A stretch of 35,126 nucleotides of DNA from Ilumatobacter sp. GTDB lineage: Bacteria > Actinomycetota > Acidimicrobiia > Acidimicrobiales > Ilumatobacteraceae. The translations under genes were made by a program, and so were the position numbers. This document shows, piece by piece, positions 1 through 35,126 of the stretch. The stretch spans positions 1-35,126 of the forward strand of contig JABDKP010000129.1 in assembly GCA_013002175.1 (NCBI GenBank), given 5' to 3'. How positions within the stretch are numbered: position 1 is the stretch's first letter; each line of letters opens with the position of its first letter. The notes beneath the pieces are model-generated. The model was not told the origin of the DNA, did not search any database, and was given only the letters and a program-made list of their open reading frames with translations.

Positions 1-1001
1 GCGCTGCCCGGCGGAGCGAGGTCCACCGGCGGTGCGGTCACGGGCGGCACCGGGTCGACCGGCCGCGCCGGGTCGGCGGGCACGACCGGAGGCTGCGGCC
101 GGTCGATGACCGGCGCATCGGGAGCGACATCGGGCCGTGTCCGGGGAATCGTGACGCGGGCCGCCCGCGACCTGGCGACGATCTCGCCGTCACCGTCGGT
201 GGCGATCACGGCGTAGACGACGCTGCGGGTTCCGGCCGGCACGACATCACGGTACGACGAACGGAACGGCGGCGGCGATGATGCCACCTGCTCGCGAGCC
301 CCGCCGTCGACCGAACGCCACAGCGTCAGCAGCCGCGCTCCCGGCCGTTGCGGGACCGACCATTCGCAGCCGACGTGGATCCGGTCCGACGGCGAGTCGG
401 CAGCGCCGGCCCGACAGTGGATCTTCAGCACTTCGACGTCGGGGGGCGTGTCGACCGGCGGCACGCCGACCGTCACCGTGCGGCTGGTGCCGACGACCCG
501 GTGGTTCACGTCGAGCGCCTGGACCGCGTAGTGGTACCGGTGTCCCGGCCGGACCTGGGCGTCGATGAACTCGTTCTCCTCGAGCTCCGTCGTCCGATGG
601 ATGACCGACCGCGGCTCACCGGAACCCGCAGTTGCCCGCAGCAACCGCACCGCCACCGCACCATCGGACGACGGCACGCTCCACCGGCACGCCACCGCCG
701 ACCGCTCGTCGGTCTGGCGGAGCGCACAGTCCAGTCGCAGGTACTCGGGGAGCCGATCGACCGGGCGGACGTCGCTCGGCGCCAAGTCGGCCGGCCGATC
801 GGGACGCAGGTCGGAGGCTCGATCCGAAGGCGGATCAGCGAGGCGATCGATCAGCCCTGCGTCGGTGTCCGCCGGACGCAAGAGCGCGTCGGCCGGGCCG
901 GAGGCACCGACTGCACCGAGCAGCGCGCCCAGGGCGAGGGCGAGCGCGCCGCGACGGTGCCGCCGGGCCGGGGAGTGATCAGGGTCGTGGGGGGAGGGCA
1001 T
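1..1001 (-). CDS. Secreted protein with two Fn3-like repeats (partial, C-terminus off window)
   Basis: I found this by translating the minus strand from the ATG at 1001-999; the frame stays open to base 1, so the C-terminus is missing. Residues 13-39 (RRHRR followed by an Ala/Leu-rich stretch ending ADA) look like a signal peptide. After an Asp/Arg/Pro-rich linker come two similar units, residues about 88-180 and 192-286. Each starts L-x-[LI]-x-C, carries a second cysteine in a C-x-WSVP motif (C92/C105 and C196/C212), and ends with a strand-rich stretch containing Y-A-V. This resembles tandem fibronectin type III modules, each perhaps with one disulfide. The visible tail is Pro/Val/Asp-rich and could be a wall-spanning or low-complexity region. 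An extracellular structural or adhesive role is inference. It is divergent from the oxidoreductase at 1198. The upstream AGAAAGAAG is only a weak ribosome site. Confidence 0.7.
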   Translation of the reverse strand, partial: MPSPHDPDHSPARRHRRGALALALGALLGAVGASGPADALLRPADTDAGLIDRLADPPSDRASDLRPDRPADLAPSDVRPVDRLPEYLRLDCALRQTDERSAVACRWSVPSSDGAVAVRLLRATAGSGEPRSVIHRTTELEENEFIDAQVRPGHRYHYAVQALDVNHRVVGTSRTVTVGVPPVDTPPDVEVLKIHCRAGAADSPSDRIHVGCEWSVPQRPGARLLTLWRSVDGGAREQVASSPPPFRSSYRDVVPAGTRSVVYAVIATDGDGEIVARSRAARVTIPRTRPDVAPDAPVIDRPQPPVVPADPARPVDPVPPVTAPPVDLAPPGS

Positions 1002-1197
1002 CGGATTGCTTCTTTCTGTTCCGCCGTGTATGTCTGTCACCCCCTACGACGCCACCGACCGCCTCGCGATTACACGCCGGCGACGATTTCGCGTCGGCGC
1101 TGCCTGGTGGTCCGAGTGCCCGGCCCGGCGCCGCCGCGTCTCGACCCCGCCGTCGGATTGGGGTACAACAGGGAGCCCGACCCGCGAAAGGACCTTC

Positions 1198-4100
1198 ATG
1201 GCGACGACCGGCACGACCGGCGGACAACGCGACTACCAACTCGCGGACAGGTTTCGGCAGGAAACCGGCACCGTGTTCCTCTCGGGTGTCCAGGCGATCG
1301 CGCGCCTGCCGATCGACCAATTGCGCATCGACCGCCGGCTCGGCCTGTCGACGGCCGCGTTCGCCTCCGGCTACCAGGGGTCGCCCGTCGGCATGTTCAC
1401 CGAGGAGCTGCGGCGCGCGCACGCGACCGTCCCCGACCTGCCGGTCGTGGTGCAACCAGGATTGAACGAGGAGCTGGCTGCGACATCGGTGATGGGGAGC
1501 CAGCTGGCGATGACACTCGAGGACGCGAAGTACGACGGCGTCGTCGGCATCTGGTACGGCAAGGGCCCGGGATTCGACCGCAGCAGCGACGCGATCCGTC
1601 ACGCGGTGTTCGCCGGCACGTCGATGCACGGCGGGGTCGTGGCGGTCGTCGGCGACGACCCGGCCGCGAAGTCGTCGACCGTGCCGTCGTCGAGCGACGC
1701 GACCATGGTCGACCTGCACATGCCGATTTTGTTTCCCGGCGACGTCCAGGAAGCGCTCGACGTCTCGCGGCACGCGGTCGCCCTGTCGCGCGCCTGCGGG
1801 TTGTGGGCCGGACTCAAGCTCGTGACTGCCGTCGCCGACGGCAACGGCACCGTCGACGTCCATCCCGATCGGATCCGGCCGACCGCGCCGGTCGTCGAAG
1901 TCGACGGCAAGCCGTTCCAGCCGACGCCGAACGGCCGGTTGCTGACCCCGTACACGCTCGACATGGAGATCGAATTCCAGCAGGTGCGGTCCGTGCTGGC
2001 CAGACAGTACGGCGTCGACAACGACCTCAACAGGGTGAGCGTGCGCAGCGGCGACGACTGGATCGGCTTCGCGGCGTGCGGCAACACGTACCACGAGTTG
2101 CGCGAGGCGCTCGCGGTGCTCGGTTTCGCGACCGACGACGAACTGCAGCGTGCCGGGATCCGGCTGTTCCAGCTGCTGATGCCGGTGCCGCTCGATCCGG
2201 GCCTCGTGCGCGAGTTCGCGGCGGGCCTCGACGAAGTGGTCGTCGTCGAGGAGAAGAACCCGACGCTCGAAGGCCTCATCCGGGGCGCCCTGTACGACGG
2301 CGCCCACCATCCGCGCGTCGTCGGCCGCCACGACGAACACGGCGCGGTCCTGATCAACGGATTCGGGACGCTCGACGTCGACAAGCTGATCCCTCCGCTG
2401 CATGCCCGGCTGTCGGCGCGGCTTCGGGACCGGGTGCGTCCGCTCGACGAGATCCTCCCCCCACCGCGCGAGCTGATCCCGCTCGCCGTCAACCGCTCAC
2501 CGTTCTTCTGTTCGGGCTGTCCACACAACACCAGCACGCGCGTCGAGCCGGGCACGCTCGTCGGAGGCGGCATCGGCTGTCATGCGATGGTCGCGTTCAT
2601 GGAACCCGAGCGGTTCGGCGACATCGTCGGCCTCACCCAGATGGGTGGCGAGGGCGCGCAGTGGATCGGGATGGAGCCGTTCATCGACCGGTCCCACCTC
2701 GTCCAGAACATCGGTGACGGCACGTTCTTCCACTCCGGTTCGCTCGCCGTGCGGGCGGCGGTCGCGGCCGACGTCGACATCACGTACAAGCTGCTCTACA
2801 ACGGCACGGTGGCGATGACCGGCGGTCAGGACCCGGAGGGGCAGATGTCGGTCCCCGACCTCGCCCGTCTGCTCCAGCTCGAGGGCGCCAAGCGGGTGAT
2901 CGTCACCAGCGACGACCCGCAGCGCTACGCGAGCGGAGCGTTCCCGTCCGACGTCGACGTCTGGGACCGCAGCCGGCTCGACGAGGCGCAGCGCGTGCTC
3001 GCCGAGATCAAGGGTGTCACGGTGCTGATCCACGACCAGGCCTGCGCGGCCGAGAACCGGCGTGGCCGTTCGCGCGGCACCGTCCCGACGCCCGGATTCC
3101 GCGTCGTCATCAACGAACGGGTCTGTGAGGGCTGCGGTGACTGCGGTGACGTCAGCAACTGCCTGTCGGTGCAGCCGGTCGACACGCCGTTCGGGCGCAA
3201 GACACGCATCCACCAGACGAGCTGCAACTTCGACTTCTCGTGCATGAAGGGTGATTGCCCCTCGTTCGCCACCGTCACCGTGCCGGCGGAGAAGTCGACC
3301 GCGCCGCGGCCGCTGCCGGTGCCCCCGACCGATCTCGCCGCCCCCGGCGACCCGATCGTCGATGCCGACAACTTCACCGTCCGCCTCACCGGCATCGGCG
3401 GGACCGGCGTGATCACCGTCAGCCAGATCCTCGGGACGGCGGCGATGCTCGCCGACCGGACAGTGCGCGGGCTCGATCAGACCGGCCTGTCGCAGAAGGC
3501 CGGTCCGGTGGTCAGCGACGTCTGCATCACGTCGGGCTCCGCGCCTGCGTCGAACCACGCCAACGCATCCGGAGTGGACACCATCCTCGCGTTCGACCTG
3601 CTGGTCGGGGCCCGCGACGCCAACCTGAGCGGTGCCCGCTCCGAACGGACGGTGATGATCGCGTCGACCGATGCGGTGCCGACCGGGTCGATGGTCACCA
3701 CCCCGTCGCTGCGCCTCGACAGTGCCGACACGCTGATCGACCGCGTCGCCGCGGTGACGCGGTCGGACGTCAATCGCTTTCTCGATGCCGCCGCACTCGC
3801 CAACGGCCTGCTCGGCTCGACGACCACCGCGAACATCCTCGTGCTCGGTGCTGCGGTGCAGGCCGGCGCGGTGCCGGTGCCGGCCGCCGAGATCGAGCGG
3901 GCGATCGAACTCAACGGCGTCGCTGTCGAGAAGAACCTCGCCGCGTTCCGCTGGGGCCGGGCGTGGGTCGACGATGCCGAATCCGTGGAGCGCGCCGCGG
4001 ACCTGACGCCGACGTTGCAGCCCGAATCGACCGACGAACTGATCGAACGTCTGGCAGCCGACCTCGTCGACTATCAGTCCGAGTCCTACGCCGAACGATT

Positions 4101-4647
4101 CCGTGACGTGGTCGACTGCGCCCGCCGCGCCGAATCGACAGCCGGCGGCAGTGCGTTCGAGTTCACCGAGACCGTCGCCCGCAACCTGCACAAGTTGATG
4201 GCGTACAAGGACGAATACGAAGTCGCCCGACTGCTGCTCGCCGACGAGTCCACCGCCGGGTACCAGGCGATCGGCGGCCCCGACACGACGGTGACGTACC
4301 ACCTCCATCCGCCGATGCTGCGGGCGCTCGGGATGAATCGCAAGCTCAAACTCCAGCGCACGGCGGTCCCGGCGATGCGCGCCCTCAGGGCGTCGAAGCG
4401 GGTCCGCGGCACGCTCGCCGACCCGTTCCGCTGGGCCGAGGTGCGCAAGGTCGAACGGGCGATGGTCCCCCAGTACGTCGGTGCGGTCGAACGCCTCAGC
4501 GCCGACCTCACGGCGGACAACCACGCCGACGCCGTCGAGATCGCAGGGCTGCCCGACCAGGTCAGGGGCTACGAGGACCTCAAGCTGCGGCGTGCCACCG
4601 CCTACCGGGCGGAACTGGCGGAGCGAATGAAGCGGTGGCGCCGCTGA
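1198..4647 (+). CDS. Indolepyruvate:ferredoxin oxidoreductase, fused alpha/gamma type
   Basis: This 1149-residue protein has the full fused architecture of the 2-oxoacid:ferredoxin oxidoreductase family, which oxidatively decarboxylates aryl- or branched-chain pyruvates to acyl-CoA with thiamine diphosphate and reduces ferredoxin. The N-terminal pyrimidine-binding domain is at about 15-250. The thiamine-diphosphate region holds FCSGCPHN near 436 and GDGTFFHSG near 505. A cysteine cluster CEGCGDCGDVSNC near 642 should bind Fe-S. The gamma catalytic domain begins near 731 (GIGGTGVITVSQ), and a C-terminal extension typical of the large fused forms ends the protein. An in-frame ATG lies 64 codons upstream, but the start at 1198 is preceded by GAAAGGA at good spacing and begins just before the conserved N-terminus. 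The exact substrate (indolepyruvate or another aryl/branched 2-oxoacid) cannot be told from sequence. Confidence 0.93.
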   Translation: MATTGTTGGQRDYQLADRFRQETGTVFLSGVQAIARLPIDQLRIDRRLGLSTAAFASGYQGSPVGMFTEELRRAHATVPDLPVVVQPGLNEELAATSVMGSQLAMTLEDAKYDGVVGIWYGKGPGFDRSSDAIRHAVFAGTSMHGGVVAVVGDDPAAKSSTVPSSSDATMVDLHMPILFPGDVQEALDVSRHAVALSRACGLWAGLKLVTAVADGNGTVDVHPDRIRPTAPVVEVDGKPFQPTPNGRLLTPYTLDMEIEFQQVRSVLARQYGVDNDLNRVSVRSGDDWIGFAACGNTYHELREALAVLGFATDDELQRAGIRLFQLLMPVPLDPGLVREFAAGLDEVVVVEEKNPTLEGLIRGALYDGAHHPRVVGRHDEHGAVLINGFGTLDVDKLIPPLHARLSARLRDRVRPLDEILPPPRELIPLAVNRSPFFCSGCPHNTSTRVEPGTLVGGGIGCHAMVAFMEPERFGDIVGLTQMGGEGAQWIGMEPFIDRSHLVQNIGDGTFFHSGSLAVRAAVAADVDITYKLLYNGTVAMTGGQDPEGQMSVPDLARLLQLEGAKRVIVTSDDPQRYASGAFPSDVDVWDRSRLDEAQRVLAEIKGVTVLIHDQACAAENRRGRSRGTVPTPGFRVVINERVCEGCGDCGDVSNCLSVQPVDTPFGRKTRIHQTSCNFDFSCMKGDCPSFATVTVPAEKSTAPRPLPVPPTDLAAPGDPIVDADNFTVRLTGIGGTGVITVSQILGTAAMLADRTVRGLDQTGLSQKAGPVVSDVCITSGSAPASNHANASGVDTILAFDLLVGARDANLSGARSERTVMIASTDAVPTGSMVTTPSLRLDSADTLIDRVAAVTRSDVNRFLDAAALANGLLGSTTTANILVLGAAVQAGAVPVPAAEIERAIELNGVAVEKNLAAFRWGRAWVDDAESVERAADLTPTLQPESTDELIERLAADLVDYQSESYAERFRDVVDCARRAESTAGGSAFEFTETVARNLHKLMAYKDEYEVARLLLADESTAGYQAIGGPDTTVTYHLHPPMLRALGMNRKLKLQRTAVPAMRALRASKRVRGTLADPFRWAEVRKVERAMVPQYVGAVERLSADLTADNHADAVEIAGLPDQVRGYEDLKLRRATAYRAELAERMKRWRR

Positions 4648-4654
4648 CGCTTCG

Positions 4655-5545
4655 ATGAGCCAGACCGCGGAGGCGAAACCGACACGGCGCTCAGTGGCGT
4701 TGGAGATCGTCCGCTCGATGTGGCGCGAGCTGCACGCCGACAACCTGTTCGACGCAGCCGCGGGCGCAGCCTTCTGGCTGCTGCTGAGCATCCCCGCGGC
4801 GGTGCTCGCTGTGCTGTCGTCGGTGTCCGTACTCGGCGACGGCCTGACCGCCGATCTGCAGACATCGATCAACGAGTTCGTCGACCGCACGTTCACCAGC
4901 GAGTCGTCGACGATCCGCGATGCCGTCGACGAAGTCTTCACCCAACAGCGGCCTGGGGTGTTGAGCGTCTCGGTGCTCGTCGCGATCTTCACCTTGGCGC
5001 GAGGTTTCGCCGGGCTGATCCGCGCCCTCGACGTCGCGTACGACATCGAGGAAGGCCGGCGATTCCTGCGGCTGCGGCTCACGTCGATCGGTCTCGCAAT
5101 CGGCACGCTGCTCACCGTCGCGCTGTCGACGTCGCTGTGGGTCGGCCTGCGCGGGGCGGGTGTGCCCACAATCGTTCGGCTGATGGTGGCACTCGCGATC
5201 CTCGTCTCGTGGGCGGCCACGCTGTACCACGTCGGCCCACATCACCGCACGCCGTGGCGGTACGACCTGCCCGGCGCGGCGTTCACGGCCCTGGGCTGGC
5301 TGGTCGTCTCGATCGGATTCGGCTACTACGTGCGTCTCGCCGCGGACGGCAACCAGATCGTCGGCGCCGCCGGTACCGCGCTCCTCGCGCTCACCTGGTT
5401 GTGGTTGGCGTGCCTCGTCTTCCTGATCGGTGCCGAACTGAACGAGATCCTCGCCGCCCGCGCCGGCGTCGTCGAAGCCCCGAGGGACTACTCGATCGAC
5501 GTCCACCGGCGGCTCGTGGACCGGATTCGCCGGCGCGACGCCTGA
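4655..5545 (+). CDS. YihY/BrkB-family inner membrane protein
   Basis: This 296-residue protein has six likely membrane helices at about 36-58, 100-120, 142-164, 172-193, 207-228 and 238-262. Family hallmarks are visible: a FARG-like loop followed by ALDVAYD-IEE (about 117-133), the WRYDLPGA motif (201-208) and the closing LIGAELNEI (257-265). The family was once called ribonuclease BN but is now regarded as integral membrane proteins of uncertain function, possibly transporters. The start lies 7 bases after the preceding stop with no good Shine-Dalgarno sequence, so translation may be coupled to the oxidoreductase gene. I see no functional link between the two. Confidence 0.9.
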   Translation: MSQTAEAKPTRRSVALEIVRSMWRELHADNLFDAAAGAAFWLLLSIPAAVLAVLSSVSVLGDGLTADLQTSINEFVDRTFTSESSTIRDAVDEVFTQQRPGVLSVSVLVAIFTLARGFAGLIRALDVAYDIEEGRRFLRLRLTSIGLAIGTLLTVALSTSLWVGLRGAGVPTIVRLMVALAILVSWAATLYHVGPHHRTPWRYDLPGAAFTALGWLVVSIGFGYYVRLAADGNQIVGAAGTALLALTWLWLACLVFLIGAELNEILAARAGVVEAPRDYSIDVHRRLVDRIRRRDA

Positions 5546-5594
5546 CCGCGTCGCTCGCCGCTTCACCGACCCGGCCAATAGCCTCGTCGCTGTC

Positions 5595-6686
5595 ATGAGC
5601 GCGCTGTCGATCGTTCTCCTGGTCGTCGGCATCATGGCGTTGGTGGTCGGCGCCGAGTGGTTGGTGCGTGGTTCCGCCCGGCTGGCGGCGAGAACGGGGT
5701 TGTCCACCGTCGTCATCGGCCTGACGGTCGTCGCGTTCGGCACGAGCGCACCCGAGTTGGCCGTGAGCGTCGGTGACGTCATCAGGGGCGGCGACGAGGC
5801 GGGCGCGATCGCACTCGGCAACGTCGTCGGCTCGAACATCGCGAACGTGCTGTTGGCGCTCGGCCTCGCCGCGGCGATCGGTGGCGCGCTCGTCGTGGCG
5901 CCCCGCATCATCCGCATCGACGTGCCGATCATGATCGGCGTGTCGGTGCTGGTGCTGTTCATGGCCCTCGACGAACGCATCGGCCGGGTCGAGGGGCTGA
6001 TCCTCGTCGGCGCGCTCGTCGTCTACCTCGCCTGGACGGTGATCGCCGCGAAACGCGGCGATCTGCCGGCCGGGACCGACGAGCTCGGTGACGTGCTCGC
6101 GCCCGAGCAGCAGCGGTCCGTCTGGTCCGACCTGGGGTTCGTCGCCGCCGGGCTCGTGATGCTCGTGGTCGGGTCCCAGGCGCTCGTCAAGGCGGCCAGC
6201 GACATGGCCGCCGACCTGGGCGTGAGCGATCTGGTCATCGGCCTGACGGTGGTCGCGATCGGCACCTCGCTTCCCGAGGTGGCGACGTCGGTGCTCGCTG
6301 CGATGCGCGGCGAGCGCGATCTGGCGGTCGGCAACGCGATCGGCTCCAACCTGTTCAACCTGCTCGCCGTGCTGGGCATCACGGGCGCCGTTGCGCCCGA
6401 CGCGATCCCGGTGCCGCAGGGGGCGATCCAGGTCGACTTCCCGGTGATGATCGTCGTGGCGGTCGCGTGCCTGCCGATCTTCACCAACGGCCACGTCCTG
6501 CGACGCTGGGAGGGCGCGGTGTTCTTCGCGTTCTACGCCGCCTACCTGACGTGGCTCGTGCTGGACGCTGCGGACCACAGCGTGCGCGACGACTACGGCG
6601 CGGCGATGCTGTTCTTCGTCGTGCCACTGACGGCGATCACGCTGACCGTGGTCGGCTACCGCTCGCGCCCGTCGGCGCGGATCTAG
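5595..6686 (+). CDS. Calcium/sodium antiporter (CaCA family, YrbG-like)
   Basis: This 363-residue membrane protein has the two inverted alpha-repeats of Ca2+/cation antiporters. Repeat 1 has [10 protein letters not shown] (49-58) and [16 protein letters not shown] (75-90). Repeat 2 has [10 protein letters not shown] (223-232) and [16 protein letters not shown] (246-261). The acidic residues in GTSxPE are the expected ion ligands. About ten hydrophobic segments surround a hydrophilic loop near 155-178. It should exchange Ca2+ for Na+ (or H+) across the cytoplasmic membrane. A TAGCCT -10-like box at 5579-5584 lies 10 bases before the ATG, so the leader may be very short. Its stop codon overlaps the stop of the convergent ppgK gene within a shared CTAG. 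Confidence 0.93.
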
Positions 6687-7438
6687 CGCGGCGCAGCCAT
6701 CGCGGCACCGACGATGCCGCTGTTGTTCGCCATCTCGGCGACCGCGATCTCGGTGCCGATGTCGATGTGGGGGACCCACTTCGACGGCTTCTTGCTCGCC
6801 CCGCCGCCGACGATGAACAGATCGGGCGAGAACAGCGCTTCGACGTGACGCAGGTAGCGCTCGACCCGGGCCGCCCACTCCTGCCAGCCGAGCTTGTCGC
6901 GCTCGCGCGCCTTGGCCGATGCCCGGGACTCCGCGTCCACGCCGTCGAGTTCGAGATGGCCGAGCTCGGTGTTCGGCACGAGTACACCGTCGATGAACAA
7001 GCCGGACCCGATCCCGGTGCCGAACGTCAGCATCATCACCAGCCCGCTGCGGCCACGCCCGGCCCCGAACGTCATCTCCGCGATGCCTGCCGCGTCGGCG
7101 TCGTTGAGCATGTGCACGTCGCAGCCCGTCGTCGATGTGAAGAGGGCGTCGGCGTCGACATCGATCCACGATGTGTCGATGTTCGCCGCCGATCCGACGA
7201 CCCCGTGCCGGACGACCGCCGGAAACGCGACGCCGAGCGGGCCGGTCCAATTGTGATGTTCGACGAGTTCGCGGACCACCGTGGCCATCGCCTCGGGCGT
7301 TGCGGGTTGTGGCGTGTCGATGCGACGGCGCTCGGACACGAGCGCGCCGGTCGTGAGGTCGACCGTCGCGGCCTTCATCCCGCTGCCGCCGATGTCGATG
7401 CCGAATCCGACCGCCGCAGTGTCGTCGTGCTCAGTCAC
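6683..7438 (-). CDS. ppgK: Polyphosphate glucokinase (ROK family)
   Basis: This 251-residue protein matches the actinobacterial polyphosphate/ATP glucokinase family, which phosphorylates glucose at the expense of inorganic polyphosphate. Visible motifs are the phosphate-binding [12 protein letters not shown] (13-24), the catalytic Asp in MLNDADAAG (D113), the glycine-rich FGTGIGSG (139-146), PNTELGH (155-161) and a C-terminal GGGASKK, whose lysine pair is typical of the family. The start is GTG at 7438, with a TACGGT box eight bases upstream and no Shine-Dalgarno sequence, consistent with a leaderless message. It converges on the antiporter gene with a 4-base overlap of stop codons. The length is normal for the family. 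Confidence 0.95.
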
Positions 7439-7446
7439 GGCATCGG

Positions 7447-7452
7447 ACCGTA
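7447..7452 (-). promoter_or_regulatory. Probable -10 box of ppgK (leaderless)
   Basis: TACGGT on the minus strand lies 8 bases before the GTG start, and no ribosome binding site is present. This spacing puts the transcription start at or next to the start codon. No convincing -35 was seen. Confidence 0.4.
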
Positions 7453-7483
7453 GCGAGACCGGCGGGAAAGAGCGCGCCGGACG

Positions 7484-9343
7484 TCAGCACCGCACGCCGC
7501 AACGAGTCGCCGGGGCCAGCGCCCTGGCAGGATGATCGAGCGCACCGGCCGCTGCCGTTCGCCATGCCGCGAACTCCGAGGTGTTGCCGGCCCCGTCCGT
7601 TGTCGTGGCGGTGACACGCTCGCCGGCCGAGAACGGTACGGGATCATTCTCCGATGCCCGCACGACGAGCGAGGCAACCCCCGCCGCCGAAGCGCGGCCG
7701 TCGATGACGAAGGTGCGCCCCGGCACGTTCGACGCCGAGCCGGTCGGGACGGCGACGAACAACTCGACCAGGCAGTTGCCGCATGTCGACACGACGACCC
7801 GGTCCTCGGTGGCGGTGAGGATCGTCGGGGCGACGATCGCGCCCTGCAACGCCGGATCGCTGACCGAGGCGTCGTTGACGGTGCTGATCGGCGCAATGTC
7901 GATCCCGAAGCCGAGCACGCTCGAGATCGAGTTGCGCCGGAGCGTGTTGCCGTATGTCGGGATGTCGGGATTCGACGAGAGGTTGGTGTAGTCGTTGTCG
8001 GGCCGCACCTGGATACCGTCGCCGCCGCCGGCGATCGTGTTCAGCTCGACGACGTTGTCGAACGCCCCGGCCTCGATCAGGACGCCCCACAACGTGTCGA
8101 CTGCGGACGCCGCGATCGTGCCGTTCACCAACACGCCGATGCGATTGGCGCGGACGGTGTTGTCGTGGGCGCCCTTCCAGATCATCACGCCGGCCGCCGA
8201 GCCGACGATCGTGTTCGCCTCGACGACGTTGTTGTTGATGTCGGGGCTGCACGACGCGACCGTCGGGCAACTCGACTTCCCCTCGAGGTTGACGCCGAAC
8301 TCGTGGTTGCGCGTCGCAGCGGTGCCGCTGGCGCCGGTGATGTCGGTGCCGATCAGGTTGCCGATCACCGCGTTGCCGACCGTGCTGCCGCCGAGCCGGT
8401 CGTGGGAGATCTCGACGCCCGACAGCTCGTTGCCGGACAGCACGTTGCGGTCCCCGAACGCCGACCCACCGACGATGTTGTACGACGCGTTGAAGTTGAT
8501 GTCGATGCCGTGGCCCCAGTTGCGCAGCCGGTCGCCGGCGGGCGCGAGGCCGATCACGTTGTTGCGGATCGTGTTGGCGTCCGTGCCGGCATCGAAGATG
8601 CCGACGCCACGGTCGCCGTTGCCCGAGATGACGTTGCGATTCCCGGGGCCCGCCATCCCCACGCGGTTGCCCGACGCCCCCCGCTCGAGGTGGACGCCGG
8701 TGCTGTTGATCACCCGTACCTGCTGGCCGAACGTACCGGCGGCGTCGGTACCGATGTAGTTGCCGACGATCTCGTTGCCGGTCGTCTCGGTCCCGTGGAG
8801 ATAGATCGTGCGACGGAAGTCGAACAGGGCGAGGCCGCGCAGGACGTTGTTCGCCGAGCGCAGGTACAGCCCGTCGAGGCCGGACGGGCCGGTGCCCCGC
8901 AGTTCGATCTCGATGACGGCGTTCGATCCGTGCGCGGCGGTGTTCGCGACCGCACCGGCCTGGGTGTACCCATCGATCGTGAGCCCTGCCGGGTCGGAGA
9001 TGATCGGCAGCGCGGTCGCCGGCTCGATGCGATGGGGGCCGCTGCCGCTGATGGCGAACTCGATGCGGTCGTGCCCGGCCGAGGCGTTGGCCTCCTCGAT
9101 GGCGGCGCGCAGGGTGCACGTCGCCGGTCCCGCGGTGCGGCAGATCCCGTCTCCGTTCGTTGCGTCGCCCTCGTCGCCGGTCGAGTCGACGACGAACGCC
9201 GGCCCGCTGAGTGCATCGGCGTCGTCACCTGCGGGGGCGAGGGCGGTGGACAGCGCGAACACGACCAGCACGGCCGCAGGGGCACGCCCGCCGACCGGCC
9301 GTCGCCGAGGGACGACCCCTCTCCGCCGTCCGCCAACGAGCAT
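7484..9343 (-). CDS. Secreted CSLREA-domain right-handed beta-helix protein
   Basis: This 619-residue protein has an Arg-rich N-terminus and a hydrophobic segment (about 21-44, ending DADA), read as an export signal. The mature N-terminus carries the CSLREA-type motif: VDSTGDEGD followed by [12 protein letters not shown], with paired cysteines. From about residue 140 to 480 there are many short repeats rich in Asn, Gly and Val (for example N-x-V-x-G-N-x-I-G), the pattern of parallel beta-helix coils as in NosD/PbH1 proteins. The C-terminal part reads as a beta-sandwich or anchoring module. Such proteins are typically surface-exposed or secreted and sometimes act on polysaccharides. No catalytic residues can be assigned, so an enzymatic role is not claimed. 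The ATG at 9343 lies 6 bases after a TAGCCT box. Confidence 0.82.
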
Positions 9344-9349
9344 CCGGCC

Positions 9350-9355
9350 AGGCTA
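9350..9355 (-). promoter_or_regulatory. Probable -10 box of the beta-helix gene (leaderless)
   Basis: TAGCCT on the minus strand, then exactly 6 bases (GGCCGG), then the ATG at 9343. No Shine-Dalgarno sequence fits, so transcription probably starts on the start codon. Confidence 0.45.
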
Positions 9356-9402
9356 CCGCCACCTGTTACGAGTGATCGGACGCCTGATATCGGCGCGCGG
9401 CG

Positions 9403-10644
9403 TCACTGCTCGGCGCGCTGACGGCGCGCCTCGGACCAGGTGAGGCCCTTCTCCAGGTTCGGCTCTCGGGGCAGGCCGAGCACCTGCTCGGCGACGATGT
9501 TGCGTTGCACCGCGAACGTGCCGCCGCCCAAGGTGAGCGCCGGGTGGAAGAGGTACCCGTAGTGCCAGACCGGGTCGACGTCGGGAAACTGACTCGCCGC
9601 ACCCTGCGGGAAGTTGTTCTCGGTCGGACCGGACCGCATCGCCGGCGGGATCTCGCCGGTCGGGCCCGACCCGTCGAGCATGCCGTTCGGGCCGGCGGCC
9701 GCCTTGGCCAACGCCAGCACGTGCTGGCCGTGATCGTCGGCCATGATCTTCTGGATCGACGCCTCGGGCCCCGGTGTCTTGCCGTTCAGTGTTGCCGACA
9801 GGCTGCGCATCCGGTTCAGGCGCAGCAGCTCGGCTTCGATGTGCAGGTCCGCCGCGGCGTCCCGCAGCGTCGGATCGTCGATGCCGCCCCCTGCGCGCAG
9901 CTGATCGAGCAGTTGCTCAGCGGACGGACCGACACCCCACATCGACCCGGCCGACGACAGCGACACGCGCTCGTTCGACAGCGTCACTTTGGCGAGCCGC
10001 CACCCGTCGCCCTCCTCACCGACACGCAGCGACGCCGGGATCCGGACGTCGTCGAAGAACACCTGGTTGAACGAGTGCGCGGTCGTCATGTCGACGATCG
10101 GGCTCATCGTCAGGCCCGGTGCGTCCATCGGACAGATGAAGTACGAGATCCCCTTGTGCTTCGGCATGTCGGGGTCGGTGCGCGCGATCAGGATCCCGAG
10201 CTGCGCGTGATGTGCGCCGCTCGACCAGATCTTCGAGCCGTTGACGACGTACTCGTCGCCGTCGCGCACCGCCGTCGTGGCGAGGTTGGCGAGGTCGCTG
10301 CCGGCCTCGGTCTCGGAGAACAGCTGGCACCAGAACTCTTCGCCGCTGAAGATCTTCGGGAGGAATCGCTCGTGCTGTTCGGGCGTTCCCGCCATGAAGA
10401 TCGTCGGGGCGGCCCAGCCGATCCCGATCTGGTTGCTCGGTCGCCGGATGCCGGCGCGGGCCAGTTCGTCGTCGATGACGAGCTGCTCGATCGGGTCGGC
10501 GTCGAGGCCCCACGGCGCCGGCCAGTGGGGCACGACGTAGCCCGCCTCCGCGAGATCGCGACCGGACGGGTCGGGATGTTCGGCGATCCAGTCGCGGATC
10601 GCCGTGCGCGAGGGATGATTCTCGGCGGGCAGGTCGAAGTCCAT
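9403..10644 (-). CDS. Acyl-CoA dehydrogenase (FadE-like)
   Basis: This 413-residue protein has the standard fold order of acyl-CoA dehydrogenases: an N-terminal helical domain, the flavin/substrate loop LFSETEAGSDLANL (108-121), the beta-domain with WSSGAHHAQ, and the C-terminal helical domain ending GGGTFAVQRNIVAEQVLGLPR (373-393). FAD-dependent alpha,beta-desaturation of an acyl-CoA is expected, with electrons passing to an ETF. The position that holds the catalytic Glu in medium-chain enzymes (E-G-T) is Gly here (G375 before T376), as in several actinobacterial FadE subclasses that use another Glu or work in mixed pairs. The substrate is unknown. CACAAT six bases before the ATG could be a weak -10. 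Confidence 0.9.
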   Translation of the reverse strand: MDFDLPAENHPSRTAIRDWIAEHPDPSGRDLAEAGYVVPHWPAPWGLDADPIEQLVIDDELARAGIRRPSNQIGIGWAAPTIFMAGTPEQHERFLPKIFSGEEFWCQLFSETEAGSDLANLATTAVRDGDEYVVNGSKIWSSGAHHAQLGILIARTDPDMPKHKGISYFICPMDAPGLTMSPIVDMTTAHSFNQVFFDDVRIPASLRVGEEGDGWRLAKVTLSNERVSLSSAGSMWGVGPSAEQLLDQLRAGGGIDDPTLRDAAADLHIEAELLRLNRMRSLSATLNGKTPGPEASIQKIMADDHGQHVLALAKAAAGPNGMLDGSGPTGEIPPAMRSGPTENNFPQGAASQFPDVDPVWHYGYLFHPALTLGGGTFAVQRNIVAEQVLGLPREPNLEKGLTWSEARRQRAEQ

Positions 10645-10689
10645 CTCGTGATTGTGGCCGATCCGTCCGGGACGGGCAGATTCGGGTGG

Positions 10690-11001
10690 TCAGTCAGCCG
10701 CGGCGAACATCCGATACGACCCGACGAGCTCCGCCGGCTGCGGATTCGGTGTCTCGCCGGGCACACACCGCTCGGCGATCCCGGCCTGGAACTTGCCGAA
10801 TGCCGCGGTCGAGGCGAGCGGGTTCTCGTCCCCCTCGATGTCCGCGATGTGGATGAACGTGCCGTCGGCGAGACGCAACGTGGCGTACCGCAGGCCCCCG
10901 GGTTCGAGTTCGGCGAGTTCGGCGAAGACCGCCTCGACGAGGCGCTGGTTCTCGTCGGCGGCCTCGGGCGTGGGACGGTAACGGACGACGATCGGGCTCA
11001 T
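10690..11001 (-). CDS. Small dimeric alpha-beta barrel protein, function unknown
   Basis: This 103-residue protein reads as one ferredoxin-like alpha-beta unit: an initial strand (IVVRYR), a helix (ENQRLVEAVFAELAEL), then YATLRLADGTFIHIADIEGD, and a helical end with FGKFQAGIAERC. This pattern is common in small actinobacterial proteins related to antibiotic-biosynthesis-monooxygenase or stress-responsive barrels. No catalytic residue is recognised, so I assign no reaction. The start is firm, because AGGAGG at 11006-11011 sits just before the ATG. It lies downstream of the persulfide dioxygenase gene, with a hairpin between them. Confidence 0.7.
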   Translation of the reverse strand: MSPIVVRYRPTPEAADENQRLVEAVFAELAELEPGGLRYATLRLADGTFIHIADIEGDENPLASTAAFGKFQAGIAERCVPGETPNPQPAELVGSYRMFAAAD

Positions 11002-11005
11002 GGCT

Positions 11006-11011
11006 CCTCCT
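11006..11011 (-). promoter_or_regulatory. Strong Shine-Dalgarno of the 103-residue gene
   Basis: AGGAGG on the minus strand lies 4 bases before the ATG at 11001. It contrasts with the many leaderless neighbours and fixes this start. Confidence 0.7.
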
Positions 11012-11027
11012 TGACCTGGTGTCGTTC

Positions 11028-11062
11028 GGGGTCAGGTCGGTGCCTGACACCTGCCTGACCCC
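11028..11062. repeat. Intergenic hairpin with GGTGCCTGACACC core
   Basis: Outer arms GGGGTCAGG (11028-11036) and CCTGACCCC (11054-11062) pair perfectly over 9 bp. The inner part holds GGTG and CACC around CCTGA. CCTGAC occurs twice, so two alternative foldings are possible. It lies 37 bases past the stop of the persulfide dioxygenase gene and 27 bases before the next start on the same strand. It could end or weaken transcription, but it has no T-run. The core differs from the GTGCCWGGCAC family but looks related. Confidence 0.6.
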
Positions 11063-11099
11063 TCCCGGGAGCTGACGGTAGCACCGGCCCGAATCGGGC

Positions 11100-12449
11100 T
11101 CAGGCGGTCGGCAGGCCCGCGTCTGCGGCATGGTCGTACTCGTCGTCGATCAGCACGACGTCGTGGCCGGCGCGGTCCAGGAGCGACGCCGCGATGCTCG
11201 CCCGGTACCCGCTCGCACAGTGCACGTGCAGCACCCCGTCGGGAAGGTCGTCGGGCCGGGCGGTCAATTCGTGGAGCGGCACGTTGACCGCATCGGCGAT
11301 GTGTCCGTCGGCGTGCTCGCTCGCCCGCCGAACATCGAGCACCGTGGGGAGGTCGTCCGGGTCGAGGTCGGCGAACTGCACGACGGGGTACGACCGCCGC
11401 TCGGCGTCGGGCTGCCACGTGTCCGGCGACCCGTCCATGGCGCCGGCCACCCGGTCGATGCCGATCCTGACGAGTTGGCGCTGCGCGGTGGCGATCGCGG
11501 CCGGGTCGTCGGCGAGCAGCGTCAGCGGCATGCCCCACGGCACCAGCCAGCCCAGGTACGTCGCAAAGCCGTCTGCGAGCTCGATGCCGATCGTGCCGGC
11601 CACATGACCTGCTGCAAAGTCGCGTCGCGGCCGGAGGTCGACGACCCATTCGCCCCGGTGGATCCGCCGGGCCAACTCGACCGGGTCGACCGCCTCGGGC
11701 GGCGACAGGTCGATCGCGGGTGCGCCGGCGCGGTTCAGCGGACCCATGTGCGCGTAGTAGCGCGGGTAGTCGTCGAGCCCGGCCAGCAGTCGCTCGACGA
11801 AGTCGTCCTCGCTCGGCGCGGTCAGCGCGATGTTCACCTTCTTCTCGGTTGCGAGGGTCCCGTCGCTGTCCTCGTCGCTCGACGCCGACGCACAGAAGCT
11901 GCCGAATCCGTGCGTGGGATGGATGGACGCATCGTCCGGCAACCGCCCGGCCAGCGCATGCGCCGAGCGGTACTGGGCGCGGGTCAGCTCCTCGGTGCAA
12001 TCCGGCGAGACGAGGTCGGTTCGGCCGACCGAGCCGAGCAGCAGCGAGCCACCGGTGAACACCGCGGGCGCGGCGTCGGCGCCGGTGACGACGAACGACA
12101 GGTGGTGGGCGGTGTGGCCGGGGGTGTGCACGACCTCCAGTCGCAGGTCGCCGATGTCGACCGTGTCACCGTCGCCGACCGGTTGGTGGGCGAACGGCAG
12201 CTCCTCGGCCGCCGCGTGCAGATACGTCGCCCCGGTCACCTGCGCCAGCGTCAGCCCACCGCTGACGTAGTCGTTGTGGAGGTGGGTTTCGGCGACGTGG
12301 GTGATCCGCACCCCGAGGTCGTCGGCGCACGCGGTGACCCGGTCGATGTCACGCTGCGGGTCGATCACCACGGCGACCTCGCCGTCGTGGACGAGGTAGG
12401 TCCGGTCGCCGAGTGAGGCGGTCTCGATCGTCTCGACATGCAGACTCAT
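11100..12449 (-). CDS. Persulfide dioxygenase (ETHE1-like) fused to two rhodanese domains
   Basis: The 449 residues start with a metallo-beta-lactamase domain (1-235). THLHNDYVSGG (55-65) supplies H56 and H58, HTPGH gives H112, and GRTD gives D145, the expected single-iron site of persulfide dioxygenases, which oxidise glutathione or related persulfides to sulfite. The usual HxHxDH reads HxHxDY, as in the rhodanese-fused subgroup. Two rhodanese-like domains follow. The first (about 255-350) lacks a catalytic cysteine. The second (about 360-449) has the active loop CASGYRA with C411. The fusion implies linked persulfide oxidation and sulfur transfer in the cytoplasm. The start is the ATG at 12449, immediately before the conserved N-terminal strand. 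Upstream GGAGG is 13 bases away, longer than ideal. Confidence 0.9.
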   Translation of the reverse strand: MSLHVETIETASLGDRTYLVHDGEVAVVIDPQRDIDRVTACADDLGVRITHVAETHLHNDYVSGGLTLAQVTGATYLHAAAEELPFAHQPVGDGDTVDIGDLRLEVVHTPGHTAHHLSFVVTGADAAPAVFTGGSLLLGSVGRTDLVSPDCTEELTRAQYRSAHALAGRLPDDASIHPTHGFGSFCASASSDEDSDGTLATEKKVNIALTAPSEDDFVERLLAGLDDYPRYYAHMGPLNRAGAPAIDLSPPEAVDPVELARRIHRGEWVVDLRPRRDFAAGHVAGTIGIELADGFATYLGWLVPWGMPLTLLADDPAAIATAQRQLVRIGIDRVAGAMDGSPDTWQPDAERRSYPVVQFADLDPDDLPTVLDVRRASEHADGHIADAVNVPLHELTARPDDLPDGVLHVHCASGYRASIAASLLDRAGHDVVLIDDEYDHAADAGLPTA

Positions 12450-12511
12450 GTCGTGTGCGTACCCTCCGACCGAGGTGACGAAACCCCAGGTCAACGATCG
12501 TGAGGGGAGAA

Positions 12512-13735
12512 CTAGCGCCTCACGCGGATCGACCTGCGCCACGCGCTGAAGCTCGTGATCGGCCCGTCGGACGGCTTCGCCAGCCACGGCCACGGGTGGA
12601 CCACGGCAGGCACGATCGCCTCGGCCCTGGTGCGAAAGCCGGGCACCGGCGCAAACGTGACGGCCACGTTGCGCACCGTCAGCTCGCGCACAGGGTCGCC
12701 GAGGACGAGCGCCAGATCGCGTGACTCGGCGAGTTCGGCGAGTGTCTCGGTGAGGAACACGAGGCGCTTCGAGCTGAGCCTGAGCCGACCGAGCAGCGGC
12801 TCGTCGAACACGAACACGACCGGCAGCTCAGGATGTGCGACGAGCGCCGGATCGGCGCGCCCGAGCGATTCCGCAGTGAGCCACACGAGGTCGGGAACGC
12901 GGTTCTCGACGACGTGGGTCGGGCCGACCGTGCGCCGCCCGTGCGGATCGCTGCGCAGCTCGACCGGCTCGTCGACCGGTGTCAGCGGGGGGTTGTCCGG
13001 CCAGTCCTCGATCGGGCACCAGTGTTCGAGCTCGCACATCGTGCACAGTGCAGCAGCCCGCCGCTCCACCTGGTACCGGCTGAACCCGTAGTGCTTGTCG
13101 GACCCGACGCCGGTCGTCCACTGCCAGCCGAGCCGGTTGGCCGCCCGCGACCCGTCGAGCAGGTGCCGGAAGAACTCGTCCTCGCCGTCGCGCCACGGCC
13201 GCCCCTCGCGGACGGCCCACTGGCTGGCGAGCCACATCCGGGCCTGGTTGACGATCCAACCGTCGGCGTGCAGCTCACCGACGTTGGCGGTGATGCACGC
13301 CATCTCGTCGCTCCACGCCTCGGCGGCCGGCGCGGTCGGCGGCAGTTCGTTGTGCACCCCGTGGCGGGTGTGGGTGCCGAGGCGGGCGTACCAGTGGCGG
13401 GCGAACTCCTGCCACAGCAGCTCGTCGCGGTACCGCTTGACGTCGGGGTCGGGCCCGCCCGCGACGTGGTGCCAGACGTCCCGCAGCGGCAGCAGGCCGT
13501 GGCGGATGTACGGCGACAGCCGCGACGCACCGCGCCGCGAACGCGGGAGGACGTCGCTGCGGTGGCGGGCATAGCCGTCGACGTCGAACGCGGCGAGCGC
13601 CTCGTCGGCGGCACGCTGACCGCCCCGGAACGCCGGAGAGCCGGCGACGTCGTCGCACACGAGGTGGCCGAGATGCTCGGCGACGAACGCCTCGGCAGCG
13701 CCCCGGCCGGTCGGTGGTGGCTGCAGAACTTCCAT
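12512..13735 (-). CDS. Photolyase/cryptochrome relative with FAD domain first, Rossmann domain last
   Basis: The 407-residue protein opens with the helical FAD-binding domain of DNA photolyases: GASRLSPYIRHGLL near 69-82, LLWQEFARHW, DGWIVNQARMWLASQW, then DGSRAANRLGWQWTTG and GSDKHYGFSRYQV near 200-222. Normally this follows an N-terminal alpha/beta antenna domain. Here nothing precedes it. Residues about 275-407 instead carry a Rossmann-like segment (DLVWL with L-x-RADPAL, PVVFVFDE, RLVFLTETLAEL, LALVLGDP, ending VHPWPWL and SFSAWRR) that resembles that antenna domain. This suggests a circular permutation. A cysteine group C231-x2-C234-x5-C240 sits at the end of the FAD domain. DNA repair or light sensing is inferred from the family only. 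The start lacks a clear ribosome site, but upstream sequence enters a repeat. Confidence 0.72.
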   Translation of the reverse strand: MEVLQPPPTGRGAAEAFVAEHLGHLVCDDVAGSPAFRGGQRAADEALAAFDVDGYARHRSDVLPRSRRGASRLSPYIRHGLLPLRDVWHHVAGGPDPDVKRYRDELLWQEFARHWYARLGTHTRHGVHNELPPTAPAAEAWSDEMACITANVGELHADGWIVNQARMWLASQWAVREGRPWRDGEDEFFRHLLDGSRAANRLGWQWTTGVGSDKHYGFSRYQVERRAAALCTMCELEHWCPIEDWPDNPPLTPVDEPVELRSDPHGRRTVGPTHVVENRVPDLVWLTAESLGRADPALVAHPELPVVFVFDEPLLGRLRLSSKRLVFLTETLAELAESRDLALVLGDPVRELTVRNVAVTFAPVPGFRTRAEAIVPAVVHPWPWLAKPSDGPITSFSAWRRSIRVRR

Positions 13736-13749
13736 GCGACACCGACCGA

Positions 13750-13778
13750 GTCAAAGTTGTGCCAGGCACAACTTTGAC
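13750..13778. repeat. 29-bp palindrome, copy 1
   Basis: Arms GTCAAAGTTGTGCC and its exact complement flank a central A: a perfect 14-bp inverted repeat. It begins 2 bases past the stop of the formate dehydrogenase third gene (minus strand) and lies before the photolyase gene. Confidence 0.9.
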
Positions 13779-13780
13779 GC

Positions 13781-14644
13781 TCAGACGTACTGCCAGCCGA
13801 AGCGGCCCTTGACGCAGAGGTGACCGTGGGTGACCTCGTGGTCGGCGGGGGACGTGACCTTGACGATCTGGTTGTCCTGGACGTGCAGTTCCAGGTTGCA
13901 GCCGACACCGCAGTACGAGCACACGGTGCGGGTGACCGTCTGCTCGTCCTCGCGCCACTCCCCCGCCTGACGCAGGTCGAATTCGGTCTTGAACTGCAGC
14001 GCATTCGTGGGGCAGACGCCGATGCAGTTGCCGCAGTAGACGCACGCGGAGTCGGGCAGCGTCACGTCGAACTCGGTCGAGATCCGGTTGCCCATCCCCC
14101 GCCCGGACATCGCGATCGCAAACGTGAACTGGGCCTCCTCGCCGCACGCATCGACGCACTTGTAGCAGAGGACGCACTTGTCGTAGTCGCGGATGTACAG
14201 GTTGTCCTGCACTTTCACCGGTTCGCTGATCGTCTCCCCGCCCTCGACGTACCGGCTGGTGTCCGCGCCGTACTGCTTGGACCACTCGTTGATCTGCGGC
14301 GCCTCGCTGAGATCGGTGCTCGTGCCGAGGAACTCGAGCACCATCCGGCGGCTGTGGCGAACGCGCTCGGAGTCGGTGCTGATCACCATGCCGTCCTCCG
14401 CCGGGCGCGAGCACGACGGCACGAGCGTGCGATTGCCCTCCACTTCGACGACGCAGACGCGGCACGCGTTCACCGGCGTGAGGTTCTCGGCGTAGCAGAT
14501 CGTCGGCGTGTCGACCCCGTGCGCAGTGCACGCATCGAGGACGGTGCCACCCTCGGGCACCGTCACGTCCGTGCCGTCGACGCGTACGCTCACCTCCGAC
14601 AACGTTGTGCCTGGCACAACTTTGTCGTTGTTCGGCTGGGTCAT
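13781..14644 (-). CDS. Formate dehydrogenase Fe-S subunit carrying the detached domain I of the catalytic chain
   Basis: This 287-residue protein has three Fe-S modules. A [2Fe-2S] ferredoxin domain has C50, C61, C64 and C78. Two [4Fe-4S] sites follow at C157/C160/C163/C167 and C201/C204/C207/C211. Last comes CSYCGVGC (C242, C245, C249) with C277 in LCVKGRFGW, which is the [4Fe-4S] domain I that normally opens the molybdopterin part of formate dehydrogenase alpha chains. The protein stops right after it. The rest of that chain is the first gene of the operon (18389-16404). Together they equal one FdsA-type subunit, split and re-ordered. The start ATG at 14644 overlaps the preceding stop (ATGA) and has GGAGG six bases upstream. 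Residues 7-16 (DKVVPGTTLS) are encoded by a copy of the 29-bp palindrome. Confidence 0.88.
   Translation of the reverse strand: MTQPNNDKVVPGTTLSEVSVRVDGTDVTVPEGGTVLDACTAHGVDTPTICYAENLTPVNACRVCVVEVEGNRTLVPSCSRPAEDGMVISTDSERVRHSRRMVLEFLGTSTDLSEAPQINEWSKQYGADTSRYVEGGETISEPVKVQDNLYIRDYDKCVLCYKCVDACGEEAQFTFAIAMSGRGMGNRISTEFDVTLPDSACVYCGNCIGVCPTNALQFKTEFDLRQAGEWREDEQTVTRTVCSYCGVGCNLELHVQDNQIVKVTSPADHEVTHGHLCVKGRFGWQYV
14598..14626. repeat. 29-bp palindrome, copy 2, inside a coding region
   Basis: Arms GACAACGTTGTGCC and GGCACAACTTTGTC around a central T, with one arm mismatch. It lies in frame in codons 7-16 of the formate dehydrogenase Fe-S gene and is translated as DKVVPGTTLS. Confidence 0.9.
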
Positions 14645-16404
14645 TGGCGGCCTCCGATCAGTCCGAGGGCGATCGCTGATTGGACGGCGCCGGCCGCGGT
14701 GTGGCCGAGGCCGCAGATCGACGCGTCGGCCATCGCGGTGGCCATGTCGTCGATCAGCAGGTTGCGCTCGTCGCTGAGCGATCCGCGCTCGCGCATCTCG
14801 ACGAGCACTTCGTGCTGACGGGTGGTGCCGACGCGACAGGGGACGCACTGGCCGCACGACTCGTTGCGGAAGAACTCGGCGATGCGGATCAGCAGTGCGG
14901 TGAAGTCGACCGTGTCGTCGAACAGTGTGACGACGCCGGAACCGAGCGTGGTGCCCGCGGCGTACGTGTCCTCGGCGGTGAGGCGGAGATCCAGCTGGTC
15001 TGCGCCGACGAACCCGCCGGCGGCACCGCCCATCAGGATCGCTCGCGTCGTGCCGGTCCGGCCACCCGCGAGCTCGATCAACTCGCCGAGCGTGACGCCC
15101 ATCGACACCTCGTACAGGCCTGGTTGCGCGACGTGGCCAGACACGCAGAACAACCGCGTCCCGGGCGACTTCTCGGTGCCGGCGAAGCGGTACGCGTCCG
15201 CCCCGGACAGCACGATGAACGACGCATTCAGCAGCGTCTCGGGGTTGTTGATGACGGTCGGCTCGCCGAACAGCCCGTGCGTGGACGGGAACGGCGGCTT
15301 GTTGCGCGGCTCGCCGCGGAACCCCTCGATCGACTCCATCAGCGCGGTCTCCTCACCGCAGATGTAGGCACCGGCGCCGCGCCGGATCTCGATGTCGAAC
15401 CGCTTGCCCGAGCCCATCACGTCGTCGCCGAGCAGACCAGCCGTGCGGGCTTGCTCGACCGCGCCGGCCAGCCGGGCGGTGGCGAGCGGGTACTCCCCGC
15501 GGATGTAGATCCAGCCCCGCTCGGCGCCGACGGTGAGGCCGGCGAGTGTCAGGCCCTCGATCACCGCGAACGGGTCCTGCTCCATCACGATGCGGTCCTT
15601 GAACGTGCCCGGCTCGGACTCGTCGCAGTTCGCGATCACGTGCTTCGGACGACCGACCTCGTCGGCGACGCCGCGCCACTTGATCGCCGTCGGGAAGTTG
15701 GCGCCGCCACGGCCGGTCAGTCCGGCGGCACGGATCTCGCCGATCACCGCGTCCGGGCCGATCGCCAGCGCCTTCTCGATCGCCGCGTATCCGCCGTGCT
15801 CGCGATACGACGCGAGCGAAGTCGGGTCGACGACACCGACACGTCGCAGCAGACGCAGGTCCGGCGAGCCCTGCTGCGGCAGCACATACGAGCCGGGCGC
15901 CGCGACCGTCGGCTCGTCGGCCGGCACATGATCGGGCACGCCGCGGCCCTGCACGAACTGCGCGGGCGCCCGCTCGCACTGGCCGAGGCACGGGCCCCGA
16001 TGGACCCGCTTTCCATCCGCTTCGAGCGACTGCGCGAACGCCTCGGCGCCGGCGATGTGGCACGACGTGTCCATGCAGACATGGACGACCGACTCGTCGT
16101 GGCCGGGGTCGTCGGTGCGGAACAGCTCGTAGAACGTCGCCACGCCGTACGCCTCGGCGGGGGCGACCTGGAGCACGTCGCAGACGTGGTTCAGACCGCC
16201 GGGGCTGATCCAGCCGATCTCGGCCTGCAGTGCGTGCAGGGCCGGCAACAGCAGGTTGCGCCGTTGCTTGCGCCGGGCCATCCCGCTGCGGACGACACGT
16301 TCGGTCTCGTGCACGACGACAGCGTCATCGGCGGCGAGCACCGCGGCGACCGCCGCCCGTTCGTCCGCGGTGGACTCGTCGATCGTGAGGTGCAGATCGG
16401 TCAT
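14641..16404 (-). CDS. Formate dehydrogenase NAD-binding diaphorase subunit (NuoE-NuoF fusion)
   Basis: This 587-residue protein fuses a thioredoxin-like NuoE/HoxE-type domain (about 1-160; [2Fe-2S] ligands C110, C115, C139, C143) to a NuoF/FdsB-type flavoprotein (about 195-587). The flavoprotein has the FMN/NAD loop GRGGANFPT (231-239; the usual Gly is Asn at 236), GAYICGEETALMES, and the [4Fe-4S] set C517, C520, C523 and C564. It should pass electrons from formate oxidation to NAD+ in the cytoplasm, as in FdsGB of soluble NAD-dependent formate dehydrogenases. The ATG at 16404-16402 shares one base with the stop of the catalytic gene, and its own stop overlaps the next start, so all three genes are probably translationally coupled. 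Confidence 0.93.
   Translation of the reverse strand: MTDLHLTIDESTADERAAVAAVLAADDAVVVHETERVVRSGMARRKQRRNLLLPALHALQAEIGWISPGGLNHVCDVLQVAPAEAYGVATFYELFRTDDPGHDESVVHVCMDTSCHIAGAEAFAQSLEADGKRVHRGPCLGQCERAPAQFVQGRGVPDHVPADEPTVAAPGSYVLPQQGSPDLRLLRRVGVVDPTSLASYREHGGYAAIEKALAIGPDAVIGEIRAAGLTGRGGANFPTAIKWRGVADEVGRPKHVIANCDESEPGTFKDRIVMEQDPFAVIEGLTLAGLTVGAERGWIYIRGEYPLATARLAGAVEQARTAGLLGDDVMGSGKRFDIEIRRGAGAYICGEETALMESIEGFRGEPRNKPPFPSTHGLFGEPTVINNPETLLNASFIVLSGADAYRFAGTEKSPGTRLFCVSGHVAQPGLYEVSMGVTLGELIELAGGRTGTTRAILMGGAAGGFVGADQLDLRLTAEDTYAAGTTLGSGVVTLFDDTVDFTALLIRIAEFFRNESCGQCVPCRVGTTRQHEVLVEMRERGSLSDERNLLIDDMATAMADASICGLGHTAAGAVQSAIALGLIGGRQ
14651..14655 (-). promoter_or_regulatory. Shine-Dalgarno fixing the start of the Fe-S subunit
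   Basis: GGAGG on the minus strand with 6 bases to the ATG at 14644. It decides the start: a GTG just downstream of the palindrome has GGAG directly abutting it, with no usable spacing. The palindrome is therefore inside the reading frame. Confidence 0.7.
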
Positions 16405-18389
16405 CAGGTCGCCGCAGCCGCCGGAAGCTTGTCGATGCGGATCGAGGCCGCCTTGAACTCGGACGTGCCGGACTTCCTGTCCCACGCGTCGTTCGTCAAC
16501 TGGTTGATGTCGACGAGGTCGGGGAAGTGGAACGTGGTGAACGTCAACCCCGCCGGGATGTCGGGCTGGAACCGCACCGACATCTCGACGGTGCCGCGCG
16601 GCGACGACACCTTGACCCGCTCGCCGTCGACGATGCCGAGGGAGCGTGCGTCGGCGGGGTTGATGTCGAGCGCCTCGCCATAGCGGATCGGCGAGTCGTA
16701 CCCGCCCGACTGGACGCCGGTGTTGTACGAGTCGAGTGAGCGGCCGGTCGTGAGCCGCAACGGGAACTGCTCGGTCAGCGCTTCGGCCGGGCCGATGTGA
16801 TCGACGACCGAGAACGGTGCGGGGCCGCGGCCGCCGAGGTCGTCCTCCCACAGCCAGCCGTGGAGGAACGGGCTGCCGGGGTGGTCGAGGTCCGGGCACG
16901 GCCACTGCAGCCCGCCCTCGGCCTCGAGGCGCGCGTACGACATCCCGGCGTGCAGCGGTGACAGCGACCGCAACTCGTCCCACAGCTTCTCCGGAATCGG
17001 CGCGCCGCACTCGTCACCGCAGTCGCCGACGATGTCGACGCCCATCCGTCGCGCGAGTTCGGCGAGGATGTCGACGTCGTGCCGCGCCTCGCCCGGCGGT
17101 GCCACGGCGGGACGCGTGAGCTGGACCCGCCGCTCGCTGCTGGTGACCGTGCCGTCCGATTCGGCCCAGGCGACCGATGCCGGGAACACGACGTCGGCGA
17201 GCTCCGCGGTGCGGGTCATGAAGATGTCCTGCACGATCAACGTGTCCAGGCCGGCGAGGAGTTTCCGGGCGTGCTGGATGTCCGCCTCGGAGTCGGCCGG
17301 GTTCTCGCCCAGCACATAGGCCGCCGTCAGCTCGCCGCGCCCCATCGCCTCGAACATCAGCGTGAGGTGCAGACCTGGCGTCGGGTTCAGCGCCGTGCCG
17401 TACACCGCTTCGAACTTGCCGCGGTCGTCGTCGTCGTCGATGTCCTGGAAGCCGGGCAGCTTGTTGGGCAGCGCGCCCATGTCGCCGCCGCCCTGGACGT
17501 TGTTCTGCCCGCGCAGCGGAACCAGCCCGGACCCCCAGTGCCCGACGTGACCGGTGAGCAGTGCCAGGTTGCACAGCGCGAGCACGTTGTCGACGGCGTG
17601 GTGGTGCTCGGTGATGCCGAGCGTCCAGAGGATCTGCGCCTTGTCGGCGGCTGCGTACACGTGCGCCATCTCGCGGATCGCGTCAGCGGGTACCCCCGTG
17701 ATCTCAGCGGTCCGTTCCAGGGTGTAGGGCTCGACCGCGTCCTTGAACTCGTCGTAGCCGGTCGTCGAGTGGTCGATGAACGCCTGGTTGACGAGACCGG
17801 CGTGGATGATCTCGCGGGCGACGCCGTTCGCGAGCGCGACGTCGGTGCCGACATCGATCCCCAGCCAGACGTCGGCGAACTTCGACGACGACGTCCGCCG
17901 CGGGTCGACGCAGTACATCGTCGCCCCGTTGTCGAGGCCCTTCATCAGATGATGGAAGAAGATCGGATGCGCCTCGCGCGCGTTCGACCCCCACAGCAGC
18001 ACGACGTCGACTTCTTCGATCTCGCGATACGAGGCCGTGCCGCCTCCCGCCCCGAACACTGTCGCCAGACCGACGACGGAGGGAGCGTGTCAAGTTCGGT
18101 TGCACGAGTCGATGTTGTTCGACCCGATCACCGCGCGGGCGAACTTCTGGGCGAAGTAGTTGACCTCGTTCGTCGCCTTCGAGCAGGAGAACATCCCGAA
18201 CGCATCGGGAGCGTCGCCCGACGCGATCGCGTCCCTGGCTCGGCCCAGCCCCTCGGCGGCCCGGTCGAGGGCCTCGTCCCACGTCGCGGCGCGCAGTGCG
18301 CCGCCCTCACGGATGTACGGGGAGGTCAACCGCTCGAGCGCGCCGGCCGGACGCCCGTTCTTCCGTCGCTTCCCGTTCCCTCGTTGCAT
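16404..18389 (-). CDS. fdhA: Formate dehydrogenase catalytic subunit, selenocysteine-containing, lacking domain I
   Basis: Two open frames, 18389-18093 and 18089-16404, are in the same frame and separated only by TGA at 18092-18090. Around it the protein reads SCNRT-(UGA)-HAPSVVGL, the active-site motif of formate dehydrogenases where Sec or Cys binds molybdenum and the next His is catalytic. Reading UGA as Sec100 gives a continuous 661-residue chain. GSNAREAHP, VDPRRT, RGQNNVQGGGDMGALP and GENPADSEAD follow in the family order, ending in the molybdopterin-dinucleotide-binding domain. A SECIS-like hairpin follows the UGA. The usual N-terminal [4Fe-4S] domain is absent: the chain begins near RLTSPYIREGG. 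That domain is in the third gene of the operon. The ATG at 18389 is the most upstream start available. A nonsense mutation is the alternative, but the hairpin argues against it. Confidence 0.88.
18061..18092 (-). promoter_or_regulatory. UGA selenocysteine codon and bacterial SECIS hairpin
   Basis: Counting the U of UGA (18092) as 1, bases 16-21 GTCGTC pair with 27-32 GGCGAC (six pairs, one G-U), leaving the loop GGTCT at 22-26. As I recall the E. coli fdhF SECIS, it has the same GGUCU loop at the same positions, with the key G23 and U24 and a functional U17. All four features are matched here. The hairpin should recruit SelB to decode UGA 18092-18090. Confidence 0.8.
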
Positions 18390-18509
18390 CGCCCTCGTCC
18401 ACCCCTCGTCGTTCTCGCTTCTTCTCGACCGGTCGGTCGATTCGGCCCCGCGTCTCCAGATGTTAGGCCGCGGCCCATACGCCTGTACCGTCGTGCTGTC
18501 CTACATCAT

Positions 18510-18520
18510 GGAACAGTTCC
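18510..18520. promoter_or_regulatory. Operator-like palindrome GGAACAGTTCC
   Basis: A perfect 11-bp inverted repeat in the divergent region between the formate dehydrogenase operon and the L,D-transpeptidase gene. TGGAAnnnTTCC resembles IclR-family boxes, but no such regulator is in the window. It could serve either gene. Confidence 0.35.
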
Positions 18521-18557
18521 GCATCGCGGGACAAACAATCAGCACAGAGCGGGCCGA

Positions 18558-18563
18558 TAGGCT
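18558..18563 (+). promoter_or_regulatory. Probable -10 box of the L,D-transpeptidase gene (leaderless)
   Basis: TAGGCT lies 8 bases before the GTG at 18572, and no ribosome site is present. Confidence 0.4.
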
Positions 18564-18571
18564 CGACGCCC

Positions 18572-19606
18572 GTGAACGACGCCCGCCGACACCAGCGCGA
18601 GCCGGCGTGGAAGGCCAAGCCGGTCGCACAGCGTCGGCACGAGTTCGCACTGGCGCTCGCGGTCGTCGGCGTGCTCGCAGCAGCGACGATCGGTGCGGTC
18701 GTCACGTCACGCAGCTCCGGATCGACGTCACTCGCCGCCGCAGCACCGCCGACGACGCTCGCCGGCTTCGATGTCGACGTCGAGTTGACCGGATTGCCGG
18801 ATCTCGCGGTCGCCGACCCGTCGCAGAACGCCACCGAGCCGACGACACCGGTCGAGCAGGAGCGCACCGACGGCGGGTGCACGATCGGGGCGCTGTCGCT
18901 GCACCTCGGCGGATCCGGCGACGGGGTCGCGTGCCTGCAGCAGGCGTTGGCCGACCGAGGCCACTTCACCGAAGCCGTCGATGGTGACTTCGGCGGGTCG
19001 ACACTGCGCGCCGTGATGGACTACCAGACCGACGCGCAGCTGTTCGTCGATGGCGTGGTCGGGCGCGAGAGCGCGCTGGCGCTCGGCATCTGGCCCGACG
19101 AGGAGTCGCTGATCGTGCGGACCCCGCCGCCGGCGCCCGGCGCGAAGGATCTGTGGGGCGTCGAGCTGTCGCCGGTCGCGTCCGCGGGGACGGACGCTCC
19201 CCCGCTCCCACCGGACTCGGGGTCGGGTCGTCGCGTCGTGTACGACCGCGCCGGCCAGCGCGTCTGGGCGGTTCGCGAGGACGGGTTGATCCTGCGCTCC
19301 TGGCTCGTGTCGGGTTCCGCGTACAGCAACGAGACCCCCGGCACGCACGAGGTGTACAGCCGCTCGGACATGTCGACGGCCTGGAACGGTGAGGCGTATC
19401 TGCCGCAGATGGTGCGCTGGCTGAAGACCGACATCGGCGCGATCGGGTTCCACGCGATCCCGCTCCACGTCGACGATGGCTCGCCGTACCAGACCAGCGA
19501 CGAACTCGGCACCCGGCTGTCGGGCGGGTGCCAGCGGCAGCACAACCTCGACGCCGCGTTCCTGTGGGCGTTCGCCACGATCGGCACGCCCGTCGTCGTC
19601 ACCTGA
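18572..19606 (+). CDS. L,D-transpeptidase (YkuD) with peptidoglycan-binding domain
   Basis: This 344-residue protein has a cytoplasmic basic start, one membrane segment at about 24-44, a Ser/Thr/Ala-rich linker, a PG_binding_1-type domain (about 105-172) and a C-terminal YkuD domain (about 220-344). The YkuD active site shows H294 in GFHAIPLH and C320 in LSGGCQRQ. Most family members have S-H-G-C; here His is replaced by Gly, a variant seen in part of the family. It should form 3-3 cross-links in peptidoglycan outside the membrane, or attach proteins to it. The GTG start follows a -10-like box. It is divergent from the formate dehydrogenase operon with no functional link seen. Confidence 0.88.
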   Translation: MNDARRHQREPAWKAKPVAQRRHEFALALAVVGVLAAATIGAVVTSRSSGSTSLAAAAPPTTLAGFDVDVELTGLPDLAVADPSQNATEPTTPVEQERTDGGCTIGALSLHLGGSGDGVACLQQALADRGHFTEAVDGDFGGSTLRAVMDYQTDAQLFVDGVVGRESALALGIWPDEESLIVRTPPPAPGAKDLWGVELSPVASAGTDAPPLPPDSGSGRRVVYDRAGQRVWAVREDGLILRSWLVSGSAYSNETPGTHEVYSRSDMSTAWNGEAYLPQMVRWLKTDIGAIGFHAIPLHVDDGSPYQTSDELGTRLSGGCQRQHNLDAAFLWAFATIGTPVVVT

Positions 19607-19612
19607 CGCGTG

Positions 19613-19637
19613 ACATCTGGTGCCTGGCACCAGACGT
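19613..19637. repeat. Palindrome with GTGCCTGGCAC core between convergent genes (variant arms)
   Basis: Arms ACATCTGGTGCC and GGCACCAGACGT around a central T pair at 11 of 12 positions. It fills the 39-bp gap between the stops of the L,D-transpeptidase (19606) and the DUF2231 gene (19646), where a bidirectional terminator would lie. There is no T-run. Confidence 0.85.
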
Positions 19638-19645
19638 AACGGGCG

Positions 19646-20155
19646 CTACCCGCCGAAGATCTGGTCGGTGGTGCCGCCCCACACGACGTCGGTGCCCTCG
19701 TGTCCGGTGCGGATCAGCCAGATCGTGGCGAGGATCGCGAGCACCGAGGCCAGCGCGGCCAGGCCGTACGTGACCGCCGGGATCGGCTCGCCGGCCCGGC
19801 CGGCAGCTCCGGCGGTCGACGGCACGCGACGGCGCTGCATGTGTTCGTACCCGACGAGCGCCGCGTACGCGAGGAACCACAGCACCGTCAGCACGAAGGT
19901 GGTGTTGGCGAGATCGGAGTGTCGGTCGACGTCGACCGCGCCGTCGAACGCCGCCTCGAACGCCTCACCGGAGTCCTTCGCCAGATACAGCATGGCCACC
20001 ACCGAGAACAGTGCGGCGACCATCCACCAGCTCGCCCGCGCTCGCCATGCGGGACGAGCCGCCAGCACGACCGTGGCGAACGCGGCGATCGGCAGCAACA
20101 CGATCGGCGCATGGATGAGCAAGGAGTGCGCTGGAAGGCCGAACAACGTGTCCAT
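19646..20155 (-). CDS. DUF2231-like four-helix membrane protein
   Basis: This 169-residue protein opens LPAHSLLIHAPIVLLP, the histidine-containing first helix typical of DUF2231 proteins. Three more hydrophobic segments follow, with KDSGEAFEA after the second and a late helix ending IWLIRTGHEG. Conserved His residues at the helix ends suggest heme or metal binding, as proposed for relatives, but this is inference. The start ATG at 20155 has GAGGAG 4-7 bases upstream. A longer in-frame start exists 16 codons earlier, but it would put the hairpin at 20167-20184 inside the coding region and lacks a ribosome site. Confidence 0.78.
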   Translation of the reverse strand: MDTLFGLPAHSLLIHAPIVLLPIAAFATVVLAARPAWRARASWWMVAALFSVVAMLYLAKDSGEAFEAAFDGAVDVDRHSDLANTTFVLTVLWFLAYAALVGYEHMQRRRVPSTAGAAGRAGEPIPAVTYGLAALASVLAILATIWLIRTGHEGTDVVWGGTTDQIFGG

Positions 20156-20166
20156 CTCATCTCCTC

Positions 20167-20184
20167 GGACCGCGTTCGCGGTCC
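20167..20184. promoter_or_regulatory. Hairpin just upstream of the DUF2231 ribosome site
   Basis: GGACCGC and GCGGTCC, a perfect 7-bp stem with loop GTTC, directly before the Shine-Dalgarno GAGGAG. It may shape the 5' leader of the DUF2231 mRNA or end the transcript of the upstream LLM gene. Function not known. Confidence 0.35.
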
Positions 20185-20254
20185 CTGCGACAGGTCGGCG
20201 CATGGCGCGACGACGACTCGACTGTAACGCTTGCGGCGATCCGGTGTCGGCTGG

Positions 20255-21028
20255 TCAGTCACGAACCCGTTCGCCGAACGCACGCAGCGTCGCGAGGTCG
20301 ACGTCGCCGGAGATCGTCACCAGCCGGCGATCGACCCCGGCGAGGTCGGCCGCCGCACCGCCGGTCGGGTGGTCGAGATCGAGGTGGTCGTCGAGCACGC
20401 TGACTTCGAACTCACGGCCGACATCCGCGGCACCGATCTGTGCGAGGTGCTCGGCGAGCCGGCGTGTCCGCCTGACGTTGACGCCGTCCGCCATCTCGAT
20501 CGCCACCTCGATGGTCGGCCAGGCCGAACCACCGACGATCAGCTGCGGCATCGGTGCGCCGTCGACGACGCCGCCGACCGGCGCCCTGCCGTCGGGCTTC
20601 CACATCGCCCTGAGGTCCGCGATGTAACGACGCAGCATCGCCAGCCGCCCGTCCGAGTCCGCCAGCGGGGTGCCGATCATCTCGTGCTCGACGGCGAAGC
20701 GGGAGCCGGGCGCCGCGCCCGACCCGATCCCCAGCCGGACGCGACCGGGAGCAAGCGACTGCACCGAGTTGGCTGCCGAGGCGAGCTGCGCCGGGTGACG
20801 GTTCATCATGTTCGCGACGAGCAGGCCGACGTCGATCCGCTCGGTGGCTGCGGCGACCGCGCCGAGCATCACGAACGGGTCCCGCGACCATGGCGCATCG
20901 AGCACCGCACCGGAGAAGTGGTCGTTGACCCACAGCGCCCCGAAGCCCGACTCGTCCACGACCCGCGCGATCGCCAGCAGCTGACGGAGGTCGGAACCGA
21001 ACGCGTTGAAGACGACGTCGGTGCGCAC
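20255..21028 (-). CDS. LLM-class (probably F420-dependent) oxidoreductase
   Basis: This 257-residue protein has the luciferase-like monooxygenase fold pattern: an N-terminal strand, ALWVNDHF (32-39), DPFVMLGAVAAATERIDVG, and NRHPAQLASAANSVQSLAPGRVRLGIGSGA, the phosphate-binding part of the cofactor pocket. In actinobacteria this subfamily commonly uses coenzyme F420 rather than FMN, so a hydride-transfer reaction on an unknown substrate is likely. It is shorter than many members (about 300-350), mainly in the C-terminal half. The start is GTG at 21028 with TACGGT exactly 6 bases upstream, so the message is probably leaderless. It is divergent from the NAT gene. Confidence 0.87.
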   Translation of the reverse strand: MRTDVVFNAFGSDLRQLLAIARVVDESGFGALWVNDHFSGAVLDAPWSRDPFVMLGAVAAATERIDVGLLVANMMNRHPAQLASAANSVQSLAPGRVRLGIGSGAAPGSRFAVEHEMIGTPLADSDGRLAMLRRYIADLRAMWKPDGRAPVGGVVDGAPMPQLIVGGSAWPTIEVAIEMADGVNVRRTRRLAEHLAQIGAADVGREFEVSVLDDHLDLDHPTGGAAADLAGVDRRLVTISGDVDLATLRAFGERVRD

Positions 21029-21034
21029 GCCACC

Positions 21035-21040
21035 ACCGTA
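21035..21040 (-). promoter_or_regulatory. Probable -10 box of the LLM gene (leaderless)
   Basis: TACGGT on the minus strand, 6 bases before GTG 21028. It lies back to back with the NAT -10 at 21057-21062, so the two promoters must overlap in their -35 regions. Confidence 0.45.
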
Positions 21041-21056
21041 GGGCGACCGGTGTTCC

Positions 21057-21062
21057 TACACT
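21057..21062 (+). promoter_or_regulatory. Probable -10 box of the NAT gene (leaderless)
   Basis: TACACT, 6 bases (CACGCC), then GTG 21069; no ribosome site. Confidence 0.5.
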
Positions 21063-21068
21063 CACGCC

Positions 21069-21836
21069 GTGGAGGATGCGCACGTCGACGTCGAGCAGTA
21101 CCTCGAGTGGATCGGCTTCGCCGGCACGCCTGCGGTCGACCTCGCCACGCTGGAAGAACTGCAGCGTCGGCACATGACCGCGGTGCCGTTCGAGAATCTC
21201 TCGATCACCCAGGGCATCCATCTGACGACCGATGTTCAGTCGTCGCTCGACAAGATCGTCGGAGCGGGTCGGGGCGGATGGTGCTTCGAGCTGAACGGAG
21301 CGTTTGCGGCGTTGCTCGACGCGATCGGGTTCCGGGTCACGATGCTCGGCGCGGCCGTGCTCCTGGACGGCCCGAGCACCGTGCTCGAACATCTCACCCT
21401 CGAGGTGATGGTCGACGAGCCCCATCTCGTCGACGTCGGCTTCGGCGACGGCTTCATCCGGCCGATCGCGCTCAACCGGACCGGCCCGCAGGACGGTGGC
21501 AACGGGACGTACGAGCTGTTCGCGAGCCCGCAGGGGACGACGCTGACCAAGCACGTCGACGACGCCCCGGCCCCGCAGTACCGGTTCAAGCGGGTCGCCC
21601 ACACGCTCGATGAGTTCACGGCGGTGTCCGACTCGATGCAGGTCGACCCGGAACGCCACTGGCATCGCAAGCCGTTCGCGACGCGCCTGCTCGACGGCGG
21701 CCCCGACCGGGTGACGCTGACCCACGACACGTTGAAGGTCACCCGCAACGATCTCACCGAGGAACTGCCGGTGGCTGCCGAGGAGTGGGATGCGCAGCTG
21801 CATCGCTGGTTCGGATACCACTACCAGGTACGATGA
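21069..21836 (+). CDS. nat: Arylamine N-acetyltransferase
   Basis: This 255-residue protein carries the NAT catalytic triad in the normal order and spacing: C72 in RGGWCFELNGAF, H108 in LEHLTLEV and D122 in VDVGFGDG. The early PFENLS motif (40-45) is also typical. The enzyme transfers an acyl group, usually acetyl from acetyl-CoA, to arylamines or hydrazines; actinobacterial homologues may act in lipid or secondary metabolism. The GTG start is supported by TACACT six bases upstream. It shares a 40-bp divergent promoter region with the LLM oxidoreductase, so the two may be co-regulated. Confidence 0.93.
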   Translation: MEDAHVDVEQYLEWIGFAGTPAVDLATLEELQRRHMTAVPFENLSITQGIHLTTDVQSSLDKIVGAGRGGWCFELNGAFAALLDAIGFRVTMLGAAVLLDGPSTVLEHLTLEVMVDEPHLVDVGFGDGFIRPIALNRTGPQDGGNGTYELFASPQGTTLTKHVDDAPAPQYRFKRVAHTLDEFTAVSDSMQVDPERHWHRKPFATRLLDGGPDRVTLTHDTLKVTRNDLTEELPVAAEEWDAQLHRWFGYHYQVR

Positions 21837-21889
21837 GCGGTCTCGCCTGCTCGGCTCATGATCGGCTGCGAACGTGCCGATGACCGTGT

Positions 21890-22861
21890 GTGAGAACAGA
21901 GCGCACGCCCATCGCCGAATCAGCGCGGCTCGGGCACCTGTACGCGCTCGACCTGCTCGACGGGCCTGCGGACGAGCGGTTCGACCGGATCACGCGTGTG
22001 GCGAGTCGGGCGCTGCGGATCCCGATCGCCCTCGTCTCCCTCGTCGATGCCGATCGACAGTGGTTCTGTTCCACGCAGGGAATCGACGCCGCAGAGACAC
22101 CTCGGGGCGACGCGTTCTGTTCGCACGCGATTGCCGGCCAGGCGCCGATGATGGTCGTCGAGAACGCACTCGACGACCCGCGCTTCGCCGAGAACCCCCT
22201 GGTGCAGGGTGACCCACACATCCGTTTCTACGCGGGCGCGCCGATCGCATCGCCGGGCGGCCCGCTGATCGGCACGCTCTGCATCATCGACAGCGAACCG
22301 CGCAAGCTGCTGCGCGCTGATGCGCAGGTCCTGCGCGACCTCGCCGACCTCGTCGAACGCGAGGTGCTCTTCACGGGCCTCGCCCTGACCGATGCGCTGA
22401 CCGGGCTTGCGAACCGGCGTGCGTTCACGGCGGCGGCGGACCGACTGGTGCCGCTGGCCGCGCGTCGCTACGAACCGGTGTCGGTGCTGTGCTTCGACGT
22501 CGACGGCTTGAAATGCGTCAACGACGAATACGGCCACGACGTCGGTGACGAGTTGTTGCGGAGGGCAGCCCGCGCGATCAGCAGGTCCGTCCGCTCCTCC
22601 GACCTCATCGCCCGGGTCGGTGGCGACGAGTTCTATGCCGTGCTCTACGGCGCGAGCGAGAACGCGGCGAGCGAGGTCGTCGCCAAGATCTACGACGCCG
22701 TCGCAGCCGACAACGCTCGACGGCCGGCTGATCCGGCACTGTCGATCAGCATCGGCAGTGCCTGCGCCGCCACCGGCGAGTCGACCGAGAACGTCATCCG
22801 CCGGGCCGATGCCTCGATGTATCGGATGAAGCGCGAACTCGCACGCCGCCGCACCGCCTAG
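21890..22861 (+). CDS. GAF-GGDEF diguanylate cyclase
   Basis: This 323-residue soluble protein has a GAF domain (about 30-160; FCSHAI and GAPIASPGGPLIGTLCIID are typical of the subgroup seen in sensor kinases and cyclases) and a C-terminal GGDEF domain (about 165-320). The signature is an intact GGDEF (244-248). TDALTGLANRRAF opens the domain and FDVDGLKCVND holds the metal-binding Asp. RSSD at 235-238, five residues before the signature, fits the product-inhibition I-site. It should make cyclic di-GMP from GTP in response to an unknown small ligand of the GAF domain. The GTG start is the most upstream one available and has no clear ribosome site. The stop codon abuts a 29-bp palindrome. Confidence 0.92.
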   Translation: MRTERTPIAESARLGHLYALDLLDGPADERFDRITRVASRALRIPIALVSLVDADRQWFCSTQGIDAAETPRGDAFCSHAIAGQAPMMVVENALDDPRFAENPLVQGDPHIRFYAGAPIASPGGPLIGTLCIIDSEPRKLLRADAQVLRDLADLVEREVLFTGLALTDALTGLANRRAFTAAADRLVPLAARRYEPVSVLCFDVDGLKCVNDEYGHDVGDELLRRAARAISRSVRSSDLIARVGGDEFYAVLYGASENAASEVVAKIYDAVAADNARRPADPALSISIGSACAATGESTENVIRRADASMYRMKRELARRRTA

Positions 22862-22889
22862 TCAAAGTTGTGCCAGGCACAACTTTGAC
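22861..22889. repeat. 29-bp palindrome, copy 3
   Basis: Perfect arms GTCAAAGTTGTGCC around a central A, identical to copy 1. Its first base is the last base of the GGDEF gene stop codon. Confidence 0.92.
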
Positions 22890-22908
22890 TGGTGTGCCAG
22901 CATGCCCC

Positions 22909-23273
22909 ATGCCGGTCGATCTCGCGGAGACGGACGCGCTGTTGTTCGACCTCGGAGGTGTTGTCATCGACATCGACTTCACGCGGGCGTTCGACGTCTG
23001 GGCAGAACGCTCTCGGACCGATCCATCGGAGATCTCCTTCCGATTCTCGATGGACGAGGCCTACCGTCTGCACGAGATCGGCCAGATCGACTCCTCGAGG
23101 TACTTCGAATCACTCCGTGGGAGCTTGGCAATCGATCTCCCGGACCGCGACTTCCTCGACGGATGGCTCGCCATTCACATCACGTGGAGGGCGCGCGAGC
23201 TTGTGGCATGACTGCAGTGCTCGTGAACTCCATCGACGACGTCCGGTCGGCTCTCCACATCGACGATCGGTAG
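22909..23273 (+). pseudogene. HAD-superfamily hydrolase remnant with internal deletion
   Basis: The ATG at 22909 opens a HAD hydrolase: ALLFDLGGVVIDIDF is motif I with the nucleophile Asp, followed by a cap-like helical stretch up to FLDGW near 23166. The frame then ends at 23211 without motifs II-IV. In another frame just downstream, VEGARACGMTAVLVNSIDDVRSAL (to the TAG at 23273) is the typical end of the same family. The centre of the gene (roughly 90 residues, including the Thr/Ser, Lys and DD motifs) is thus missing and the two ends are joined out of frame. A catalytically dead relic is most likely. Palindrome copies 3 and 4 flank it on both sides. Confidence 0.72.
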
Positions 23274-23278
23274 ACACC

Positions 23279-23307
23279 GACAAAGTTGTGCCTGGCACAA
23301 CTTTGTC
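23279..23307. repeat. 29-bp palindrome, copy 4
   Basis: Perfect arms GACAAAGTTGTGCC around a central T. Compared with copies 1 and 3, the second base and its partner are both exchanged (T-A to A-T), keeping the pair. It lies 5 bases past the HAD remnant. Confidence 0.92.
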
Positions 23308-23333
23308 TCGATGCGTTCCGATCGGGATCGACC

Positions 23334-23339
23334 TATCGT
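23334..23339 (+). promoter_or_regulatory. Probable -10 box of the DUF427 gene (leaderless)
   Basis: TATCGT, 6 bases (CGCAAC), then ATG 23346; no ribosome site. Confidence 0.45.
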
Positions 23340-23345
23340 CGCAAC

Positions 23346-23894
23346 ATGGATCAGCTTCCGGGTTGGGTGCGGGCGGCACGTGACAAGTGGGTCAACACCG
23401 GCGCGCGTCGGCCGGCGTTCGCGGTCGAGCCGGGTCCCGGCGAGGAGTCGGTGTGGGACTACCCACGGCCGCCCGCCGTCGTGGCCGACGGTCGACGGGT
23501 CGAGGTTGTCGCCGACGACGGGCCGATCGCGGTCACCACTGGGGCGATCCGCGTGCTGGAGACGTCCCACCCCCCGTCGTTCTACGTGCCGGCCGACGAC
23601 GTCGTGCCGGGCCGTCTCGTCAGCGTGCCGGGTGCGTCGTCGCAGTGCGAGTGGAAGGGCCTGGCGGAGTACGTCGCGGTCGTCGGCACCTCGGCACCGA
23701 TCGGATGGCGGTACCCGGACCCGTTCCCGGAGTTCGCCGCCTACGCGGGCTGGGTCTCGTTCTACCCCGACCGGGTGACGTGCATCGTCGACGGCGAGGT
23801 CGTCCGTGCCCAGACCGGTGGCTTCTACGGCGGGTGGATCACCGACGAGATCGTCGGCCCGTTCAAGGGCGAGCCCGGCACCTCCGGCTGGTGA
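23346..23894 (+). CDS. DUF427 family protein
   Basis: This 182-residue soluble protein has the DUF427 pattern: VWDYPRPP and VEVVADDGPIAVTTGAIRVLETSHPPSFYVPADDV in the first half, then C-E-W-KG, WRYPDP, GWVSFYPD and the closing DEIVGPFKGEPGTSGW. The family is a small beta-rich fold of unknown biochemical role, common in actinobacteria. An in-frame start 20 codons earlier would lie within palindrome copy 4 and is rejected; the ATG at 23346 follows a good -10 box. It converges on the molybdopterin enzyme, with a strong hairpin between. Confidence 0.85.
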   Translation: MDQLPGWVRAARDKWVNTGARRPAFAVEPGPGEESVWDYPRPPAVVADGRRVEVVADDGPIAVTTGAIRVLETSHPPSFYVPADDVVPGRLVSVPGASSQCEWKGLAEYVAVVGTSAPIGWRYPDPFPEFAAYAGWVSFYPDRVTCIVDGEVVRAQTGGFYGGWITDEIVGPFKGEPGTSGW

Positions 23895-23905
23895 CGCGGA
23901 CGCGA

Positions 23906-23940
23906 CGGGTCGTCGCCGTGCCTGGCACGACGACGACCCG
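23906..23940. repeat. 35-bp palindrome with GTGCCTGGCAC core between convergent genes
   Basis: Arms of 17 bases around a central T (23923) pair at 16 positions. The core matches the 29-bp family, but the outer arms are GC-rich (CGGGTCGTCG and CGACGACCCG). It fills the 51-bp gap between the stops of the DUF427 gene and the molybdopterin gene, so it could stop transcription from both sides. Confidence 0.85.
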
Positions 23941-23945
23941 CACGA

Positions 23946-26777
23946 CTACGACTCGGGCAGGCGGTAGGCGTCGATCGTCGGCTTCAGTGGGCGGGCGTAC
24001 CAGAGCGGACGGCGCAGGCCGGTGTCGTTGGTGGTGCCTGCGGGACGGGTCTTCGACAGCCAGTCGAGGTACGCCTCGCGCGACTTGGCGGTGTCGACGA
24101 CGACGTCGCCGTACTGGTCGCCTTCCTCGGCCGGGGTGACCCGCACCCGCTGGTGCCAGCACTGCATGCCGGAGATCGGGTCGGGTTGCACGCAGAACGT
24201 CGCGTTCTGGTGCACGCCGGTGTCGTGCCACCAGATCCGGCCGGTGTCCGGGTCGGCCGACTCGTACGACTCGTTGCCCTTCTCACGGGTCAGCTTCCAC
24301 GTCGTGCCGTCCTGGGCGATGTTCGCCTTGCCGGCCGCCCAGCTGCGGCCCTGCTCCTCGTCGAGCCGCCAGCGACCCATGTGGTGCGACGCCGCGACGA
24401 CGCCGGGACGGATGCCCTCGGTGCGCCACGCCTGGATCACGAAGTGGCCGATCCGCGTGCTGATCCGCACGAGGCCGCTCTCCTCGATGTGCAGCTTCTC
24501 GGCGTCCTCCGGGTGGATCCACAGTGGGTGGCGGTGGCTGATCTCGTTCAGCCACTTCGAGTTCGCGGACCGCGTGTGGATCAGCGTCGGGATGCGGAAG
24601 GTCGGCAGCAGGATCCGCTCGTCGCCCGCGAGGTCGAGGTCCTCCCAGTGCACGTGGCTGGGGATCCACGTCGGCGTCGAGTACTCGGGCCAGCCCCAGT
24701 CCTTCAGCGTGGTCGAGAAGATCTCCAGCTTCTTCGACGGCGTCGGGAACCCTTCCTTCAGCTCGCCGTCGATCTCGATCGCCGGTGACCCGTCGCCGAG
24801 CTTGGCCAGTTCGGTCGACGCGAAGCTCTGCTCGGAGCCGTCGAACACGCCGACCGTGCCCGGCTTGCGGAACACGCCGGACGCGTCCTGCGTGCAGTCG
24901 GCCACCGCAGCGGCGTCGACGGGCCGCTCGTACGGCGTGTAGGGATCGGTCGGCACGGCGTACGCGCCGCGGTCGCGCATGAACTCCAGCGGCGTCTGAC
25001 CGGCGGCCGCCGCATCGTCGGCGAGGCCGGGCACCTCCTCGGCGAAGATGTGCGCGTAGTACTCGTCGACGCTGATCGGCGTGCCGGGACGCTCGTCGGA
25101 CTCGAACCATTGCCGGATGCCGAGCGAGCCGTCGGGGTCGATCCGCCACGACAGGTCGATCCAGAACTCGTTCTCCTCCCAGACCTCGCCGGGGTTGAAC
25201 TCGTGCGACCGACGGGTGTGGTCGATCGTCTCACCCTTCAGCTCCGCGTAGCGGCGGAACACCGATTGCCGGAAGCCGATCCAGCGACCGGCATGCGTCT
25301 CGAACGACGCAAGGTCGTGACGCTCGGCGGCCACACCCATCGGCAGCACGTAGTCGGCGAACCACGACGTCTCCGACCACGTCGGCGTCAGCGCGACGTG
25401 GCAATTGACCTTGTCGCGGTCCTTCAGCGCTTCGAGCCAGGTGAAGCCGTCGGGGTTCGTCCAGATCGGGTTGTACACGCGCGAGAAGTACGTGTCGAGC
25501 TTGCCGCGACCCTCCTTCAGGAAGTGCGGCAGCAGGATCGACATCTCGTGGTACGACAGCGGGTACTCCTTCGGCCAGCTGAGCTCGTTCCACTTCGTCA
25601 GCGGCGGCGCGCCCTTCGTCTGGTGCGGCACGAACTTGTTCCACCCGTTGCCGGACGTGCCGCCCTCGGTGGCGACCGAGCCGGTCAGCACGTTGAGGAA
25701 GAACAGCGACCGCGCGACCTGCCACCCGCCGAGGTTGCCGGCGCCGGCGGCGCGCCAGTTGTGCGACGCGAACTTCGTCGGGTGCTTGCCGATGACGGTC
25801 GCGATCTCGCGGATCTGGTCCGCCGAGACACCGGTGATGTGTTCGGCCCGCTCGGGGGTGTACTCGCTGTAGTGGTCCTTCAGCGCCTCTTCGACCGAGT
25901 CGAACGTCTGCGGGAGGTGCGGGTACAGCTCGGCGAGGAACGTCTCCCAGTTCACCCAGCGACGCACGAAGTCGCGCTGCCAGGTGCCGCTCTCCAGCAG
26001 CAGGTGGGCGATCGACAGGCACAGGAACGCCTCGGTGCCCGGCCACGTCGGCAGCCAGTGATCGGCCTTCGAGCCCGTGTTCGACAGCCGCGGGTCGACG
26101 CAGATGACGGTCGCCCCGTTGCTCTGCGCCTCGATGATCCGCTGCGCGTGCGGGTTGAAGTAGTGGCCGGCCTCCAGGTGCGACGAGATCAGGAAGATCA
26201 CCTCGGCGTTGGCGAAGTCGCTGGACGGGCGGTCGTGACCCATCCAGCTCTGGTACCCGATGCGGGCGTTCGACGAGCAGATGTTGGTGTGGCTGTTGTG
26301 GCCGTCGGTGCCCCATGCCTTCAGCACGCGGTCGGCATAGCCGTCCTCGCCGGGCCGGCCGACGTGGTACATCACCTCGTTGTGGCGGTCCTCCTGGAAT
26401 GCCGTGCGGATCCGCGCGCCGATCTCGTCGAGCGCCTGGTCCCAGCTGATCCGCTCCCACTGCCCGCTGCCGCGCTCGCCCGTCTGCTTCAGCGGGTAGA
26501 GCACCCGCTCGTTGTCATAGATCTGGTTCAGCGTCGCCGGGCCCTTGGCGCAGTTGCGGCCGCGGCTGGCGGGGTGCTCGGGGTTGCCCTCGATCTTCGC
26601 GATCTCGCCGGTCTCGTCGTCGAAGTAGGCCACCAGGCCACACGCCGCTTCGCAGTTGAAGCACGTCGTCGGCACGAGCGTGTAGTTGCGCTCGACCTTG
26701 TCCGGCCATGCCTTCGCGTCGAGTTCGGTCCAGTGGTGCCACTGCTCGTGTGGCGGGTACTTGCGAAGATCGGTCAT
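23946..26777 (-). CDS. Molybdopterin oxidoreductase catalytic subunit, substrate unknown
   Basis: The 943 residues belong to the DMSO-reductase superfamily. The [4Fe-4S] ligands are C39, C42, C46 and C76 (TTCFNCEAAC and GRNCAKGPA). HTNICSSNAR (163-172) sits where the molybdenum ligand is expected, giving C167 as the likely ligand. VICVDPRLSNT follows in the cofactor region, and the last ~200 residues form the dinucleotide-binding domain. No twin-arginine signal is present, so the enzyme should stay in the cytoplasm. It is encoded after a FeS-NrfD fusion gene, making a quinone-linked membrane complex. Formate, sulfite or polysulfide chemistry are all possible from this layout; I cannot choose. 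The ATG at 26777 has GGAG eight bases upstream. Longer frames run through the palindrome and are not used. Confidence 0.88.
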   Translation of the reverse strand: MTDLRKYPPHEQWHHWTELDAKAWPDKVERNYTLVPTTCFNCEAACGLVAYFDDETGEIAKIEGNPEHPASRGRNCAKGPATLNQIYDNERVLYPLKQTGERGSGQWERISWDQALDEIGARIRTAFQEDRHNEVMYHVGRPGEDGYADRVLKAWGTDGHNSHTNICSSNARIGYQSWMGHDRPSSDFANAEVIFLISSHLEAGHYFNPHAQRIIEAQSNGATVICVDPRLSNTGSKADHWLPTWPGTEAFLCLSIAHLLLESGTWQRDFVRRWVNWETFLAELYPHLPQTFDSVEEALKDHYSEYTPERAEHITGVSADQIREIATVIGKHPTKFASHNWRAAGAGNLGGWQVARSLFFLNVLTGSVATEGGTSGNGWNKFVPHQTKGAPPLTKWNELSWPKEYPLSYHEMSILLPHFLKEGRGKLDTYFSRVYNPIWTNPDGFTWLEALKDRDKVNCHVALTPTWSETSWFADYVLPMGVAAERHDLASFETHAGRWIGFRQSVFRRYAELKGETIDHTRRSHEFNPGEVWEENEFWIDLSWRIDPDGSLGIRQWFESDERPGTPISVDEYYAHIFAEEVPGLADDAAAAGQTPLEFMRDRGAYAVPTDPYTPYERPVDAAAVADCTQDASGVFRKPGTVGVFDGSEQSFASTELAKLGDGSPAIEIDGELKEGFPTPSKKLEIFSTTLKDWGWPEYSTPTWIPSHVHWEDLDLAGDERILLPTFRIPTLIHTRSANSKWLNEISHRHPLWIHPEDAEKLHIEESGLVRISTRIGHFVIQAWRTEGIRPGVVAASHHMGRWRLDEEQGRSWAAGKANIAQDGTTWKLTREKGNESYESADPDTGRIWWHDTGVHQNATFCVQPDPISGMQCWHQRVRVTPAEEGDQYGDVVVDTAKSREAYLDWLSKTRPAGTTNDTGLRRPLWYARPLKPTIDAYRLPES

Positions 26778-26807
26778 GTGGATGGCTCCATCATTCGACG
26801 GGTCGAT

Positions 26808-26836
26808 GTCAAAGTTGTGCCTGGCACAACTTTGAC
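26808..26836. repeat. 29-bp palindrome, copy 5
   Basis: Perfect arms GTCAAAGTTGTGCC around a central T. It begins directly after the stop of the FeS-NrfD gene and lies between two genes of one operon. Confidence 0.92.
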
Positions 26837-28369
26837 TCAGGACAGGGGGACGGATTGGCCGGCGCGGACGAAGGCGGTTTCGGACAGGAACATGCCGACG
26901 AGGGCGCTGACGCCGGCGGCGGCCACGAGGTACGGGTCGGTGATGTCGGCGGCCAGCGCGACGATCACTGCGATGGCGGGGAGCACGACGCCGAACAGCA
27001 CGCCGCCGCGGAACCACGTCGCGTGCTCGCCCCGGGTCATCGCGTGGATCGCGAGTTCGACGTGGCGGCTGCCGTGCGAGGCGAGTTCGACCGCGGTGAG
27101 GAACGCCACCGCCCCGAGCCCGCCGAGCAGCGCCCACCGGACCGCGTCCGGTTCCGGGATCGCCATGAACACGTCGAGGATCGCGTACGCGGCAGCCCCG
27201 GCGACGACGGCGCGGGCGAGCAGCAGCGGCAACAGCAGCGGCGTCTGCCACAGGTCGCGTCCCTCGCACTGGGCGAACAGGTACGCCGTGTAGCCGGCTG
27301 TCGCCGCACCGAGCAGCGCCGCGGGCACAGCGAGGATCTCGAGCGTGCGCGACGAGTCGACCACGCCGGCGAACCACCACAGATATGACACGCCGCCGAA
27401 GGCGCCGAGGACGTACGCCCCCTTGACGAGCCATGACGACCAGTTCGACTTGGTGATCAGGTAGAAGAACCGCATCGGCTGCTTGAGATCGCCGATCAGC
27501 AGCGCACCGGTGACCGCGAGGAAGACCCCCGCGACCATCGGCGGCACCACGCCGACCGCGGCCTGCTCGTCGGAATGCCCCAGCAGCACCATCAACGCGG
27601 CCATCAACATCACCCCACCGGCGATCGCCTTGGTGACGAGGTACCCGGAGACCATCTTGTTCCACGTCGTCGTGTGGGGCGTGGTGTACGTCGTGCGGGC
27701 CACGATGCCGGCGTCCGGATGTCCGTGATGGGTCATCTCCGGGGTCAGACGGTGGTTCTTCGTCGTGTCGGCCCAGATCAGACCGTCGGGCTTGATCTGC
27801 GTCCTGGTCGGGTCGAGCGACGCCTGATCGGCGCCCCGGTAGTACACCTTCGGCTTCGTGTTCTGCTCGGGGGCGCGGACCGCGACGTCCTCACGGCCGA
27901 TGATCTTGCGGACCGGGTCGTCGGGATCGTCGAAGTCGACCACCTTGATCGCCTCGGTCGGGCACACGATCACGCACGACGGTTCGAGGTCCATCTCGAT
28001 GCGGTGGTTGCAGAAGTTGCACTTGTTGGCGGTGTTCGTGTCCGGGTTGATGAACAGCGCGTCGTACGGACATGCGTTCATGCACGACTTGCAGCCGATG
28101 CAGTTGTCGTCCTGGAAGTCGACGATGCCGTTGTCGGCGCGGAACAGCGCATTCGTCGGGCAGATCGTCATGCACGGCGCGTCGTCGCACTGGTTGCACC
28201 GCATCACCGAGAAGTGCCGGCTGGCGTTGGGGAAGTTGCCGGTCTCGATGTACTTGACCCACGTCCGGTTGACGCCGAGCGGCACGTCGTGCTCGCTCTT
28301 GCACGCGATCGTGCAGGCATGGCAGCCGATGCAGGAATCGCTGTCGAGCAAGAACCCGAGTCGGGTCAT
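26837..28369 (-). CDS. Four-cluster ferredoxin fused to NrfD-type membrane subunit
   Basis: The 510 residues combine two normally separate subunits. Residues 1-150 form a DmsB/PsrB-like ferredoxin with four [4Fe-4S] sets: C13/C16/C19/C23, C58/C61/C66/C70, C90/C93/C96/C100 and C117/C120/C132/C136. A linker (150-235) follows. From about 238 to 500 there are some eight membrane helices of NrfD/PsrC type, starting TTWNKMVSGYLVTKA and with LLIGDLKQPMRFFYLITKSNWSSW in an early loop. Electrons would pass between the quinone pool and the molybdopterin subunit encoded next. With no signal peptide, the ferredoxin and catalytic subunit should face the cytoplasm. The ATG at 28369 is preceded by GGGGCGG and directly starts the ferredoxin; the 36-residue upstream extension is Asp/Arg-rich and not family-like. 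Confidence 0.9.
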   Translation of the reverse strand: MTRLGFLLDSDSCIGCHACTIACKSEHDVPLGVNRTWVKYIETGNFPNASRHFSVMRCNQCDDAPCMTICPTNALFRADNGIVDFQDDNCIGCKSCMNACPYDALFINPDTNTANKCNFCNHRIEMDLEPSCVIVCPTEAIKVVDFDDPDDPVRKIIGREDVAVRAPEQNTKPKVYYRGADQASLDPTRTQIKPDGLIWADTTKNHRLTPEMTHHGHPDAGIVARTTYTTPHTTTWNKMVSGYLVTKAIAGGVMLMAALMVLLGHSDEQAAVGVVPPMVAGVFLAVTGALLIGDLKQPMRFFYLITKSNWSSWLVKGAYVLGAFGGVSYLWWFAGVVDSSRTLEILAVPAALLGAATAGYTAYLFAQCEGRDLWQTPLLLPLLLARAVVAGAAAYAILDVFMAIPEPDAVRWALLGGLGAVAFLTAVELASHGSRHVELAIHAMTRGEHATWFRGGVLFGVVLPAIAVIVALAADITDPYLVAAAGVSALVGMFLSETAFVRAGQSVPLS

Positions 28370-28475
28370 CGCCGCCCCATTTCTGTCGTCGTCATCATCG
28401 TGAGTGCGCGCCGGGCGCGGCACCAGTCTGCACGTTACGGGGTCTCGCCGGTAGGCCGAATCCTCCGCGATGGTC

Positions 28476-28490
28476 ATAGATTTGATCTAT
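28476..28490. promoter_or_regulatory. LysR operator-like box 1
   Basis: ATAGAT-TTG-ATCTAT, a perfect 15-bp inverted repeat with the T-N11-A geometry of LysR sites, in an AT-rich patch of the divergent region. Confidence 0.6.
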
Positions 28491-28498
28491 TACATCCC

Positions 28499-28513
28499 AT
28501 AGATCGCATCTTT
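28499..28513. promoter_or_regulatory. LysR operator-like box 2
   Basis: ATAGAT-CGC-ATCTTT, one mismatch from a perfect repeat, centred 23 bp (about two helix turns) from box 1. It ends 14 bases before the LysR start, so autoregulation is plausible. Confidence 0.5.
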
Positions 28514-28527
28514 AGTCAGGAACGCCG

Positions 28528-29433
28528 ATGCCGCTCCCCGCTGTCTTCCCCGAACTCTCAGCGCTCGATCTGTTCAGGTCGGTCGTCGACCTCGGCAGCC
28601 TGTCACGCGCCGCCGAGGCCCACCGCATCACGCAGCCGTCCGCGAGCAGCCGAATCCGCACGCTCGAATCCCAGTTGGGGATCGTCGTCCTGGAACGCTC
28701 GCCGACGGGCTCGGTCCCGACACCCGACGGACAACTCGTGGCAAACCTGGCCGGTGCGTTGCTGCGCGCCGCCGACGACCTCGCGGCCGGCGTCGCGTCG
28801 ATCAGGGCCCACCAGAGCGGTCTGCTGCGGATCGCGGCGAGCTACACCGTCGCCGAGTACGTACTGCCGCCGTGGCTCGAACAGTTCCTCGCGGAGCGGC
28901 CCGCCGACTCGGTCACCCTCGACGTCACCAACAGCCGGGCGGTGCTCGACCGTGTCGAGTCGGGATCGGTCGACCTCGGCTTCGTCGAGTCCCCGACGCT
29001 GCCCGCCACCGTGGACGAGCAGGTCGTCGGTGGCGACGAGATGGTCACCGTCGTGTCGGGTCGGCACGCCTGGGCGCGCACCGGCACCGTCGACCTGACG
29101 ACGCTGTGCGCCACCCCCCTCGTGCTGCGCGAGCGCGGCTCAGGCACACGCGACGCGCTCGAACACGAGCTCACCCGGCTCGGCCGGCCGATGCCTCCCT
29201 CGGCGCTCGACCTCGGGTCGATCTCGGCGGTCCGCATCGCGGTGATCAACGGGTCGTCGCCCACCGTGATCAGCCGGCTCGCCGTCGCGACCGACCTCGC
29301 GTCGGGGGCCCTCGTCGAGATCGACGTCCCCGGCCTGCGGATCGAGCGACGGTTCCGGGCGGTTTGGCCCCGGCGCACCGACCTCACGCGCCTGGCGGGT
29401 GAGCTCCTCGACTATCTCCCGGTGACCCGTTGA
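28528..29433 (+). CDS. LysR-family transcriptional regulator
   Basis: This 301-residue protein has the LysR winged helix-turn-helix at about 12-70 (ALDLFRSVVDLGSLSRAAEAHRI, QPSASSRIRTLESQLG, then the wing PTPDGQ) and a two-lobed inducer-binding domain from about 92 on (LLRIAASYTVAEYVLPPWL). It is divergent from the FeS-NrfD/molybdopterin operon and shares with it a 158-bp region holding two T-N11-A palindromes, so it probably controls that operon and itself. CAGGAA at 28516-28521 is a fair ribosome site for the ATG at 28528. The inducer is unknown. Confidence 0.92.
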   Translation: MPLPAVFPELSALDLFRSVVDLGSLSRAAEAHRITQPSASSRIRTLESQLGIVVLERSPTGSVPTPDGQLVANLAGALLRAADDLAAGVASIRAHQSGLLRIAASYTVAEYVLPPWLEQFLAERPADSVTLDVTNSRAVLDRVESGSVDLGFVESPTLPATVDEQVVGGDEMVTVVSGRHAWARTGTVDLTTLCATPLVLRERGSGTRDALEHELTRLGRPMPPSALDLGSISAVRIAVINGSSPTVISRLAVATDLASGALVEIDVPGLRIERRFRAVWPRRTDLTRLAGELLDYLPVTR

Positions 29434-29452
29434 CCCGGGCGGCGACGGGCGG

Positions 29453-31042
29453 TCAGTTCGGCCGGGTGACGACGCTGGAGAAGCACATCTCGTCGTTCGT
29501 GCCGTCGGCCCAGAGCACGTACGCCGGCTCCAGCCGCGGGTCGCGCTTGGCCCGGTCCCACGTGCACTCGATCCGGATCGTGTCGCCGCGCGCCAGGACG
29601 ATCTCGTCGACCGGCTCATAGATCAGCTGCCAGTCGAAGTCCCACTCCGGGATGTCCAGCAGCACGAGTTCGTCGGGCGTGTCGGGGTTCAGCGTCATCC
29701 GGAAGCTCGCGCCGAGTTCGTGCTCGTGGCCGAACACCGACACGATCGTGCCGGTTGCCTGCACATCCCAGTCGCAACTCGACGACGCCGTCCCGTCGGT
29801 CATCCCCGCGAAATCCGACAGCTCGTACCCGCAGAACCCGACGAGCAAATCGGCGAGCACGCCTTCCTCGCCATATGCGGCAACCGCCGCGGCGTGCGCT
29901 GCGTCGCGATCGCACAGCGGGCCGGACTCGTCGGCCGCGCACGGGATCTCGGCCGGGGCGAGATAGGTCGCCAGGCTGACCGGATCGGCCGGACCGTCCG
30001 ACCACTCGATCGCGAACGTCGAGCGATCGCCCGGCGCCTCGACCTCGTAGTGGTAGTGCGTCTGGAGGACGAAGAAGTCGCCGGCGTCGAACCGCAGCCC
30101 GGTCCCCTCCGGATACTCGGTCGGATCGGTGCCCGGTGCCCACGTGAACACGAGCTCGGCGGAGCGGCCGGGGCTGAAGCCGAAGCACGACCATCCGCCC
30201 TGGCCGTCGGCGCCGTCGATCGCGTCGATCGCCGCCCGATCGGACGCCGAGACGATGAACCCGACGGCGTGGTGGACCACCTGCGTCTGCTGCGGGATGA
30301 ACTGCATCTTCGAGGCGTACGACGTCTCGGTCACCTCGGGGTCGTAGACGAAGCAGCGGTACTCGTCCGGTTGCCCGAGTTCGCCGTCGTAGGTGCCGCT
30401 CGCGAGGATCTCGACGTCCGGGTCGGCGATCCCCACCACCCCGTTCGAGGCGACGATCGCTTCGTCGGGGCTCACGTCGAGCGGCGCTCCGGCGGCATCC
30501 CAGTCGAGGATCGCCGCGATCTCGGCATCGGTCAGGCTCCAGTCGCGCTGGAACGCCACGCTCGCCGCCGATGCCCGCCACGGTGGCATGTAGCCGCTCT
30601 CGACGACGTCAGCGATCGCCCACGAGACCCGTGAGACCGTCCCGGCGGTGTCGAAGCGCACGTGCGGGGTGCCCGGCCCGTCGCCCGTGTGGCAGCTCGC
30701 GCACGTCTCGCTGATGATCGGCCGGATCGTCGAGGCGAACGAGACGGGCCCGTCGTGCGGAGGAGCGTCCGTGCTCGGCGGCGCGGTGTCGGCGGTGGTG
30801 GGCGGGATCGTGTCCGCAGTGGTCGGCGGGGTCGTGGTCGCGGTGGTCGGCGGCGGCGCCGGGTCGGTGGCCGCGACGTCGGTCGCCGGGCCGGTCGACG
30901 GGGTCACCGTGTCCTGCTGCACCGACTCGACCTGCGGGTCGCCGGACGACAGGCTGCATGCAGCAACGACCGCAGCGAACAGCACGCACAGCATCGGTCC
31001 GCCGAACCGCCACGTCAGCCGCGCCCGTACCTCGTCGCTCAC
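29453..31042 (-). CDS. Lipoprotein: cytochrome c domain fused to PHM-like copper monooxygenase
   Basis: The 529-residue chain starts at the GTG at 31042. A hydrophobic segment ends in the lipobox VVAAC, giving lipidated C29. A Thr/Pro-rich linker with TPPTTAD-like repeats (about 60-95) leads to a c-type heme site CASCH (C114, C117, H118; likely Met ligand in GYMPP at 152). The rest resembles peptidylglycine alpha-hydroxylating monooxygenase. All expected copper ligands are present: H257-H258 and H329 (or H331) for one site, and H439-x-H441 with M519 for the other. An extracytoplasmic copper enzyme fed by its own heme is the inference; the substrate is unknown. A TAGCGT box 7 bases before the GTG supports this start over one 12 codons upstream. 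Confidence 0.82.
   Translation of the reverse strand: MSDEVRARLTWRFGGPMLCVLFAAVVAACSLSSGDPQVESVQQDTVTPSTGPATDVAATDPAPPPTTATTTPPTTADTIPPTTADTAPPSTDAPPHDGPVSFASTIRPIISETCASCHTGDGPGTPHVRFDTAGTVSRVSWAIADVVESGYMPPWRASAASVAFQRDWSLTDAEIAAILDWDAAGAPLDVSPDEAIVASNGVVGIADPDVEILASGTYDGELGQPDEYRCFVYDPEVTETSYASKMQFIPQQTQVVHHAVGFIVSASDRAAIDAIDGADGQGGWSCFGFSPGRSAELVFTWAPGTDPTEYPEGTGLRFDAGDFFVLQTHYHYEVEAPGDRSTFAIEWSDGPADPVSLATYLAPAEIPCAADESGPLCDRDAAHAAAVAAYGEEGVLADLLVGFCGYELSDFAGMTDGTASSSCDWDVQATGTIVSVFGHEHELGASFRMTLNPDTPDELVLLDIPEWDFDWQLIYEPVDEIVLARGDTIRIECTWDRAKRDPRLEPAYVLWADGTNDEMCFSSVVTRPN
30770..30860. repeat. Degenerate short tandem repeats encoding the Thr/Pro linker
   Basis: Imperfect units of about 24 bp (GTGGTCGGCGGG and variants on the plus strand) encode TPPTTAD-type repeats between lipobox and heme domain. 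Such tracts vary in length by slippage. Confidence 0.5.
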
Positions 31043-31049
31043 CCCGCCG

Positions 31050-31055
31050 ACGCTA
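31050..31055 (-). promoter_or_regulatory. Probable -10 box of the copper-monooxygenase lipoprotein gene
   Basis: TAGCGT on the minus strand, 7 bases before GTG 31042. It is the main argument for that start. Confidence 0.4.
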
Positions 31056-31094
31056 ATCGCCGAGCCGTCGGGAACCACGGCGGTACCGGGCGCG

Positions 31095-31694
31095 TCACGC
31101 TGCGGGCCGTACGGCGATGACCAATGTGTCGAGTGCGGTGTGCACGCCGTCGTCGTTGACGACGGTCCGCTCCGCCACCTCGGCCCGCTCGATCGTCAGG
31201 CCGGCGAGCGCCTCGACCGTCTCGCCGACCGAGTAGCAGACCGCCGCCGCCGGCGGGCCGCCGTACCCGTCGGTCACGTTGGACCGGTCGTGCGCGATCA
31301 CGAACACCGTCCCGCCGGGCCGCAGCCATGTCGCCGCCCGTTCGAGCACGGTCCGGCGCCCCGTCGCATCGATCTGGAGGTAGGCCAGCACCACGAGGTC
31401 GACCGGTTCCTCCGGCTCGTAGGTCGTCGCGTCCGCGCAGACGACCTCGACGTGCACGTGGTGCTCGGTCGCCAGGCGCTTCGCCTTCGCGAGGCCGACA
31501 TCGGAGAAGTCGACGGCGGTGACGTCCCACCCGCGTTGGGCCAGCCAGACCGCATTGCGCCCCTCACCGGCGCCGAGGTCGATCGCCGTGCCGGGCGCGA
31601 GGTCGCACAGGTGCTGCTCGACGAACTGGTTGGCGGTCACCGTCCACACGTAGTCGGACCCCGCGTAGCGCTGGTTCCAGTTCTCGCTGTCCAT
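31095..31694 (-). CDS. Class I SAM-dependent methyltransferase
   Basis: This 199-residue protein has the Rossmann methyltransferase motifs: AIDLGAGEGRNAVWLA (motif I, about 37-52), VTAVDFS (motif II acid), VCADATTYEP and VDLVVLAYL, then LRPGGTVFVIAHD. The NWNQRYAGSDYVWTVTAN opening resembles small-molecule methyltransferases of the TehB/thiopurine type. The substrate is unknown. The ATG at 31694 is preceded by AGGCAGGTGG. It lies 31 bases after the stop of the succinate-semialdehyde dehydrogenase gene on the same strand and may be the last gene of the hpa-like operon. Confidence 0.87.
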   Translation of the reverse strand: MDSENWNQRYAGSDYVWTVTANQFVEQHLCDLAPGTAIDLGAGEGRNAVWLAQRGWDVTAVDFSDVGLAKAKRLATEHHVHVEVVCADATTYEPEEPVDLVVLAYLQIDATGRRTVLERAATWLRPGGTVFVIAHDRSNVTDGYGGPPAAAVCYSVGETVEALAGLTIERAEVAERTVVNDDGVHTALDTLVIAVRPAA

Positions 31695-31725
31695 CGGGCC
31701 ACCTGCCTCGCCTGTCGCGACACCG

Positions 31726-33153
31726 TCACCAGTCGGTGGCGATGTACTGAGTCTCGCAGAACTCGTAGATCCCCTCGGTCGAGCCCTCCCGGCCGAGCCC
31801 GGACTGCTTCATCCCGCCGAACGGCGCGGCGGGGTCGGAGACCGACCCGCGGTTGAGCCCGATCATCCCGGCCTGGATCCGTTCGCTGACGGCGAGACCC
31901 TTGCCGAGGTCGCGGGTGTAGACGTAACCGGTGAGACCCATCTCGGTGTCGTTCGCGATCTCGATCATCCGGTCGACGTCGGTGAACGTGATGATCGGTG
32001 CGACCGGCCCGAAGATCTCGGCCTGCGCGATCGGCGACTCGGCGGCGACGTCGGCGAGCACGGTCGGCTCGTAGAAGTTGCCGGGTCGGTCGATCCGCCG
32101 GCCGCCGAGCTCGACCGTCGCGCCCGCGTCCATCGCGCCCTGGACCAGGGCGTCGACGTCGTCGACCGCGGTGGGGTTGATCAGCGGGCCGCACGTGACG
32201 CCGTCCTCGAAGCCGCTGCCGACCTTGACGTCGCGCATCGCCGCCGCCAGTCGTGCGGCGAACTCTGCGGCGACACCGGCTTCGACGAGGAAGCGGTTCG
32301 CAGCGGTGCACGTCTCGGCGCTGTGGCGCATCTTGGCGACCATCGCTCCCTCGACCGCCTGGTCGAGGTCGGCGTCGTCGAACACGACGAACGGCGCGTT
32401 GCCGCCGAGCTCCATCACCGTCTTCAGGACGCGGTCGGCGCTGCGGCGCAGCAACACCCGCCCGACCTCGGTCGACCCCGTGAACGACACCATCCGGACG
32501 CGCTGGTGGTCGACCGCGGCGTCGAACCATGATTCGGAGTCGAGCGTGGGCACGACGTTGACGAGCCCTCCGGGGACGCCGGCCTCGGTGATCAGATCGG
32601 CGATCCGCAGCGCGGTCAGCGGCGTCTCCTTCGGCGGCTTGATCACGACCCCGTTGCCGGCCCCGAGCGCCGGTGCGAGCTTGCGGGTGATCATCGCCGC
32701 CGGGAAGTTCCACGGCGTGATCATCACGACGACACCGACCGGTGGATGATGGACGAGAATTCGGTTCGCTCCGGCCGGCGCGTGGGCGAGCGTGCCCCGG
32801 ATGCGGACGGTCTCCTCCGCGTTCCAGCGGAAGAACTCGGCCGCGTAGGCGATCTCACCCTTGGCGTCCGCCATCGGCTTGCCGTGCTCGCGCACGATCA
32901 GCTCCGCCAGTTCGGTGTGGTGCTCCATCAGCACCTCCCAGCACCGACGCAGCGTCTCACTGCGATCGCGCGGCGCGACCTCCGCCCAAGCGAGCTGGGC
33001 TTCGTGGGCCGCGTCGCACGCCTCGCTGGCGTCGGCCGGCGTGCCGGCAGCGATCTCCGCGAACACCTCGCCGGTCGCGGGGTCGGCGACGTCGATGACG
33101 CCGTCCTCCGCGCCGTCGCGCCATTCGCCTCCGATGAACAGTTGCGTCTTCAT
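31726..33153 (-). CDS. NAD(P)-dependent succinate-semialdehyde dehydrogenase-like aldehyde dehydrogenase
   Basis: This 475-residue aldehyde dehydrogenase has N149 in ITPWNFP, E248 in MELGGNAPF and the catalytic C282 in SAETCTAANRF. The overall pattern (GKPMADAKGEI, KPPKETPLTAL, GLNRGSVSDPAAPFGGMKQSGLGREG) fits succinate-semialdehyde dehydrogenases of the GabD class. It follows hpaE and hpaH, whose pathway ends in pyruvate plus succinic semialdehyde, so oxidation of succinic semialdehyde to succinate fits the context well. The ATG at 33153 has AAAGGAA upstream; a longer frame starts inside the palindrome and is rejected. Confidence 0.88.
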   Translation of the reverse strand: MKTQLFIGGEWRDGAEDGVIDVADPATGEVFAEIAAGTPADASEACDAAHEAQLAWAEVAPRDRSETLRRCWEVLMEHHTELAELIVREHGKPMADAKGEIAYAAEFFRWNAEETVRIRGTLAHAPAGANRILVHHPPVGVVVMITPWNFPAAMITRKLAPALGAGNGVVIKPPKETPLTALRIADLITEAGVPGGLVNVVPTLDSESWFDAAVDHQRVRMVSFTGSTEVGRVLLRRSADRVLKTVMELGGNAPFVVFDDADLDQAVEGAMVAKMRHSAETCTAANRFLVEAGVAAEFAARLAAAMRDVKVGSGFEDGVTCGPLINPTAVDDVDALVQGAMDAGATVELGGRRIDRPGNFYEPTVLADVAAESPIAQAEIFGPVAPIITFTDVDRMIEIANDTEMGLTGYVYTRDLGKGLAVSERIQAGMIGLNRGSVSDPAAPFGGMKQSGLGREGSTEGIYEFCETQYIATDW

Positions 33154-33175
33154 GCTCGGTTCCTTTGCTGGTTCC

Positions 33176-33204
33176 GACAACATTGTGCCTGGCACGACGT
33201 TGTC
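33176..33204. repeat. 29-bp palindrome, copy 6 (diverged)
   Basis: Arms GACAACATTGTGCC and GGCACGACGTTGTC around a central T, two mismatches. The sixth base and its partner (C-G) differ together from the A-T pair of the other copies. It lies one base past the hpaH stop, between hpaH and the aldehyde dehydrogenase gene. Confidence 0.85.
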
Positions 33205-33205
33205 G

Positions 33206-34027
33206 TCAGTTGACGTCGAGGGTCAGTGTGCCGAGATCGCCGAAGTCGGCCTCGATGTGGTCGCCGGGCCGGCAGTCGACCGGCCGGGTGAACGACCCGG
33301 CGAGGATCGTCTCGCCGGCGGCGAGCGGGATCCCGATCGAGTGCAGGCGGTTCGCGAGCCAGACGACACCCAGTACCGGGTCGTCGAGCACGCCGGCCCC
33401 CAGTCCCGTCTCCTCGACGACGCCGTTCCGGTACAGGATCGCCCCCGCCCATCGGAGCCGGCCGGCAGCGGCCTCCTCCGGCGTCACCTGTTCGGCGCCG
33501 ACGACGATGCCGGCGTCGGCGGCATTGTCCGAGATCGTGTCGAGGACGGTGCGGCGCCGCCCGTCCGCAGGGTGGACGCGATGCGACCGCGCGTCGATCA
33601 ACTCCAGCGCGGGCACGATGTGGCTCGTGGCCGCGTAGACGTCGTCGACCGTCAGATCGGGCGCGTCGAGGGTGTCCGCCAGCACGAACGCGAACTCGAC
33701 CTCGATCTTCGGGTCGAGGTAGTCGGACGCGGCGATCGTCGCGCCCGACGGCAGGAACATGTCGTCGAGCAGCGCCCCGAAGTCCGGCTCGTCGATCTGC
33801 ATCGCCTGCTGCATCGCACGGCTGGTCAGCCCGATCTTGTGACCGCGCACCACCGCACCGGCCGCGACCTGGAGGTCGATCCATGCCGCCTGGATCGCGT
33901 ACGCGTCCTCGAGTGTGATGTCCGGGAACGTGCGCGTCACGGGGTCGATCGGCACCGCCGTGACCCGCGCCCGCTCATGGGCGGCGGCGACCGTCGCGAT
34001 CTGCTCGGGCGACAGCGTGACCGCCAC
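33206..34027 (-). CDS. hpaH: 2-oxo-hept-4-ene-1,7-dioate hydratase
   Basis: This 273-residue protein matches HpaH closely in motif order: LEDAYAIQAAWIDLQVAAG, GHKIGLTSRAMQQ, DEPDFGALLDDMF, KIEVEFAFVLAD, PALELIDAR, TISDNAADAGIV, GAILYRNG and AGSFTRPV. HpaH hydrates the dienoic acid late in homoprotocatechuate meta-cleavage, giving the substrate of the HpaI aldolase. The acidic residues in the EVEFAFVL and LELIDAR segments bind the divalent metal. The GTG at 34027 lies two bases past the hpaE stop, so translation is probably coupled. Related MhpD/XylJ hydratases are the alternative; the neighbour hpaE favours HpaH. Confidence 0.9.
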   Translation of the reverse strand: MAVTLSPEQIATVAAAHERARVTAVPIDPVTRTFPDITLEDAYAIQAAWIDLQVAAGAVVRGHKIGLTSRAMQQAMQIDEPDFGALLDDMFLPSGATIAASDYLDPKIEVEFAFVLADTLDAPDLTVDDVYAATSHIVPALELIDARSHRVHPADGRRRTVLDTISDNAADAGIVVGAEQVTPEEAAAGRLRWAGAILYRNGVVEETGLGAGVLDDPVLGVVWLANRLHSIGIPLAAGETILAGSFTRPVDCRPGDHIEADFGDLGTLTLDVN

Positions 34028-34029
34028 GG

Positions 34030-35126
34030 TCAGCCTTGGCCGAGCTTCGGAATCGTGTGGGTGTCGTAGGCGACGGAGATGTTCTTCGTCTCCATGTAGA
34101 ACTCGAACGAGTACTCCGGGCCACCGTCGCGCCCGATGCCGCTGGCCTTGGTGCCGCCGAACGGCGTCGGCAGGTGGCGGACGTTCTGACTGTTCACCCA
34201 GATCATCCCGGCGTCGAGATCGCGAGCCACGCGGTGGGCCCGGCCCGTGTCGCCGGTCCAGAGGTAGCCGGCGAGGCCGTAGTCGATGTCGTTCGCGATC
34301 GACACCGCGGCTGCCTCGTCCTCGAACGGGATGACGGTGAGCACCGGACCGAAGATCTCCTCCTGGGCGATCCGCATGTCGTTCGTCGCACCGGTGAACA
34401 GCATCGGGTTGACGTAGTACGAGTCGTCGCCCGTGTCGACGGCATCGCTGACGGTCCCACCGACGAGCACCCGTGCACCGTCGTCGGCAGCGATCGACTC
34501 GTAGCTGCGCACCTTCGCGCAGTGCCGGGGATGGATCAGCGGACCGATCTCGGTCGCCGGGTCGAGCGGATGGCCGACCCGCAATGCTGCGACGCGTTCG
34601 GACAGCCGTTCGACGAACTCGTCGTGGATCGCCGACTGCACGAGCAGCCGGCTCGACGACGTGCACCGCTCGCCGTTGAGGCTGTAGATCATGAAGACCA
34701 CCGCGTCGAGCGCCCGCTCGAGATCGGCGTCGTCGAAGACGATCACCGGGTTCTTGCCACCCAACTCGAAGTGCACCCGCTTCAGGGTGGGGGCGCCCTG
34801 GGCCTGGATCATCGAGCCGGTGGCCGACTCGCCGACGAACGCGATCGCCTTGATCGCCGGGTGCTCGGTGAGCGCCTTCCCGGCGGTCTCGCCGAACCCG
34901 TGCACCGTGTTGAGCACGCCCGGCGGCAGACCGGCCTCGACGGCGATCTCCGACAGCATCGCCGCCGTGTACGGGCTCCATTCGGCCGGCTTGTGGACCA
35001 CGGTGCACCCGGCGGCCAGCGCCGGCGCGATCTTCCACGTGGACAGCATGAACGGCGTGTTCCACGGCGTAATCACCCCGACCGGCCCGATCGGCGTTCG
35101 AATCGACAGGTTGGTATGCTCGGGCT
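34030..35126 (-). CDS. hpaE: 5-carboxymethyl-2-hydroxymuconate semialdehyde dehydrogenase (partial, N-terminus off window)
   Basis: The frame is open to the right edge; the first visible residues include PIGPVGVITPWNTPF, so roughly the first 130 residues are missing. The catalytic motifs are present: FELGGKNPVIVFDDADLE and the nucleophile in GERCTSSSRLLVQ. The end RHLPTPFGGTKASGIGRDGG followed by FYMETKNISVAY is characteristic of HpaE within the aldehyde dehydrogenase superfamily. It should oxidise 5-carboxymethyl-2-hydroxymuconate semialdehyde with NAD+ in 4-hydroxyphenylacetate/homoprotocatechuate breakdown. hpaH follows two bases later; the ring-cleavage dioxygenase, isomerase and aldolase are not in the window and may lie to the right. 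Confidence 0.9.
   Translation of the reverse strand, partial: PEHTNLSIRTPIGPVGVITPWNTPFMLSTWKIAPALAAGCTVVHKPAEWSPYTAAMLSEIAVEAGLPPGVLNTVHGFGETAGKALTEHPAIKAIAFVGESATGSMIQAQGAPTLKRVHFELGGKNPVIVFDDADLERALDAVVFMIYSLNGERCTSSSRLLVQSAIHDEFVERLSERVAALRVGHPLDPATEIGPLIHPRHCAKVRSYESIAADDGARVLVGGTVSDAVDTGDDSYYVNPMLFTGATNDMRIAQEEIFGPVLTVIPFEDEAAAVSIANDIDYGLAGYLWTGDTGRAHRVARDLDAGMIWVNSQNVRHLPTPFGGTKASGIGRDGGPEYSFEFYMETKNISVAYDTHTIPKLGQG

Follow-up and report, generated by a model that had tools for sequence, protein, structure and literature searches.

The use of selenocysteine (Sec), the 21st amino acid, in formate dehydrogenase is already a well-known phenomenon. In the text available from PMC5029168, the formate dehydrogenase alpha subunit and the selenophosphate synthetase SelD are named as the most widespread bacterial selenoproteins, and comparable excerpts of two further papers count the Actinobacteria among the selenoprotein-rich phyla (PMC1794560, as of 2006) and report SelA and SelB for sponge symbionts from a range of phyla (PMC5649159). 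A described system with subunits of similar length is FDH3 (FdhA3/FdhB3/FdhC3) of another actinobacterium, Actinomycetospora chiangmaiensis DSM 45062. According to the accessible sections of PMC7176365, this enzyme is cytoplasmic and NAD-dependent and carries Sec in its alpha subunit FdhA3, FDH3 subunits were detected by proteomics, and formate removal by Actinomycetospora depends on selenite. The three subunits measure 640, 614 and 316 amino acids in the same sections, against 661, 587 and 287 for the genes described here; the likeness is one of subunit lengths only, and both the homology of FDH3 and a split of its catalytic subunit are presumptive. Because this enzyme contains Sec and has subunits of similar length (PMC7176365, same sections), we regard the gene described below as a further example of a known phenomenon. 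When the open-licence literature was searched for Acidimicrobiia, its order or Ilumatobacter in combination with selenocysteine or selenoprotein, none of the papers listed was devoted, by its title, to the selenoproteins of this class.

Two other enzymes allow a comparison at the level of domains. The solved structure of E. coli formate dehydrogenase H (PDB code 1aa6) matches the catalytic gene of our locus (gene 1) at 4.7e-119, and E. coli fdhF encodes one full-length chain with its own Fe4S4 domain, which gene 1 lacks. The NAD-dependent FdsABG type (PDB codes 6tg9 and 9wxb) has NuoE/F and NuoG-like parts in common with our cluster, and its single alpha chain holds what genes 1 and 3 share out here, with gene 1 matching residues 307–931 of 6tg9_A and gene 3 matching the first 300 residues of an alpha chain of this type. 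Unlike in the FdsABG type, NuoE and NuoF are fused in our cluster. FdsA is a Cys enzyme.

The stretch analysed, referred to as the window, comprises 35,126 nucleotides of DNA from Ilumatobacter sp. Gene 1 lies on the minus strand (16404..18389), with the ATG at 18389 as its likely start, and encodes a formate dehydrogenase catalytic subunit of 661 residues with Molybdopterin and Molydop_binding domains. Its frame, followed on the minus strand from 18500 to 16404, contains a single internal stop, a TGA at 18092–18090, and ends with a TGA at 16406–16404. Counted from the ATG at 18389, the internal TGA is codon 100, and it occupies position x of the active-site motif SCNRT-x-HAPSV; the minus-strand sequence starting at 18092 is TGACACGCTCCCTCCGTCGTCGGTCTGGCGACAGTG. 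An earlier first-pass annotation had reported one TGA interrupting an otherwise open frame at this motif, and our computation reproduced its coordinates.

The same codon is TGA throughout the close relatives. The 395 genomes of the class that we searched yielded at least 140 matches covering the codon at 58% identity or more; these come from at least 138 genomes, and each has at least one TGA. Among the class matches listed, one of 61% identity (G339) did not reach the codon. We read 95 of the 140 listed matches base by base, together with the best 80 of 573 relatives in the named genomes, all 80 of which carry TGA. The site is thus TGA in 175 of 175 loci read in this way (95 from the whole-genome search and 80 from named genomes, the window included and some genomes occurring in both sets), 171 of which were identified by one motif and four others separately. 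Since all 175 loci share TGA at this codon, a sequencing error is very unlikely, and the same conservation led us to reject a pseudogene. A phylum search yielded further loci (L198–L214) with TGA in 17 of 17, some of them repeats. The phylum sample of 396 genomes contained at least 40 matches of at least 60% identity, of which 35 have TGA, four are stop-free and one falls short of the codon, and the relatives in plasmid records were all below 60% identity. Relatives with two or more TGA codons were considered for a second in-frame Sec, which was rejected, as in the four inspected (G034, G117, G272, G317) the extra stops are terminal or lie upstream of the likely start. The split Sec enzyme also occurs in metagenome records titled Spirochaetaceae (L122, 65% identity) and Acidobacteria (L123, 64%), two loci that would reflect either horizontal transfer or mis-binning.

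Downstream of the TGA, and separated from it by a spacer of 12 bases, we find a hairpin (18061..18077, minus strand) that sequence, folding, covariation and third-base constraint identify as a SECIS element. Its arms, 18077–18072 (GUCGUC) and 18066–18061 (GGCGAC), form six base pairs, one of them U-G, and enclose the loop GGUCU (18071–18067); with the T of the TGA numbered 1, the stem consists of bases 16–21 and 27–32. A 6-bp stem with this loop had been proposed in the first-pass annotation, and it lies exactly where it had been placed. The accompanying comparison with E. coli fdhF also holds, in that TGA, U17, G23, U24 and GGUCU occupy the same positions in the window and in 40 bases confirmed as fdhF. 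In the E. coli fdhF hairpin U17, G23 and U24 matter, and U17 is a bulge. The available part of PMC4513850 contains nothing on U17, G23 or U24. Each of 130 distinct sequences from the window and its relatives has U at position 17, and the opposite base 31 is A or G in 127 of them, so that U17 can pair here; the base named in the first-pass annotation is in place, but it is able to pair rather than forming the bulge of fdhF-type elements. In one sequence (L123:4998-5042) U17 cannot pair with C31, and a G16-C31 pair is possible if U17 bulges, as it does in E. coli.

The hairpin of 18 nucleotides alone was more stable than 199 of 200 shuffled sequences (z = -3.05). The 41-nucleotide element was no better than its shuffles (z = +0.31; 117 of 200 at least as stable), and folding energy alone is therefore weak evidence in DNA as GC-rich as this. 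A search of the window against Rfam at gathering scores gave no match, and RNAalifold, unprompted, recovered five of the six stem pairs. An extended lower stem (columns 1–9 with 33–40) was tried and is not claimed, since it is only 88.8% paired and two of its pairs are broken in 52 and 41 of the 130 sequences.

Conservation, unlike folding energy, is strong evidence for the hairpin. In 91 non-redundant genes (loci L016–L129; only codons for the majority residue counted, 80 to 91 of 91 per column), third-base entropy is zero at codons +5 to +9, which lie over the hairpin, while the minimum elsewhere is 0.49 among 281 other columns, and Gly +7 is the sole Gly column in which GGT leads. In more distant loci codons +5 and +9 do vary, for the most part in step with each other (GTG with GCC). 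For covariation we used the 130 distinct 45-base stretches obtained from the 175 loci, in which 99.2% of stem cells are paired and 10 cells show double-sided changes, and pairs 16-32 and 17-31 are each broken in three sequences. The observed percentage of pairing, number of double-changed cells and covariation score were reached by none of 500 shuffles; for the number of double-changed pairs 15 of the 500 reached the observed value, and for the number of pair types 14. Pair 18-30 is CG in 124 sequences and GC in six, all six from the window's own family, so that this exchange may represent one event within the alignment; outside it, the same exchange is found in two genomes of family f67 (L205, L209). 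Pair 19-29 is GC in 125 sequences, AU in four (two from family f39 and one each from f36 and f1) and GU in one. Shifting the 3' partner by three columns produced 31 double-changed cells against 10 in the proposed register, but the shifted register is only 82.4% paired and scores 0.130 against 0.201.

Whether Cys relatives keep the same downstream bases had been raised in the first-pass annotation, and in nine of nine examined the site reads TGC or TGT and GGT has disappeared from the loop position, where GGA, GGG or GGC now stands. Four of these loci, from one genus of the same phylum (G512, G542, G698, G729; 60–61% identity), encode a Cys-type split enzyme in which TGC or TGT replaces the TGA of the window gene within SCNRT-x-HAPSV, and the loop codon is GGA or GGG. 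They have the same split and gene order as the window, and tRNA-Sec exceeds its cut-off in only one of the four genomes. The other five are full-length relatives of 41–42% identity (L130–L133, L136) with TGC at the site and GGG or GGC as loop codon. Two loci of 42–43% identity (L134, L135) have TGA, and in these GGT is kept along with six standard pairs, including U-A at 18-30.

The genome to which the window belongs (3.33 Mb in 191 contigs, 89.2% complete) encodes the machinery for Sec. It contains a tRNA-Sec with anticodon UCA (65.1 bits, cut-off 47), selB (266.9 bits, cut-off 242.25) directly preceded by selA (334.9 bits, above cut-off), and selD (376.3 bits, cut-off 125), so that all four components that the first-pass annotation had proposed to look for are present, each over its cut-off; fdhD is also found (158.5 bits, cut-off 140.9). 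The selD gene (L014, G000:C113:2836-3759, minus strand) itself has an in-frame TGA within SHGAG-x-GCK, a position at which other SelD proteins have their active-site Cys, and for this reason SelD, too, is probably a selenoprotein in this organism.

Across the class, tRNA-Sec was found in 261 of 395 genomes, namely in 118 of the 138 listed with the Sec gene and in 143 of the 257 without it (Fisher p = 5e-10, a value that ignores relatedness among the genomes). The 20 Sec-gene genomes with no tRNA-Sec match are mostly incomplete assemblies whose congeners have it. Ten of them were searched again with looser filters and gave no clear tRNA-Sec: three had matches of 47–48 bits, just over the cut-off, which span 70–82 bases only and which we take for other tRNAs, and the remaining seven had nothing over the cut-off. 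Two tRNA-Sec matches per genome (E ≤ 1e-8), which may mean either a duplicated gene or a variant tRNA, are present in G301, G372, G384 and also several members of genus g88. Small genomes of about 1 Mb from genus g88 (family f34, same class; G005, G011, G025, G033) have a tRNA-Sec of about 75 bits and a SelB-like gene that covers nearly the whole model at 188–195 bits, below the cut-off; these four are absent from the 138 genomes listed with the formate dehydrogenase Sec gene.

Taken as a whole, the data are best explained by insertion of Sec at the TGA (18092–18090) by means of SelB and the hairpin, in a three-gene, NAD-linked formate dehydrogenase, and we hold this reading with very high confidence. 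It agrees with the first-pass annotation, in which the UGA was likewise read as Sec, and it is supported by the machinery together with fdhD, by conservation of the codon, by the invariant third bases and the compensatory changes (18-30, 19-29) of the hairpin, by loss of the SECIS in Cys relatives, by the higher frequency of tRNA-Sec in class genomes with the Sec gene, and by the selenium dependence published for the Actinomycetospora system (PMC7176365). The TGA could instead be a true stop or a disabling mutation, leaving either a broken gene or two separate polypeptides, and mechanical ORF calling does yield a 551-aa fragment from 18059. The TGA is, however, kept in all 175 related loci inside an otherwise conserved frame, third bases are fixed over the hairpin and the genome encodes the Sec machinery, which together make termination extremely improbable. 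The 551-aa fragment also bears on the expectation of the first-pass annotation that gene callers would split this gene. That expectation is borne out by the mechanical calling; it is not general, as the sections of PMC7176365 at hand give a RefSeq accession for the 640-aa selenocysteine FdhA3 and none for the organism's two other FdhA, and annotation thus sometimes copes with a Sec codon.

It could also be argued that the codon is read through with insertion of another residue, for example Cys, Ser or Trp delivered by another tRNA. The identity of the inserted residue is a prediction from sequence, and natural variants with Cys at this position do exist. Against this stand the presence of selA and selD, the TGA of selD itself in SHGAG-x-GCK, the assignment of the tRNA with anticodon UCA to the tRNA-Sec family, and the selenite-dependent formate removal in the related Actinomycetospora system (PMC7176365, accessible sections), and we consider a residue other than Sec very improbable.

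Returning to Sec as the preferred reading, the cluster shows how the enzyme is divided. The stop of gene 1 and the ATG of gene 2 share one base (TGATG). Gene 2 (14641..16404, minus strand, 587 aa) is a NuoE-NuoF fusion with FMN, NAD and Fe-S domains (2Fe-2S_thioredx, Complex1_51K, SLBB, NADH_4Fe-4S) and overlaps by four bases (ATGA) with gene 3 (13781..14644, minus strand, 287 aa), which encodes a NuoG/HoxU-like 2Fe-2S and 4Fe-4S protein (Fer2_4, Fer4, Molybdop_Fe4S4). An FMN/NAD-binding NuoF part and a NuoG-like Fe-S part thus adjoin the catalytic gene, as in NuoEFG-type systems. With its Molybdopterin and dinucleotide-binding domains and an active site of the Sec/Cys-His type, gene 1 has the make-up of a bis-MGD formate dehydrogenase, yet it has no N-terminal Fe4S4 domain, and it matches the formate dehydrogenase alpha model TIGR01591 only over positions 51–672 (614.4 bits, under the cut-off of 666.25). 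The missing domain, Molybdop_Fe4S4, forms the C-terminal part of gene 3, whose residues 240–287 match positions 1–48 of the same model (56.5 bits). The absence of the N-terminal [4Fe-4S] domain from the catalytic polypeptide had been overlooked in the first-pass annotation.

The split was observed in 68 of the 80 named-genome loci, where a separate downstream gene stops 46–79 residues beyond the Fe4S4 motif's first Cys; the sequence of the remaining 12 breaks off before this can be judged, in L118 inside the motif itself. In none of the 80 does an Fe4S4 motif lie upstream within the catalytic frame. Judging from the Cys-type loci, the split appears to be old and independent of Sec. We consider it likely that in this whole actinobacterial lineage of formate dehydrogenases the catalytic subunit is divided where the Fe4S4 domain meets the molybdopterin domains, that the NuoG/HoxU-like subunit of the third gene provides the proximal [4Fe-4S] cluster in trans, and that the split has outlasted both the Sec/Cys exchange and the loss of the SECIS. 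A split catalytic subunit of this kind is not described in the literature searched, including the available portions of PMC13397495, PMC8808070 and PMC7325909.

In the mechanism that we infer, SelB with Sec-tRNA-Sec would bind the hairpin starting 12 bases past the TGA and deliver Sec in place of termination. In the NAD-linked formate dehydrogenase assembled from the products of the three overlapping genes, Sec-100 would then be the residue through which the protein coordinates Mo (or W). Running in the direction of oxidation, the enzyme would oxidise formate at the bis-MGD centre of the gene 1 product, and electrons would pass to the [4Fe-4S] domain provided in trans by gene 3, on to the other clusters of gene 3, and finally to gene 2 with its FMN and NAD site, NAD being the presumed acceptor.

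These observations add a well-supported selenoprotein to the class Acidimicrobiia, and the TGA-bearing gene in at least 138 of 395 genomes points to selenium-linked formate oxidation as a common trait of the class. Natural Cys variants, which lack the SECIS, offer a clean Sec/Cys pair for enzymology, and the split catalytic subunit provides a way to ask how the first electron transfer tolerates a proximal cluster on another chain.

Three further features of the window may be recorded. A second molybdopterin oxidoreductase (23946–27665, minus strand) has an Fe4S4 domain of its own within a single chain, and CSSNARIG takes the active-site position. For the next frame downstream of the cluster (12512–13750, minus strand), the match to DNA photolyases (47.2 bits) is confined to their FAD-binding part. 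The window also has five copies of a palindrome, AAAGTTGTGCC-N-GGCACAACTTT (13753–13775, 14601–14623, 22864–22886, 23282–23304 and 26811–26833), four copies being exact and one having one mismatch, where shuffled sequences lead one to expect none; the copy at 14601–14623 falls within gene 3, around codons 8–15 counted from its ATG, and the genome as a whole holds 58 exact copies (control 0).
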